Positions 1-32,644 of a DNA stretch of 32,644 nt are shown here, one piece after another. How positions within the stretch are numbered: position 1 is the first letter of the stretch; the number at the start of each line of letters is the position of its first letter. The notes under the pieces were generated by a model that searched no databases, was not told the DNA's origin, and was given only the letters and a program-made list of their open reading frames with translations. Both the position numbers and the translations under genes were made by a program. Origin of the DNA: a virus; the IMG/VR virus record IMGVR_UViG_3300046804_002616, positions 1 to 32,644 of that record. One strand, written 5' to 3'.

Positions 1-44
1 CCGCCTGTTTCAAAATCGAAAACGATGATGTCTTTACTAGCCAT
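1..44 (-). CDS. DnaQ-like 3'-5' exonuclease, N-terminus only (runs off window)
   Basis: Only the first 14 codons are visible. They read MASKDIIVFDFETGG when the partial last codon is completed. The run DFETGG is the first exonuclease motif (Exo I, DxE) of the DEDD family that includes the DnaQ epsilon proofreading subunit, and it sits at the right distance from the N-terminus. The ATG has a strong Shine-Dalgarno (AGGAG) eight bases upstream. The gene lies downstream of the polymerase III-type alpha fragment, which fits a proofreading or replication role. The other exonuclease motifs lie outside the window, so an RNase T-like or other DEDD enzyme is equally possible. Confidence 0.6.
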   Translation of the reverse strand, partial: MASKDIIVFDFETG

Positions 45-45
45 A

Positions 46-243
46 TTATTCTCCTGATTTAAGTCCTTGATAGTTAGTTATGAGTCTGCACATATCTATA
101 AACTCTTTTTGTTGCAAATCCCATTTTATTTGATTTACCTTTTTGTGAAGCCATTGGACATTTCCTTCAATATACCCCTTGCTACCATTCTCTTTAATAC
201 TGAATGTGTAATATCTTCTCGTTTCTTCATAGATAGCTCCTTG
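46..243 (-). pseudogene. HNH homing endonuclease remnant (C-terminal part)
   Basis: This 65-codon open frame has no usable start codon; a stop lies directly upstream and its first Met is at residue 51. It reads ...SKGYIEGNVQWLHKKVNQIK... and then KEFIDMCRLITNY. That is the familiar C-terminal signature of phage HNH endonucleases (SKGYxxGNxQWVHKxxNxMK...EFIxxC). The catalytic His-Asn region before it is missing or scrambled. A different frame starts at an ATG at 230 with a good ribosome site (AAGGAG) and makes 31 residues ending at 135, so a frameshift may separate an old start from the conserved tail. It lies between the truncated polymerase gene and the exonuclease gene. I read it as a dead free-standing or intron-borne homing endonuclease. 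Confidence 0.6.
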
Positions 244-257
244 TTAATTTTGACCTA

Positions 258-265
258 TCTATTTA
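258..265 (-). promoter_or_regulatory. Candidate T4-type late promoter (TATAAATA)
   Basis: The minus strand reads TATAAATA, an exact match to the T4 late promoter box recognised by gp55-type sigma factors. It lies just after the polymerase stop codon and about 28 bases upstream of the ATG at 230. A gp55-like sigma factor is encoded at 26564-27043. The genome is AT-rich and the same octamer also occurs by chance inside genes, so the match is suggestive only. Confidence 0.35.
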
Positions 266-277
266 TACGCGAAAAAG

Positions 278-1939
278 TCATTTTTCTTGGTTTTCTAGTA
301 ATTCGCGTATACGCATAACTTTATCAAGTAACGAAAGTCCGAGCAAATCAAATTTAACGTGTCCTAGAGCTTCAAGATCAGACATTTCTAGTCCAGCTAT
401 TTTTTCTTTGCCACTTTTTTGGTTTGCCATAGGGCAAACTTTATACAATTCTTCTGCTGAAATAACAACTCCAGCAGCATGTTTTCCTTGTGTTTTAAAC
501 GTTCCTTCCATGTCAATAGCTTGTTGAAAAAACTCGCTATAATCACCATGTAAATTACCATTTTCGTCTATGTGACAATAATCTCTTAGATCGTCTGCAT
601 TATTAATTAGTGCCCACTTAATAATTGACCTATCTTCGTCTTCCATTTCTGCTAATTGGTCTGAAATTGCTGCTTCGTCTGGAATATGTTTTGTGATTTC
701 GTTCATTTCGCTAAAACCACAAGCAGCATTAACTCTCAGCACTTCTTTGATAGCACTACGACCTTGTAATCTTCCAAATGTCAACATTTGGCTAACATTG
801 TTTGGTCCATATTTATCTCTTAAATATTCAATAATGCTATCACGTTTATTCGCTGGAACATCCATATCAACGTCTGGAAGTGATATATTACCCTCTGTGT
901 TCCTGCCCTCGTTATAAAACCTTTCAAATAAAAGATCAAATTCAATCGGGTCAATCTGTGTAACCCCAATCAAATAGGAAATCAAACAGCCCGCAGCACT
1001 TCCTCTGCCCGGTCCAGTTAGACATCCCTCTGACTGAACATGCTTGATTATATCTTGAACTATCAAGAAATATCCAAACAGATTTGCTTTTTTAATAACT
1101 TCAAATTCTTTATTGAATCTATCAAGATATTTTTTCTTTGATTCTTCATTGTCTATTTTATTTGTACCAATTAGTAAATTACGCCACCCAACACGGCATA
1201 ATTCTTTTAGATATTCTTCTTCTGATTCACCGTTGGGAGTTGGAAACCTTGGAAGCATTGGTTGTCTAAGAATATCATAATATTCGCACTTGTTATATAT
1301 TTCACCCAAAGCTTCGCAACCCTCAGTATCATTAATAATAATTTCAGAAGATTGTTCGGCATTTGGAACAAAAAACGAGTCATATTCAAAAAACTGCTGG
1401 TTTTCAATAGACTTTCCAGATTTAATTGCTGTATTAACTTTTGGCAAAGTAGTTTTCATAGCAGAACACAACAAGATTCTATGAAGTACAGCATCTTTCT
1501 TTTCTACATAGTAAGTTTCTGAAAATGCCTCAGATTTTGGATATTTATAGTCATGATAAAAATCGTCACCTTTTATTGGGGATTTTGATTCATCTTTTGC
1601 TACGCAAATAAGATTTCCTCGGTTTGCAATCATAGTTACCGTAGAATTATTTACGTTTAACTCTGAATCTAGCGACGAAACAACTTCAATCAAGTCAAAC
1701 CATCCAGTTTTGTTCTTGGCAAACAAAGCAAAACCGTCAAATGAACAGCCAACAATTGGCTTGATTTCATTGTCAATGCACGCTTTATAAAAAGCCACAG
1801 TACCAGAAATGGTTTTATAATCAGCTATGCCACAAGCCGCATAGCCATTTATCTTGCATTTTTTTGCGAGTTCGTCTGGTTTAGAAAAACCTTTTTGTAG
1901 CGAATAATGAGTATAATTCAATAATGGAAAATACTTCAT
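278..1939 (-). CDS. DNA polymerase III alpha (DnaE-like), truncated after the palm
   Basis: This is a family C replicative polymerase fragment of 553 aa (bacterial DnaE is about 1,100-1,200 aa). Residues 1-70 resemble the PHP domain, but its metal motifs are eroded (YTH where HxH is usual, ADY where TDH is usual). The palm is complete: GPGRGSAAG at 309-317, PDVDMD with the two catalytic aspartates D358 and D360, and the third in KFDLLGL (D531). The protein then ends at QEK, so the fingers, beta-clamp-binding and OB regions are absent. A TTG four codons upstream is possible, but the ATG at 1939 has GAGGAA in front of it and matches the family start better. Downstream lie an HNH remnant and a DnaQ-like exonuclease. 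The remaining half may be encoded beyond the window as a second subunit or exon. Confidence 0.85.
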   Translation of the reverse strand: MKYFPLLNYTHYSLQKGFSKPDELAKKCKINGYAACGIADYKTISGTVAFYKACIDNEIKPIVGCSFDGFALFAKNKTGWFDLIEVVSSLDSELNVNNSTVTMIANRGNLICVAKDESKSPIKGDDFYHDYKYPKSEAFSETYYVEKKDAVLHRILLCSAMKTTLPKVNTAIKSGKSIENQQFFEYDSFFVPNAEQSSEIIINDTEGCEALGEIYNKCEYYDILRQPMLPRFPTPNGESEEEYLKELCRVGWRNLLIGTNKIDNEESKKKYLDRFNKEFEVIKKANLFGYFLIVQDIIKHVQSEGCLTGPGRGSAAGCLISYLIGVTQIDPIEFDLLFERFYNEGRNTEGNISLPDVDMDVPANKRDSIIEYLRDKYGPNNVSQMLTFGRLQGRSAIKEVLRVNAACGFSEMNEITKHIPDEAAISDQLAEMEDEDRSIIKWALINNADDLRDYCHIDENGNLHGDYSEFFQQAIDMEGTFKTQGKHAAGVVISAEELYKVCPMANQKSGKEKIAGLEMSDLEALGHVKFDLLGLSLLDKVMRIRELLENQEK

Positions 1940-1968
1940 ATAGTTCCTCAATATGAAAAATCAAAAAT

Positions 1969-2037
1969 ATACAACAGCGTGAACCCCTGAATCTAAATCT
2001 AGTTTAGATGAGTGGTTGAACGCTGTTTGTACATATA
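1969..2037. repeat. Hairpin element, copy A (short form)
   Basis: The outer arms ACAGCGT (1974-1980) and ACGCTGT (2020-2026) pair perfectly over 7 bp, and GAACC/GGTT extend the stem imperfectly. The core contains a second perfect hairpin, ATCTAAA/TTTAGAT, with loop TCTAG or similar. The same boundary sequences, TATACAACAGC on the left and CGCTGTTTGTACATAT on the right, recur at 32446-32578 around a longer core. On the minus strand the element lies between the promoter at 2039-2067 and the polymerase ATG, so it would form the 5' leader of that transcript. T-rich sequence follows it on that strand (ATATTTTTGATTTTT), so a terminator or attenuator role is possible. Function unknown. Confidence 0.7.
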
Positions 2038-2038
2038 C

Positions 2039-2067
2039 ATTATAGTTTCGTTGCGTCAATTCTACAA
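2039..2067 (-). promoter_or_regulatory. Sigma70-like promoter upstream of the polymerase gene
   Basis: On the minus strand, TTGTAG (2062-2067) is followed by a 17-base spacer and a perfect -10 box TATAAT (2039-2044). Transcription would start at about 2031, just before the hairpin element, and run into the polymerase alpha gene. The -35 box matches only three of six consensus bases. The position in one of the few real intergenic gaps supports the call. Confidence 0.45.
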
Positions 2068-2097
2068 CTGAAATTTTGTAATTTTAAACAAATAATA

Positions 2098-3327
2098 TCA
2101 AATCAATTCCTTGATAGCAGTTCCACCGTTTGCAATTTTCATGGGTCTACCATTTTTAGCGGTGTAACTTTTGTTCATATCCATACCAAGAGCCGAGCAA
2201 ACTGTTGCAACCAAATCTTCTGCTTGATAAGCTTTTCCATCTTTGATTGATTTTCCGTTTTCAGATGTTGAACCAATGGCTTGACCACCATTGATTAGAC
2301 CGCCAGACATAAATGCACTCCAAGTTGCTGCCCAGTGATCTCTTCCTGAATTTTGATTGATTCTGGGTGTTCTGCCAAATTCTCCCATCATCATAATAGC
2401 AACGTTATCCCAAAGATTAACACGCTTTAGATCAAGAATCAATGTTGATACAACCTTGTCTAGTTCTGGAAGCTTGGTGGACAAAGTTTCATGTGTGTCT
2501 TGGTGTAAATCCCAGCCACCAAAACCAATTTCCACAAATGGAACTCCAACCTGAACCAAACGACGCGCCATTAGGGCACTTCTTCCAAATCCAGTTGGTC
2601 CATAAGCAGCTAAAATTTCTGGGGATTCTTTTTCAAGCTTTGTAGCATCCATTTGCAGGCTTGTATTTAACTTGAGAGTTCTTTCATACAGCTTTTTGTG
2701 TTCTGTGGGTATTTCTCCTCGATTGGTTTTAATAAACTGATCTTCAATCAATCCCAGCATGTCTAGCTTGCTTCTAGACAGATTTGCACCAAGGTTTTGA
2801 ACATTTCCATTAGAATCTAAAACAAATGGGTCGTAAGCAGCACCAAGAAATCCTCCGCCAATACTTCCAGTGTTTATAGAAAAGAATGGGGGAATTTCTA
2901 AGTCTTCTCTTTTTGATCCAATTTCATAAGAAACCACAGAACCTAAAGAGGGGTGCATTATAGTTGGGCTTGGAATAAACCCTGTATGAAGATAATAATC
3001 TCCACGCATATGATCTCCCTCTCGCGTAGACATTGTTCTAACAACTGAGAAGTCTTTTCCAAGCTTGGCTAACTCAGGCATATATTCACTAATCTGAAAG
3101 TCTCCAGCAGTGTTTATAGGCTTGTGCGGACCACCTTCTTCGGTTCCCGGCTTTAAATCCCACATATCTATAGTTGGGGGGCCACCGCCTAGCCAAATAA
3201 GAATTGCGGCTTTTTGGTCTTTACGAAGTTTTAATGAATTTTGAATAATATCCTGACCAAAAGCATATGATGTAGATGCTAGAGCGGTAAGCCCACCAAC
3301 ATGTTGTAGAAAGTGTCGTCTGTCCAT
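2098..3327 (-). CDS. DUF1501 family exported protein, copy 1
   Basis: This 409-aa protein starts MDRRHFLQHVGG..., a twin-arginine (Tat) signal with a hydrophobic stretch and likely cleavage near SYAFGQ. DUF1501 proteins resemble the alkaline phosphatase/sulfatase superfamily and are abundant in Planctomycetota; their substrates are not established. Family hallmarks seen are LIWLGGGPPTIDMWDLKP near residue 45, GGWDLHQDTH in the second half, and GEFGRTPRINQNSGRDHW, whose Asp, His and Arg residues are probable metal or anion ligands. Length and motif order look complete. It is the last gene before the hairpin element and follows a ferritin-like gene by 12 bases. Base composition matches the neighbours, so it does not look freshly acquired. 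A second DUF1501 gene is at 5014-6285. Location: exported, inferred from the signal. Confidence 0.85.
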   Translation of the reverse strand: MDRRHFLQHVGGLTALASTSYAFGQDIIQNSLKLRKDQKAAILIWLGGGPPTIDMWDLKPGTEEGGPHKPINTAGDFQISEYMPELAKLGKDFSVVRTMSTREGDHMRGDYYLHTGFIPSPTIMHPSLGSVVSYEIGSKREDLEIPPFFSINTGSIGGGFLGAAYDPFVLDSNGNVQNLGANLSRSKLDMLGLIEDQFIKTNRGEIPTEHKKLYERTLKLNTSLQMDATKLEKESPEILAAYGPTGFGRSALMARRLVQVGVPFVEIGFGGWDLHQDTHETLSTKLPELDKVVSTLILDLKRVNLWDNVAIMMMGEFGRTPRINQNSGRDHWAATWSAFMSGGLINGGQAIGSTSENGKSIKDGKAYQAEDLVATVCSALGMDMNKSYTAKNGRPMKIANGGTAIKELI

Positions 3328-3339
3328 TTTTTATCTCTA

Positions 3340-3864
3340 TTAAACTTGTAGTGTTAGGAAATTGTCAATACCCATTTCTTCGATGAGTTTAAGCATTGCT
3401 TCGTATTCTTTGATTCCATCGTCACTGCCTTGTAACAGTGGAATAATTGTATTTGCGGTGATTTCATCTCCCACGATACGAGCAGCAGCAATAATTGCTC
3501 TCTCAGTTTTTGCAGCAAGATGAACACCCTCCAATCCAAATCTTATGATTTCTTCAACGTCGTGCCGTCTCCAAACTCTTGGTTGCACTGTAAATGGTTG
3601 ATAATCTTGATCGAAAAATTCCAATCTATCAAGAACAATCATTGCGTGACCATGTTCTTCAACCGCATAATCCTTGAATAATTCTCCTAGCTTTTTATAG
3701 CCCCATCTTTTAAAATGTACAGCTTGAGAAGTTAATTCTATGGTTTGTTGCCAGTGAATATTCATAGAGTTTTTCATAAGCTCTATTACATCCATAGATG
3801 AATACTGATCAACTTCTTGTGCTTTTGTTTGTTTTTCTATTAAAGTTTTAATATCTTCTGACAT
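3340..3864 (-). CDS. Ferritin-like (bacterioferritin-type) four-helix protein
   Basis: This 174-aa protein follows the bacterioferritin helix plan. Helix A contains the ligand-position Glu (E43 in TIELTSQAVHF), and helix B contains EEHGHA with an ExxH pair (E70/H73). The third helix has KTERA (E121). The end, EEMGIDNFLTLQV, matches the closing segment of bacterioferritins. The second ExxH ligand pair expected in the last helix is absent: the region reads GSDDGIKEYE. The diiron centre may therefore be incomplete or rebuilt, and iron storage is uncertain. The ATG has AAGGGAAT upstream. It sits between the two DUF1501 genes with two small phage proteins. Rubrerythrin-like or other ferritin-fold roles are alternatives. 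Confidence 0.7.
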   Translation of the reverse strand: MSEDIKTLIEKQTKAQEVDQYSSMDVIELMKNSMNIHWQQTIELTSQAVHFKRWGYKKLGELFKDYAVEEHGHAMIVLDRLEFFDQDYQPFTVQPRVWRRHDVEEIIRFGLEGVHLAAKTERAIIAAARIVGDEITANTIIPLLQGSDDGIKEYEAMLKLIEEMGIDNFLTLQV

Positions 3865-3895
3865 TTATATTATTCCCTTTGTAAAATGAGTATGA

Positions 3896-4702
3896 TTACC
3901 AGCTTCTGCAAGCCCAATATCTTGCTTTCCACTTTGGTCCGGGGTCTGTATCACAATGGTGTCTAGCTCTAAATGATTTTCTGTGTTCTGGGAGATATTT
4001 TTTGATACGCATGTTGGGGTCGCCAAAATTTACCTTAACAACATTTCCCTTATCATTTTTAACATAAACACTAAACTTTTTGGGACCATCCGGAGTTCTA
4101 AATGGTTTGTTTAATTTTACAGTTCTACCTTGATACTCTTCAGCAGAAGTATTATCGTTAGCAGCACTAGATTCAGACTCGTTAGATGGAACCAAGTATC
4201 TTCCATTCTTTTTATAAACTCCTTGTCTTTCATAAGTAAATACTTCTCCAGTTTTTGGGTCTTTATATTTAAATCTAGACTGAGCTTGCTTCCAAGATTC
4301 TGAATCTGGATAGTCAGAATCACCTTTTTTTGCGGGTTTGTAATTTTTTCCTTCGCGTTCTTTTTTCTTGCGAATATTGTCCCAAAGTCCCGGCTTGGCT
4401 ACGGAAACATCCCAATCTTCGACTTCTGAATCTTCATAATATACTTCTTCGCTAGAAGCATATTCATTTTCTTGCGGTGCATAAAAGTTGTTTTCGTCTA
4501 CTTCCTCTTCACTTCCGTAAGATTCAAAGTACACCTGAAAATCTGCTGCTTCAACATAGTCACAGTCTTCACAAGCCTTGCTCATACAAACAGCAACTCG
4601 TTGTTTGACATCTTTAAAATCCTTCTGGATGTTTGGATCGCCCATACACCTAGCCATGAATTTATTTTTATCTTCATTTTTACGTCTTGATGGAAGTGGC
4701 AT
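3896..4702 (-). CDS. Conserved phage protein with acidic linker and C-terminal GDPNM/RARHHCD module
   Basis: This 268-aa protein has three parts. Residues 1-45 (MPLPSRRKNEDKNKFMARCM followed by QRVAVCMSKAC) match a short motif common at the ends of phage head-region proteins. Residues 55-110 are a very acidic, Tyr/Glu-rich linker. Residues about 190-268 form a compact basic module with KFSVYVKNDKGNVVKVNFGD, then RKSFRARHHCD, then PGPKWKARYWACRSW. I know this last pattern from many marine and freshwater phage proteins but no function is established. Cys and His in the module could bind metal (inference). The middle KKKEREGKNYKPAKKGDSDY stretch is lysine-rich. It starts 2 bases after the end of the next reading frame region (4705-4998 lies upstream on this strand), so the two are probably co-translated. 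A structural or prohead-associated role is plausible but unproven. Confidence 0.6.
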   Translation of the reverse strand: MPLPSRRKNEDKNKFMARCMGDPNIQKDFKDVKQRVAVCMSKACEDCDYVEAADFQVYFESYGSEEEVDENNFYAPQENEYASSEEVYYEDSEVEDWDVSVAKPGLWDNIRKKKEREGKNYKPAKKGDSDYPDSESWKQAQSRFKYKDPKTGEVFTYERQGVYKKNGRYLVPSNESESSAANDNTSAEEYQGRTVKLNKPFRTPDGPKKFSVYVKNDKGNVVKVNFGDPNMRIKKYLPEHRKSFRARHHCDTDPGPKWKARYWACRSW

Positions 4703-4704
4703 TT

Positions 4705-4998
4705 TTATTCCTTTATATTTAATTTTTGCTTCGTTGCTTCAGGAATTGCTGCGACAAATTCAGAACCTTTACGCTTGCAAAAATCGTACAATTTTCTAAT
4801 GAAAGATTCATACGACATTGGACCGCTCATCCTTCCGTAATTACTAATTGCATCTTTTACATCTGCTGGGCTAACAATTGGAAATTTTCTTTCTTTTGGG
4901 AATAGAAAGTCACTATCTTTTAGGTCTGATCTTTTCTTGCCCTTGAATGTGCTTTGGTATGCAAATAGCTTTTCGATTTCGTTTTGAATATCTGACAT
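4705..4998 (-). CDS. Small conserved phage protein (DUF6582-like)
   Basis: This 97-aa protein contains FLFPKERKFPIVSPADVKDA, then GRMSGPMSYESFIRKLYDFC. That resembles the short module in which 'cooked' phage and prohead proteins carry (F/L)PxxRxFPIxxPxDVxxAxxxxGR followed by a helical tail. I associate it with DUF6582, from memory only. A strong ribosome site (AGGAG) precedes the ATG. It is followed after 2 bases by the gene at 3896-4702, and the two probably act together. Soluble, charged, with no signal peptide. Function unknown. Confidence 0.6.
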   Translation of the reverse strand: MSDIQNEIEKLFAYQSTFKGKKRSDLKDSDFLFPKERKFPIVSPADVKDAISNYGRMSGPMSYESFIRKLYDFCKRKGSEFVAAIPEATKQKLNIKE

Positions 4999-5013
4999 TT
5001 TATTCTCCTGATA

Positions 5014-6285
5014 TTAAATAATAATTTCTTCGATGACCTTACCAAAGTCTACTATTTCAATAGGACGTTCGCCCGGAGCCATAAGCTCTTTGTCGGCATT
5101 TATTCCCAATTGATGGTAAATTGTTGTGGCCCAATGTGGAATTTCAACTGGGTTTTCATCTGGCTCTGAACAAGTTGCGTTTGACGAACCATATGTAATA
5201 CCAGCTTTAATTCCGCCTCCAGCCAGTATTGAACTAAATACTCGCGGCCAGTGATCTCTGCCAGCAGTTCCGTTTATTTTTGGAGTTCTACCAAATTCAG
5301 AAACCACACAAACCAATGTTGAATTTAACAAACCTTTCTCAGATAAATCTTCGATAAGCGCTGAAAACCCCTGATCAAACGCTGGCATTTGACCATTAAT
5401 ACCATTTGCGATATTATCGTGCATATCCCAGCCGCCATAAGTTAATGTAATAAATCTAGCTCCAGCTTCAGCTAGTCTACGGGCTAGGAGCATCCTTGCT
5501 CCCGCCGTATTTCTTCCATATTTGTCTCTTGTTTCTGGAGATTCTTGATCTAGCTTAAATGCTTCTTGAGCATGTGTACTTGCAATTAAATCATAAGCTT
5601 TTTCATAGAAAGAATTCATAGCTTTAACAGAATCATCTTTATTTTTCTGTAAAAACTTTTTATTCACACTCTCAAGAATATTTTGTCTTTGTCTAAATCT
5701 ATCATAATCAAGGTTGTTTGTCAAGTCCCTGACTTTGAAATTTTGATCAGCAGGATCAGAACCAAGGCTAAATCCAGCAAAAGAATTGCTTAAATAACCA
5801 GTTCCAGCAAATTCATTTGGTTGATTTGGAATACAAATATACGGAGGAATACTGCTTCGTGATCCAAACTCATGAGAAACAACAGCGCCAATAGAGGGGT
5901 ATTGAATCGCTGGACTTGGACGATATCCAGTAAAAACATTGTGCGCTCCGCGTTCGTGAGCAGCTTCTCCGTGTGTCATACTACGAATTATAGTTAACTT
6001 ATCTGTAACTTTAGCTGTTTTAACCAGTTTTTCGTTAAGTAGTATTCCTTCAACCTTTGTCTGAATACTGTTCATTGGCCCACGGTATTCAATAGGAGAA
6101 AGGGGTTTTGGATCAAAACTCTCTTGAGCCGCAATTCCTCCCGGCAAATAAATAAATATGACGCTTTTTGCTGGCCCCTCAGAACTTTTATAATTCTTAA
6201 TTTCTCCAAACGCTGAATTTACACCAATTGCCCCAAGGGCTGTGGCTTGTATAAAACTTCTTCTGCCAATATAAGCGTCAAACAT
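5014..6285 (-). CDS. DUF1501 family exported protein, copy 2
   Basis: This 423-aa protein starts MFDAYIGRRSFIQATALGAI, a Tat-type signal with cleavage likely after NSAFG. Family motifs are VIFIYLPGGIAAQESFDPKP near residue 45, HGEAAHERGAHN, GGWDMHDNI, and SEFGRTPKINGTAGRDHWPR. These align in order with copy 1 (2098-3327), but the sequences are well diverged, so this is an old duplication or two separate gains. The metal/anion-site residues of the phosphatase-like fold appear kept in both. The ATG lies one base after the stop of the 61-aa membrane protein (GGGATTTAAAATG), which implies translational coupling. The substrate is unknown; an exported hydrolase acting on host envelope or sulfated polymers is a guess. 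Confidence 0.85.
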   Translation of the reverse strand: MFDAYIGRRSFIQATALGAIGVNSAFGEIKNYKSSEGPAKSVIFIYLPGGIAAQESFDPKPLSPIEYRGPMNSIQTKVEGILLNEKLVKTAKVTDKLTIIRSMTHGEAAHERGAHNVFTGYRPSPAIQYPSIGAVVSHEFGSRSSIPPYICIPNQPNEFAGTGYLSNSFAGFSLGSDPADQNFKVRDLTNNLDYDRFRQRQNILESVNKKFLQKNKDDSVKAMNSFYEKAYDLIASTHAQEAFKLDQESPETRDKYGRNTAGARMLLARRLAEAGARFITLTYGGWDMHDNIANGINGQMPAFDQGFSALIEDLSEKGLLNSTLVCVVSEFGRTPKINGTAGRDHWPRVFSSILAGGGIKAGITYGSSNATCSEPDENPVEIPHWATTIYHQLGINADKELMAPGERPIEIVDFGKVIEEIII

Positions 6286-6286
6286 T

Positions 6287-6472
6287 TTAAATCCCTTCTT
6301 TGAACATTCTTGACGGCGGTATTAGTTGAAAAATTACAGTATCTTCATTTTCAATTTTAGCTGCCCTATCTGGAATTTGTGGAATTGGTTTCTTTTTATG
6401 ATATTCTGAAATATTATAAACAACCAAACACAATGACAAACACAAGCAAAATCCCAACAAAAAATCTTTCAT
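6287..6472 (-). CDS. Small single-pass membrane protein
   Basis: This 61-aa protein has a short N-terminus, a hydrophobic helix at residues 4-20 (LLGFCLCLSLCLVVYNI, with three Cys), then a charged tail KKKPIPQIPDRAAKIENEDT. It could be a membrane anchor or an uncleaved signal. The ATG is preceded by AAGGAA, and the stop is one base from the ATG of the second DUF1501 gene, so the two are probably translated together. No family is recognised. Confidence 0.6.
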   Translation of the reverse strand: MKDFLLGFCLCLSLCLVVYNISEYHKKKPIPQIPDRAAKIENEDTVIFQLIPPSRMFKEGI

Positions 6473-6483
6473 GTTTTATTTCC

Positions 6484-7521
6484 TTAGCCCGGAGCCTCGT
6501 AATAACCTATATTAAATCCCGGATTAGTACATTTTTTTATAGTTTCTTCAATACCATGCTGTTTTAAATGCTTCTCTATATATATACACATTCTTTCGTC
6601 TGTTTCAGGCCAATAAGTTTTGTGAAAATGGCATAAAGTTCTACATTTAAAGTTAGACCTTGAGGGGTCGCACGGTTTTGGATTTATATTATTTTTTATC
6701 TCATTAAATCTATGTTTTAACTTTTCTAGGAATCTTTTTTCATCTTCTGGACCAAAACAAATGCTAAATGGTTTTGGGTCAACTTTTCCTTCTTGATCCT
6801 TATAAAAGAAGATGCTCATTATTCTATGTGGAAAATTAGGGTAAAGTTTGGAAATTGCATAAAAATAAAGCAACAATTGTGCATCATTTTCTAGCTTTTT
6901 GTAATTCTTTACTTCGCCTGTGGCCCAATCCATGCGGCGTCCAGTTTTCCAGTCTATAACCTCTATTGTATCATTGCTAACAAGGGTTGTCAAGTCAATT
7001 GTGCCTTTTATTGCCAATTGTCCATTAACTTTTTCTCCATTTATTTCGTATTCAAATTTTGCCCACTCTTCTTCTATCGGAATGTCAAAGTGGGCTTCTG
7101 GATGATAAATATTTCTATATCTTGGATCAAACTGACCAGAATTAAATGAAGTAAACGTAGCAACAGTTTGTGCTACTGATTTTTTATCAGACTTGGTAAA
7201 TTGATTCTTTGACTTGTTTGAATAAGCGTTGAAGCTTAAATCCACCAATTCGTCAACAAGATTTTGCGTTAAAAGTTCATCCTTTTTGTAGCTAATAGAC
7301 CCAACAGTGTCGTCGTCAACTTTAAGATATGCTTTTTTAGGATTATCTTGCTGATATTTTTTCAAACCAGCCAACAACTCCATTACTTTGTGAGCCATTG
7401 TTCCAAGGTCTGCTTTTTTGCCAGAATCGGATATATAGCCTAAGACATACGTAATGAAATATTGCATTTGACAATAATCATAATTGTTGTAACTGCTGCT
7501 TCTTATATATGTTACTATCAT
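6484..7521 (-). CDS. PD-(D/E)XK nuclease, RecB/Cas4-like
   Basis: This 345-aa protein carries the RecB-type nuclease motifs in order: LGTMAHKVMELL (H44), GTIDL (D176), EVIDWKTGR (D190, K192) and QLLLYFYA (Q215, Y219). One cysteine (C17 in YDYCQMQYFITYVLG) and a C-terminal trio (C284, C293, C297) have the arrangement seen in Cas4/AddB-type nucleases, where four cysteines hold an iron-sulfur cluster. That cluster is inferred here. The likely role is exonuclease or flap processing in recombination or replication. It precedes the 61-aa membrane protein by 11 bases and follows the dNMP kinase. The ATG has AGGAAA upstream. No helicase domain is fused. Confidence 0.85.
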   Translation of the reverse strand: MIVTYIRSSSYNNYDYCQMQYFITYVLGYISDSGKKADLGTMAHKVMELLAGLKKYQQDNPKKAYLKVDDDTVGSISYKKDELLTQNLVDELVDLSFNAYSNKSKNQFTKSDKKSVAQTVATFTSFNSGQFDPRYRNIYHPEAHFDIPIEEEWAKFEYEINGEKVNGQLAIKGTIDLTTLVSNDTIEVIDWKTGRRMDWATGEVKNYKKLENDAQLLLYFYAISKLYPNFPHRIMSIFFYKDQEGKVDPKPFSICFGPEDEKRFLEKLKHRFNEIKNNINPKPCDPSRSNFKCRTLCHFHKTYWPETDERMCIYIEKHLKQHGIEETIKKCTNPGFNIGYYEAPG

Positions 7522-7530
7522 TTAAATTTC

Positions 7531-8334
7531 CTAAATTGTAGTATAAAACTTGTCTAGCTCATTGCATAAATCTTGTATTTCTCCTATATTGTCAATAATC
7601 TTTGTAAACTTAGATTGATCAAAATTTTCTGGATCAATAGACTTTTCACTTGTGTGAGAGTCAACATCAGAGTTTCTATTTAGCTTGATAACATAACCAC
7701 TTTCTTCTAAGATAGAATTTACTTCGTTTGGGAATCTAACGTCAGCAATAATAGCGAGTTTGCTTTTTTCACGTTTGATTCTTTTCATTGTGTTTTTTAC
7801 CCACACTGGCGACCAAATTTTTCTCATAATTTCGGTGCCAAAGAATTGCATAAATTCACGGGCGGTCATTGGACCAGCGTTATGAAATATCAATACTTCA
7901 GCTAGACATGGGTTTGCTTCGCACGACAATTGATACATATCTTCATCAGTATAAACTCCGGGCATATTCTCCCACAACAAATGTTCTTGAATTTGATTTT
8001 TTTGCTCATCTGTTCCATATAAACATTCGTATGGAACGTCAAATAAATCCATACATATTTGCTTTAAAGAGTCTGCAAAGCTATATAACTTTACATAAGG
8101 CCACAAGTTTTGCTCTGCATATTCTATAAACGTATCATCTTTTCTTGTTACATCAAATTCTCCCCATCCAATTCTACCCGAAGAATCTGACGTTTGAATA
8201 ATAAGCTGACCTTTTTCGTTTAGTTGAAAATCTTGTACAGAACCAATTTCTTTCATTGTTTTTCCATGAAAAAAATTAGCAGAGGTATTCTTTCCAGACT
8301 GTTTCTTTCCAGCAATTCCAATAATAGTTGTCAT
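7531..8334 (-). CDS. Deoxynucleoside monophosphate kinase (T4 gp1-like)
   Basis: This 267-aa protein begins MTTIIGIAGKKQSGKNTSAN, a P-loop for nucleotide binding. Later it has LYSFADSLKQICMDLFDVP and REFMQFFGTEIMRKIWSPVW, then LAIIADVRFPNEVNSI, the pattern of phage dNMP kinases of the T4 gene 1 family, which phosphorylate dNMPs to dNDPs. Length fits (T4 gp1 is about 240 aa). The start overlaps the stop of the upstream glycosyltransferase gene in a TAATG junction. Together with dCMP deaminase, NrdA/NrdB and MazG it makes a nearly complete dNTP supply route. Confidence 0.85.
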   Translation of the reverse strand: MTTIIGIAGKKQSGKNTSANFFHGKTMKEIGSVQDFQLNEKGQLIIQTSDSSGRIGWGEFDVTRKDDTFIEYAEQNLWPYVKLYSFADSLKQICMDLFDVPYECLYGTDEQKNQIQEHLLWENMPGVYTDEDMYQLSCEANPCLAEVLIFHNAGPMTAREFMQFFGTEIMRKIWSPVWVKNTMKRIKREKSKLAIIADVRFPNEVNSILEESGYVIKLNRNSDVDSHTSEKSIDPENFDQSKFTKIIDNIGEIQDLCNELDKFYTTI

Positions 8335-9236
8335 TAATTAAATTCCTTTAAAGATAAAAGTGTTGATTGAAAGTTAAGTTTTGTTTTTGCTTTCCAGTTT
8401 TGATACCAATTTTGAATTCTTTCTGTAGTTTCATAAACGCCAGATTTAACTATTTGTTTATAAACCTTTGGTAAATCGTCCCAATACTTTATTTTTGGTA
8501 TGGGAGAATCATACCCATAAATTCTATTATGGTATTCAAAGTCATGATACTGCATTATCACTGGAATAGAATTTGATTCAAGAATTTCGCACATTCTAAA
8601 AACTTCTGGATGGCATCCCCCCATCGGGCATGGACAAATAACAGACTGTGAATATACTTCAACCTGCTTGTCTACTGATATACAATCTTCAGACATCCAC
8701 CCAGATGTTTCATGAATAAAACAATCGCCCATAGACTTCATAATAGAAATCACATCTTTTCTATCATTTTTAGAAGAGTCGCCAATAAACGTTGTTTTGT
8801 ATATCTTATTATAATTTACTATGTTTTTATTATTCAAAAATCCATTCTGCCAGAATATTGGAAGTTGCGTTACTTTATCGCAGTCGAAAACTGGGTGCCA
8901 ATAGTTTCTAAAAATATGATTTGGGTTTCCATAATGTGCTTCAATTGCTGAATCTATTTCTGACTCTGGAAAGTTCGCAACTCTAGGATAATAAGCCCAC
9001 ATCCATTCATTTGACATATGAAATAAGGCATATGGACAACTCAGTGAACTTACAAAATTTTTCACATCCTCCGAAACCATTTGTCTGGTTGAACTATAAA
9101 TTACTAAAACATTGGTAAATGTTGATGGGTCATCGTCTACGTTTTTTATTTCGTAATTAAATCCATCTAAAAGAAAATCAAACGTTGATTCACGTTCAAA
9201 CGCTTGATCTGATATAAAAGATACAACTTGCAACAT
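8334..9236 (-). CDS. Exostosin-like glycosyltransferase
   Basis: This 300-aa protein has the C-terminal exostosin/GT47-like signature: VYSQSVICPCPMGGCHPEVF, then RMCEILESNSIPVIM. In that family this segment contains the nucleotide-sugar-binding loop and a conserved acidic residue (here E in RMCEILES). An earlier segment, KTTFIGDSSKNDRKD, is the usual 'we see X' linker before the second Rossmann half. It could glycosylate modified phage DNA bases, phage structural proteins or host surface polymers; the sequence does not decide. It sits between the dNMP kinase and primase genes with TAATG overlaps on both sides. That replication context would favour DNA-base modification, which is an inference. 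Confidence 0.65.
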   Translation of the reverse strand: MLQVVSFISDQAFERESTFDFLLDGFNYEIKNVDDDPSTFTNVLVIYSSTRQMVSEDVKNFVSSLSCPYALFHMSNEWMWAYYPRVANFPESEIDSAIEAHYGNPNHIFRNYWHPVFDCDKVTQLPIFWQNGFLNNKNIVNYNKIYKTTFIGDSSKNDRKDVISIMKSMGDCFIHETSGWMSEDCISVDKQVEVYSQSVICPCPMGGCHPEVFRMCEILESNSIPVIMQYHDFEYHNRIYGYDSPIPKIKYWDDLPKVYKQIVKSGVYETTERIQNWYQNWKAKTKLNFQSTLLSLKEFN

Positions 9237-10282
9237 TAATAAGTTCCTTTTAGGTCTTTCAATATATTGTCTTTAATATAATCAACAGATGTGTCGCCAA
9301 CGTCTTTTTTATTCAAATTTGGAAACTTTAAACTAAACATCCTATTAAACCATCTCATTATTTTAATTTTTGATTCTCTGCCAGCCTGATCATTATCTGT
9401 CAAAATAATTAAAGTTGTTATTCCACTATTGAGAAGTATTTCTTTTTGTTGTTCTGATATTTCTTTTCCAAAGAGTCCAACGCAATTTTCTACACCAGCC
9501 TCATACATCCTCCATACATCGCCTTGACCTTCTACAATAAATAAGCTGCGTTTTGTTAAGGCTTTGTCAATTGCTCGGTGATAATTATAAAAATAGTTTT
9601 CCTTCTTAAAACCTCGTGAAATTAAAAACTTTGGTGTTATGAATTCTTTTGTTGATCTTGCTATATAAGCTATCTTTTCGCCAGACGCAGAGTGAATTGG
9701 AATTATCGCACGATTAAACAAATGAGATTCTCTATCTTCACAATCTACAACACCAAAATGTTCTAGCGTAGATTTTTTAAATCCCCTAGACTCAAAGTAT
9801 TTTGAAGTTGATCCACTTGGTACATAAAAAGTATCTTTAATTTCAACGCTTGTGTTTTTCTTAAAAATATTTACAAGTTTACAAAACTCGTCTTCTTCCT
9901 CTTTTTTTGGATCAGGAGTTGTTAAGGTAACATCTTTTTTTGAGTTAAGATTATAAACATTGCATATATGCTTTAATGCTTCTGAAAAGTTATCAGTCTT
10001 GAGACATCCTTTTACGAATCCAAAAATATCAGAACTGTAATGCTCTTGACATCCTCGCGTCCAACATCTCCACTTTTCTTTCTGCAAAGAAATGGACAAC
10101 CCATTAGGATTGTCACTTGCTTCATGTATTGGACACTTCATAAATATATTATCGTCCAGAAGCGAATATTCCAAGCTAAAACTATCTAGTAATGGAAAAA
10201 TATTTTGAAATACAACTTCTTTTACTTTATTAAGATTTAGCTTATTCTTCGTAGTCTTCGTCAAAGTCTTGCTCTGATCCAT
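9236..10282 (-). CDS. DnaG-type DNA primase
   Basis: This 348-aa protein combines an N-terminal zinc-binding motif (C50-P-I-H53 and C73-x4-C78) with a Toprim catalytic domain: EGQGD at 251-255 and TDNDQAGRES at 296-305, the Glu and DxD metal ligands. The last 30 residues include KKDVGDTSVDYIKDN, like the KDPxD motif of primases. Between them a Lys/Glu-rich linker (about 120-135) separates the domains. There is no helicase domain; DnaB is encoded just upstream. The first 41 bases overlap the 3' end of the helicase gene in another frame. The next in-frame Met is 48 codons on and would remove the zinc motif's lead-in, so the long start is preferred. Confidence 0.9.
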   Translation of the reverse strand: MDQSKTLTKTTKNKLNLNKVKEVVFQNIFPLLDSFSLEYSLLDDNIFMKCPIHEASDNPNGLSISLQKEKWRCWTRGCQEHYSSDIFGFVKGCLKTDNFSEALKHICNVYNLNSKKDVTLTTPDPKKEEEDEFCKLVNIFKKNTSVEIKDTFYVPSGSTSKYFESRGFKKSTLEHFGVVDCEDRESHLFNRAIIPIHSASGEKIAYIARSTKEFITPKFLISRGFKKENYFYNYHRAIDKALTKRSLFIVEGQGDVWRMYEAGVENCVGLFGKEISEQQKEILLNSGITTLIILTDNDQAGRESKIKIMRWFNRMFSLKFPNLNKKDVGDTSVDYIKDNILKDLKGTY

Positions 10283-11684
10283 CTATTGCTCCGTTTGTCA
10301 ATCTTCCAACTACAACTTCATCTCTGCTTCGCAATTCTTGTAACTTAGAGTGTGAACCAATCATATTCATGTTGATGTAATTACCATCTGATAGTCCGGG
10401 TCCGTGTCTGGCTTTGAGTGTAACCAATTTTCTGTTTCCAGCATTTGGTCCATCTTCGGCTAGTTCTTCGTCTGACTTGAGTTTAAAAATAGAAAAAGAT
10501 GTACACAACCAAATGAGTCGGTCAGAACCGCTCACTGCGTCTGTTGATTCTTTTGTTATACCATCTCTGTTTAGCTGAACAAATGATAAACATGGAAAAT
10601 CATATTTAACAGCCAGATTGTGTAGATTTGTAATTTGAAAACCTAGTGCTTGATATTCCTGAATATTGTTTGTAATCGAACTAGATGACATCAATTTTAA
10701 ATAATCATAAATAACCAAACAGTCATTGGTTCTTCCATTTTCGTCTTGACCAACTTCACGCAATATCCAGCGCTTTATTGTGTTTAGAATCGTCTCAAAT
10801 GGCGCTCCGGCAACACTCACATATGTATATGGAATGTTTCTGATTTCTTCCATCGCTTGTCGTACTTTTATAGTTTTCTCATCGCTTTCAGAAAACTTTC
10901 CAGTAGCAATTTCTTCTAGCGGTATTCCACTAATGTTTGATAGAATTCTATTTAGATGATCTTCTTTTGACATTTCTGTATCAAGCATAAGTACAGGAAT
11001 GTTTTTTCTGGCGTTATAAATAGCCACATTATCGGCGAATACAGACTTGCCAACGCCGGGACGTGCTGATACTAGATCAACACATTTACGCCGAAGTCCA
11101 CCGCCAATCACAGTATCAAATCTAGGAAAACCGCTGGGCAATCCAATTTGATCGCACTTGTTTTCAATCAAATATTGAATATATTCATCAATATTTTCGC
11201 CGAGTTTTTCTGGGTTTTGACCAGTTTCATCATCGCGTAAAAAATCCATCAATGGCATTTCAACCAAACTAATGATTTCGTCAATAGTTTCGTCGCCATT
11301 TATTTGGCTGATGTCGCTTTCTATTTTCTTGGCTACACGCTGAGCATTTCTTGCAAACTCATATTTCTTTATTTGTGCAGCAAAGTAAAGAACATTTTCC
11401 TTTTTCACAGGAAAGTTCATAAGAGAGTTAATATATTTCAACTCTTTTTCAGTATTTATTGCTTCTGAAAAATTTAATTGAGAAGCAGCAGCTAAAATAG
11501 ATGGTACATCTACAGACGCTTCATTTTGAAGAACTTTTTCAATACATTTGTATATTATCTGATTGTTTTGATTAGCAAATGTTTCATGCGTAATCAAATC
11601 AGAAATTTCAACATAGGCTTCTAAGCCATAACTGAATAGAGATGCAAGAACCGCTCTTTCTGATCCAGTATCTGAAAGATTCAT
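10242..11684 (-). CDS. dnaB: DnaB-type replicative helicase
   Basis: This 480-aa helicase starts with a DnaB N-terminal domain (residues 1-110; GSERAVLASLF at 8-18 is the usual opening). It continues with a RecA-like motor: Walker A ARPGVGKS at 207-214, the following LMLDTEMSK, Walker B CLVIYDYLKLM, and QLNRDG plus KARHGPG near the end. It unwinds duplex DNA at the fork and partners the primase. The last residues are acidic (EQDFDEDYEE). Its end overlaps the primase start by 41 bases. The start codon lies 3 bases after the stop of the zinc-ribbon gene and has GGAAGG upstream. No intein is present, although phage dnaB is a common intein host. Confidence 0.92.
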   Translation of the reverse strand: MNLSDTGSERAVLASLFSYGLEAYVEISDLITHETFANQNNQIIYKCIEKVLQNEASVDVPSILAAASQLNFSEAINTEKELKYINSLMNFPVKKENVLYFAAQIKKYEFARNAQRVAKKIESDISQINGDETIDEIISLVEMPLMDFLRDDETGQNPEKLGENIDEYIQYLIENKCDQIGLPSGFPRFDTVIGGGLRRKCVDLVSARPGVGKSVFADNVAIYNARKNIPVLMLDTEMSKEDHLNRILSNISGIPLEEIATGKFSESDEKTIKVRQAMEEIRNIPYTYVSVAGAPFETILNTIKRWILREVGQDENGRTNDCLVIYDYLKLMSSSSITNNIQEYQALGFQITNLHNLAVKYDFPCLSFVQLNRDGITKESTDAVSGSDRLIWLCTSFSIFKLKSDEELAEDGPNAGNRKLVTLKARHGPGLSDGNYINMNMIGSHSKLQELRSRDEVVVGRLTNGAIDGSEQDFDEDYEE

Positions 11685-11687
11685 TTG

Positions 11688-12155
11688 TTACCTTCCGGTG
11701 CATCGATTGCATCTATGAAATTCACCAAAAACATTGGATGAGTTTTGCTTAAACTCTTTTCCACAAATATGACACTCTAGAGTTACTTTTTCTGGAGGCT
11801 TCCTGTTTCTTGGCGTAATTTTTTCTTGAGGCGTTATAATTTCTTTGAATTCATCGCCGCTGTCGTGCCATTCATTTCTTTTAAATCTCACTGGAGTTTT
11901 CCTGTTATCACTGTTTTGACTTTTTGTTACGGTAAAGTCTTCATTTACCACCACTAAAGGATTGCTTGAGGAAACCGCTTCCTCTTTATTGTTTTGTTTG
12001 ACTGTTTTTGGTTTAACAGTTTTAGTAGTTTTTTTGGCTCTTGTGGTTTTCTTCGGTTTGTTTTCTTCAACATTTGAAGAATTCATAATGCTTTCCATTA
12101 ACTTTTGCTTTTGCTCATTAGACAAAGACAAAAAGAATTCATCAAAATTACTCAT
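11688..12155 (-). CDS. Lysine-rich protein with C-terminal zinc ribbon
   Basis: This 155-aa protein has an N-terminal helix (FDEFFLSLSNEQKQKLMESI), a low-complexity Lys/Thr tract around residues 33-58, and a C-terminal four-cysteine motif: CHICGKEF, then CNRC 23 residues later. That spacing (CxxC-x20ish-CxxC) is a zinc ribbon, so nucleic-acid or protein binding is likely. It is coupled to its upstream neighbour by an ATGA overlap and directly precedes dnaB. A helicase-loader or single-strand-binding accessory role would fit the position but no family is recognised. Confidence 0.6.
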   Translation of the reverse strand: MSNFDEFFLSLSNEQKQKLMESIMNSSNVEENKPKKTTRAKKTTKTVKPKTVKQNNKEEAVSSSNPLVVVNEDFTVTKSQNSDNRKTPVRFKRNEWHDSGDEFKEIITPQEKITPRNRKPPEKVTLECHICGKEFKQNSSNVFGEFHRCNRCTGR

Positions 12156-12616
12156 CTTCTCTTTCCTTTTTCTGTTAATACTTCTGCTTTTTTACGTACA
12201 TTATATTCTCTGCTCTTGATATTTTCAAGTCTGCCTTCTGCGGAAATCTTCCAGTCATTTATTCTAGAAACCAATTCATTGTTTCGCATTATAGTAGCAA
12301 CTTTAAATTCGTACTTATCATATTTATCCCAATGTTCATCCTGTATGCAGTGGGAGATTATCTTTTGTAGATTATTCTCGCACCATCTAACGACATTTTC
12401 ACATTTTGCCCGCTCTTTTGATAAGTGATCAATGTACTGATAAAGTTGAAAAGAATGATTAAAGCATTCATCTTGAGTCAACTTGTCTAACTGTTCAAGG
12501 GTAAAACTTTCAGAAATAGCAACCTGCTCGTTAATTTCATGTGGTACAATATTTTTTGACGTTATATATTCATCAATTCCATTTAAAAACGATTTTAGCT
12601 TTTCATCGGCATTCAA
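12152..12616 (-). CDS. Helical conserved phage protein, TTG start
   Basis: This 154-aa protein (from TTG at 12616) is mostly helical. Residues about 45-100 read TLEQLDKLTQDECFNHSFQL, then HLSKERAKCENVVRWCENNL. That matches a motif (LTxxEC...LxxYxxxLxxExxRxxxxxxWxE) shared by phage proteins found next to recombinases. The function is not established, though a UvsY-like recombination mediator is conceivable. The ORF could extend 7 codons to another TTG, but GGAGAC sits 6-8 bases before the 12616 TTG and no in-frame ATG exists before residue 108. The start overlaps the end of the nuclease-like gene. The C-terminus is basic. Confidence 0.55.
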   Translation of the reverse strand: MNADEKLKSFLNGIDEYITSKNIVPHEINEQVAISESFTLEQLDKLTQDECFNHSFQLYQYIDHLSKERAKCENVVRWCENNLQKIISHCIQDEHWDKYDKYEFKVATIMRNNELVSRINDWKISAEGRLENIKSREYNVRKKAEVLTEKGKRR

Positions 12617-13025
12617 TTTGTTGTCTCCATAAATCAATATTATCTGAATATTTTAATTCGATAAGATTGATATTATTTATTTCACACCATTCTAGTTTAA
12701 TTTTATCTCTACGTTTAGACATAGCAAATTCAGCTTTTGATTTATGAAAAAATGGAATATACTCGTAATGTTGCTGTCCATGAACTTCAACCCCAAGCAT
12801 AGCACTTGGTATCAAAAAGTCAAGAAATAAAACAGATTTTTTACTGGGAAATCTTGATCCGGGTAATTTTACTTCTTCGAGAACAGAATATCCACTAAAA
12901 ATTTCTCTCAAAAGATTTCTAGCAGCTATGTGATATTTTGATCTCTTCTTTGAATCATCTTCTCTAACAATATATTTACCCAGATCAAGAATATATTCCT
13001 TCTTGTTTAAACCTTTTACTTTCAT
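12603..13025 (-). CDS. Small PD-(D/E)XK-like endonuclease
   Basis: This 140-aa protein has FLDFLIPSAMLGVEVHGQQH, then FHKSKAEFAMSKRRDKIKLE, then WCEINNINLIELKY. The Asp, the Glu-x-His in VEVHGQQH and the later RRDKIKLEWC resemble the compact PDDEXK nucleases found in phages (DUF559/Vsr-like layout: acidic strand, ExK-like strand replaced by ExHGQQH, then xxDxxKxxWC). The role may be repair or recombination, given the adjacent recA. It overlaps recA's stop as ATGA and its own end overlaps the next gene. A Vsr-type mismatch nuclease is the main alternative. Confidence 0.6.
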   Translation of the reverse strand: MKVKGLNKKEYILDLGKYIVREDDSKKRSKYHIAARNLLREIFSGYSVLEEVKLPGSRFPSKKSVLFLDFLIPSAMLGVEVHGQQHYEYIPFFHKSKAEFAMSKRRDKIKLEWCEINNINLIELKYSDNIDLWRQQIECR

Positions 13026-15148
13026 TTTACAGATAGAATCTCTTTAACGTTGTCATAAAGAAGGTCTCTGAGTTTTTCATTCTTCTCAAGGAAATCTGAC
13101 AACTTTGACATACCTTGGAACTTAAACAGTTTTTCAACTGCTTCGTCGTCTGAAACCTCAACGTTGTTATCTTTTATAACCTTTAAGACAATTGGGTCTG
13201 TCTTGTTTTTAATCGCAAACTTAATAGTATACCAAGCTCCAGCTTTATCTATTAGTGAAAAATCAATTGCCGACTGAGCAACTTCTTTGGTTTCATCAAT
13301 TCCAATTCCATACCTAATCCAACTTTCAGTTGTTGTGTTTGGAATTCCACCAGCAGCAGAAGTTTTAATAATCCAGTTTGCTACTTGACCAATTTCTCTT
13401 TGGTCACTATCTGTTTCCCACTTTCCACGGTGGGTAATAACCATATTTGTCCCAGCTTGATACTGAACCATGTTTCCAGAGTCTGCCATCTTTGTTGGAC
13501 TCCATTTACTGCCGCCAGTATTAGCAATGTTATGCAAGATAAATATTACAATAGCTCTGTTTCTTGCAACATCTCCGCTAATACGTTTTAGAAACATGGA
13601 CATCAATCTTGGTAAAGCATTTCTAACGCCAGTTCTAATTTCTCCTTCGAGTTCCTCTTGCGGAACCATATTTGAGACAGAATCTACAATTCCAACAAAA
13701 TTTGGAGTTCCTTTAATATGCGCTTCTAATGCGTTTAAATACATTTCAGCAGACACAACCGGTGTTTTATCTGAAGGTTGAACAATCTTAATATTGTCAA
13801 TATCCAAGCCTTTAATACCTTTAAAGTTTTCCTTTGTTAGTCTACCTTCTGTATTAAAGTAATAAATTTTCTTTCCAACTTTTTGGGCTTTCGAAGCAAA
13901 GTAAAGTGCCGTTGTTGTATTGTGAGTAACATTAAAACTATCAGTTAAATAAAGATGATCTGGATGATCAATAAAAATACATTGGGTTTCTTCTTTTCTA
14001 ACAAGTTCAACTTTTCTTATAGTTTTAAATAATTCTGACTTTGTTTGTCTTGAACTAAATCTTTTACGATTAATTTTAAATAACTCATTAATATCGTTTC
14101 CAGATATACATAGCCTGAAAGACTTAAATTCTTTTCCGTTACGCTTAGTGGTTCTTTCTTTTGTTTTAACCATGTATCCAAGTGATCTTAGTAATTCTGA
14201 AACATGAATACTCAAACCGTACGAAACTGTGCTGTATTCTGCTGACTTACCTTTGTTATTGTAACCGTCAGTGTCCATCAATCCACGAATTAATTCAAAT
14301 CTATGATTTATAGATGAATAAAGATAGTGTTGTGGTATAAATTTTGAACTTGATTTTTTGCCCATAAGATTTAAAGTTCTTAACTTATTAGTTAAGTTAT
14401 TAACATTATTAGCGTGTCCAACTATAGAGTAGTCATATCTAGACTTGTGATGAATTTCTAAGCCATTGCTATTAGCGTAATTCTTAAAGGCTTGTAAAAT
14501 TTCATCGTCTGCTGTAGTGATAATAGGAGTTCCTTGTAACAGTCCTCCGTCTCCAATTAAACATCCTAGTATATACGGGTCTATTTCAAGGTTTTTTGCA
14601 TTAAAATAAACGGGTTTACACATAGGGATTTTCCACTTTGGTCTATCATTAGAAAATAAACCTTCTTCTATTATTTGACTCAATGGAAGAACTAACCATT
14701 CATCATTTCTTCCGTCATAATTTTTACAAACTTTCCATAGATGATCTATACCGCATTCAGCAAATGTCCCATCATTAAATGATACTTTGTAAACATCTTT
14801 TAATCCTTGTGGATAAATTCCTTTTACTTTTGCGATTCCGTCTGGAGTACAAACTAAATCTGCAATTTTTAACGAACCCATTTTAACTGGTCCGTCTGGA
14901 GTGTAAACCGTTGCAGACAAAGGTTGATCCTTACCAGTCTTAGGGTCGCCAGTCATAATTACGCAACTTCCCTCGCGCAATCCGCCCCCAAGCGCTATAT
15001 CTAGATTTGGAGAAATACCAATAACATTATAAGTTTCCAAATCTGCAAGTACCTTTGATCCTTCTTCAATGATATCTCCGTATTTTGAGCATATTTGATT
15101 GCTTACAATATCATCGTCGAATTTTTCACTCTTCTTTTTTGCCGCCAT
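13022..15148 (-). CDS. recA: RecA/UvsX-type recombinase with an in-frame intein
   Basis: This 708-aa precursor would give a 371-aa recombinase after removal of a 337-aa intein. The extein opens with a RecA core (GISPNLDIALGGGLREGSCV, then GDPKTGK at 67-73). It resumes at T411 (TTTALYFASKAQKVG), so the P-loop GDPKTGKTTT exists only in the spliced product. Later come FVGIVDSVSNMVP (Walker B region), ILHNIANTGG and SGNMVQYQAGTNM (L2-like loop). It catalyses strand exchange in phage recombination and repair. It sits in a cluster with the helicase, primase and nuclease-like genes. The next gene overlaps its stop (ATGA). Expression without splicing should yield no ATPase activity. Confidence 0.92.
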   Translation of the reverse strand: MAAKKKSEKFDDDIVSNQICSKYGDIIEEGSKVLADLETYNVIGISPNLDIALGGGLREGSCVIMTGDPKTGKDQPLSATVYTPDGPVKMGSLKIADLVCTPDGIAKVKGIYPQGLKDVYKVSFNDGTFAECGIDHLWKVCKNYDGRNDEWLVLPLSQIIEEGLFSNDRPKWKIPMCKPVYFNAKNLEIDPYILGCLIGDGGLLQGTPIITTADDEILQAFKNYANSNGLEIHHKSRYDYSIVGHANNVNNLTNKLRTLNLMGKKSSSKFIPQHYLYSSINHRFELIRGLMDTDGYNNKGKSAEYSTVSYGLSIHVSELLRSLGYMVKTKERTTKRNGKEFKSFRLCISGNDINELFKINRKRFSSRQTKSELFKTIRKVELVRKEETQCIFIDHPDHLYLTDSFNVTHNTTTALYFASKAQKVGKKIYYFNTEGRLTKENFKGIKGLDIDNIKIVQPSDKTPVVSAEMYLNALEAHIKGTPNFVGIVDSVSNMVPQEELEGEIRTGVRNALPRLMSMFLKRISGDVARNRAIVIFILHNIANTGGSKWSPTKMADSGNMVQYQAGTNMVITHRGKWETDSDQREIGQVANWIIKTSAAGGIPNTTTESWIRYGIGIDETKEVAQSAIDFSLIDKAGAWYTIKFAIKNKTDPIVLKVIKDNNVEVSDDEAVEKLFKFQGMSKLSDFLEKNEKLRDLLYDNVKEILSVK
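13919..14929 (-). other. Class 3 (WCT) intein with LAGLIDADG endonuclease, in RecA P-loop
   Basis: The intein spans residues 74-410 of the precursor. The left edge is set by restoring the Walker A motif, which makes the first residue Asp (DQPLSATVYTPDG) rather than Cys, Ser or Ala. The triplet that defines class 3 inteins is visible: Trp in block B (DHLW, W138), Cys in block F (QCIFID, C390) and Thr in block G (VTHN, T408). The +1 residue is Thr411 and the intein ends HN. In class 3 inteins the block F Cys makes the first acyl shift. Two dodecapeptide motifs, LGCLIGDGG (194-202) and RGLMDTDGY (288-296), both keep an acidic residue, so the homing endonuclease may be active. Confidence 0.85.
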
Positions 15149-15584
15149 CTAAACCTCTCAGTTTACTTAGTGTATTTTTATTTCCAAAAGTCTTTTTTCT
15201 AACTGTTGCAGATTCATTTACTTGAATAGGTTTTATTTCTTGTTGCTGTTTACTTTTTTCAATCTCTTGATATTTCTTAAATATCAGAGTACACTTTTTA
15301 TTGCTTAAAGAAAAAATGCTTTTAAAGTCGTCAGAAGTAATAGCCTTAATAACGACAGATTCTCCATATTCATTTATAAGTTTATCTGCCATCATTTTTT
15401 GTTTTAAAAAAGTCCAACTCCAAGGTTTCACGTTCCAAAATTTGTATGGAAGCGAACCAGTGTTTTTGAATTGTGCATTTTTAAGACACATTAATTCAGC
15501 GATATACTGAGAGCAAGTACAATAGTCACCAGTTGTTTGATGTTTATACTTGCTCTTATCAGTTCTTTGTCTTTTTTGGATCAT
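15126..15584 (-). CDS. Hypothetical phage protein upstream of recA
   Basis: This 152-aa protein (MIQKRQRTDKSKYKHQTTGD...) has two cysteines in DYCTCSQYIAELMC and an aromatic patch LPYKFWNVKPWSWTFLKQKM, then a helical middle and a basic tail. A longer frame begins at TTG 15623, but it has no good ribosome site and overlaps the neighbour by 65 bases. The ATG at 15584 has GAAGAAG upstream and leaves a 26-base overlap. The end overlaps recA by 23 bases. It resembles small phage proteins near recombinases (the YCTCxQYIAE motif is conserved in my memory of such proteins), but no function is known. Confidence 0.6.
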   Translation of the reverse strand: MIQKRQRTDKSKYKHQTTGDYCTCSQYIAELMCLKNAQFKNTGSLPYKFWNVKPWSWTFLKQKMMADKLINEYGESVVIKAITSDDFKSIFSLSNKKCTLIFKKYQEIEKSKQQQEIKPIQVNESATVRKKTFGNKNTLSKLRGLDGGKKEE

Positions 15585-15975
15585 AAAGCAACGCTTCTTC
15601 AAAACATTCCTCAATATCGTCAATCAATTCTTTTTCAACAACAAGCTCGGGCAAAACCCACATATTTTTGTAAACTTTGCCATTTTTTAAAGTTCCGGTA
15701 GTGTAATAGTCTTTGCTTTTTCCACCAAACTTTCCCATAACAGACCTTATCAAATAAACAGCTTCTGCATCTGATAAATCAATATCAACTTTGTGAGACC
15801 TGTATTGTAACGATAGTTCATTTACAAACAAGCCTTCATTTTGACATTTATCTTTTACAGACAACCACGCATCAAAAGTGTCATGATAGAACTCTTCGCC
15901 ATTTGTTAACACTCCTCGTATCCAAATGGCGTCTTTATTAGTTCTATATTTTTCAAGCCATTTACTCTGACTCAT
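15559..15975 (-). CDS. Hypothetical protein
   Basis: This 138-aa protein has no recognised family. It is soluble, with mixed alpha and beta content: a possible beta region (AIWIRGVLTNGEEFYHDTFD), then LSDAEAVYLIRSVMGKFGGK, then an acidic helical end (EKELIDDIEECFEEALLYD). Its ATG overlaps the previous gene's stop by 14 bases, and its own end overlaps the next gene by 26 bases, so it is embedded in the recA operon. The repeated-looking lines GVLTNGEEFYHDTFD and GTLKNGKVYKNMWV suggest two related beta-hairpins. Confidence 0.55.
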   Translation of the reverse strand: MSQSKWLEKYRTNKDAIWIRGVLTNGEEFYHDTFDAWLSVKDKCQNEGLFVNELSLQYRSHKVDIDLSDAEAVYLIRSVMGKFGGKSKDYYTTGTLKNGKVYKNMWVLPELVVEKELIDDIEECFEEALLYDPKKTKN

Positions 15976-16324
15976 TTTTAATCTTCGTAATACAAGAGGG
16001 TCGTGCAGCTTGACCTCTACTACTTATCTTAATAGTGTCAGCAAGAGTAGAAGCATTTTCTGTCATAACAACAGTTCCATTGTGAACAGCCATTTGAGAT
16101 GCGGCGTTAAAGATATCTGTTGTTGTTCCAGTTTTTGCTTCTGTTTGACGGTCTAGCTTTATTCCTATTCCGTTTTTCTTACAGTAAATAACATGTTTTT
16201 CAACCAAAGCCTGCGCCCGATGTAATTCGGTTGCTAATGAATCAATAGATTGTTCATTCCACTTTTGTTCGATGTAAAACTTTTCGGCTGTGCCCAGCGG
16301 TCCCTTTTTCATTTTTGTCTCCAT
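15962..16324 (-). CDS. Small basic protein with a HTH-like N-terminus
   Basis: This 120-aa protein begins METKMKKGPLGTAEKFYIEQ followed by KWNEQSIDSLATELHRAQAL. The KGPLGxAEKFYI...SVxxLAxxLxR pattern looks like a short helix-turn-helix and is one I have seen in phage proteins. The C-terminus has TVVMTENASTLADTIK, then a basic tail SRGQAARPSC. DNA binding is plausible but unproven. Its ATG directly follows the stop of the upstream gene (TAAATG) and its end overlaps the next gene by 14 bases. Confidence 0.55.
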   Translation of the reverse strand: METKMKKGPLGTAEKFYIEQKWNEQSIDSLATELHRAQALVEKHVIYCKKNGIGIKLDRQTEAKTGTTTDIFNAASQMAVHNGTVVMTENASTLADTIKISSRGQAARPSCITKIKNESE

Positions 16325-16654
16325 TTAGTTTCCGTTCATAAACATTCTTTGAGCTTTTGTCATGTAAATCATTTTCTTTGTTGACAAAAACATCATATAA
16401 AAATCAAAAACATCTTTTTGAACTTTCTTCATTTTGATGTCTTTGTACTTTTCTCTTGACTCACTGATAGAAGATGGGTTGAAAAGAACATTTTGATACA
16501 CACTTATATAGTAGGAAGTAAGGTCATCTTTTACAACTACTTTTGCGTAAAATTTTTGATTTTTCTGATCTTTTCCTATTTCTTGACCATCTCTGTTGAA
16601 AATTAATTCTTTGCCCTTGTTTTTTTCTACAAATGGACTACTTATAAATTCCAT
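16325..16654 (-). CDS. Hypothetical protein
   Basis: This 109-aa protein is probably a beta-rich N-terminal half (ELIFNRDGQEIGKDQKNQKF, then VVVKDDLTSYYISVY) followed by a helical, methionine-rich C-terminus (KDVFDFYMMFLSTKKMIYM, then TKAQRMFMNGN). No family is recognised. It is joined on both sides: TAATG with the FmdB-like gene and TAAATG with the next one, in the PhoH-FmdB run. Confidence 0.5.
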   Translation of the reverse strand: MEFISSPFVEKNKGKELIFNRDGQEIGKDQKNQKFYAKVVVKDDLTSYYISVYQNVLFNPSSISESREKYKDIKMKKVQKDVFDFYMMFLSTKKMIYMTKAQRMFMNGN

Positions 16655-17004
16655 TATTTCCCCTCTAAAATATATTTGGCTTTTTGTTTTTTTGACATTT
16701 TACCTATTTCTTTTGAAGAAACTTGCTGATTACTTTTATACCAAGGGGTTTCTTCTTTGGGTTCAGATTCTGCTTGTTTGTGTTCCTGCTCCTTTATTTT
16801 ATTTTTATTGGTTTTATAATTACTAGCAGCTAATTGTCCAATAGTTTTTACCTCTTTGACGAAAACCGTTGGAGCATGTATAACTCTTTGAAGAGTTTTT
16901 TTACCACATTCCTTACAAGATTTAATAGGCTTATCTTTTACAGACTGTTTAACGTCAGTTAGAACAGCTTTACAGTTGGAACATTCATAGTCGTAAAAAG
17001 GCAT
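16654..17004 (-). CDS. FmdB-type zinc ribbon protein
   Basis: This 116-aa protein starts MPFYDYECSNCKAVLTDVKQ, with CKECGKKTLQRVIHAP 25 residues later. The two CxxC pairs and the closing LxRVI are the FmdB (CxxC_CXXC_SSSS) zinc ribbon, a small regulatory or nucleic-acid-binding fold of uncertain role. The remaining 70 residues are charged, with Lys/Glu-rich repeats and a conserved-looking C-terminal KMSKKQKAKYILEGK. It is coupled by TAATG to phoH upstream and to the hypothetical gene downstream. Confidence 0.75.
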   Translation of the reverse strand: MPFYDYECSNCKAVLTDVKQSVKDKPIKSCKECGKKTLQRVIHAPTVFVKEVKTIGQLAASNYKTNKNKIKEQEHKQAESEPKEETPWYKSNQQVSSKEIGKMSKKQKAKYILEGK

Positions 17005-17726
17005 TATTCCTCCAAGGCTTTTAAAACTTCTCCGATTATGCCATTTCTCTGAATGTCTTCATAAGTCAAGAAGCAACAGGATATTCCCTTGATATTTTTC
17101 AGTTTATCAATTACAATTTGTAGTCCACTCTTTGACTTTATATCGGTTTGTTTTGTGTCACCATTGATTAAAACTTTTGATTCTTTACCCATTCTGGTTA
17201 TAAACAGTTTTAATTGTTCAATTGTACAATTTTGCGCCTCATCCAAAACCAAATACGAGTAATCAAATGTAGAACCGCGCATAACTTCTAATGGTTCGTA
17301 ACGAATTTTTCCTTCGTTAAAATAGTGACCATAGTAAGTTCTTCCAAGAAACTTTTTGAAATTTTCTTCCATAGGTTTTAAGTATGGTTGAATCTTTTCA
17401 TTTAATTCTCCGGGTAAAGAACCAATGTCTTTTCCAGAGCAAACCAAGGGTCTTGTTACAATAATTTGGTCTACGTGACCGTCATGAAGATCGTTACAAG
17501 CCATTCCAGCGGCTATAAAAGATTTGCCAGAACCAGATGGTCCGGTGCAAAATATAACGTCGTTTTCTATAATCGCGTTAATATAATCTTCTTGATTTTG
17601 AGTCTTTGCTTCCACCGGAAGTATGTTTTCAGGAAGTTTATCAGAACTTCTGATTATTCTTTCTGAGCTTCTGGTGGTTCTTTTGGACCTTGTTTTTCTT
17701 GCATTTCTTGCGTTTCTTCTAGGCAT
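17004..17726 (-). CDS. phoH: PhoH-like ATPase
   Basis: This 240-aa protein has a basic N-terminal tail (MPRRNARNARKTRSKRTTRS) followed by a PhoH P-loop ATPase core. It shows Walker A GPSGSGKS, the following VTRPLVCSGKDIGSLPGEL, Walker B YLVLDEAQN, and INGDTKQTD near the C-terminus. These are the diagnostic PhoH blocks. The exact role in phages is not settled; RNA binding and helicase-like activity have been reported for the family. The tail could bind nucleic acid. The downstream FmdB gene overlaps by TAATG. Confidence 0.9.
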   Translation of the reverse strand: MPRRNARNARKTRSKRTTRSSERIIRSSDKLPENILPVEAKTQNQEDYINAIIENDVIFCTGPSGSGKSFIAAGMACNDLHDGHVDQIIVTRPLVCSGKDIGSLPGELNEKIQPYLKPMEENFKKFLGRTYYGHYFNEGKIRYEPLEVMRGSTFDYSYLVLDEAQNCTIEQLKLFITRMGKESKVLINGDTKQTDIKSKSGLQIVIDKLKNIKGISCCFLTYEDIQRNGIIGEVLKALEE

Positions 17727-17756
17727 TTTAAACCTTTAACTATTAAATGATGAAAG

Positions 17757-18128
17757 TTATTCCTTGACAAATACTCCATCTACCATTTTACCTTTTCGAT
17801 CTTTAATTTCGTTGTAAGCTGAGGATAAACAATCTTCAAGTGAAACATTGTTTCTCTCGCAAATATTTATCATTACAACCAACATATCACCAATATCATC
17901 CTTGATATCTTTTTGTTTGCATACACTGTCTGATAGTTCTCCGAGTTCTTGAGCCAACTTTAATGTTTGATCTTTATCGGTCGAGCCACTAATAAGATTT
18001 CTATCGTGATGCCATTGGATTGTTTTTTGAATCAATTCCGTCAAACAGTTTGTCATTTTGCTTCCTTTTGTAGATTCTTTAAAAGAATATATATAATTTT
18101 CCATTAATTGATCTGTATATTTTTTCAT
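17757..18128 (-). CDS. MazG-like nucleotide pyrophosphohydrolase
   Basis: This 123-aa protein has KLAQELGELSDSVCKQKDIK, then DDIGDMLVVMINICERNNVS and AYNEIKDRKGKMVDGVFVKE. The EExE...ExxD-like acidic helices (here ELGEL and DDIGD) and the closing KGKMVDGVFVK are typical of all-alpha MazG/NTP-PPase enzymes, which hydrolyse (d)NTPs to monophosphates. The first acidic motif is weak (ELGEL where ExxEL(x)E is usual). The ATG overlaps nrdA's stop as TAATG, so it belongs to the nucleotide operon. ATG at a later Met (residue 25) is less likely because the upstream overlap is so tight. Confidence 0.8.
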   Translation of the reverse strand: MKKYTDQLMENYIYSFKESTKGSKMTNCLTELIQKTIQWHHDRNLISGSTDKDQTLKLAQELGELSDSVCKQKDIKDDIGDMLVVMINICERNNVSLEDCLSSAYNEIKDRKGKMVDGVFVKE

Positions 18129-19789
18129 TATGATTCACACGAAGTACATGTAAGAATTGAACGTGCTAATTCTTGAGCAGGATTTGCACTTCGTTGATAA
18201 TAGAATGTTTTAATTCCCATTTTCCATCCGTCTATTAAAAGGGTACTCACTTCTTTGGGAGATGTATTTGGAGGAATCATTAAATTTAAAGACTGTGACT
18301 GGTCTATATATTTTTGTCTTTGAGCGGCTTGTATAACAATTTCCTTTTGGGAGATTTCTCCAAAAGTTTTAAATACATCTTTTTCGTCATCTGACAGAAA
18401 ATCTAAATGCTGAACAGAGCCGCCTTTTATCAAAATACTTTTCCAAGTTTCATCGTCATTTTTATCATACTTTTTCAAAACTTCTTTTAAGTATGGGTTT
18501 TTATATGTGAACTTTCCTTTTGCTAAATTTTTAACAAAGTAGTTTGAATTTAGCGGTTCTATAGATGGACTAACTTGACCCAATATAAACGAAGAAGATG
18601 TAGTTGGTGCAACAGCAAGAGTTGTTACATTTCTTCTACCAAAACCTTTTAGTAATTCTGGCTCGCCAAAAGTTTTAGCAAGTTCTTCTGACGCTTTATC
18701 TGCCTTAGTTTTAATAGTTTGCCATACGTCTGAGTTTAGCAGTTTTGCCTGCATAGACTCAAATGGTATCATCTTGGACTGAAGAAATGAATGCCACCCT
18801 AAAACTCCCATTCCCAAGGCTCTTTGCGTCATCGCAAAATTTCTTGCAGTCTCCATATATTTCATGTTATGGGTTTTGATTATAAATTCTTCGTTTACGG
18901 CGTCTAAAAAATAAATTAAGGTTTCAACAGCGTCGGTTTCTTTTATTTCATCCCAATGCAGCAAATTTAGAGAAGACAAAACACATACAAAAGAATTTTC
19001 TTCGTCAGATTTAAGTGTTATTTCGGAGCAAAGGTTACTAGCTTTAATTTTTATATTATTAGCTTTATAAACTTCTGGAGAATTATTATTTACATTATCA
19101 GTAAAAAATAGATATGGATATCCAGTCTCAAATCTCTTCTGAATTATTTTTGTCCATATTTTTCTTTTCTCTTTATTTCCTTCTATCAGCTCATTCATAA
19201 AATTATCGCTGATAGTAACACCAATGCTCATATTTTGTATTGGATGACCTTCAGAGCGAACCTGTAAAAACTCTTCGATATCTGGATGTTCTACTGGTAA
19301 ATATGCAGCAAACGATCCTCTGCGAGCCTGTCCTTGGCTTACTACGTTGGATATAGAATCATAAATTTCCATAAAATGAACTGGGCCGCTGGATTCTCCC
19401 CCAACACTTATCTTGGCTCCTCGCGGTCTAAGGTCTCCAAAATACGCAGATGTTCCGCCTCCCATTTTGGACATTATACCAACTTCACAGGCTTTTGTTA
19501 AAATTCCCTCCATTTTGTCTGGAATATAAGAATTAAAACATGACACCGGAAGACCTCTTTTATTTCCAAAATTGGTCCAAACAGGAGTTGCTAAAGAGTA
19601 AAATCCTTTTGCCATGTATGATTGAAATTTATCTGAAAACCCAGAGATTCCCAGTATAGACTCAGCGCTGTCGGCTATATCTTTGATTCTTCGCTCGGGA
19701 GAAATTCCATCTTCTAGATATCCCCGTTCCAAAAAGGTGCGAGAGTGTGAGTTTAACCAATAATAATCTTTGTTCATGTATTTTTCCAT
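18128..19789 (-). CDS. nrdA: Ribonucleotide reductase alpha subunit, class Ia type
   Basis: This 553-aa catalytic subunit reduces ribonucleotides to deoxyribonucleotides. It has SCF (C84) and VCVLSSLNL (C269), the redox-active pair, and NLCSEI (N252, C254, E256), the thiyl radical site. FYYQRS near the C-terminus carries the two radical-transfer tyrosines, and the tail CTSCES (C548, C551) is re-reduced by a thioredoxin or glutaredoxin. There is no N-terminal ATP cone; family members with one are about 750 aa, and phage versions such as this are shorter. It is linked to nrdB upstream (12 bases) and mazG downstream (TAATG). Allosteric control by dATP is probably reduced because the cone is absent. 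Confidence 0.93.
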   Translation of the reverse strand: MEKYMNKDYYWLNSHSRTFLERGYLEDGISPERRIKDIADSAESILGISGFSDKFQSYMAKGFYSLATPVWTNFGNKRGLPVSCFNSYIPDKMEGILTKACEVGIMSKMGGGTSAYFGDLRPRGAKISVGGESSGPVHFMEIYDSISNVVSQGQARRGSFAAYLPVEHPDIEEFLQVRSEGHPIQNMSIGVTISDNFMNELIEGNKEKRKIWTKIIQKRFETGYPYLFFTDNVNNNSPEVYKANNIKIKASNLCSEITLKSDEENSFVCVLSSLNLLHWDEIKETDAVETLIYFLDAVNEEFIIKTHNMKYMETARNFAMTQRALGMGVLGWHSFLQSKMIPFESMQAKLLNSDVWQTIKTKADKASEELAKTFGEPELLKGFGRRNVTTLAVAPTTSSSFILGQVSPSIEPLNSNYFVKNLAKGKFTYKNPYLKEVLKKYDKNDDETWKSILIKGGSVQHLDFLSDDEKDVFKTFGEISQKEIVIQAAQRQKYIDQSQSLNLMIPPNTSPKEVSTLLIDGWKMGIKTFYYQRSANPAQELARSILTCTSCES

Positions 19790-19801
19790 TTGTACAATTG
19801 T

Positions 19802-20773
19802 TTAAAATAAATCTTCTTCAGAGAAGCTTTTATTTTTCTTAGCATACTCTACAGGGCGACTGTGAAAAAAGTCTGACATATTGTTGCCAAGAATTTGCTC
19901 GTCAAACCAAGAAGTGCTGCTCAATACGCTTTTGTCTATATCAAATATTTTTTTATACCCTATTTCAGATAAAGACTCGTTCATTCTATTTTTTATAAAA
20001 CATTCTAGAATATTGATATCAAGTTTATCATCAGAAAAATCACCAAGAATCCACTTGATGATAGCCATTTCATATTTTACGGCGCTTTCTGTTTCTTCTA
20101 GGATTTTGCTTTCTAGTTCAGAATCAAACAACTCTGGATATTCTTCCTTGATAACGTTGATCAACTTTATGCCTATCATGGCGTGTAAAGTTTCTTCTCT
20201 AGAAGTATATTCTATTTGCTTGTTTGTATCTTTTAAATAGTTTTTAAATCTACCAAACCAAGATATTACATAGAACTGTGAAAACAAAGCAATGTTTTCA
20301 ACGAAAAGCGTAAACAGTATCAACGAGTAAATAAACTGTTTTTTGTTGTCTTGATGGAATTTGTGCAAATACTTTCTTAGGTAATTGACTCTTCCTTTAA
20401 TTATGTCAAGTTTAAGTATATCATCAAAAGCATTGTCTATACCTAAAACTTCTAGCAATCTTTCGTAGGCGTCACCGTGAATCACTTCGGTGTTTGCCAT
20501 TACATATCCCATGTCTATAATAGACGGATGTGGGAGATTATCGCCAATTTTTGCCCAGAATTTTTTTACAGAAATTTCAAGTTGCCCAATAGTAGCAAGG
20601 GCTTTAACTATTATCTGTTTTTCTTCTTCTGACATTGAGACTCTAAAGTCTTGAATATCACTTTGGAAATTGAATTCTCTGTGAGTCCAAAACCCATTGT
20701 GCATTCCTTCGATAAATTTTTGAGTCCATGAATAATTATCTGGCTTTCTACTAATTTGTTCGTCAAATATCAT
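19802..20773 (-). CDS. nrdB: Ribonucleotide reductase beta subunit (NrdB)
   Basis: This 323-aa protein supplies the diiron-tyrosyl radical for NrdA. Ligands in the expected helices are E66 (TIGQLEISVKKFW), E96 and H99 in EVIHGDAY, with radical Tyr103 at the +4 position after H99, E159 (LFVENIALF), and E194 plus H197 (EETLHA). The first ligand is Glu where E. coli has Asp, as is common in phage NrdB. The C-terminus SEEDLF is the acidic-Phe tail that docks to NrdA. The ATG has GGGG upstream. Genes run nrdB-nrdA-mazG in the direction of transcription. Confidence 0.93.
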   Translation of the reverse strand: MIFDEQISRKPDNYSWTQKFIEGMHNGFWTHREFNFQSDIQDFRVSMSEEEKQIIVKALATIGQLEISVKKFWAKIGDNLPHPSIIDMGYVMANTEVIHGDAYERLLEVLGIDNAFDDILKLDIIKGRVNYLRKYLHKFHQDNKKQFIYSLILFTLFVENIALFSQFYVISWFGRFKNYLKDTNKQIEYTSREETLHAMIGIKLINVIKEEYPELFDSELESKILEETESAVKYEMAIIKWILGDFSDDKLDINILECFIKNRMNESLSEIGYKKIFDIDKSVLSSTSWFDEQILGNNMSDFFHSRPVEYAKKNKSFSEEDLF

Positions 20774-20801
20774 TTACAACTTTTCCCCTCAAATTTTGTA
20801 C

Positions 20802-21092
20802 TCAATCTTTTTTTACTATTAGATTGGCGATCCAGTTTGCTATTACTCTTATTATTACAGACAGAAAAATTGTTGTTAGCAATCCGCCCTTTACTTGGCT
20901 TCTGTCAAAATTATCTTGTATGTATCTTGAGCATTGTTTCTTGGCTATATTCTGATTTAATCTGTATAAATCTTTACCTACTACTTTAGTCCAATCATGC
21001 CCTAATTCCAAGCACAAATCTGCAATTTTTTTATTTTCTGGAGAAGATGAATATGTTTCTTGTATCATTCCAGAAATTTGTTCTTTATTCAT
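20802..21092 (-). CDS. Small protein with C-terminal membrane helix
   Basis: This 96-aa protein has a charged, Cys-containing N-terminal two-thirds (SSPENKKIADLCLELGHDWT, then YRLNQNIAKKQCSRY) and a hydrophobic C-terminal helix: GLLTTIFLSVIIRVIANWI. It looks tail-anchored. No family is recognised. It overlaps its upstream neighbour by 8 bases, and it is the last gene before nrdB on this strand, with a ribosome site (GAGGGGA) separating them. Confidence 0.55.
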   Translation of the reverse strand: MNKEQISGMIQETYSSSPENKKIADLCLELGHDWTKVVGKDLYRLNQNIAKKQCSRYIQDNFDRSQVKGGLLTTIFLSVIIRVIANWIANLIVKKD

Positions 21093-21378
21093 TTAGTATC
21101 CAATCATACTTAAATGGGATGTCTGGAAAACTATCAAGTTCTAAGACGCCTCCCGTACTTGATAAATCAATGGCAGACAGCGACAAAGAAAATGTTACAA
21201 ACTTTTTTAGTGTTACCGTTGGTTTGTTTTTTGGAAAAGATATCTTTACGGATTCATTCGAAACAGAAATATTTACATCTGTTGGATTTTGCATTTTAAT
21301 ATTTAGGTTTGGTATTTGCAAGCCCTTTTCCGAAAAAAGGGATTTAACTTTTTCCAAAATGTCTTGTACATCTATCAT
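21085..21378 (-). CDS. Hypothetical beta-rich protein
   Basis: This 97-aa protein starts with a helix (MIDVQDILEKVKSLFSEKGL) and continues as alternating beta-like segments (NIKMQNPTDVNISVSNESVK, then TVTLKKFVTFSLSLSAIDLS). There are no cysteines, signal or family I recognise. ATGA overlap with the thioredoxin-like gene and 8-base overlap with the membrane protein gene indicate one operon. Confidence 0.5.
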   Translation of the reverse strand: MIDVQDILEKVKSLFSEKGLQIPNLNIKMQNPTDVNISVSNESVKISFPKNKPTVTLKKFVTFSLSLSAIDLSSTGGVLELDSFPDIPFKYDWILNE

Positions 21379-22037
21379 TTTATCACCTGTTTTAATTTAC
21401 TCAGCATAGCATCTGAGTTGTAATACCCGGTATAAGTTTGTATTGGCGTACTGAGATTATCAGATTTGAACAGTAAAATTGTTGGATAATTCTTAACTTT
21501 AAAATAAGAAAAATATTTTTTGTATTCTTGGTTTTCTTCTTCGAACGTATAAAGTTTTATCTTTTCTTTGTCAAAAAAATTTTTAACATCTTCATTTTGC
21601 CAAGTGTTTTTCTTTAACAGTTGGCACGGTCCACACCAGTCTGCCCCAAGATGATAAATTACATATTTATATTTTTCAGAAACCTTGTCGCTAGTTTTTG
21701 CTTCAGGTTCTGATTGTTTAATAACTGGCTGTTCAACCTGTTGAATTTGTTCGGGTTCTTGTGTTTTTGTTTTTGAACAATTGCAAGTGCCCGGACATGG
21801 ACAAGGTGTTTTATGACCGTCTCCATGAATAATAACTTTGGTTCCACCGCATTCGCATTTTGATTCATTGTTTTTATTGTTTTGCTTGTTTTCTTCATTT
21901 ACCACAAAAGCTATATAACCTTCGTTTCTAACAGCATCAAACGCAAAAGCTTTTTTTGTTGTTGGAAATTGTATTTTGTCAATAGGAGCAGTAGATATTA
22001 AAAATATCGACAACACTATAAACGAGGATAATTTCAT
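21375..22037 (-). CDS. Secreted thioredoxin-like protein with Cys-rich motif
   Basis: This 220-aa protein has an N-terminal signal peptide (KLSSFIVLSIFLISTAP) and then a motif CECGGTKVIIHGDGHKTPCP followed by CPGTCNC, with six cysteines that could bind a metal. A Gln/Glu/Pro linker leads to a thioredoxin fold from about 125. The active site is WCGPC in HLGADWCGPCQLLK, then YPTILLFKSD with the cis-Pro. It would act outside the cytoplasm as a thiol oxidoreductase. The HGDGHKTPCPC pattern also occurs, in my memory, in other phage proteins. TAATG junction with the peptidase gene. Reduction of the extracytoplasmic peptidase or of host proteins is a guess. Confidence 0.7.
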   Translation of the reverse strand: MKLSSFIVLSIFLISTAPIDKIQFPTTKKAFAFDAVRNEGYIAFVVNEENKQNNKNNESKCECGGTKVIIHGDGHKTPCPCPGTCNCSKTKTQEPEQIQQVEQPVIKQSEPEAKTSDKVSEKYKYVIYHLGADWCGPCQLLKKNTWQNEDVKNFFDKEKIKLYTFEEENQEYKKYFSYFKVKNYPTILLFKSDNLSTPIQTYTGYYNSDAMLSKLKQVIK

Positions 22038-24088
22038 TATATAATCCTTGTGTTGATTGTTCTGGGTTTAAAACCTTCATAACCACTAAATGCCCAGCAG
22101 TCTCCAGTTTTAAGAATTCTTCGCTCAAGTTCTTCTGCGTCAACCCAAAACGATCCATCTGGTTGATCATTGCGCTTTGGTCCAGCTATCCAGTTTGCTC
22201 CCCAACTATTTTGTATCAATGCTCCGGGACGCTTGTATTCATCGTCTACGCCCAGAATACTCATTTGATGACCCCACGAGCCTTCTGGTTTAGAAAATCC
22301 CTCAGAATCTCTAAACTGTGAAAACCCTTGGTTGCTTGCAATAGTCACCGCGTAACCATTACAAATCAAGTCTCTTACTTCTTCATACGAATTAACTTGA
22401 GAAATAGTTATTACTGAGTGTTGTTTTTCTATTTCTAGAAATTCTGGAGGTAGTTGGTATCCTGCTTTTCCCCATGCCTTGGCTCTTTCGCCGCTATAGT
22501 TTGTTAGATCAACACCTCCGTATTTTCCTCTGGCTACACATCCGTATTGATTCACATATTTTGCAGCCCAAACACCAAGTGAGCCATCTTCGTTACCAAG
22601 TTGACCTTTTCCAATTATATTTCTGCTGCCCCAATAAATATCTTCTGTGGCACTTTCAGACACCCATTCTTCAAAATCCTTGTTGATATAAATATCGACA
22701 GCTTTAATGGCATCTACTGCATAAGCAGCGCCCATAGAAACACAGTTATGTATTCCATAACCATTACATATAAACGAGTGATCTTCTTCTACTCCTATAC
22801 AATATACATGATCAGTTTCTGGTTCAACTATTTCTATTTTAGATATTCTTGCCGCTCTACCATATTTTGTGATCTGTTTTTGATTTATTTTTATATCAAG
22901 AGATTCTTTGGTTAAAGTATCTAATCCACAAAATACATTAAGTGAAAACGATTCTTTGCTATGTTTATAAGCTTTTCTTTTTTGGATAGAACAGTTTATG
23001 TCGATAGAATTTGCTATTTGAAACATGTCATATATTAAATCTTCTGAAACAGAAACTCCTACTCTATTTTTCCACCCATCCCCGTCCATCCATCCAGATA
23101 AAATTTGGAGTTTGTTTTGTTTAGTAGTTATTAATAGACTTTTATCTAATTGTTTATTATAAACATTACCAGTGCATAATTTATTAAATAATGAACTAAT
23201 AATATGATTTTGAATTCTTACATATAATACTGATGGTTTTGATGGAACTGAAGATATAATAGCATCAAAATCAAAAATATCTTTTATGTAAGATTTTATT
23301 TTATTTGCCAATAACACTTCTTTGGACGATAAATTAAAAGTAATTCTTCCATTATCTATTCCTCCTTCTGCGGCGTATATACCAATTAACCAACAAAGCT
23401 TTTCATCTAAATTAATAAATCTATTTATTTCTTTAGAAGAACCTTTGCTTCTTATTTTTCCAGTAGATACTTTTGATGTTCTTAATTTTTTAAAGTCAGA
23501 TTTGTCAGTTATACATTCTGAATATAAGTCGTTTAGATCATACTTGTATTCATTTAGTGATGGGAGTTTTGGTAATAGGACATAATCTCCTTCGTTTAAA
23601 GCTGCTATAGCTTTCCATTCTATAGTTGACTTATCTCCTTTTTTACCTCTCCCGATATTTGGAAGATACATGTACAGGTGATCAGGGGTAGATTCTATTG
23701 GTTTTTTATAACCAGAAACATAAATTCTAACCATTTTTTTGTTATATGGCTTTTTTATAAAATCTATAACTTTTCTAGTGTTTCCATAAGGAGTTAATAC
23801 ATAGTCTCCTATTTTTATATCTTTTATCTGTTTTTCAGACCCGTCAAACATTCTAACCATAGAAGATGGATTTTGACAATCTCCAATTTTCTGGAGTCTT
23901 ATTGGAAAAGTTCCCGCTACTTTTCTAATGATGTCATACAAAAACATTTTTTTGTTTTTGCCAGAGTCTTTAAAGTCTGCTATTTCTTTATATATACTAG
24001 AAAATACAGGGATGGGAAGATCACCCATCGCTTTTTCTACAAGCGGCGGATCGTCAACCCATCCACATAGATGTGTATAATCATTCAT
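22037..24088 (-). CDS. Papain-like (C1) cysteine peptidase with an in-frame intein
   Basis: This 683-aa precursor yields about 305 aa after excision. The extein has LQKIGD before the junction, then CVSMGAAYAVDAI (nucleophile C449). Later it has GSWGHQMSILGVDDE (catalytic H607) and LIQNSWGANWI (N627), the Cys-His-Asn triad of papain enzymes. The Gln of the oxyanion hole is probably Q66. There is no signal peptide. Starts: an upstream TTG at 24115 is possible, but the ATG at 24088 has GAGG upstream and overlaps the previous gene's stop as ATGAATGA. Neighbours are small exported or membrane proteins. Roles in phage egress, tail or head maturation, or attack on host proteins are all open. Confidence 0.85.
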   Translation of the reverse strand: MNDYTHLCGWVDDPPLVEKAMGDLPIPVFSSIYKEIADFKDSGKNKKMFLYDIIRKVAGTFPIRLQKIGDCQNPSSMVRMFDGSEKQIKDIKIGDYVLTPYGNTRKVIDFIKKPYNKKMVRIYVSGYKKPIESTPDHLYMYLPNIGRGKKGDKSTIEWKAIAALNEGDYVLLPKLPSLNEYKYDLNDLYSECITDKSDFKKLRTSKVSTGKIRSKGSSKEINRFINLDEKLCWLIGIYAAEGGIDNGRITFNLSSKEVLLANKIKSYIKDIFDFDAIISSVPSKPSVLYVRIQNHIISSLFNKLCTGNVYNKQLDKSLLITTKQNKLQILSGWMDGDGWKNRVGVSVSEDLIYDMFQIANSIDINCSIQKRKAYKHSKESFSLNVFCGLDTLTKESLDIKINQKQITKYGRAARISKIEIVEPETDHVYCIGVEEDHSFICNGYGIHNCVSMGAAYAVDAIKAVDIYINKDFEEWVSESATEDIYWGSRNIIGKGQLGNEDGSLGVWAAKYVNQYGCVARGKYGGVDLTNYSGERAKAWGKAGYQLPPEFLEIEKQHSVITISQVNSYEEVRDLICNGYAVTIASNQGFSQFRDSEGFSKPEGSWGHQMSILGVDDEYKRPGALIQNSWGANWIAGPKRNDQPDGSFWVDAEELERRILKTGDCWAFSGYEGFKPRTINTRII
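22745..23878 (-). other. Class 1 intein with LAGLIDADG endonuclease, before the catalytic Cys
   Basis: The intein covers residues 71-448 (378 aa). It begins with Cys71 (CQNPSSMVRMFDGSEKQI), has a block B of the usual type (STPDHLYMY, T134 and H137), and ends GYGIHN with penultimate His447 and Asn448. The +1 residue is Cys449, which is also the peptidase nucleophile. The endonuclease domain has LIGIYAAEGGI (234-244) and LSGWMDGDGW (330-339), two LAGLIDADG motifs. The first reads AAEGG, with Glu in place of Asp, as in several active enzymes. It differs from the class 3 intein in recA both at the termini and in block B. Confidence 0.9.
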
Positions 24089-24533
24089 ATTTAGTTGCCT
24101 CTGATAAATCTTCAAAGATTTTAGCGAATGCTTTTCTTTCAGATTGAGTTTTTAATTCCTTTGGTTTGTCGTAACCAACGGATATAAGATATTCAGAAAC
24201 TCTGTCTGTGAATTTTGGATACTTTTCTCTGCTCCATCCGTAAGATGTTTGAACTTTTTGTAAAATTGGATCAAACTGAGAAGTAGTTCCAATAAAAACT
24301 GAATTATTTAAATATTCAGCAGAGCCAGAAAAAAGCTTGTGAATAACAAGTTTATCTTCTTTAGATTTAATGTTAGAAAATTCCTGTGCTACCTTTTTGA
24401 TAGAGTCAGAATTGACTACATTGTTTATTGGTGTAGTATCTTTAATTGGTGTTTGAACTTTTACATCGCGACCAAAAGCTAAATACAAACACAGACACAA
24501 AATTATTGTGATACAAAAATTATGTTTGTGCAT
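24081..24533 (-). CDS. Signal-peptide/membrane-anchored hypothetical protein
   Basis: This 150-aa protein opens MHKHNFCITIILCLCLYLAF, a signal peptide or N-terminal membrane anchor with three Cys. Then come a Thr/Asn linker and a helical domain (VAQEFSNIKSKEDKLVIHKL, then SQFDPILQKVQTSYGWSREK and KFTDRVSEYLISVGYD). No family is recognised. It overlaps the upstream membrane protein by 14 bases and the peptidase start by 8 bases. The context (peptidase, holin-like, PAS) suggests an envelope role. Confidence 0.55.
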   Translation of the reverse strand: MHKHNFCITIILCLCLYLAFGRDVKVQTPIKDTTPINNVVNSDSIKKVAQEFSNIKSKEDKLVIHKLFSGSAEYLNNSVFIGTTSQFDPILQKVQTSYGWSREKYPKFTDRVSEYLISVGYDKPKELKTQSERKAFAKIFEDLSEATKYE

Positions 24534-24963
24534 TTTTTTGTTCCTTTATCTTTAGATCAAAGAAAGTTGTGTTTAGCTTTCCAACTAGCTCTAGGGCTTC
24601 TGGACAGTTTAACTCTACACATCTGTTTCTTAGATAAACTAGACACTTAAAATCATCTAGTGATTTGTCTTGTTCTGCGTTTGTGTTTTCCATTTTGTCT
24701 TCTTCCTTGGTTGTTTCAAGATTTGTATTGGTTGTATCGTTATTTATATTACTGGACTTATTGTTTATAAGTTTTGACACTTTGTTTATTGCTTCAACAA
24801 GTTTTTCTTTATTTGAAGAATATAAAATAAAAATTCCGCCAACGCCAGAAACAAAAAGCTCAATATATTGCTTTATTGTTACTGCATCAGCGGAATTGTT
24901 AAATACATTAAAGCCAGACCAAGCACAAAAAACTAATAGTCCGATTCCTATAATATTGTCCAT
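24520..24963 (-). CDS. Two-helix membrane protein with charged tail
   Basis: This 147-aa protein (ATG at 24963, with AAAGGAAT upstream; a longer frame starts at TTG 25023) has hydrophobic segments at residues 3-19 (NIIGIGLLVFCAWSGF) and 33-50 (IELFVSGVGGIFILYSS). It then has a Lys/Asn/Thr-rich tail and a Cys-containing helix (LDDFKCLVYLRNRCVELNCP). The topology fits a holin-like or accessory lysis protein, but no family is recognised. Confidence 0.55.
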   Translation of the reverse strand: MDNIIGIGLLVFCAWSGFNVFNNSADAVTIKQYIELFVSGVGGIFILYSSNKEKLVEAINKVSKLINNKSSNINNDTTNTNLETTKEEDKMENTNAEQDKSLDDFKCLVYLRNRCVELNCPEALELVGKLNTTFFDLKIKEQKNAQT

Positions 24964-24982
24964 TATTATTCCTTTGTGAAAT

Positions 24983-25189
24983 TTACTTTGTATTGTCTTT
25001 TGCCCACTTAACAACAGAATCAATTACCAAACTGGCAATGGGAACAACTAGTACCGCCGAAGGTCCTAGATCAACAGATGTTAGATGTTGTCCAACATAA
25101 GTTAATCCAGCAGCAACTGAAACTAGTGCAGCATTTTTACCAACTGCTAATAGGTCAGCCATATTAACTGAGAAAGCTTTGGAATTCAT
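24983..25189 (-). CDS. Holin-like small membrane protein
   Basis: This 68-aa protein has two predicted hydrophobic helices (ALVSVAAGLTYVGQ and AVLVVPIASLVIDSVV), separated by a short loop, and a charged C-terminus (KWAKDNTK). A small size, two membrane spans and a polar tail are typical of class II phage holins. Ribosome site GGAG. The neighbouring membrane and peptidase genes support a lysis-region call. A general membrane protein cannot be excluded, and no endolysin with a classical muramidase domain is seen here. Confidence 0.5.
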   Translation of the reverse strand: MNSKAFSVNMADLLAVGKNAALVSVAAGLTYVGQHLTSVDLGPSAVLVVPIASLVIDSVVKWAKDNTK

Positions 25190-25190
25190 T

Positions 25191-25769
25191 TTATTCTCCG
25201 CTTAAAAAAGAAATGTGAATTAAAAATCCTCCATGACTATTTTCCGCAGTTTTATACGGATATCCTACTAATTTTATTTTTTCATCTTTATCGTTGTATG
25301 TTTCAAATTCTAATTTTCTACACATCTTTAAACAAGAGTTAAATTCGTGTAAAAAATTTTCTCTTTGATCGGCCCGTATATAACTAATCCAATCATAACC
25401 TTCCATATCAGACTGTGACTGACCAGTTAGTTCGTAAAACTTTTCGTTTATCCAAATCAAGTGACCATTTTCATCTGTTTCAAACAAGGCGTTGTCGTTG
25501 TAATGAAGAGAAGATTTTGATCTTTGTTCTATAATTTTCTGTGTTCGTTCTATGCGCTCACAGGTGCTTTTTAATGAATTAACAGTATCTTTAATAGATT
25601 TTCCACCGTTTGTAGTTACTTCTTTTTTTATTGTTTCAAGAGAACTTTTAATATCTTTATTGTCTTGACTTATATTCGTTAAAGGTTTTATTAACTTGTT
25701 CCAAGCAAAAACCAATGCGGTTATAAGGTAAGCAAGTATCTTAACAACACTATTCCAGTCGATATCCAT
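25191..25769 (-). CDS. Membrane-anchored PAS-domain protein
   Basis: This 192-aa protein has a transmembrane helix at residues 9-30 (VKILAYLITALVFAWNKLI), then a long coiled-coil-like stretch (residues 33-83, with several Glu/Lys heptads) and a PAS domain at 92-190. The PAS region includes ALFETDENGHLIWINEKFYE, then LTGQSQSDMEGYDWISYI and FLIHISFLS at the end. PAS domains sense small molecules, light, redox or partner proteins. No kinase, GGDEF or other output domain is present, so it is a bare sensor or a scaffold. The ATG has GAGG upstream. The next gene on this strand is the holin-like gene (1 base between). Confidence 0.75.
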   Translation of the reverse strand: MDIDWNSVVKILAYLITALVFAWNKLIKPLTNISQDNKDIKSSLETIKKEVTTNGGKSIKDTVNSLKSTCERIERTQKIIEQRSKSSLHYNDNALFETDENGHLIWINEKFYELTGQSQSDMEGYDWISYIRADQRENFLHEFNSCLKMCRKLEFETYNDKDEKIKLVGYPYKTAENSHGGFLIHISFLSGE

Positions 25770-25790
25770 GTGAACCTCTCTTTCAGCAAG

Positions 25791-25823
25791 AAAACCTCTG
25801 CCCCAACTTAGTCAGAGCAGAGG
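25791..25823 (-). terminator. Rho-independent terminator after the 25840-26478 gene
   Basis: On the minus strand CCTCTGC and GCAGAGG form a 7 bp stem (25795-25801 and 25817-25823) around a 15-base loop, followed by TTTTCTT. It lies directly after the stop of the probable structural gene and before the PAS gene, so it would isolate that gene as its own transcript. Confidence 0.6.
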
Positions 25824-25839
25824 GTTCACTATAGATAAC

Positions 25840-26478
25840 TTAGAACGATTCGTAAGAATCTTTAGCCTTATAGTAGTCCATTTTTGGAACAGTAGAGCCA
25901 AATTGATAGGTGAGTTCGCCCGGAACAGATAGTGTTCCAACGACCTCAGAAGCAACTGCGTCTGTACCGTCCATTGGATTGATATAAGTATTGATGTTTC
26001 CAGCACCAGCGCCTTTTGTGATGTAGGAATTCAAGCCAGAACTTGGAACAGCAAGAATGTTGATGATAGGAGTAGTTCCCTTTTTTCTATCAGAGATAGT
26101 TGGGAATGTTTGACCAACCATTGCCCCATTATAATCAGCACCGGCTGTTGCTAGAACTGTGTTTGAAACACCGCCAATAGTGCTGGTTTGACCATAGATA
26201 ATCCATTCACTTGAACTAGCCTTATAAGCCAGTGTTCCAGTAGAAACCGCTTTTGCAACACCAATTCTGTCTGTGTACTGGCTACCAGTACCATCTTTTG
26301 CTACAACCAAAGAACCTAGTTGAGTATGCTCACCAGCCAGTGTATTTAGTTGCATAACTTTGGAAATTGGACCCGAAGTTGTGTCTGCATTTCCAGCGTT
26401 AGCAATTGTTCCACCGTTGTTTTTCTTGCTTGTAGCTGTGACTGCTGATACGCCATCTGTAACTTGAACCGTTGCCAT
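25840..26478 (-). CDS. Probable structural protein (Ala/Gly/Thr-rich), function unknown
   Basis: This 212-aa protein has no signal peptide and a composition rich in Gly, Ala, Thr, Ser and Val with few Cys, typical of phage head-decoration or tail proteins: MATVQVTDGVSAVTATSKKN, then SGLNSYITKGAGAGNINTYI and KMDYYKAKDSYESF. I recognise no family. A TTG four codons upstream is possible, but the ATG at 26478 has GGAG upstream. It stands alone: a possible hairpin lies in the upstream gap (26516-26537) and a terminator follows (25791-25823). That isolation is unusual in this gene-packed region and suggests separate, perhaps strong, late expression. Confidence 0.5.
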   Translation of the reverse strand: MATVQVTDGVSAVTATSKKNNGGTIANAGNADTTSGPISKVMQLNTLAGEHTQLGSLVVAKDGTGSQYTDRIGVAKAVSTGTLAYKASSSEWIIYGQTSTIGGVSNTVLATAGADYNGAMVGQTFPTISDRKKGTTPIINILAVPSSGLNSYITKGAGAGNINTYINPMDGTDAVASEVVGTLSVPGELTYQFGSTVPKMDYYKAKDSYESF

Positions 26479-26515
26479 GTTTTTCTCCAAAATAAAGTAA
26501 AAAAAATAATTAACA

Positions 26516-26537
26516 AAGTTTCCTGTTCCGGCAACTT
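26516..26537 (-). terminator. Weak hairpin with downstream T-run
   Basis: On the minus strand AAGTT and AACTT pair, with CC/GG inside and one mismatch, followed after about 8 bases by a run of eight T. It lies in the gap between the sigma factor stop (26564) and the 26478 ATG. The stem is imperfect and the T-run is displaced, so this is only a possible terminator. Confidence 0.25.
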
Positions 26538-26563
26538 CCTAGTTCCTAGATAACTATACACAT

Positions 26564-27043
26564 TTAATTGAGCGCTAATTGAACATTTTCAATAGTTTGT
26601 ATAATTTTTGTCCTAATAGTTTCTATGCTTGCATTATACTTGGTGGCAATTTCTTTTGTTGTATAATTATACAAATACTTGTCGATCACCATCTGCCCGT
26701 CTGGCTCCTTTTCAAGAACTTCCATAACTGAAGAAAGTTCTATATAATTTGAAGCTGGGGCAGTAAAAATATCGCTCAGACTACGCCTAAATTTAGACCT
26801 TCCAAAATTCTTGTTTTTCTGAGTTTTACACTCAAGGATTACTCCCCTATAGATATAGGTTGTGAATTTTAGACCTGCATTTTCTTTGTATTTAGAAAGA
26901 GCTTTAATGATTGCAAAGTTGATACAACTCTGGATTTCATCGCGTGTTAGATATTTTCTAAACCTAGAAGCTGCCTTGTTTGTTATCTTAATAACGTTTT
27001 TGTCATTAATCTTTTCCTGAAACAACTTGTCAATCTCTGTCAA
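26564..27043 (-). CDS. gp55-like sigma factor, TTG start
   Basis: This 159-aa protein has a sigma region 2-like core (SRFRKYLTRDEIQSCINFAI, then IKALSKYKENAGLKFTTYIY) and a C-terminal helix-turn-helix like region 4 (YNYTTKEIATKYNASIETIR). Small size and the absence of regions 1 and 3 are as in T4 gp55, the late sigma factor that reads TATAAATA. No in-frame ATG exists before the region 2 motif. A TTG at 27043 has AGGAG seven bases upstream, so TTG is the likely start. It is directly after the 27045 gene's stop. Late-gene control is inferred, supported by the TATAAATA box at 258-265. Confidence 0.75.
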   Translation of the reverse strand: MTEIDKLFQEKINDKNVIKITNKAASRFRKYLTRDEIQSCINFAIIKALSKYKENAGLKFTTYIYRGVILECKTQKNKNFGRSKFRRSLSDIFTAPASNYIELSSVMEVLEKEPDGQMVIDKYLYNYTTKEIATKYNASIETIRTKIIQTIENVQLALN

Positions 27044-27044
27044 T

Positions 27045-27476
27045 TTACTCTCCTGTTAAGATTTGTTCAATGTTTTTTCTAACATTTTTGAATTCAAACA
27101 TTCTACCAACGCCAATAAAAAATCTATACCTGCTACAAATTTTTAGTGCTTCTACACCTTCTGACTTGTTTATTTTTTTTGCAACATCTTTTGTGATATT
27201 AAAGTTTGTGTGCCCAACCCAGCAGTCAAATGTAGAAGTTAACGATATTTCATTCATTAAAGATTCAGATACTGAAAGTCTTAGTTCTTTTTCAGATAAA
27301 TCTTTATTCATATCTATTTCGTTTTGAAGTTCCTCCATTTCACTTTCTGATAGATTTCCAATGTCTATAATGTCTTCTGTGTCTGGAAGTGAACCTGTTA
27401 CTATACTTTTTATCAGGGGCGAAGAAATTTGTTCTTCCAAAAGGTCTTCGTATTTTTGCCACATTATTTTTTTCAT
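27045..27476 (-). CDS. Hypothetical acidic protein
   Basis: This 143-aa protein has an acidic first half (DIIDIGNLSESEMEELQNEI) and a more ordered second half (STFDCWVGHTNFNITKDVAK, then GVEALKICSRYRFFIGVGRM). No family is recognised. The ATG at 27476 has AAGGGG upstream. It directly precedes the sigma factor (stop TAA one base before TTG), so translation of the sigma factor may be coupled to it. Confidence 0.55.
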   Translation of the reverse strand: MKKIMWQKYEDLLEEQISSPLIKSIVTGSLPDTEDIIDIGNLSESEMEELQNEIDMNKDLSEKELRLSVSESLMNEISLTSTFDCWVGHTNFNITKDVAKKINKSEGVEALKICSRYRFFIGVGRMFEFKNVRKNIEQILTGE

Positions 27477-27488
27477 TTTTAGACCCCT

Positions 27489-27923
27489 TCATTTTAAAGC
27501 GTCTATTGGACTGATATATGGCTCGTCCTCTGTATCTTTCCTGTTGTTTTCAGTTTTTGCTTCTTGATTGATTAAAAAAGTCAACTGATCCATAAACAAT
27601 TCCAGCAAATCTGGATTATCTTTAAGACTTTCTTTAACGGTATCGATTACAACCTCTGTTGTTTTTTGCATAAACAGCGACCCAATAACTTCTGCTAATG
27701 CTATTATGCTTTCTGAATTATAATCATCTATAGAAACGTCAGTTAAAATTGACATATCTTTCAGAAAAAACAAAGAAACAGAAGCCATTGGAACATTTGA
27801 ATTATCTTGTTCGACTTCTGTGGTTTCTTCTGGTTGCATTTGTTGAGCAGTTTGTTCGTTGTCAATTTGACTTGATTGTTTTTTAAACATTTTATTTATG
27901 AGTTTTTTTAGTAGATCAAACAT
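27489..27923 (-). CDS. Hypothetical protein, hydrophobic helix bundle
   Basis: This 144-aa protein has a basic start (MFDLLKKLINKMFKKQ), a Gln/Glu/Thr-rich segment, and a predicted helical body (ESIIALAEVIGSLFMQKTTE, then LLELFMDQLTFLINQ). No family or signal is recognised. It overlaps the upstream glycosyltransferase stop by 8 bases. Confidence 0.5.
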   Translation of the reverse strand: MFDLLKKLINKMFKKQSSQIDNEQTAQQMQPEETTEVEQDNSNVPMASVSLFFLKDMSILTDVSIDDYNSESIIALAEVIGSLFMQKTTEVVIDTVKESLKDNPDLLELFMDQLTFLINQEAKTENNRKDTEDEPYISPIDALK

Positions 27924-28992
27924 TGTTTAGTAGTTTCTCTGCGGATTCAGACCAAGTAAACTTATTGGCAGTTTTGATTCCTTCATAGTTTACCATGTCT
28001 GATCCAGTTTTCTTTGTATTGTATACTGACAGCATGTGATTTGCAATACACTGTATTTGTTTTTCTGAAATTTTTGCCCAGTTGCCTTGACCAAAAAACC
28101 ACTTGTTGTCAAATGCTAGTTCTTTTTCGTCGATGTCTACAAGTAAACTGTTTTTAGTGTTACAAAATTGTGTGTGAGCCGCATAGTTTGTTATAATTAC
28201 TTGTTTTCCACAAGCCATTAATTCTAGTGCTTCTAGATTCCAACCCTCTGCACGCGATGGAAATACGCCGCAGTCTACTCGTTTCATGATATTATACACT
28301 TCCTCTTGAGTTTTTACTCTTGGAATAAGTTTAATTTTTGAACTATTGTATAGTTTGTTCCACTCTTGTTCTTCTTCTGAGGTATTAAATGGATTTTCGC
28401 ACTGCATCCATAGTTCTACGTCGTCAACGTCACCAAAAGCTAAATCAAAAGCCTGACGTAAAATGTCATGTCCCTTGCGAATTTCCCATTTTCCACAATT
28501 ATAAAATATAGTCTTACTTGACTTATTTTGTTCGCACGGTTTAAAAATGCCCGTATCTACTCCAAGTGGAATAACTTGAGTATCGTGATAATTAGAATTT
28601 CTTTGATAAAAGTTTGTTACTTCATTCTTTATGCAAACATCTTTTGCCCAATTTGAACAAACAAATATTTGATTACAGGATTTTATTTGGTGCTTTTCTA
28701 AATCGCTAAATGTATCAAGTTCAAAGATTGGAAAACCAATAAGCCTTGATCCGGCAAACTGAGCCAAGTCGTGTTGATGCCAAATTTTTACACAAGATAC
28801 CAATGGGTCATAAAACTTAGAACGTTCTATTGCTTCAGTTACACGTTCTGCGTCCTTTTGATTGGTAACTTGTGGCTGCCCAATAGGAAATAAAGATACT
28901 TTTACACCTTTATCTTGCACAGCTTTTAGGATATTCAAGCCCGTAATTCCATAACCTAATTGGTTTATAGGGGCCATTAAGTTTAAGTTCAT
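27916..28992 (-). CDS. GT4-type glycosyltransferase
   Basis: This 358-aa protein has a GT-B layout. The N-terminal half starts MNLNLMAPINQLGYGITGLN. The C-terminal half has FYNCGKWEIRKGHDILRQA, then CGVFPSRAEGWNLEALELMA, the E-x7-E motif (EGWNLEALE) of GT4 enzymes that binds the nucleotide-sugar. Substrates could be host surface polysaccharide, modified phage DNA or capsid proteins. It is the second glycosyltransferase in the window. ATGA overlap with its upstream neighbour and an overlap downstream show a tight operon. Confidence 0.85.
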   Translation of the reverse strand: MNLNLMAPINQLGYGITGLNILKAVQDKGVKVSLFPIGQPQVTNQKDAERVTEAIERSKFYDPLVSCVKIWHQHDLAQFAGSRLIGFPIFELDTFSDLEKHQIKSCNQIFVCSNWAKDVCIKNEVTNFYQRNSNYHDTQVIPLGVDTGIFKPCEQNKSSKTIFYNCGKWEIRKGHDILRQAFDLAFGDVDDVELWMQCENPFNTSEEEQEWNKLYNSSKIKLIPRVKTQEEVYNIMKRVDCGVFPSRAEGWNLEALELMACGKQVIITNYAAHTQFCNTKNSLLVDIDEKELAFDNKWFFGQGNWAKISEKQIQCIANHMLSVYNTKKTGSDMVNYEGIKTANKFTWSESAEKLLNNV

Positions 28993-29381
28993 TGTTTTCT
29001 CTTGTTAAAGTAATCTTTAAGGAAAGATTCTACATTGGGATGATTATTAAAATATTTTTCTACTTCATTTTTTGCTTCAGATTTTTTAAACCCAAGAGTG
29101 TTTAATGCTAAAATACAATCTTGAACAACTGGACATGGCTGAGGCTTTGGTTCTGGCTTTGGAGGTTTTTGTTTTTTAGGTTTTGGCTTTAGTTCTGTGT
29201 GAAAATATACAGTTTGCGATTGTTCAGGAAAGTCTACGTATCCAATATCATACCTATCACTAATAACAAAACCCTTCATTAATCCAGCTTTACCAAGGAA
29301 AAAGCAAATAATTGTATATGCAATAATTGTAAAACAAATTATTGAAGACCAAAATTCAATGCTGGGTGAAACACTTTGCAT
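28989..29381 (-). CDS. Membrane-anchored protein with RuvA C-terminal-like domain
   Basis: The 130-aa protein (start at 29381; the ATG at 29393 is also possible) has an N-terminal transmembrane helix (FWSSIICFTIIAYTIICFFL). A proline/lysine linker follows (KPKPKKQKPPKPEPKPQ). The C-terminal domain reads CILALNTLGFKKSEAKNEVE, then NHPNVESFLKDYF. That last domain matches the helical domain III of RuvA and related three-helix modules. It probably binds protein or DNA at the membrane. It directly follows hsp20 with an inverted repeat between them, and the 5' end sits inside IR-L. Confidence 0.6.
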   Translation of the reverse strand: MQSVSPSIEFWSSIICFTIIAYTIICFFLGKAGLMKGFVISDRYDIGYVDFPEQSQTVYFHTELKPKPKKQKPPKPEPKPQPCPVVQDCILALNTLGFKKSEAKNEVEKYFNNHPNVESFLKDYFNKRKQ

Positions 29382-29400
29382 AAAACACCACATCGCCAAC
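29378..29400 (-). repeat. Inverted repeat, left copy, beside hsp20
   Basis: The minus strand reads GTTGGCGATGTGGTGTTTTA then TGC. The plus strand at 29850-29870 carries the same sequence with a 2-base deletion (GTTGGCGATGTGGTTTTATG then C). Beyond these 21-23 bases both copies continue with AAAG...TTTCACC, so the shared block is about 40 bases with gaps. The pair flanks the hsp20 gene and its promoter region in inverted orientation. The start of the 28989 gene is inside this copy. Confidence 0.7.
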
Positions 29401-29407
29401 GACAGAA

Positions 29408-29806
29408 TCAGTTAATAGCTATCCTCTTTGAAAGCTTTTCTTGAGCAACAATCTTTTTGAGATGAATGCTCAAGATGCCATTGGACATTTCTGCCTCAAC
29501 AACCTCTGTTGACTTTCCAAGAGTGAATGCGATCGAAAACGAACGCTTGGCTATACCACGATGAGTATACTTTACATCGTCTCGTTTGTCAACCCCTCTT
29601 GAGGAAACAACAAGAGTATTTTCATCCTTTACTTCGATATCAATATCATCTTTTGAATATCCAGCTAAAGCAAACTCTATGTAAGTTTCTCCATCTGTTT
29701 GTTGGATAATATTGTAGTGAGGAAACTTTGATACTGTTTGAAAACCTGAAAATAGGTTGTTAAACTCCATCACCCTGTTTAACGGATTATTGAACATTAG
29801 AGTCAT
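29408..29806 (-). CDS. Hsp20/alpha-crystallin small heat-shock protein
   Basis: This 132-aa chaperone has an alpha-crystallin domain: YIEFALAGYSKDDIDIEVKD, then LVVSSRGVDKRDDVKYTHRG and IAKRSFSIAFTLG. The A-x-x-x-GILSIHLKK (GILSI) block precedes a short C-terminal KRIAIN, a match to the IxI/V-type tail. It forms ATP-independent holdase oligomers. A very strong ribosome site (GGGAGGT) precedes the ATG. The gene has its own apparent leader between two hairpins and an inverted repeat, so it may be expressed separately. Hsp20 in phages probably helps fold virion or host proteins during infection. Confidence 0.93.
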   Translation of the reverse strand: MTLMFNNPLNRVMEFNNLFSGFQTVSKFPHYNIIQQTDGETYIEFALAGYSKDDIDIEVKDENTLVVSSRGVDKRDDVKYTHRGIAKRSFSIAFTLGKSTEVVEAEMSNGILSIHLKKIVAQEKLSKRIAIN

Positions 29807-29822
29807 AATGACCTCCCTTTGT

Positions 29823-29830
29823 TATCTATA
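29823..29830 (-). promoter_or_regulatory. Possible late-type promoter box for hsp20 (TATAGATA)
   Basis: TATAGATA on the minus strand differs by one base from the T4 late consensus TATAAATA. If used, the transcript would begin a few bases downstream, just before the GGGAGGT ribosome site, which is a short late-style leader. The gap between hsp20 and the upstream terminators is small, so this is the likely place for a promoter, but the evidence is weak. Confidence 0.25.
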
Positions 29831-29849
29831 AGACTAACAATTTGAAACA

Positions 29850-29870
29850 GTTGGCGATGTGGTTTTATGC
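29850..29870 (+). repeat. Inverted repeat, right copy, beside hsp20
   Basis: This is the partner of the copy at 29378-29400 (see there). The plus strand reads GTTGGCGATGTGGTTTTATG then C. It is followed by an extra TAAAACACC and then AAAGTTTTCACC, which is shared with the other copy (AAAGTGTTTCACC). It overlaps the base of the hairpin at 29873-29900. Confidence 0.7.
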
Positions 29871-29872
29871 TA

Positions 29873-29900
29873 AAACACCAAAGTTTTCACCTTGGTGTTT
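29873..29900 (-). terminator. Hairpin, possible terminator
   Basis: AAACACCAA and TTGGTGTTT pair perfectly over 9 bp with a 10-base loop. On the minus strand a short T-run (TTTTA) follows. It lies downstream of ssb and the stronger terminator at 29924-29949 and may be a second, backup terminator, or an operator for hsp20. Confidence 0.5.
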
Positions 29901-29923
29901 ATTAAGTAAATAATTAAGTTTTT

Positions 29924-29949
29924 AAAAAACGGTTTTTTAAAGAAACCGT
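29924..29949 (-). terminator. Rho-independent terminator after ssb
   Basis: On the minus strand ACGGTTT pairs with AAACCGT over 7 bp (29929-29949, loop CTTTAAA), followed by six T. It lies 16 bases after the ssb stop (TGA/TAA region at 29966). This is the clearest terminator in the window. On the plus strand the same stem is followed by AAAAAC and eight T, so it could also stop rightward transcripts. Confidence 0.75.
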
Positions 29950-29965
29950 AAAAACTTTTTTTTGA

Positions 29966-30304
29966 TTATTCAACAGTTTCGTTTTTTACAATACGATCTG
30001 GAGAATATCCAAGCTCAATTTCATCAGCCATGATACACACTGAACTACGCTTATTGCTTTCGGCATCTTCGTAATTTTCAATGTTGAGCTTGCCTTGAAC
30101 ATGGGCAATACGCCCCTTGACTAGCTTTGGCTGTAGTGCTTCTGCCATCTTACCAAAGCATAGAACATTAACAAAAAGTGTTTCGTCATTTCGACGATTA
30201 TTAATGGCAAGTCGAAACTTGCTCATTGGTGTGCCACTCTTGGTGGTTGTAAGTTCTGCGTCCTTAGTGAGTCTTCCGACTCCGATCCAAACATTACTAT
30301 TCAT
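29966..30304 (-). CDS. ssb: Single-stranded DNA-binding protein (SSB)
   Basis: This 112-aa protein starts MNSNVWIGVGRLTKDAELTT, then SKFRLAINNRRNDETLFVNV, then VKGRIAHVQGKLNIENYED: the OB-fold layout of SSB, with the aromatic and basic residues in the usual strands. The acidic tail that binds partners in bacterial SSB is short (IVKNETVE). It coats single-stranded DNA at forks and repair sites. It starts 3 bases after the upstream gene's stop and ends before a strong terminator. Confidence 0.9.
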   Translation of the reverse strand: MNSNVWIGVGRLTKDAELTTTKSGTPMSKFRLAINNRRNDETLFVNVLCFGKMAEALQPKLVKGRIAHVQGKLNIENYEDAESNKRSSVCIMADEIELGYSPDRIVKNETVE

Positions 30305-30307
30305 TGT

Positions 30308-30625
30308 TTAAACTCCAATTGCTGTACGAATTTTTCCACGCACGACCTGTGCATTTCCACGATTATAGTTACTCTTTGTTGCGTCGTAAACATGACCAAC
30401 AAAATCACTGTTTAAACCAAGCTTACGACCTGCTCGCAAAGTTTCTCGCTCGGTTGTTCCAAAAACTTCCTTAGTCTTAAAATAAGCCAAGGCTGTTACT
30501 GGATTGAATGTCAAACCTTCAAGGTTACGAGTCCCATTTGCTGCAATTACTTGCTTTTCAGAAATGGACCACTTAAAGGTCTTCGGCAAGTTAGCCAACG
30601 CTGAATAAAAATCTTTACTTTCCAT
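30308..30625 (-). CDS. Hypothetical protein next to ssb
   Basis: This 105-aa protein (ATG at 30625, with GAAGGAAA upstream; a TTG at 30658 would lengthen it by 11 codons) has LPKTFKWSISEKQVIAANGT, then LTFNPVTALAYFKTKEVFG and ATKSNYNRGNAQVVRGKIR. It is basic near the end, so nucleic-acid binding is possible. No family is recognised. It is 3 bases upstream of ssb and probably cotranscribed. Confidence 0.55.
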   Translation of the reverse strand: MESKDFYSALANLPKTFKWSISEKQVIAANGTRNLEGLTFNPVTALAYFKTKEVFGTTERETLRAGRKLGLNSDFVGHVYDATKSNYNRGNAQVVRGKIRTAIGV

Positions 30626-30678
30626 AATCTTTCCTTCAATAAGAAAACCTTTTTGCAAACCGAAACAATTTCGATTTC

Positions 30679-30846
30679 TTATACATTCATATTAGTCTCC
30701 TGTCGCAAAGTTTCCAAGCAATTTTTCATATATTCTTCAAGTTTTTGAATTTCGGCTTCAATTTGAGCCTTTTGACCTTGTAGTCGTCTAATTTCACTCT
30801 CAACATTTGTTAGATGTGCCTTAGCAATTTCTTCTAGTGTTAACAA
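30679..30846 (-). CDS. 55-aa coiled-coil protein, TTG start
   Basis: This gene is too short to be obvious but is well supported. Its start TTG at 30846 follows the deaminase stop by one base, and GGAG of that gene's last codons serves as ribosome site. The product is a single long amphipathic helix: EIAKAHLTNVESEIRRLQGQ, then KAQIEAEIQKLEEYMKNC, with regular Leu/Ile heptads. No ATG lies in frame before residue 42. Coiled-coil length and charge suggest a small oligomeric or adaptor protein. Function unknown. Confidence 0.6.
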   Translation of the reverse strand: MLTLEEIAKAHLTNVESEIRRLQGQKAQIEAEIQKLEEYMKNCLETLRQETNMNV

Positions 30847-30847
30847 G

Positions 30848-31321
30848 TTATTCTCCTAAAAATTCTTTTGGGTAAATAGTCATTTCAATTAGATTAGATT
30901 CAAATTTTTGTTTTGCCCTTTTAAATGATTCGTCCCATCTTGACTGTTGCTCTGGAGTTGGTTGTAGTGAAACAATTCTTGTTGGTTTTAATAAAATTAA
31001 AGTATTTGTACAAGTCTCACAAGGTTGAAAAGGGTACGTGTAAACTGTACATCCTTGCAAAGATGCAAACCCGTTACGTTTAGCAAAAAACCAAGCGTTT
31101 ATTTCAGCGTGAACAATCTTGCTGTATTTGATTTGTCTGTTTGCATATTCTTCTTCTGAGTCTGGATCACCTTTTGGAAAACCATTATAACCTAAAGATA
31201 CAATTTCGTTTAAGTTATGCTTTATGACACATCCAACTTTTGTTGATGGATCTTTTGACCACAGCGATATAGTCTTAGACATCTCAAGAAAACGCTTGTC
31301 CCATTTTTCAATTTGATTCAT
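30848..31321 (-). CDS. dCMP/deoxycytidylate deaminase
   Basis: This 157-aa protein has the cytidine deaminase zinc motif: HAEINA (H71, E73) and QPCETC (P100, C101, C104). It also has STKVGCVIKHNLNEIVSLGY, the start of the dCMP deaminase core. It converts dCMP to dUMP for dTMP synthesis, and it completes the nucleotide set with NrdA/B and dNMP kinase. Ends at GGAGAA, which also serves the short TTG gene downstream. The ATG directly follows the HNH gene's stop (TAAATG). Confidence 0.88.
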   Translation of the reverse strand: MNQIEKWDKRFLEMSKTISLWSKDPSTKVGCVIKHNLNEIVSLGYNGFPKGDPDSEEEYANRQIKYSKIVHAEINAWFFAKRNGFASLQGCTVYTYPFQPCETCTNTLILLKPTRIVSLQPTPEQQSRWDESFKRAKQKFESNLIEMTIYPKEFLGE

Positions 31322-31825
31322 TTATAGCACATAATCTTTCCATTGGTTTGGAATATTTACAGAAATAACTGAAGATAGAGTTTCCTTCTTTGGGGTCTTT
31401 GAAAGTTTCATATTTACTTCTTGAATCAATCTGTTTCCTTTTTTTGTGTTGCATTTCTTGCAGCAGGCAACCATATTTTCCCACGTATTAGCTTCTTTTT
31501 TACAAGAAAATCTACTGATTGGAATTACATGGTCTATAGTTAGATTGTTTTCATTAAGCTTGGACTCACAATACTGACACGTATACTGATCTCTGTTGTA
31601 GATCATCCTTTTGGATGGATATGTGTTTTTTCTTTCAAATTTTACATATCTATTGTAAAGAATAACCGCTGGAACTCTGACTGTTTGAGTTTCTGATTTT
31701 ATATACTCGTCGTAAAAAGATAATGCGGTTACAAATTTACAATTCAACATTAACTTGATCGCCCTGCGTTTTGTTACAACGCTTAGTGGCGTTCCATCAA
31801 GATTAAGTACCAGTGTTTTCATCAT
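31322..31825 (-). CDS. HNH endonuclease
   Basis: This 167-aa protein has an HNH core: CQYC (C83, C86), LTIDHVIPISRF (D98, H99), NTWENMV (N117) and CCKKCNTKKGN (second CxxC, C122/C125). It resembles the widespread HNH proteins that begin MKTLVLNxxxxPLxVVxxxRA, here MKTLVLNLDGTPLSVVTKRR, a bacterial and phage family of uncertain physiological role. Unlike classic homing nucleases it shows no intron or intein around it. The ATG overlaps the previous gene's stop as ATGATGA. It may be a free-standing homing endonuclease or act in DNA packaging or repair. Confidence 0.85.
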   Translation of the reverse strand: MMKTLVLNLDGTPLSVVTKRRAIKLMLNCKFVTALSFYDEYIKSETQTVRVPAVILYNRYVKFERKNTYPSKRMIYNRDQYTCQYCESKLNENNLTIDHVIPISRFSCKKEANTWENMVACCKKCNTKKGNRLIQEVNMKLSKTPKKETLSSVISVNIPNQWKDYVL

Positions 31826-32019
31826 TTATTCCAAAGAAACGTGCTTATTTTACGCGACTGCAACAGTTCAGAAATTTGTTCTAATTCTACTGAACTTAAA
31901 CCACTTTTGTATACTTCGTCACAGCCAACCTGTGTGAATCTTCCGGAATTTGTTATAAACCCAACGGTTTGTCTGTCTGAGTCTATAACTCTTTTATTGT
32001 CTTGCGTAATATAAAACAT
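31822..32019 (-). CDS. Hypothetical 65-aa protein
   Basis: This short protein (MFYITQDNKRVIDSDRQTVG) has an N-terminal beta-like stretch with a GFITNSGRFTQ turn, then a helical half (LSSVELEQISELLQSRKIST). No family is recognised. GGAAG precedes the ATG. Its stop is overlapped by the HNH gene, so it is the first gene after the tRNA cluster in this operon. Confidence 0.5.
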   Translation of the reverse strand: MFYITQDNKRVIDSDRQTVGFITNSGRFTQVGCDEVYKSGLSSVELEQISELLQSRKISTFLWNK

Positions 32020-32044
32020 TTTAATCTTCCTTTTAAAAAAAATA

Positions 32045-32115
32045 AGCGAATAGTGGGAATCGAACCCACGTGACCAACTTGGAAGGCTGAGACTCTACCA
32101 TTGAGCTATACTCGC
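32045..32115 (-). tRNA. tRNA-Gly (UCC)
   Basis: The minus strand folds as a complete cloverleaf. Acceptor GCGAGTA/TATTCGC, D-arm GCTC-AATGGTA-GAGT, anticodon arm TCAGC-CTTCCAA-GTTGG, T-arm GTGGG-TTCGATT-CCCAC. The loop CTTCCAA has anticodon TCC. Position 73 is U, as usual for bacterial tRNA-Gly. No CCA is encoded. Confidence 0.9.
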
Positions 32116-32121
32116 ATTTAA

Positions 32122-32214
32122 TGATTCAGATGGGACTTGAACCCACAATGTCAAGCGATTGTCACACCGCTACTGTCACCTTTTCAGCTTTGTTTATTTG
32201 TTGACTACTGACTC
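32122..32214 (-). pseudogene. Degenerate or aberrant tRNA, His-like
   Basis: The minus strand has a normal T-arm (GTGGG-TTCAAGT-CCCAT) and acceptor ends GAGTCAG/CTGAATC with one mismatch. A plausible D-arm is GCTG-AAAAGGTGA-CAGT. The anticodon region AGCGGTGTGACAATCGCT contains GTGTGAC, like tRNA-His (GUG), but its stem pairs only with a 6- or 10-base loop. About 17 extra bases lie between acceptor and D-arm. It is probably a decayed or unusually processed tRNA. Confidence 0.45.
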
Positions 32215-32223
32215 AAATAAAAG

Positions 32224-32278
32224 AACGGGAAGGACCTATTTCTGAACGCAAGGACCAGAAAGGAAGGGATTACTTCCC
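32224..32278 (-). other. Structured spacer between tRNAs
   Basis: No gene is seen here. GGGAAG/CTTCCC (32227-32232 and 32273-32278) and TTTCTG/CAGAAA (32239-32244 and 32256-32261) can nest as hairpins. A near-repeat, GAACGGGAAGGACC and GAACGCAAGGACC, lies 20 bases apart. It may be a processing or remnant tRNA sequence. Confidence 0.35.
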
Positions 32279-32283
32279 CAGAA

Positions 32284-32364
32284 TGCCCAAAAGAGGACTT
32301 GAACCTCCACGCCTTGCGGCACCAGTTCCTAAGACTGGCGTGTCTGCCATTTCACCATTTGGGC
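32284..32364 (-). tRNA. tRNA-Leu (UAG)
   Basis: A class II tRNA. Acceptor GCCCAAA/TTTGGGC, anticodon stem CCAGT-CTTAGGA-ACTGG with anticodon TAG, long variable arm (TGCCGCAAGGCG) and T-arm GGAGG-TTCAAGT-CCTCT. A73 is present, and no CCA is encoded. Confidence 0.92.
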
Positions 32365-32371
32365 TTTTAGT

Positions 32372-32440
32372 TACTTCATAAGGATTTGAACCTTAACTAA
32401 CAGAATCAAAATCTGCTGTGCTACCATTACACTATGAAGT
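32372..32440 (-). tRNA. tRNA-Gln (UUG)
   Basis: Acceptor ACTTCAT/ATGAAGT, D-loop AATGGTA, anticodon stem GCAGA-TTTTGAT-TCTGT with anticodon TTG, and T-arm TAAGG-TTCAAAT-CCTTA. The D-arm matches the common phage tRNA-Gln form TAGTGTAATGGTAGCA. No CCA is encoded. Confidence 0.92.
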
Positions 32441-32445
32441 AATTA

Positions 32446-32578
32446 TATACAACAGCATAATGATCTAAATCTAAATCTAGATCTAGATCTAGATTAGATG
32501 AGATGAGATGAGATGAGATGAGATGAGATGAGATGAGATGAGATGAGATGAGATTCTAAACGCTGTTTGTACATATTA
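32446..32578. repeat. Hairpin element, copy B (expanded core)
   Basis: This element shares its outer sequences with the one at 1969-2037: ATACAACAGC on the left and AACGCTGTTTGTACATA on the right. The outer stem ACAGC/GCTGT is kept, with a G-T wobble in place of a G-C pair in copy A. The core is much longer and consists of two microsatellites (see 32463-32550). It lies between tRNA-Gln and tRNA-Thr. Confidence 0.7.
32463..32550. repeat. Adjacent hexamer and pentamer microsatellites
   Basis: Positions 32463-32492 hold five copies of ATCTAR (ATCTAA twice, ATCTAG three times), and 32496-32550 hold eleven perfect copies of AGATG. AATCTAGATCTAGATCTAGA then TT forms a 22-base perfect palindrome. 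The short element at 1969-2037 has only one ATCTAA, one ATCTAG and one AGATGAG, so the repeats seem to have grown by slippage from that form. Confidence 0.85.
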
Positions 32579-32585
32579 CTGCGAG

Positions 32586-32644
32586 GCCACTAGTGGGATT
32601 TGAACCTACATCCTACGGTTTACAAAACCGTTGCTCCGCCAATT
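32586..32644 (-). tRNA. tRNA-Thr (UGU), partial (runs off window)
   Basis: The minus strand gives the D-arm 3' half (GGCGGAGC), anticodon arm ACGGT-TTTGTAA-ACCGT with anticodon TGT, T-arm GTAGG-TTCAAAT-CCCAC (one A-C mismatch), and the acceptor 3' half TAGTGGC. The 5' acceptor and part of the D-arm lie outside the window. Confidence 0.8.

Follow-up and report, generated by a model that had tools for sequence, protein, structure and literature searches.

Class 3 inteins in phage P-loop ATPases, inteins at the Lys|Thr position of Walker A, and P-loop inteins in RecA-family proteins such as RadA are all known. The RadA inteins of Pyrococcus horikoshii and Thermococcus sibiricus are class 1, as are the RecA inteins of Mycobacterium tuberculosis and M. 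leprae, which occupy other sites of bacterial RecA. Class 3 itself is defined by the WCT signature, that is, Trp at B:12, Cys at F:4 and Thr at G:5 (PMC3196547; PMC5050341), and the class 3 splicing pathway has been established by others (PMC4031507; PMC7664689; PMC7891396).

The locus described here lies in a linear 32.6-kb virus record from IMG/VR, and we refer to the whole stretch analysed (32,644 nucleotides) as the window. We hold with high confidence that a full-length class 3 intein with a LAGLIDADG homing endonuclease sits in the Walker A motif of a phage RecA/UvsX recombinase, where it would splice and home as proposed below. Phage and mycobacterial class 3 inteins of DnaB and TerL share with it the WCT triad, a non-nucleophilic position 1, a LAGLIDADG domain and detectable homology, and those of TerL also separate the Lys of Walker A from its Thr (TerL1-a site, PMC5050341), but the host in the window is a RecA/UvsX recombinase. 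The RadA inteins likewise interrupt the P-loop of a RecA-superfamily recombinase (PMC5790916); however, they are mini-inteins without an endonuclease in an archaeal RadA host. The M. tuberculosis and M. leprae elements resemble this one in lying within RecA, and the M. tuberculosis RecA intein (3ifj) gave a weak Foldseek match to our intein model (E=0.013). Matches to the intein in INPHARED were mainly annotated as helicases and terminases, with one PhoH-like host. The latter belongs to Vibrio phage 1.161.O (MG592529), and its intein is the closest relative in the isolate-phage collection (39.8% identity over 100% of the intein), also at K|T of Walker A, but it differs in its host, in having Ala1, and in being annotated as hedgehog/hint rather than class 3.

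The recombinase gene and the borders of the intein

The features of the locus are as follows.

13022..15148, minus strand: RecA/UvsX-type recombinase precursor with intein, 708 aa (from the ORF and from Pfam and PDB matches)
14930..15148, minus strand: N-extein, 73 aa, ending in GDPKTGK, the first part of Walker A (from empty relatives)
13919..14929, minus strand: 337-aa class 3 intein (residues 74-410 of the precursor), including a LAGLIDADG endonuclease
14735..14752, minus strand: block B, GIDHLW, with His136 (B:10) and Trp138 (B:12); D-H-L-W invariant in 18 relatives
14543..14569, minus strand: LAGLIDADG motif 1, LGCLIGDGG, at residues 194-202 of the precursor; Gly-Asp conserved in RecA-hosted inteins other than L116 and L117
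14264..14293, minus strand: LAGLIDADG motif 2, LIRGLMDTDG, at residues 286-295 of the precursor; G-L-x-D-x-D-G the same in all 18 relatives
13979..13981, minus strand: Cys390, block F:4, proposed initiating nucleophile; invariant in 18 relatives
13919..13930, minus strand: end of block G, VTHN, with Thr408 (G:5), His409 (G:6) and Asn410 (G:7); T-H-N invariant in 18 relatives
13022..13918, minus strand: C-extein, 298 aa plus stop (Pfam RecA on the C-extein alone)
12603-13025, minus strand: nuclease-like ORF, PHROG homing endonuclease/HNH, overlapping the recA stop codon

The ORF at 13022-15148 was uninterrupted over its whole length, and the intein divided its Walker A motif, GDPKTGK|TTT, between Lys73 and Thr411. 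The C-extein began with TTTALYFA, which supplies the +1 Thr and the remainder of Walker A, followed by the RecA core and C-terminal part. The empty site could be read directly in intein-free homologues as GDPKTGK-TTTALYFA: L013, L015 and L018 ran uninterrupted across it as GDPKTGK-TTTALY, and L016 as GDPKTGK-TVSSLHFA. The borders therefore do not come from motif reading alone. A preliminary description of this DNA had placed an intein at 13919-14929 within Walker A; the intein-free homologues fixed those borders exactly to the base. The residues it had named (Asp at position 1, which is D74, and W138, C390 and T408) and its 371-aa joined length were likewise all as claimed, and H409, N410 and T411 at +1 were in place as well.

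When the flanks were joined in silico, the resulting 371-aa protein had Walker A within a RecA core, and its ATPase domain was homologous to the RecA family. Pfam RecA was matched both by the C-extein alone (residues 411-708, E=1.2e-14) and by the joined flanks (E=1.7e-21), and the best PDB matches of the spliced form were all RecA. PHROG classed the host protein as UvsX-like, and because it scores below the cut-off of the NCBIfam equivalog for bacterial RecA, we regard it as a divergent phage RecA/UvsX and not a bacterial RecA. The top PHROG matches to the whole precursor were families of terminases and helicase loaders in which homologous inteins occur, an example of how family-based annotation would misread precursors of this type.

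We considered whether the nuclease-like ORF at 12603-13025 was part of the intein and rejected this, as the ORF lies directly downstream of recA whether the allele is occupied or empty. More than 100 loci, some with the intein and some lacking it, have this ORF beside recA, so that it looks more like a core gene of the phage than a selfish insert.

Class 3 residues and predicted fold

In our alignment of 18 P-loop inteins, whose hosts are recA and several further ATPase genes, the WCT triad (W138, C390 and T408) was present without exception, as were H136, H409 and N410. Position 1 of the intein is Asp74, with no Cys or Ser nucleophile there, and the His-Asn of block G is followed by Thr411 at +1 (Ser in L115 and L158). 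The earlier assignment to class 3 with a RecA/UvsX host holds, and none of the 18 aligned inteins had the Cys or Ser at position 1 that would have spoken against it. The preliminary description had also thought Asp1 rare, and this was not borne out: nearly all aligned P-loop class 3 inteins have Asp or Glu at position 1, the exceptions among the relatives being Ala once and Gln once. We therefore rejected Asp1 as the mark of an unusual subgroup, Asp/Glu being the norm.

The AlphaFold model of the intein (mean pLDDT 93, pTM 0.91) predicted a HINT fold. Foldseek matched the model to PI-SceI and VMA inteins over the splicing and endonuclease domains, and to the class 3 DnaB inteins of M. smegmatis and M. 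chimaera (6bs8, 6rix, 6riy) over the splicing domain. In a PDB sequence search the best matches were gp41-1 with a grafted, engineered WCT (6riz) and PI-SceI, and the class 3 DnaB inteins were found as well.

The endonuclease domain

Two LAGLIDADG motifs with acidic residues are present, and the Pfam families LAGLIDADG_3 (E=3e-7) and Hom_end (E=4e-7) both scored above the cut-off. With the intein alone as query, 554 phage records were matched; this breadth and the two Pfam matches exclude chance resemblance. Exceptions to the Gly-Asp of the first motif were L116 and L117, which read GNG, so the endonuclease may be inactive in some of the RecA-hosted copies. One further copy, L114 (also recorded as L012 and L023; contig IMGVR_UViG_3300046804_002810), is 94% identical to the intein of the window and 8 bases shorter, with a frameshift inside the endonuclease that would cut the recombinase off ahead of the C-extein. 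Possible causes are a fault in the assembly or decay of the allele.

Other elements in the window and its relatives

A second intein of 378 aa was observed at 22745-23878 inside a papain-like protein (22037-24115, minus strand). It has the form Cys1...HN|Cys with LAGLIDADG-like motifs and is of class 1 type. At the junction, QKIGD|CVSMGAAYAVDA, the +1 Cys of the intein appears to be the catalytic Cys of the protease; the spliced protein matched Peptidase_C1 weakly, below the Pfam cut-off (E=0.0017). Relatives L139-L141 carried an intein at the same Cys, and L138 and L142-L152 were empty.

At 278-1951 (minus strand), DNA polymerase III alpha appears as two genes flanking an exonuclease gene: the N-part (PHP and palm, 557 aa in the window), an RNase_T/DnaQ-like exonuclease, and the C-part from the finger domain. 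This split layout is common to L291 and L293. In L290 the N-part is 100% identical and the C-part has an apparent intein start, FNK|CLDPETVVYTPSGP. Near 4080-4106 in L294, which is on the same contig as L114, about 290 bases with a stop codon interrupt the N-part after ...SDGRN; this interruption matched no Rfam family. At the window edge, in a different frame from the polymerase N-part immediately upstream, positions 1-280 (minus strand) encode an HNH-like tail, GYIEGNVQWLHKKVNQIKWDLQQKEFIDMCRLI, which, judged by eye, is likely a remnant or the end of a homing endonuclease. Two similar proteins are encoded close together at 2098-3327 and 5014-6285 (both minus strand; the second was compared by eye), and the product of 2098-3327 gave a strong match to DUF1501 (E=4e-88), which was unexpected among phage replication genes.

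Distribution among recA alleles

The idea that a RecA/UvsX host is rare or unique fell away once we had found 11 distinct intact RecA-hosted alleles: the window, L102, L103, L105, L110, L111, L112, L115, L116, L117 and L158. As to the accompanying suggestion that it is new, a search of the open-access literature turned up no report of RecA/UvsX as host to a class 3 intein, and the combination seems undescribed. RecA/UvsX may thus be a new host; the relevant section of a census of 1701 class 3 inteins gives no host list (PMC7891396).

The 80 closest recA relatives, gathered with the C-extein as query, were mostly empty and intact in the P-loop (75), with four holding an intact intein and one the frameshifted copy. 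A scan of the whole collection for GDPK[TS]GK[DE]QP returned 16 contigs besides the window, and three further intein-bearing contigs with GQPKSGK fell outside this pattern. The matching empty motif gave at least 120 matches, so the intein is a minority allele. Among isolate phages, tblastn with the spliced RecA returned 220 records, none at 60% identity or above, and no insertion in RecA was apparent among the 60 of these 220 matches listed. A scan of bacterial genomes for RecA-hosted copies yielded only two empty recA loci, on SAR202 MAG contigs, and one Streptomyces locus. The two SAR202 loci, L135 and L136, are intein-free relatives of the phage recA with the same downstream nuclease gene, on contigs binned as a SAR202 (Chloroflexota) genome; these contigs are probably phage, and the binning is a weak hint at host range.

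The window and L105 were 82.5% identical in the intein but only 45% identical in the host protein. At the DNA level identity was 81% within the intein and about 55% in the flanks, changing stepwise at the borders. L105 joined the window group in the intein tree with support of 100/100, and in the extein (RecA) tree its recA formed a long, deep branch. Because the RecA tree has long branches and carries a warning to that effect, our argument for transfer leans on the identity contrast only. On the extein tree the presence and absence of the intein required six changes, and two occupied alleles were paired with empty ones, L112 with L016 and L111 with L040. The intein tree placed 8 of 10 RecA-hosted inteins in one clade (99/98), with L116 and L117 apart; a single clade of all RecA-hosted inteins had a p-AU of 0.44. 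Comparison of the window with L102, L103 and L105 gave dN/dS of 0.085-0.136, with the endonuclease part constrained as strongly as the splicing part, which shows at the codon level that both domains are under purifying selection. Horizontal movement between divergent recA genes with the endonuclease maintained is the simplest reading of these patterns, and the element of the window is a mobile and apparently active homing intein.

Proposed splicing and homing

By analogy with described class 3 inteins, we propose that Cys390 would attack the Lys73-Asp74 peptide bond to form the block F branched thioester, and that the N-extein would then pass to the hydroxyl of Thr411 at +1. Cyclisation of Asn410 and an O-to-N acyl shift would yield the 371-aa recombinase with GDPKTGKTTT restored and would free the 337-aa protein, the putative endonuclease. 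This predicted endonuclease would target the conserved P-loop codons of empty recA alleles, and repair of the cut by recombination would copy the intein in, possibly with the very recombinase that it interrupts. Since the Lys and Thr of Walker A are 337 residues apart in the precursor, the unspliced protein should not bind ATP normally, and we can soundly infer from the sequence that the unspliced recombinase would be inactive and its activity dependent on splicing.

Alternative explanations

Could the element be a class 1 or class 2 intein, one that starts splicing at residue 1 or by direct +1 attack on the N-terminal splice bond? The HINT fold is common to inteins, and the His-Asn of block G is as in class 1, but the absence of Cys or Ser at position 1 throughout the alignment and the invariant Cys F:4, Trp B:12 and Thr G:5 make such a mis-assignment very improbable. 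The class 2 inteins that have been described carry Ala at position 1, Ser at G:6 and Cys at +1 (PMC4031507), where the window intein has Asp, His and Thr. We give just as little credence to a decayed, splicing-dead intein, in which case recA would be a pseudogene and a different gene would provide recombination. Such dead class 3 inteins exist, as in Arth_1007 of Arthrobacter (PMC3196547), and the close relative L114 is frameshifted; however, the catalytic residues of the window intein are all intact, its ORF is open throughout, dN/dS is about 0.1, the recA core and C-terminus are conserved, and syntenic neighbours are kept in more than 100 loci.

The intein might instead serve as a regulator that is kept for the benefit of the phage and not by homing, holding the recombinase inactive until a cue such as ssDNA, redox state or a metal. 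Conditional splicing has been reported for the P-loop intein of the RecA-family protein RadA (PMC5790916), mycobacterial DnaB inteins are reported to respond to oxidation and zinc (PMC6195587; PMC7360933), and the catalytic nucleophile of the window intein is a single Cys. If regulation were important, retention along lineages would be expected, and the patchy presence (4 intact and 1 frameshifted of 80) counts against it; this patchiness, the near-identical inteins in unrelated recA alleles and the conserved endonuclease fit selfish homing instead, leaving regulation unlikely. We are correspondingly doubtful that this is the first class 3 intein family in RecA/UvsX with conditional splicing in response to ssDNA or redox state. 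If it were, the element would control the recombinase and at the same time need it for its own homing.

Significance

A class 3 homing intein in the recombinase therefore remains our preferred reading. The pairs L112/L016 and L111/L040, with the pair at 82% against 45% identity, provide natural material in which homing between diverged recA alleles could be studied. Inteins home through recombinational repair (by RecA or UvsX in the T4 system, PMC2988022), so the element may depend on the very protein that it interrupts. The locus would add RecA/UvsX, the enzyme expected to perform the repair behind intein homing, to the hosts of class 3 inteins.

Follow-up and report, generated by a model that had tools for sequence, protein, structure and literature searches.

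A probable homing class 1 intein at the putative active-site cysteine of a papain-like peptidase encoded by a virus genome

Organization of the peptidase precursor gene and its intein

The DNA analyzed here (the window) comprises the 32,644 bases of an IMG/VR virus record, and its minus strand carries the gene of a peptidase precursor interrupted by an intein. The open reading frame as listed (22037-24115, minus strand) begins with TTG, while the ATG at 24088, which overlaps the stop codon of the upstream gene by 4 nt, gives a product of 683 aa. The gene comprises the following features:

22037..24088, minus strand: gene of the peptidase precursor (683 aa when begun at the ATG), overlapping the upstream gene by ATGA
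23879..24088, minus strand: N-extein, 70 aa, ending with QKIGD; junction set by empty-site homologues
23891..23893, minus strand: codon of Gln66, the putative oxyanion-hole Gln by analogy with papain; Gln in 82/82 homologues
22745..23878, minus strand: class 1 intein, residues 71-448, 378 aa, CQNP...GIHN; from sequence, homologues and intein models
23876..23878, minus strand: codon of the intein Cys1, residue 71; from sequence
23678..23689, minus strand: TPDH, block B of the splicing domain; read from sequence
23363..23392, minus strand: LAGLIDADG motif 1, WLIGIYAAEG; read from sequence, identical in the second carrier (L003)
23075..23101, minus strand: LAGLIDADG motif 2, LSGWMDGDG; read from sequence
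22745..22750, minus strand: last two residues of the intein, His and Asn; from sequence
22742..22744, minus strand: codon of Cys449, +1 splice acceptor and predicted peptidase nucleophile; from sequence, homologues and model
22037..22744, minus strand: C-extein, 235 aa plus the stop codon, containing His607 and Asn627 of the predicted triad; from sequence and homologues
22268..22270, minus strand: codon of His607, predicted catalytic His; His in 82/82 homologues
22208..22210, minus strand: codon of Asn627 of the NSWG motif; Asn in 79/82, Gln in 3/82 homologues

The assignment of the intein to class 1, proposed in the initial annotation, is supported by Cys1 (shared with the four other alleles described below), the block B TxxH motif (TPDH), the penultimate His, the terminal Asn and the Cys at position +1, the GIHN end being followed directly by CVSMGAAYA. 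The intein scored 20.9 bits with the NCBIfam model intein_Cterm (cut-off 15.6) and 34.0 bits (E 3e-8) with Pfam Intein_splicing (cut-off 35.8). Two LAGLIDADG motifs with acidic residues (AAEG and GDG) are readable in it, and with Pfam LAGLIDADG_3 it scored 16.9 bits, below the cut-off of 22.5, whereas the intein of L003 scored 30.2 bits, above it.

A search of IMG/VR with the C-extein retrieved 17 loci. Intein-free homologues with the same junction, which the initial annotation had proposed to look for, were found among them, as L002 and L006-L016 read Q[KT]IGDCV uninterrupted; the distant L017 and L018 also possess an empty site. L003-L005 represent a second carrier, in which another intein occupies the identical position (QKIGD/CLNG...VHN/CVAFG, slashes marking the junctions); it is 51% identical to the window intein and shares with it C1, TPDH and HN/C. 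Since the empty-site homologues and the second carrier agree, both splice points are fixed by comparison, beyond the motif alone, and the intein limits and the numbering of Cys449 given initially are correct to the base. The empty-site homologues display the sequence expected for the product of splicing, the splicing and ligation reactions themselves being predicted.

The window intein scores slightly below the Pfam cut-offs, as might a decayed intein, or Hint domain, which has lost splicing and left the peptidase gene dead. We consider such decay very improbable, as C1, TPDH, HN and Cys+1 are intact, the long frame is open, the triad is kept in the exteins, intein_Cterm is above its cut-off, and in both intein and extein dN is far lower than the saturated dS.

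Catalytic residues and fold of the peptidase

The catalytic residues were assessed in 82 diverse intein-free homologues, k-mer-filtered from 124 distinct trimmed sequences. The columns of Gln66, Cys449 and His607 are invariant in all of them, the Gln column lying five residues N-terminal of that of Cys449, and the Asn of NSWG is replaced (by Gln) in three. An AlphaFold model of the homologue L002, which is 75% identical to the window C-extein, was built with the 82-row alignment and reached a mean pLDDT of 93.0 and a pTM of 0.92, compared with a mean pLDDT of only 40.6 for a 5-row alignment. Cys25 of papain opens the long helix of that enzyme; in the model of L002 the predicted nucleophilic Cys is likewise the first residue of a long helix (73-93). 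The first PDB matches of this model in Foldseek were xylellain (E 6.1e-11) and then cathepsin B, and its VIA-align superposition with xylellain (3ois) gave Z 23.3 and an rmsd of 3.1 over 239 residues.

The searches at the sequence level were less productive. The Pfam Peptidase_C1 model scored 13.2 bits (cut-off 20.7), and PDB sequence searches gave no firm match (1cqd at E 0.13, 2vhs at E 0.0042), so the fold assignment rests on structure comparison and the protein is best described, from its fold and triad, as a papain-fold relative that by score is no member of Pfam C1. The C-extein matched no record in INPHARED, and PHROGs assigned no family to the five homologues tried. Thus, the peptidase resembles xylellain and cathepsin B (papain family C1) in its modelled fold and in the Gln-Cys-His-Asn arrangement, but differs from these intein-free enzymes in sequence (~18% identity) and in its score below the Pfam cut-off.

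The C-terminal motif GDCWAFS, the local resemblance of which to the papain motif is visible in the alignment with 1cqd, offers another candidate nucleophile. Its Cys column, however, holds Cys in only 7/82 homologues and Ser, Ala or Thr in the other 75, and it is the equivalent of Cys449 that takes the place of papain Cys25 in the model; this candidate was rejected as hardly credible. The initial identification of Cys449 as a papain-type nucleophile is therefore well supported by the Cys in 82/82 homologues and by the papain fold of the homologue model.

Predicted splicing and latency of the precursor

The arrangement is best explained by the in-frame insertion, between Asp70 and the predicted nucleophile of the phage papain-like peptidase, of a mobile class 1 intein that bears its own putative LAGLIDADG homing endonuclease. 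Splicing, as judged from the intact motifs, would start with an N-S shift at the intein Cys1, after which the acyl group of the N-extein would pass to Cys449, the Asn would cyclize and a final S-N shift would follow. In the branched intermediate the thioester would thus be formed on the very Cys449 sulphur that later makes the acyl-enzyme. This predicted route is alike to the canonical class 1 splicing described, in the accessible text, for the SufB intein of Mycobacterium tuberculosis, with its Cys1 and Cys+1 (PMC8891592), the host of which is, in contrast, an Fe-S assembly protein of another family and no peptidase.

In the precursor the Gln belongs to the N-extein and all three triad residues (Cys, His, Asn) to the C-extein, with 378 residues between them. 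The intein directly adjoins the residue that opens the catalytic helix, and the amide of Cys449 is bonded to the intein Asn. Because the active site is split in this way, we strongly infer that the precursor is catalytically dead. Latency before splicing would be a built-in by-product of this anatomy, any regulation of it or selection for it being putative.

Intein alleles in the peptidase family

Altogether, five intein alleles were revealed in the family, four of them (window, L003, L248 and L251) at the GD/C site and one (L250) beside the catalytic His; Cys1 is present in each. The inteins of the window and L003 form one type, and those of L248 and L251, which are 37% identical mutually and 21-23% identical to the window intein, form a second. 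The intein of L250 (394-1506, minus strand; the same gene as L064) lies directly after the catalytic His (WPH/C...HN/CMLF) in a position where empty relatives read WPHCMLF, its +1 residue is a non-catalytic Cys, and it is 26-27% identical to the second type, so that a single enzyme family bears inteins of one type at two of its active-site motifs. What is new here is that the GD/C site is common to two intein types of distant kinship, that a relative of one of them sits directly after the catalytic His, and that further relatives, in other phages, precede the presumed catalytic Cys of C5-methyltransferases, thymidylate synthase and NrdA. The extein offers 35 possible +1 residues (5 Cys, 21 Ser and 9 Thr); given this number and the occupation of GD/C by four alleles from both types, the choice of Cys449 exceeds chance. 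The endonuclease motif of L251 reads GNG instead of the GDG of the other alleles, and its endonuclease may be inactive.

The distribution of the inteins is sporadic. In a quick extein tree of 113 rows, in which L251 and L017 form long branches and the placement of L251 is unsure, the five alleles require five changes. Carriers are closely related to intein-free proteins: the extein of L003 is 92% identical to the empty L006 and that of L248 is 90% identical to the empty L047, and the DNA flanks of carriers and empty relatives align right up to the junction.

The scans gave 178 ORFs of the family from as many loci (many from the same contig, the window twice), of which nine entries contain an insert, namely the window (2), three L003-type contigs (6) and L064 (1), counts that are not a frequency, since some pattern scans span the insertion site and others sought inteins on purpose. 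Patterns across the insertion site, used for part of the 178 ORFs and for the 27 loci of the genome_contigs set, miss inteins at GD/C; no insert was found in any of these 27 loci (one of them partial). The family occurs in 14/392 genomes of the Blastopirellula phylum as open frames of 302-493 aa, with no split match. Junction scans gave six loci for HNCV[SA]WG (the commonest subclade), none in the peptidase family, and four for HNCV..GAA (the three L003-type contigs and L242); a wider scan gave eight (the same three contigs, L242, L244 and three unrelated loci), and a scan with the L248 intein found its own contig only.

Conservation of the insertion site and constraint on the intein

Among 238 seven-residue segments of the peptidase, QKIGDCV ranked first in both protein and nucleotide conservation (0.719 vs a mean of 0.503), the ranking having been made without five of the 82 rows, in which the stored protein differs from the plain translation (the residue counts given above use all 82). 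The insertion site is best explained by homing, because nowhere in the gene is the DNA more conserved than around the catalytic Cys, and this sequence also supplies the Cys that such an intein requires at +1. The segment at the His site of L250 ranked 55 and 24 of 238, that is, outside the top, so conservation alone cannot account for every site.

In the comparison of the window and L003 inteins, 90/176 residues are conserved in the endonuclease part and 56/107 in the splicing part, with dN of 0.46 and 0.42, respectively; as dS is saturated, no dN/dS ratio is claimed. On these sequence data the two parts are equally constrained.

Related inteins in other phage enzymes

The L248 intein matches 41 phage records. 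In 5 of the 12 loci that were read, the +1 position falls on a putative catalytic Cys: four are C5-methyltransferases (P1 Dmt, Mannheimia 587AP2, Nyseid and Lana) with the intein right before this Cys, and the fifth is the thymidylate synthase of Aeromonas PS1 (TP/C...HN/CHF). In P1 and PS1 the identity of the host domains is confirmed by Pfam. An NrdA-like gene of an Enterococcus phage, annotated as hypothetical and adjoining a reductase gene, has an intein before a putative active-site Cys of a YVSC motif; in NrdA of PTm5 the intein begins at such a Cys, and neither there nor in one NrdD was the intein end found. We take the Cys that follows the intein in the C5-methyltransferases, thymidylate synthase and NrdA to be catalytic, judging by their motifs. 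The remaining four loci differ, encoding two polymerases, a helicase and a portal protein; in two of them the +1 residue is Ser or Thr. The inteins of P1 Dmt, Nyseid, Lana and the PS1 thymidylate synthase thus resemble that of the window in lying directly before a presumably catalytic Cys and are related to the L248 type; unlike it, they reside in other enzymes, and they are only distant kin of the window intein.

In phage P1 the dmt gene appears to contain a LAGLIDADG intein (L257 1501-2523, OP279344.1; GGTP/C...HN/CQAFS) before the C5-methyltransferase Cys. It scored 25.9 bits with intein_Cterm, above the cut-off, and our literature search found no mention of it. In Mannheimia phage 587AP2 (L256 1231-3100) the methyltransferase frame breaks soon after a similar intein; the annotation divides the gene into two CDS, beside which lies an HNH endonuclease.

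According to the accessible texts, inteins often reside in active sites (PMC5784728; PMC7765530), and in phage proteins several intein insertions fall in active centres (PMC5050341). The mycobacteriophage cases of the latter work (TerL, TOPRIM, RDF and others) are similar to ours in being phage-borne, placed in the active centre, of homing-endonuclease type, sporadic and derived from several independent insertions, but their hosts are nucleic-acid enzymes, while here a cysteine peptidase is interrupted and the +1 residue is its predicted nucleophile. Our searches of the PMC library found no natural intein in a papain-like peptidase. Taken together, these loci suggest a countable rule, namely that class 1 inteins land preferentially at a catalytic Cys in phage enzymes unrelated to one another, P1 Dmt included.

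Gene neighbourhood of the peptidase

In relatives the peptidase belongs to a block consisting of a small membrane protein, a small protein with a hydrophobic N-terminus, the peptidase itself and a thioredoxin-like protein with a signal-like N-terminus. The block is kept with or without the intein, so nothing in it visibly depends on the latter. A special link between the intein and the thioredoxin-like neighbour was considered and rejected, as this neighbour is there without the intein too. In the window the thioredoxin-like protein is encoded at 21375-22037 (minus strand) and bears the conserved motif HGDGHKTPC[PQ]C. The product of 25191-25769 (minus strand), kept in several relatives, combines an N-terminal hydrophobic stretch with a PAS-like domain (E 9e-6, slightly below the cut-off).

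Homing element or zymogen switch

The initial annotation regarded the intein as a possible automatic zymogen switch. The part of this idea that concerns anatomy stands, the active site being incomplete before splicing; the adaptive part, according to which the intein is kept to delay or gate, maybe in response to redox state or temperature, a peptidase harmful early to the host or the phage, we consider unlikely in view of the scatter of the alleles, the constrained endonuclease and the similar sites elsewhere. It can be said in favour of such a switch that the architecture makes splicing obligatory for activity, that GD/C hosts two intein types which are only distant kin, with a third allele next to the catalytic His, and that conditional splicing is reported for other inteins in the accessible texts (PMC6195587, PMC5790916). 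Against it are the sporadic presence with five changes in the tree and near-identical intein-free relatives, the same gene neighbours with and without the intein, an endonuclease as constrained as the splicing domain, and similar placement in enzymes that need no zymogen. The sporadic presence argues against the switch being necessary, and regulated splicing is possible but unsupported. In its accessible part, a 2014 review was aware of no conditional splicing of physiological relevance and considered inteins to be probable parasites (PMC4031507). The broader notion that the catalytic Cys is a general attractor of class 1 inteins, which through the shared Cys would make activation obligatory and perhaps tuned and would have been retained repeatedly, in two types at GD/C and once beside the catalytic His, to keep a harmful phage peptidase latent early in infection, seems improbable likewise.

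We therefore favour, with a probability of about 0.8, a homing class 1 intein that landed at the active-site Cys, the latency being its by-product. Related phages that lack the element, or bear others at this spot, point to a mobile parasite of the gene's most conserved part more than to a switch evolved for the purpose. This reading is supported by the confirmed junctions, the invariant Cys, Gln and His, the five changes, the empty relatives at 90-92% identity and the constrained endonuclease, with splicing, peptidase and endonuclease activity as predictions. Counting against homing are the LAGLIDADG_3 score of the window intein below the Pfam cut-off, the L250 site outside the most conserved segments and the GNG motif of L251. 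The significance of the locus lies in a natural peptidase whose nucleophile should double as splice acceptor, and the intein-free relatives at 90-92% identity make an active-site intein as a zymogen latch directly testable.

Putative host and other features of the window

Most of the 27 genome loci belong to Planctomycetota records. The peptidase copy of Blastopirellula marina is identical to that of a virus record and lies ~2 kb before an ORF reading like a large terminase. Proteins of the DUF1501 family are frequent in planctomycetes. A planctomycete host is thus likely for the virus. The window itself encodes a DUF1501 protein (E 4e-88) and a second one similar by eye (2098-3327 and 5014-6285, minus strand), both with a twin-arginine-like start and unusual as phage cargo. 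The segment 32045-32554 contains genes of tRNA-Gly, tRNA-Leu and tRNA-Gln and then tandem repeats of AGATG (12.8 copies) and GATCTA.

A second intein of 337 aa (13919-14929, minus strand), within the ORF 13022-15148, interrupts the P-loop of a RecA-like protein (GDPKTGK/DQPL...VTHN/TTTAL). It starts with Asp and contains DHLW, QCIF and THN, a combination which we take to be the class 3 signature, and it probably represents a class 3 intein.
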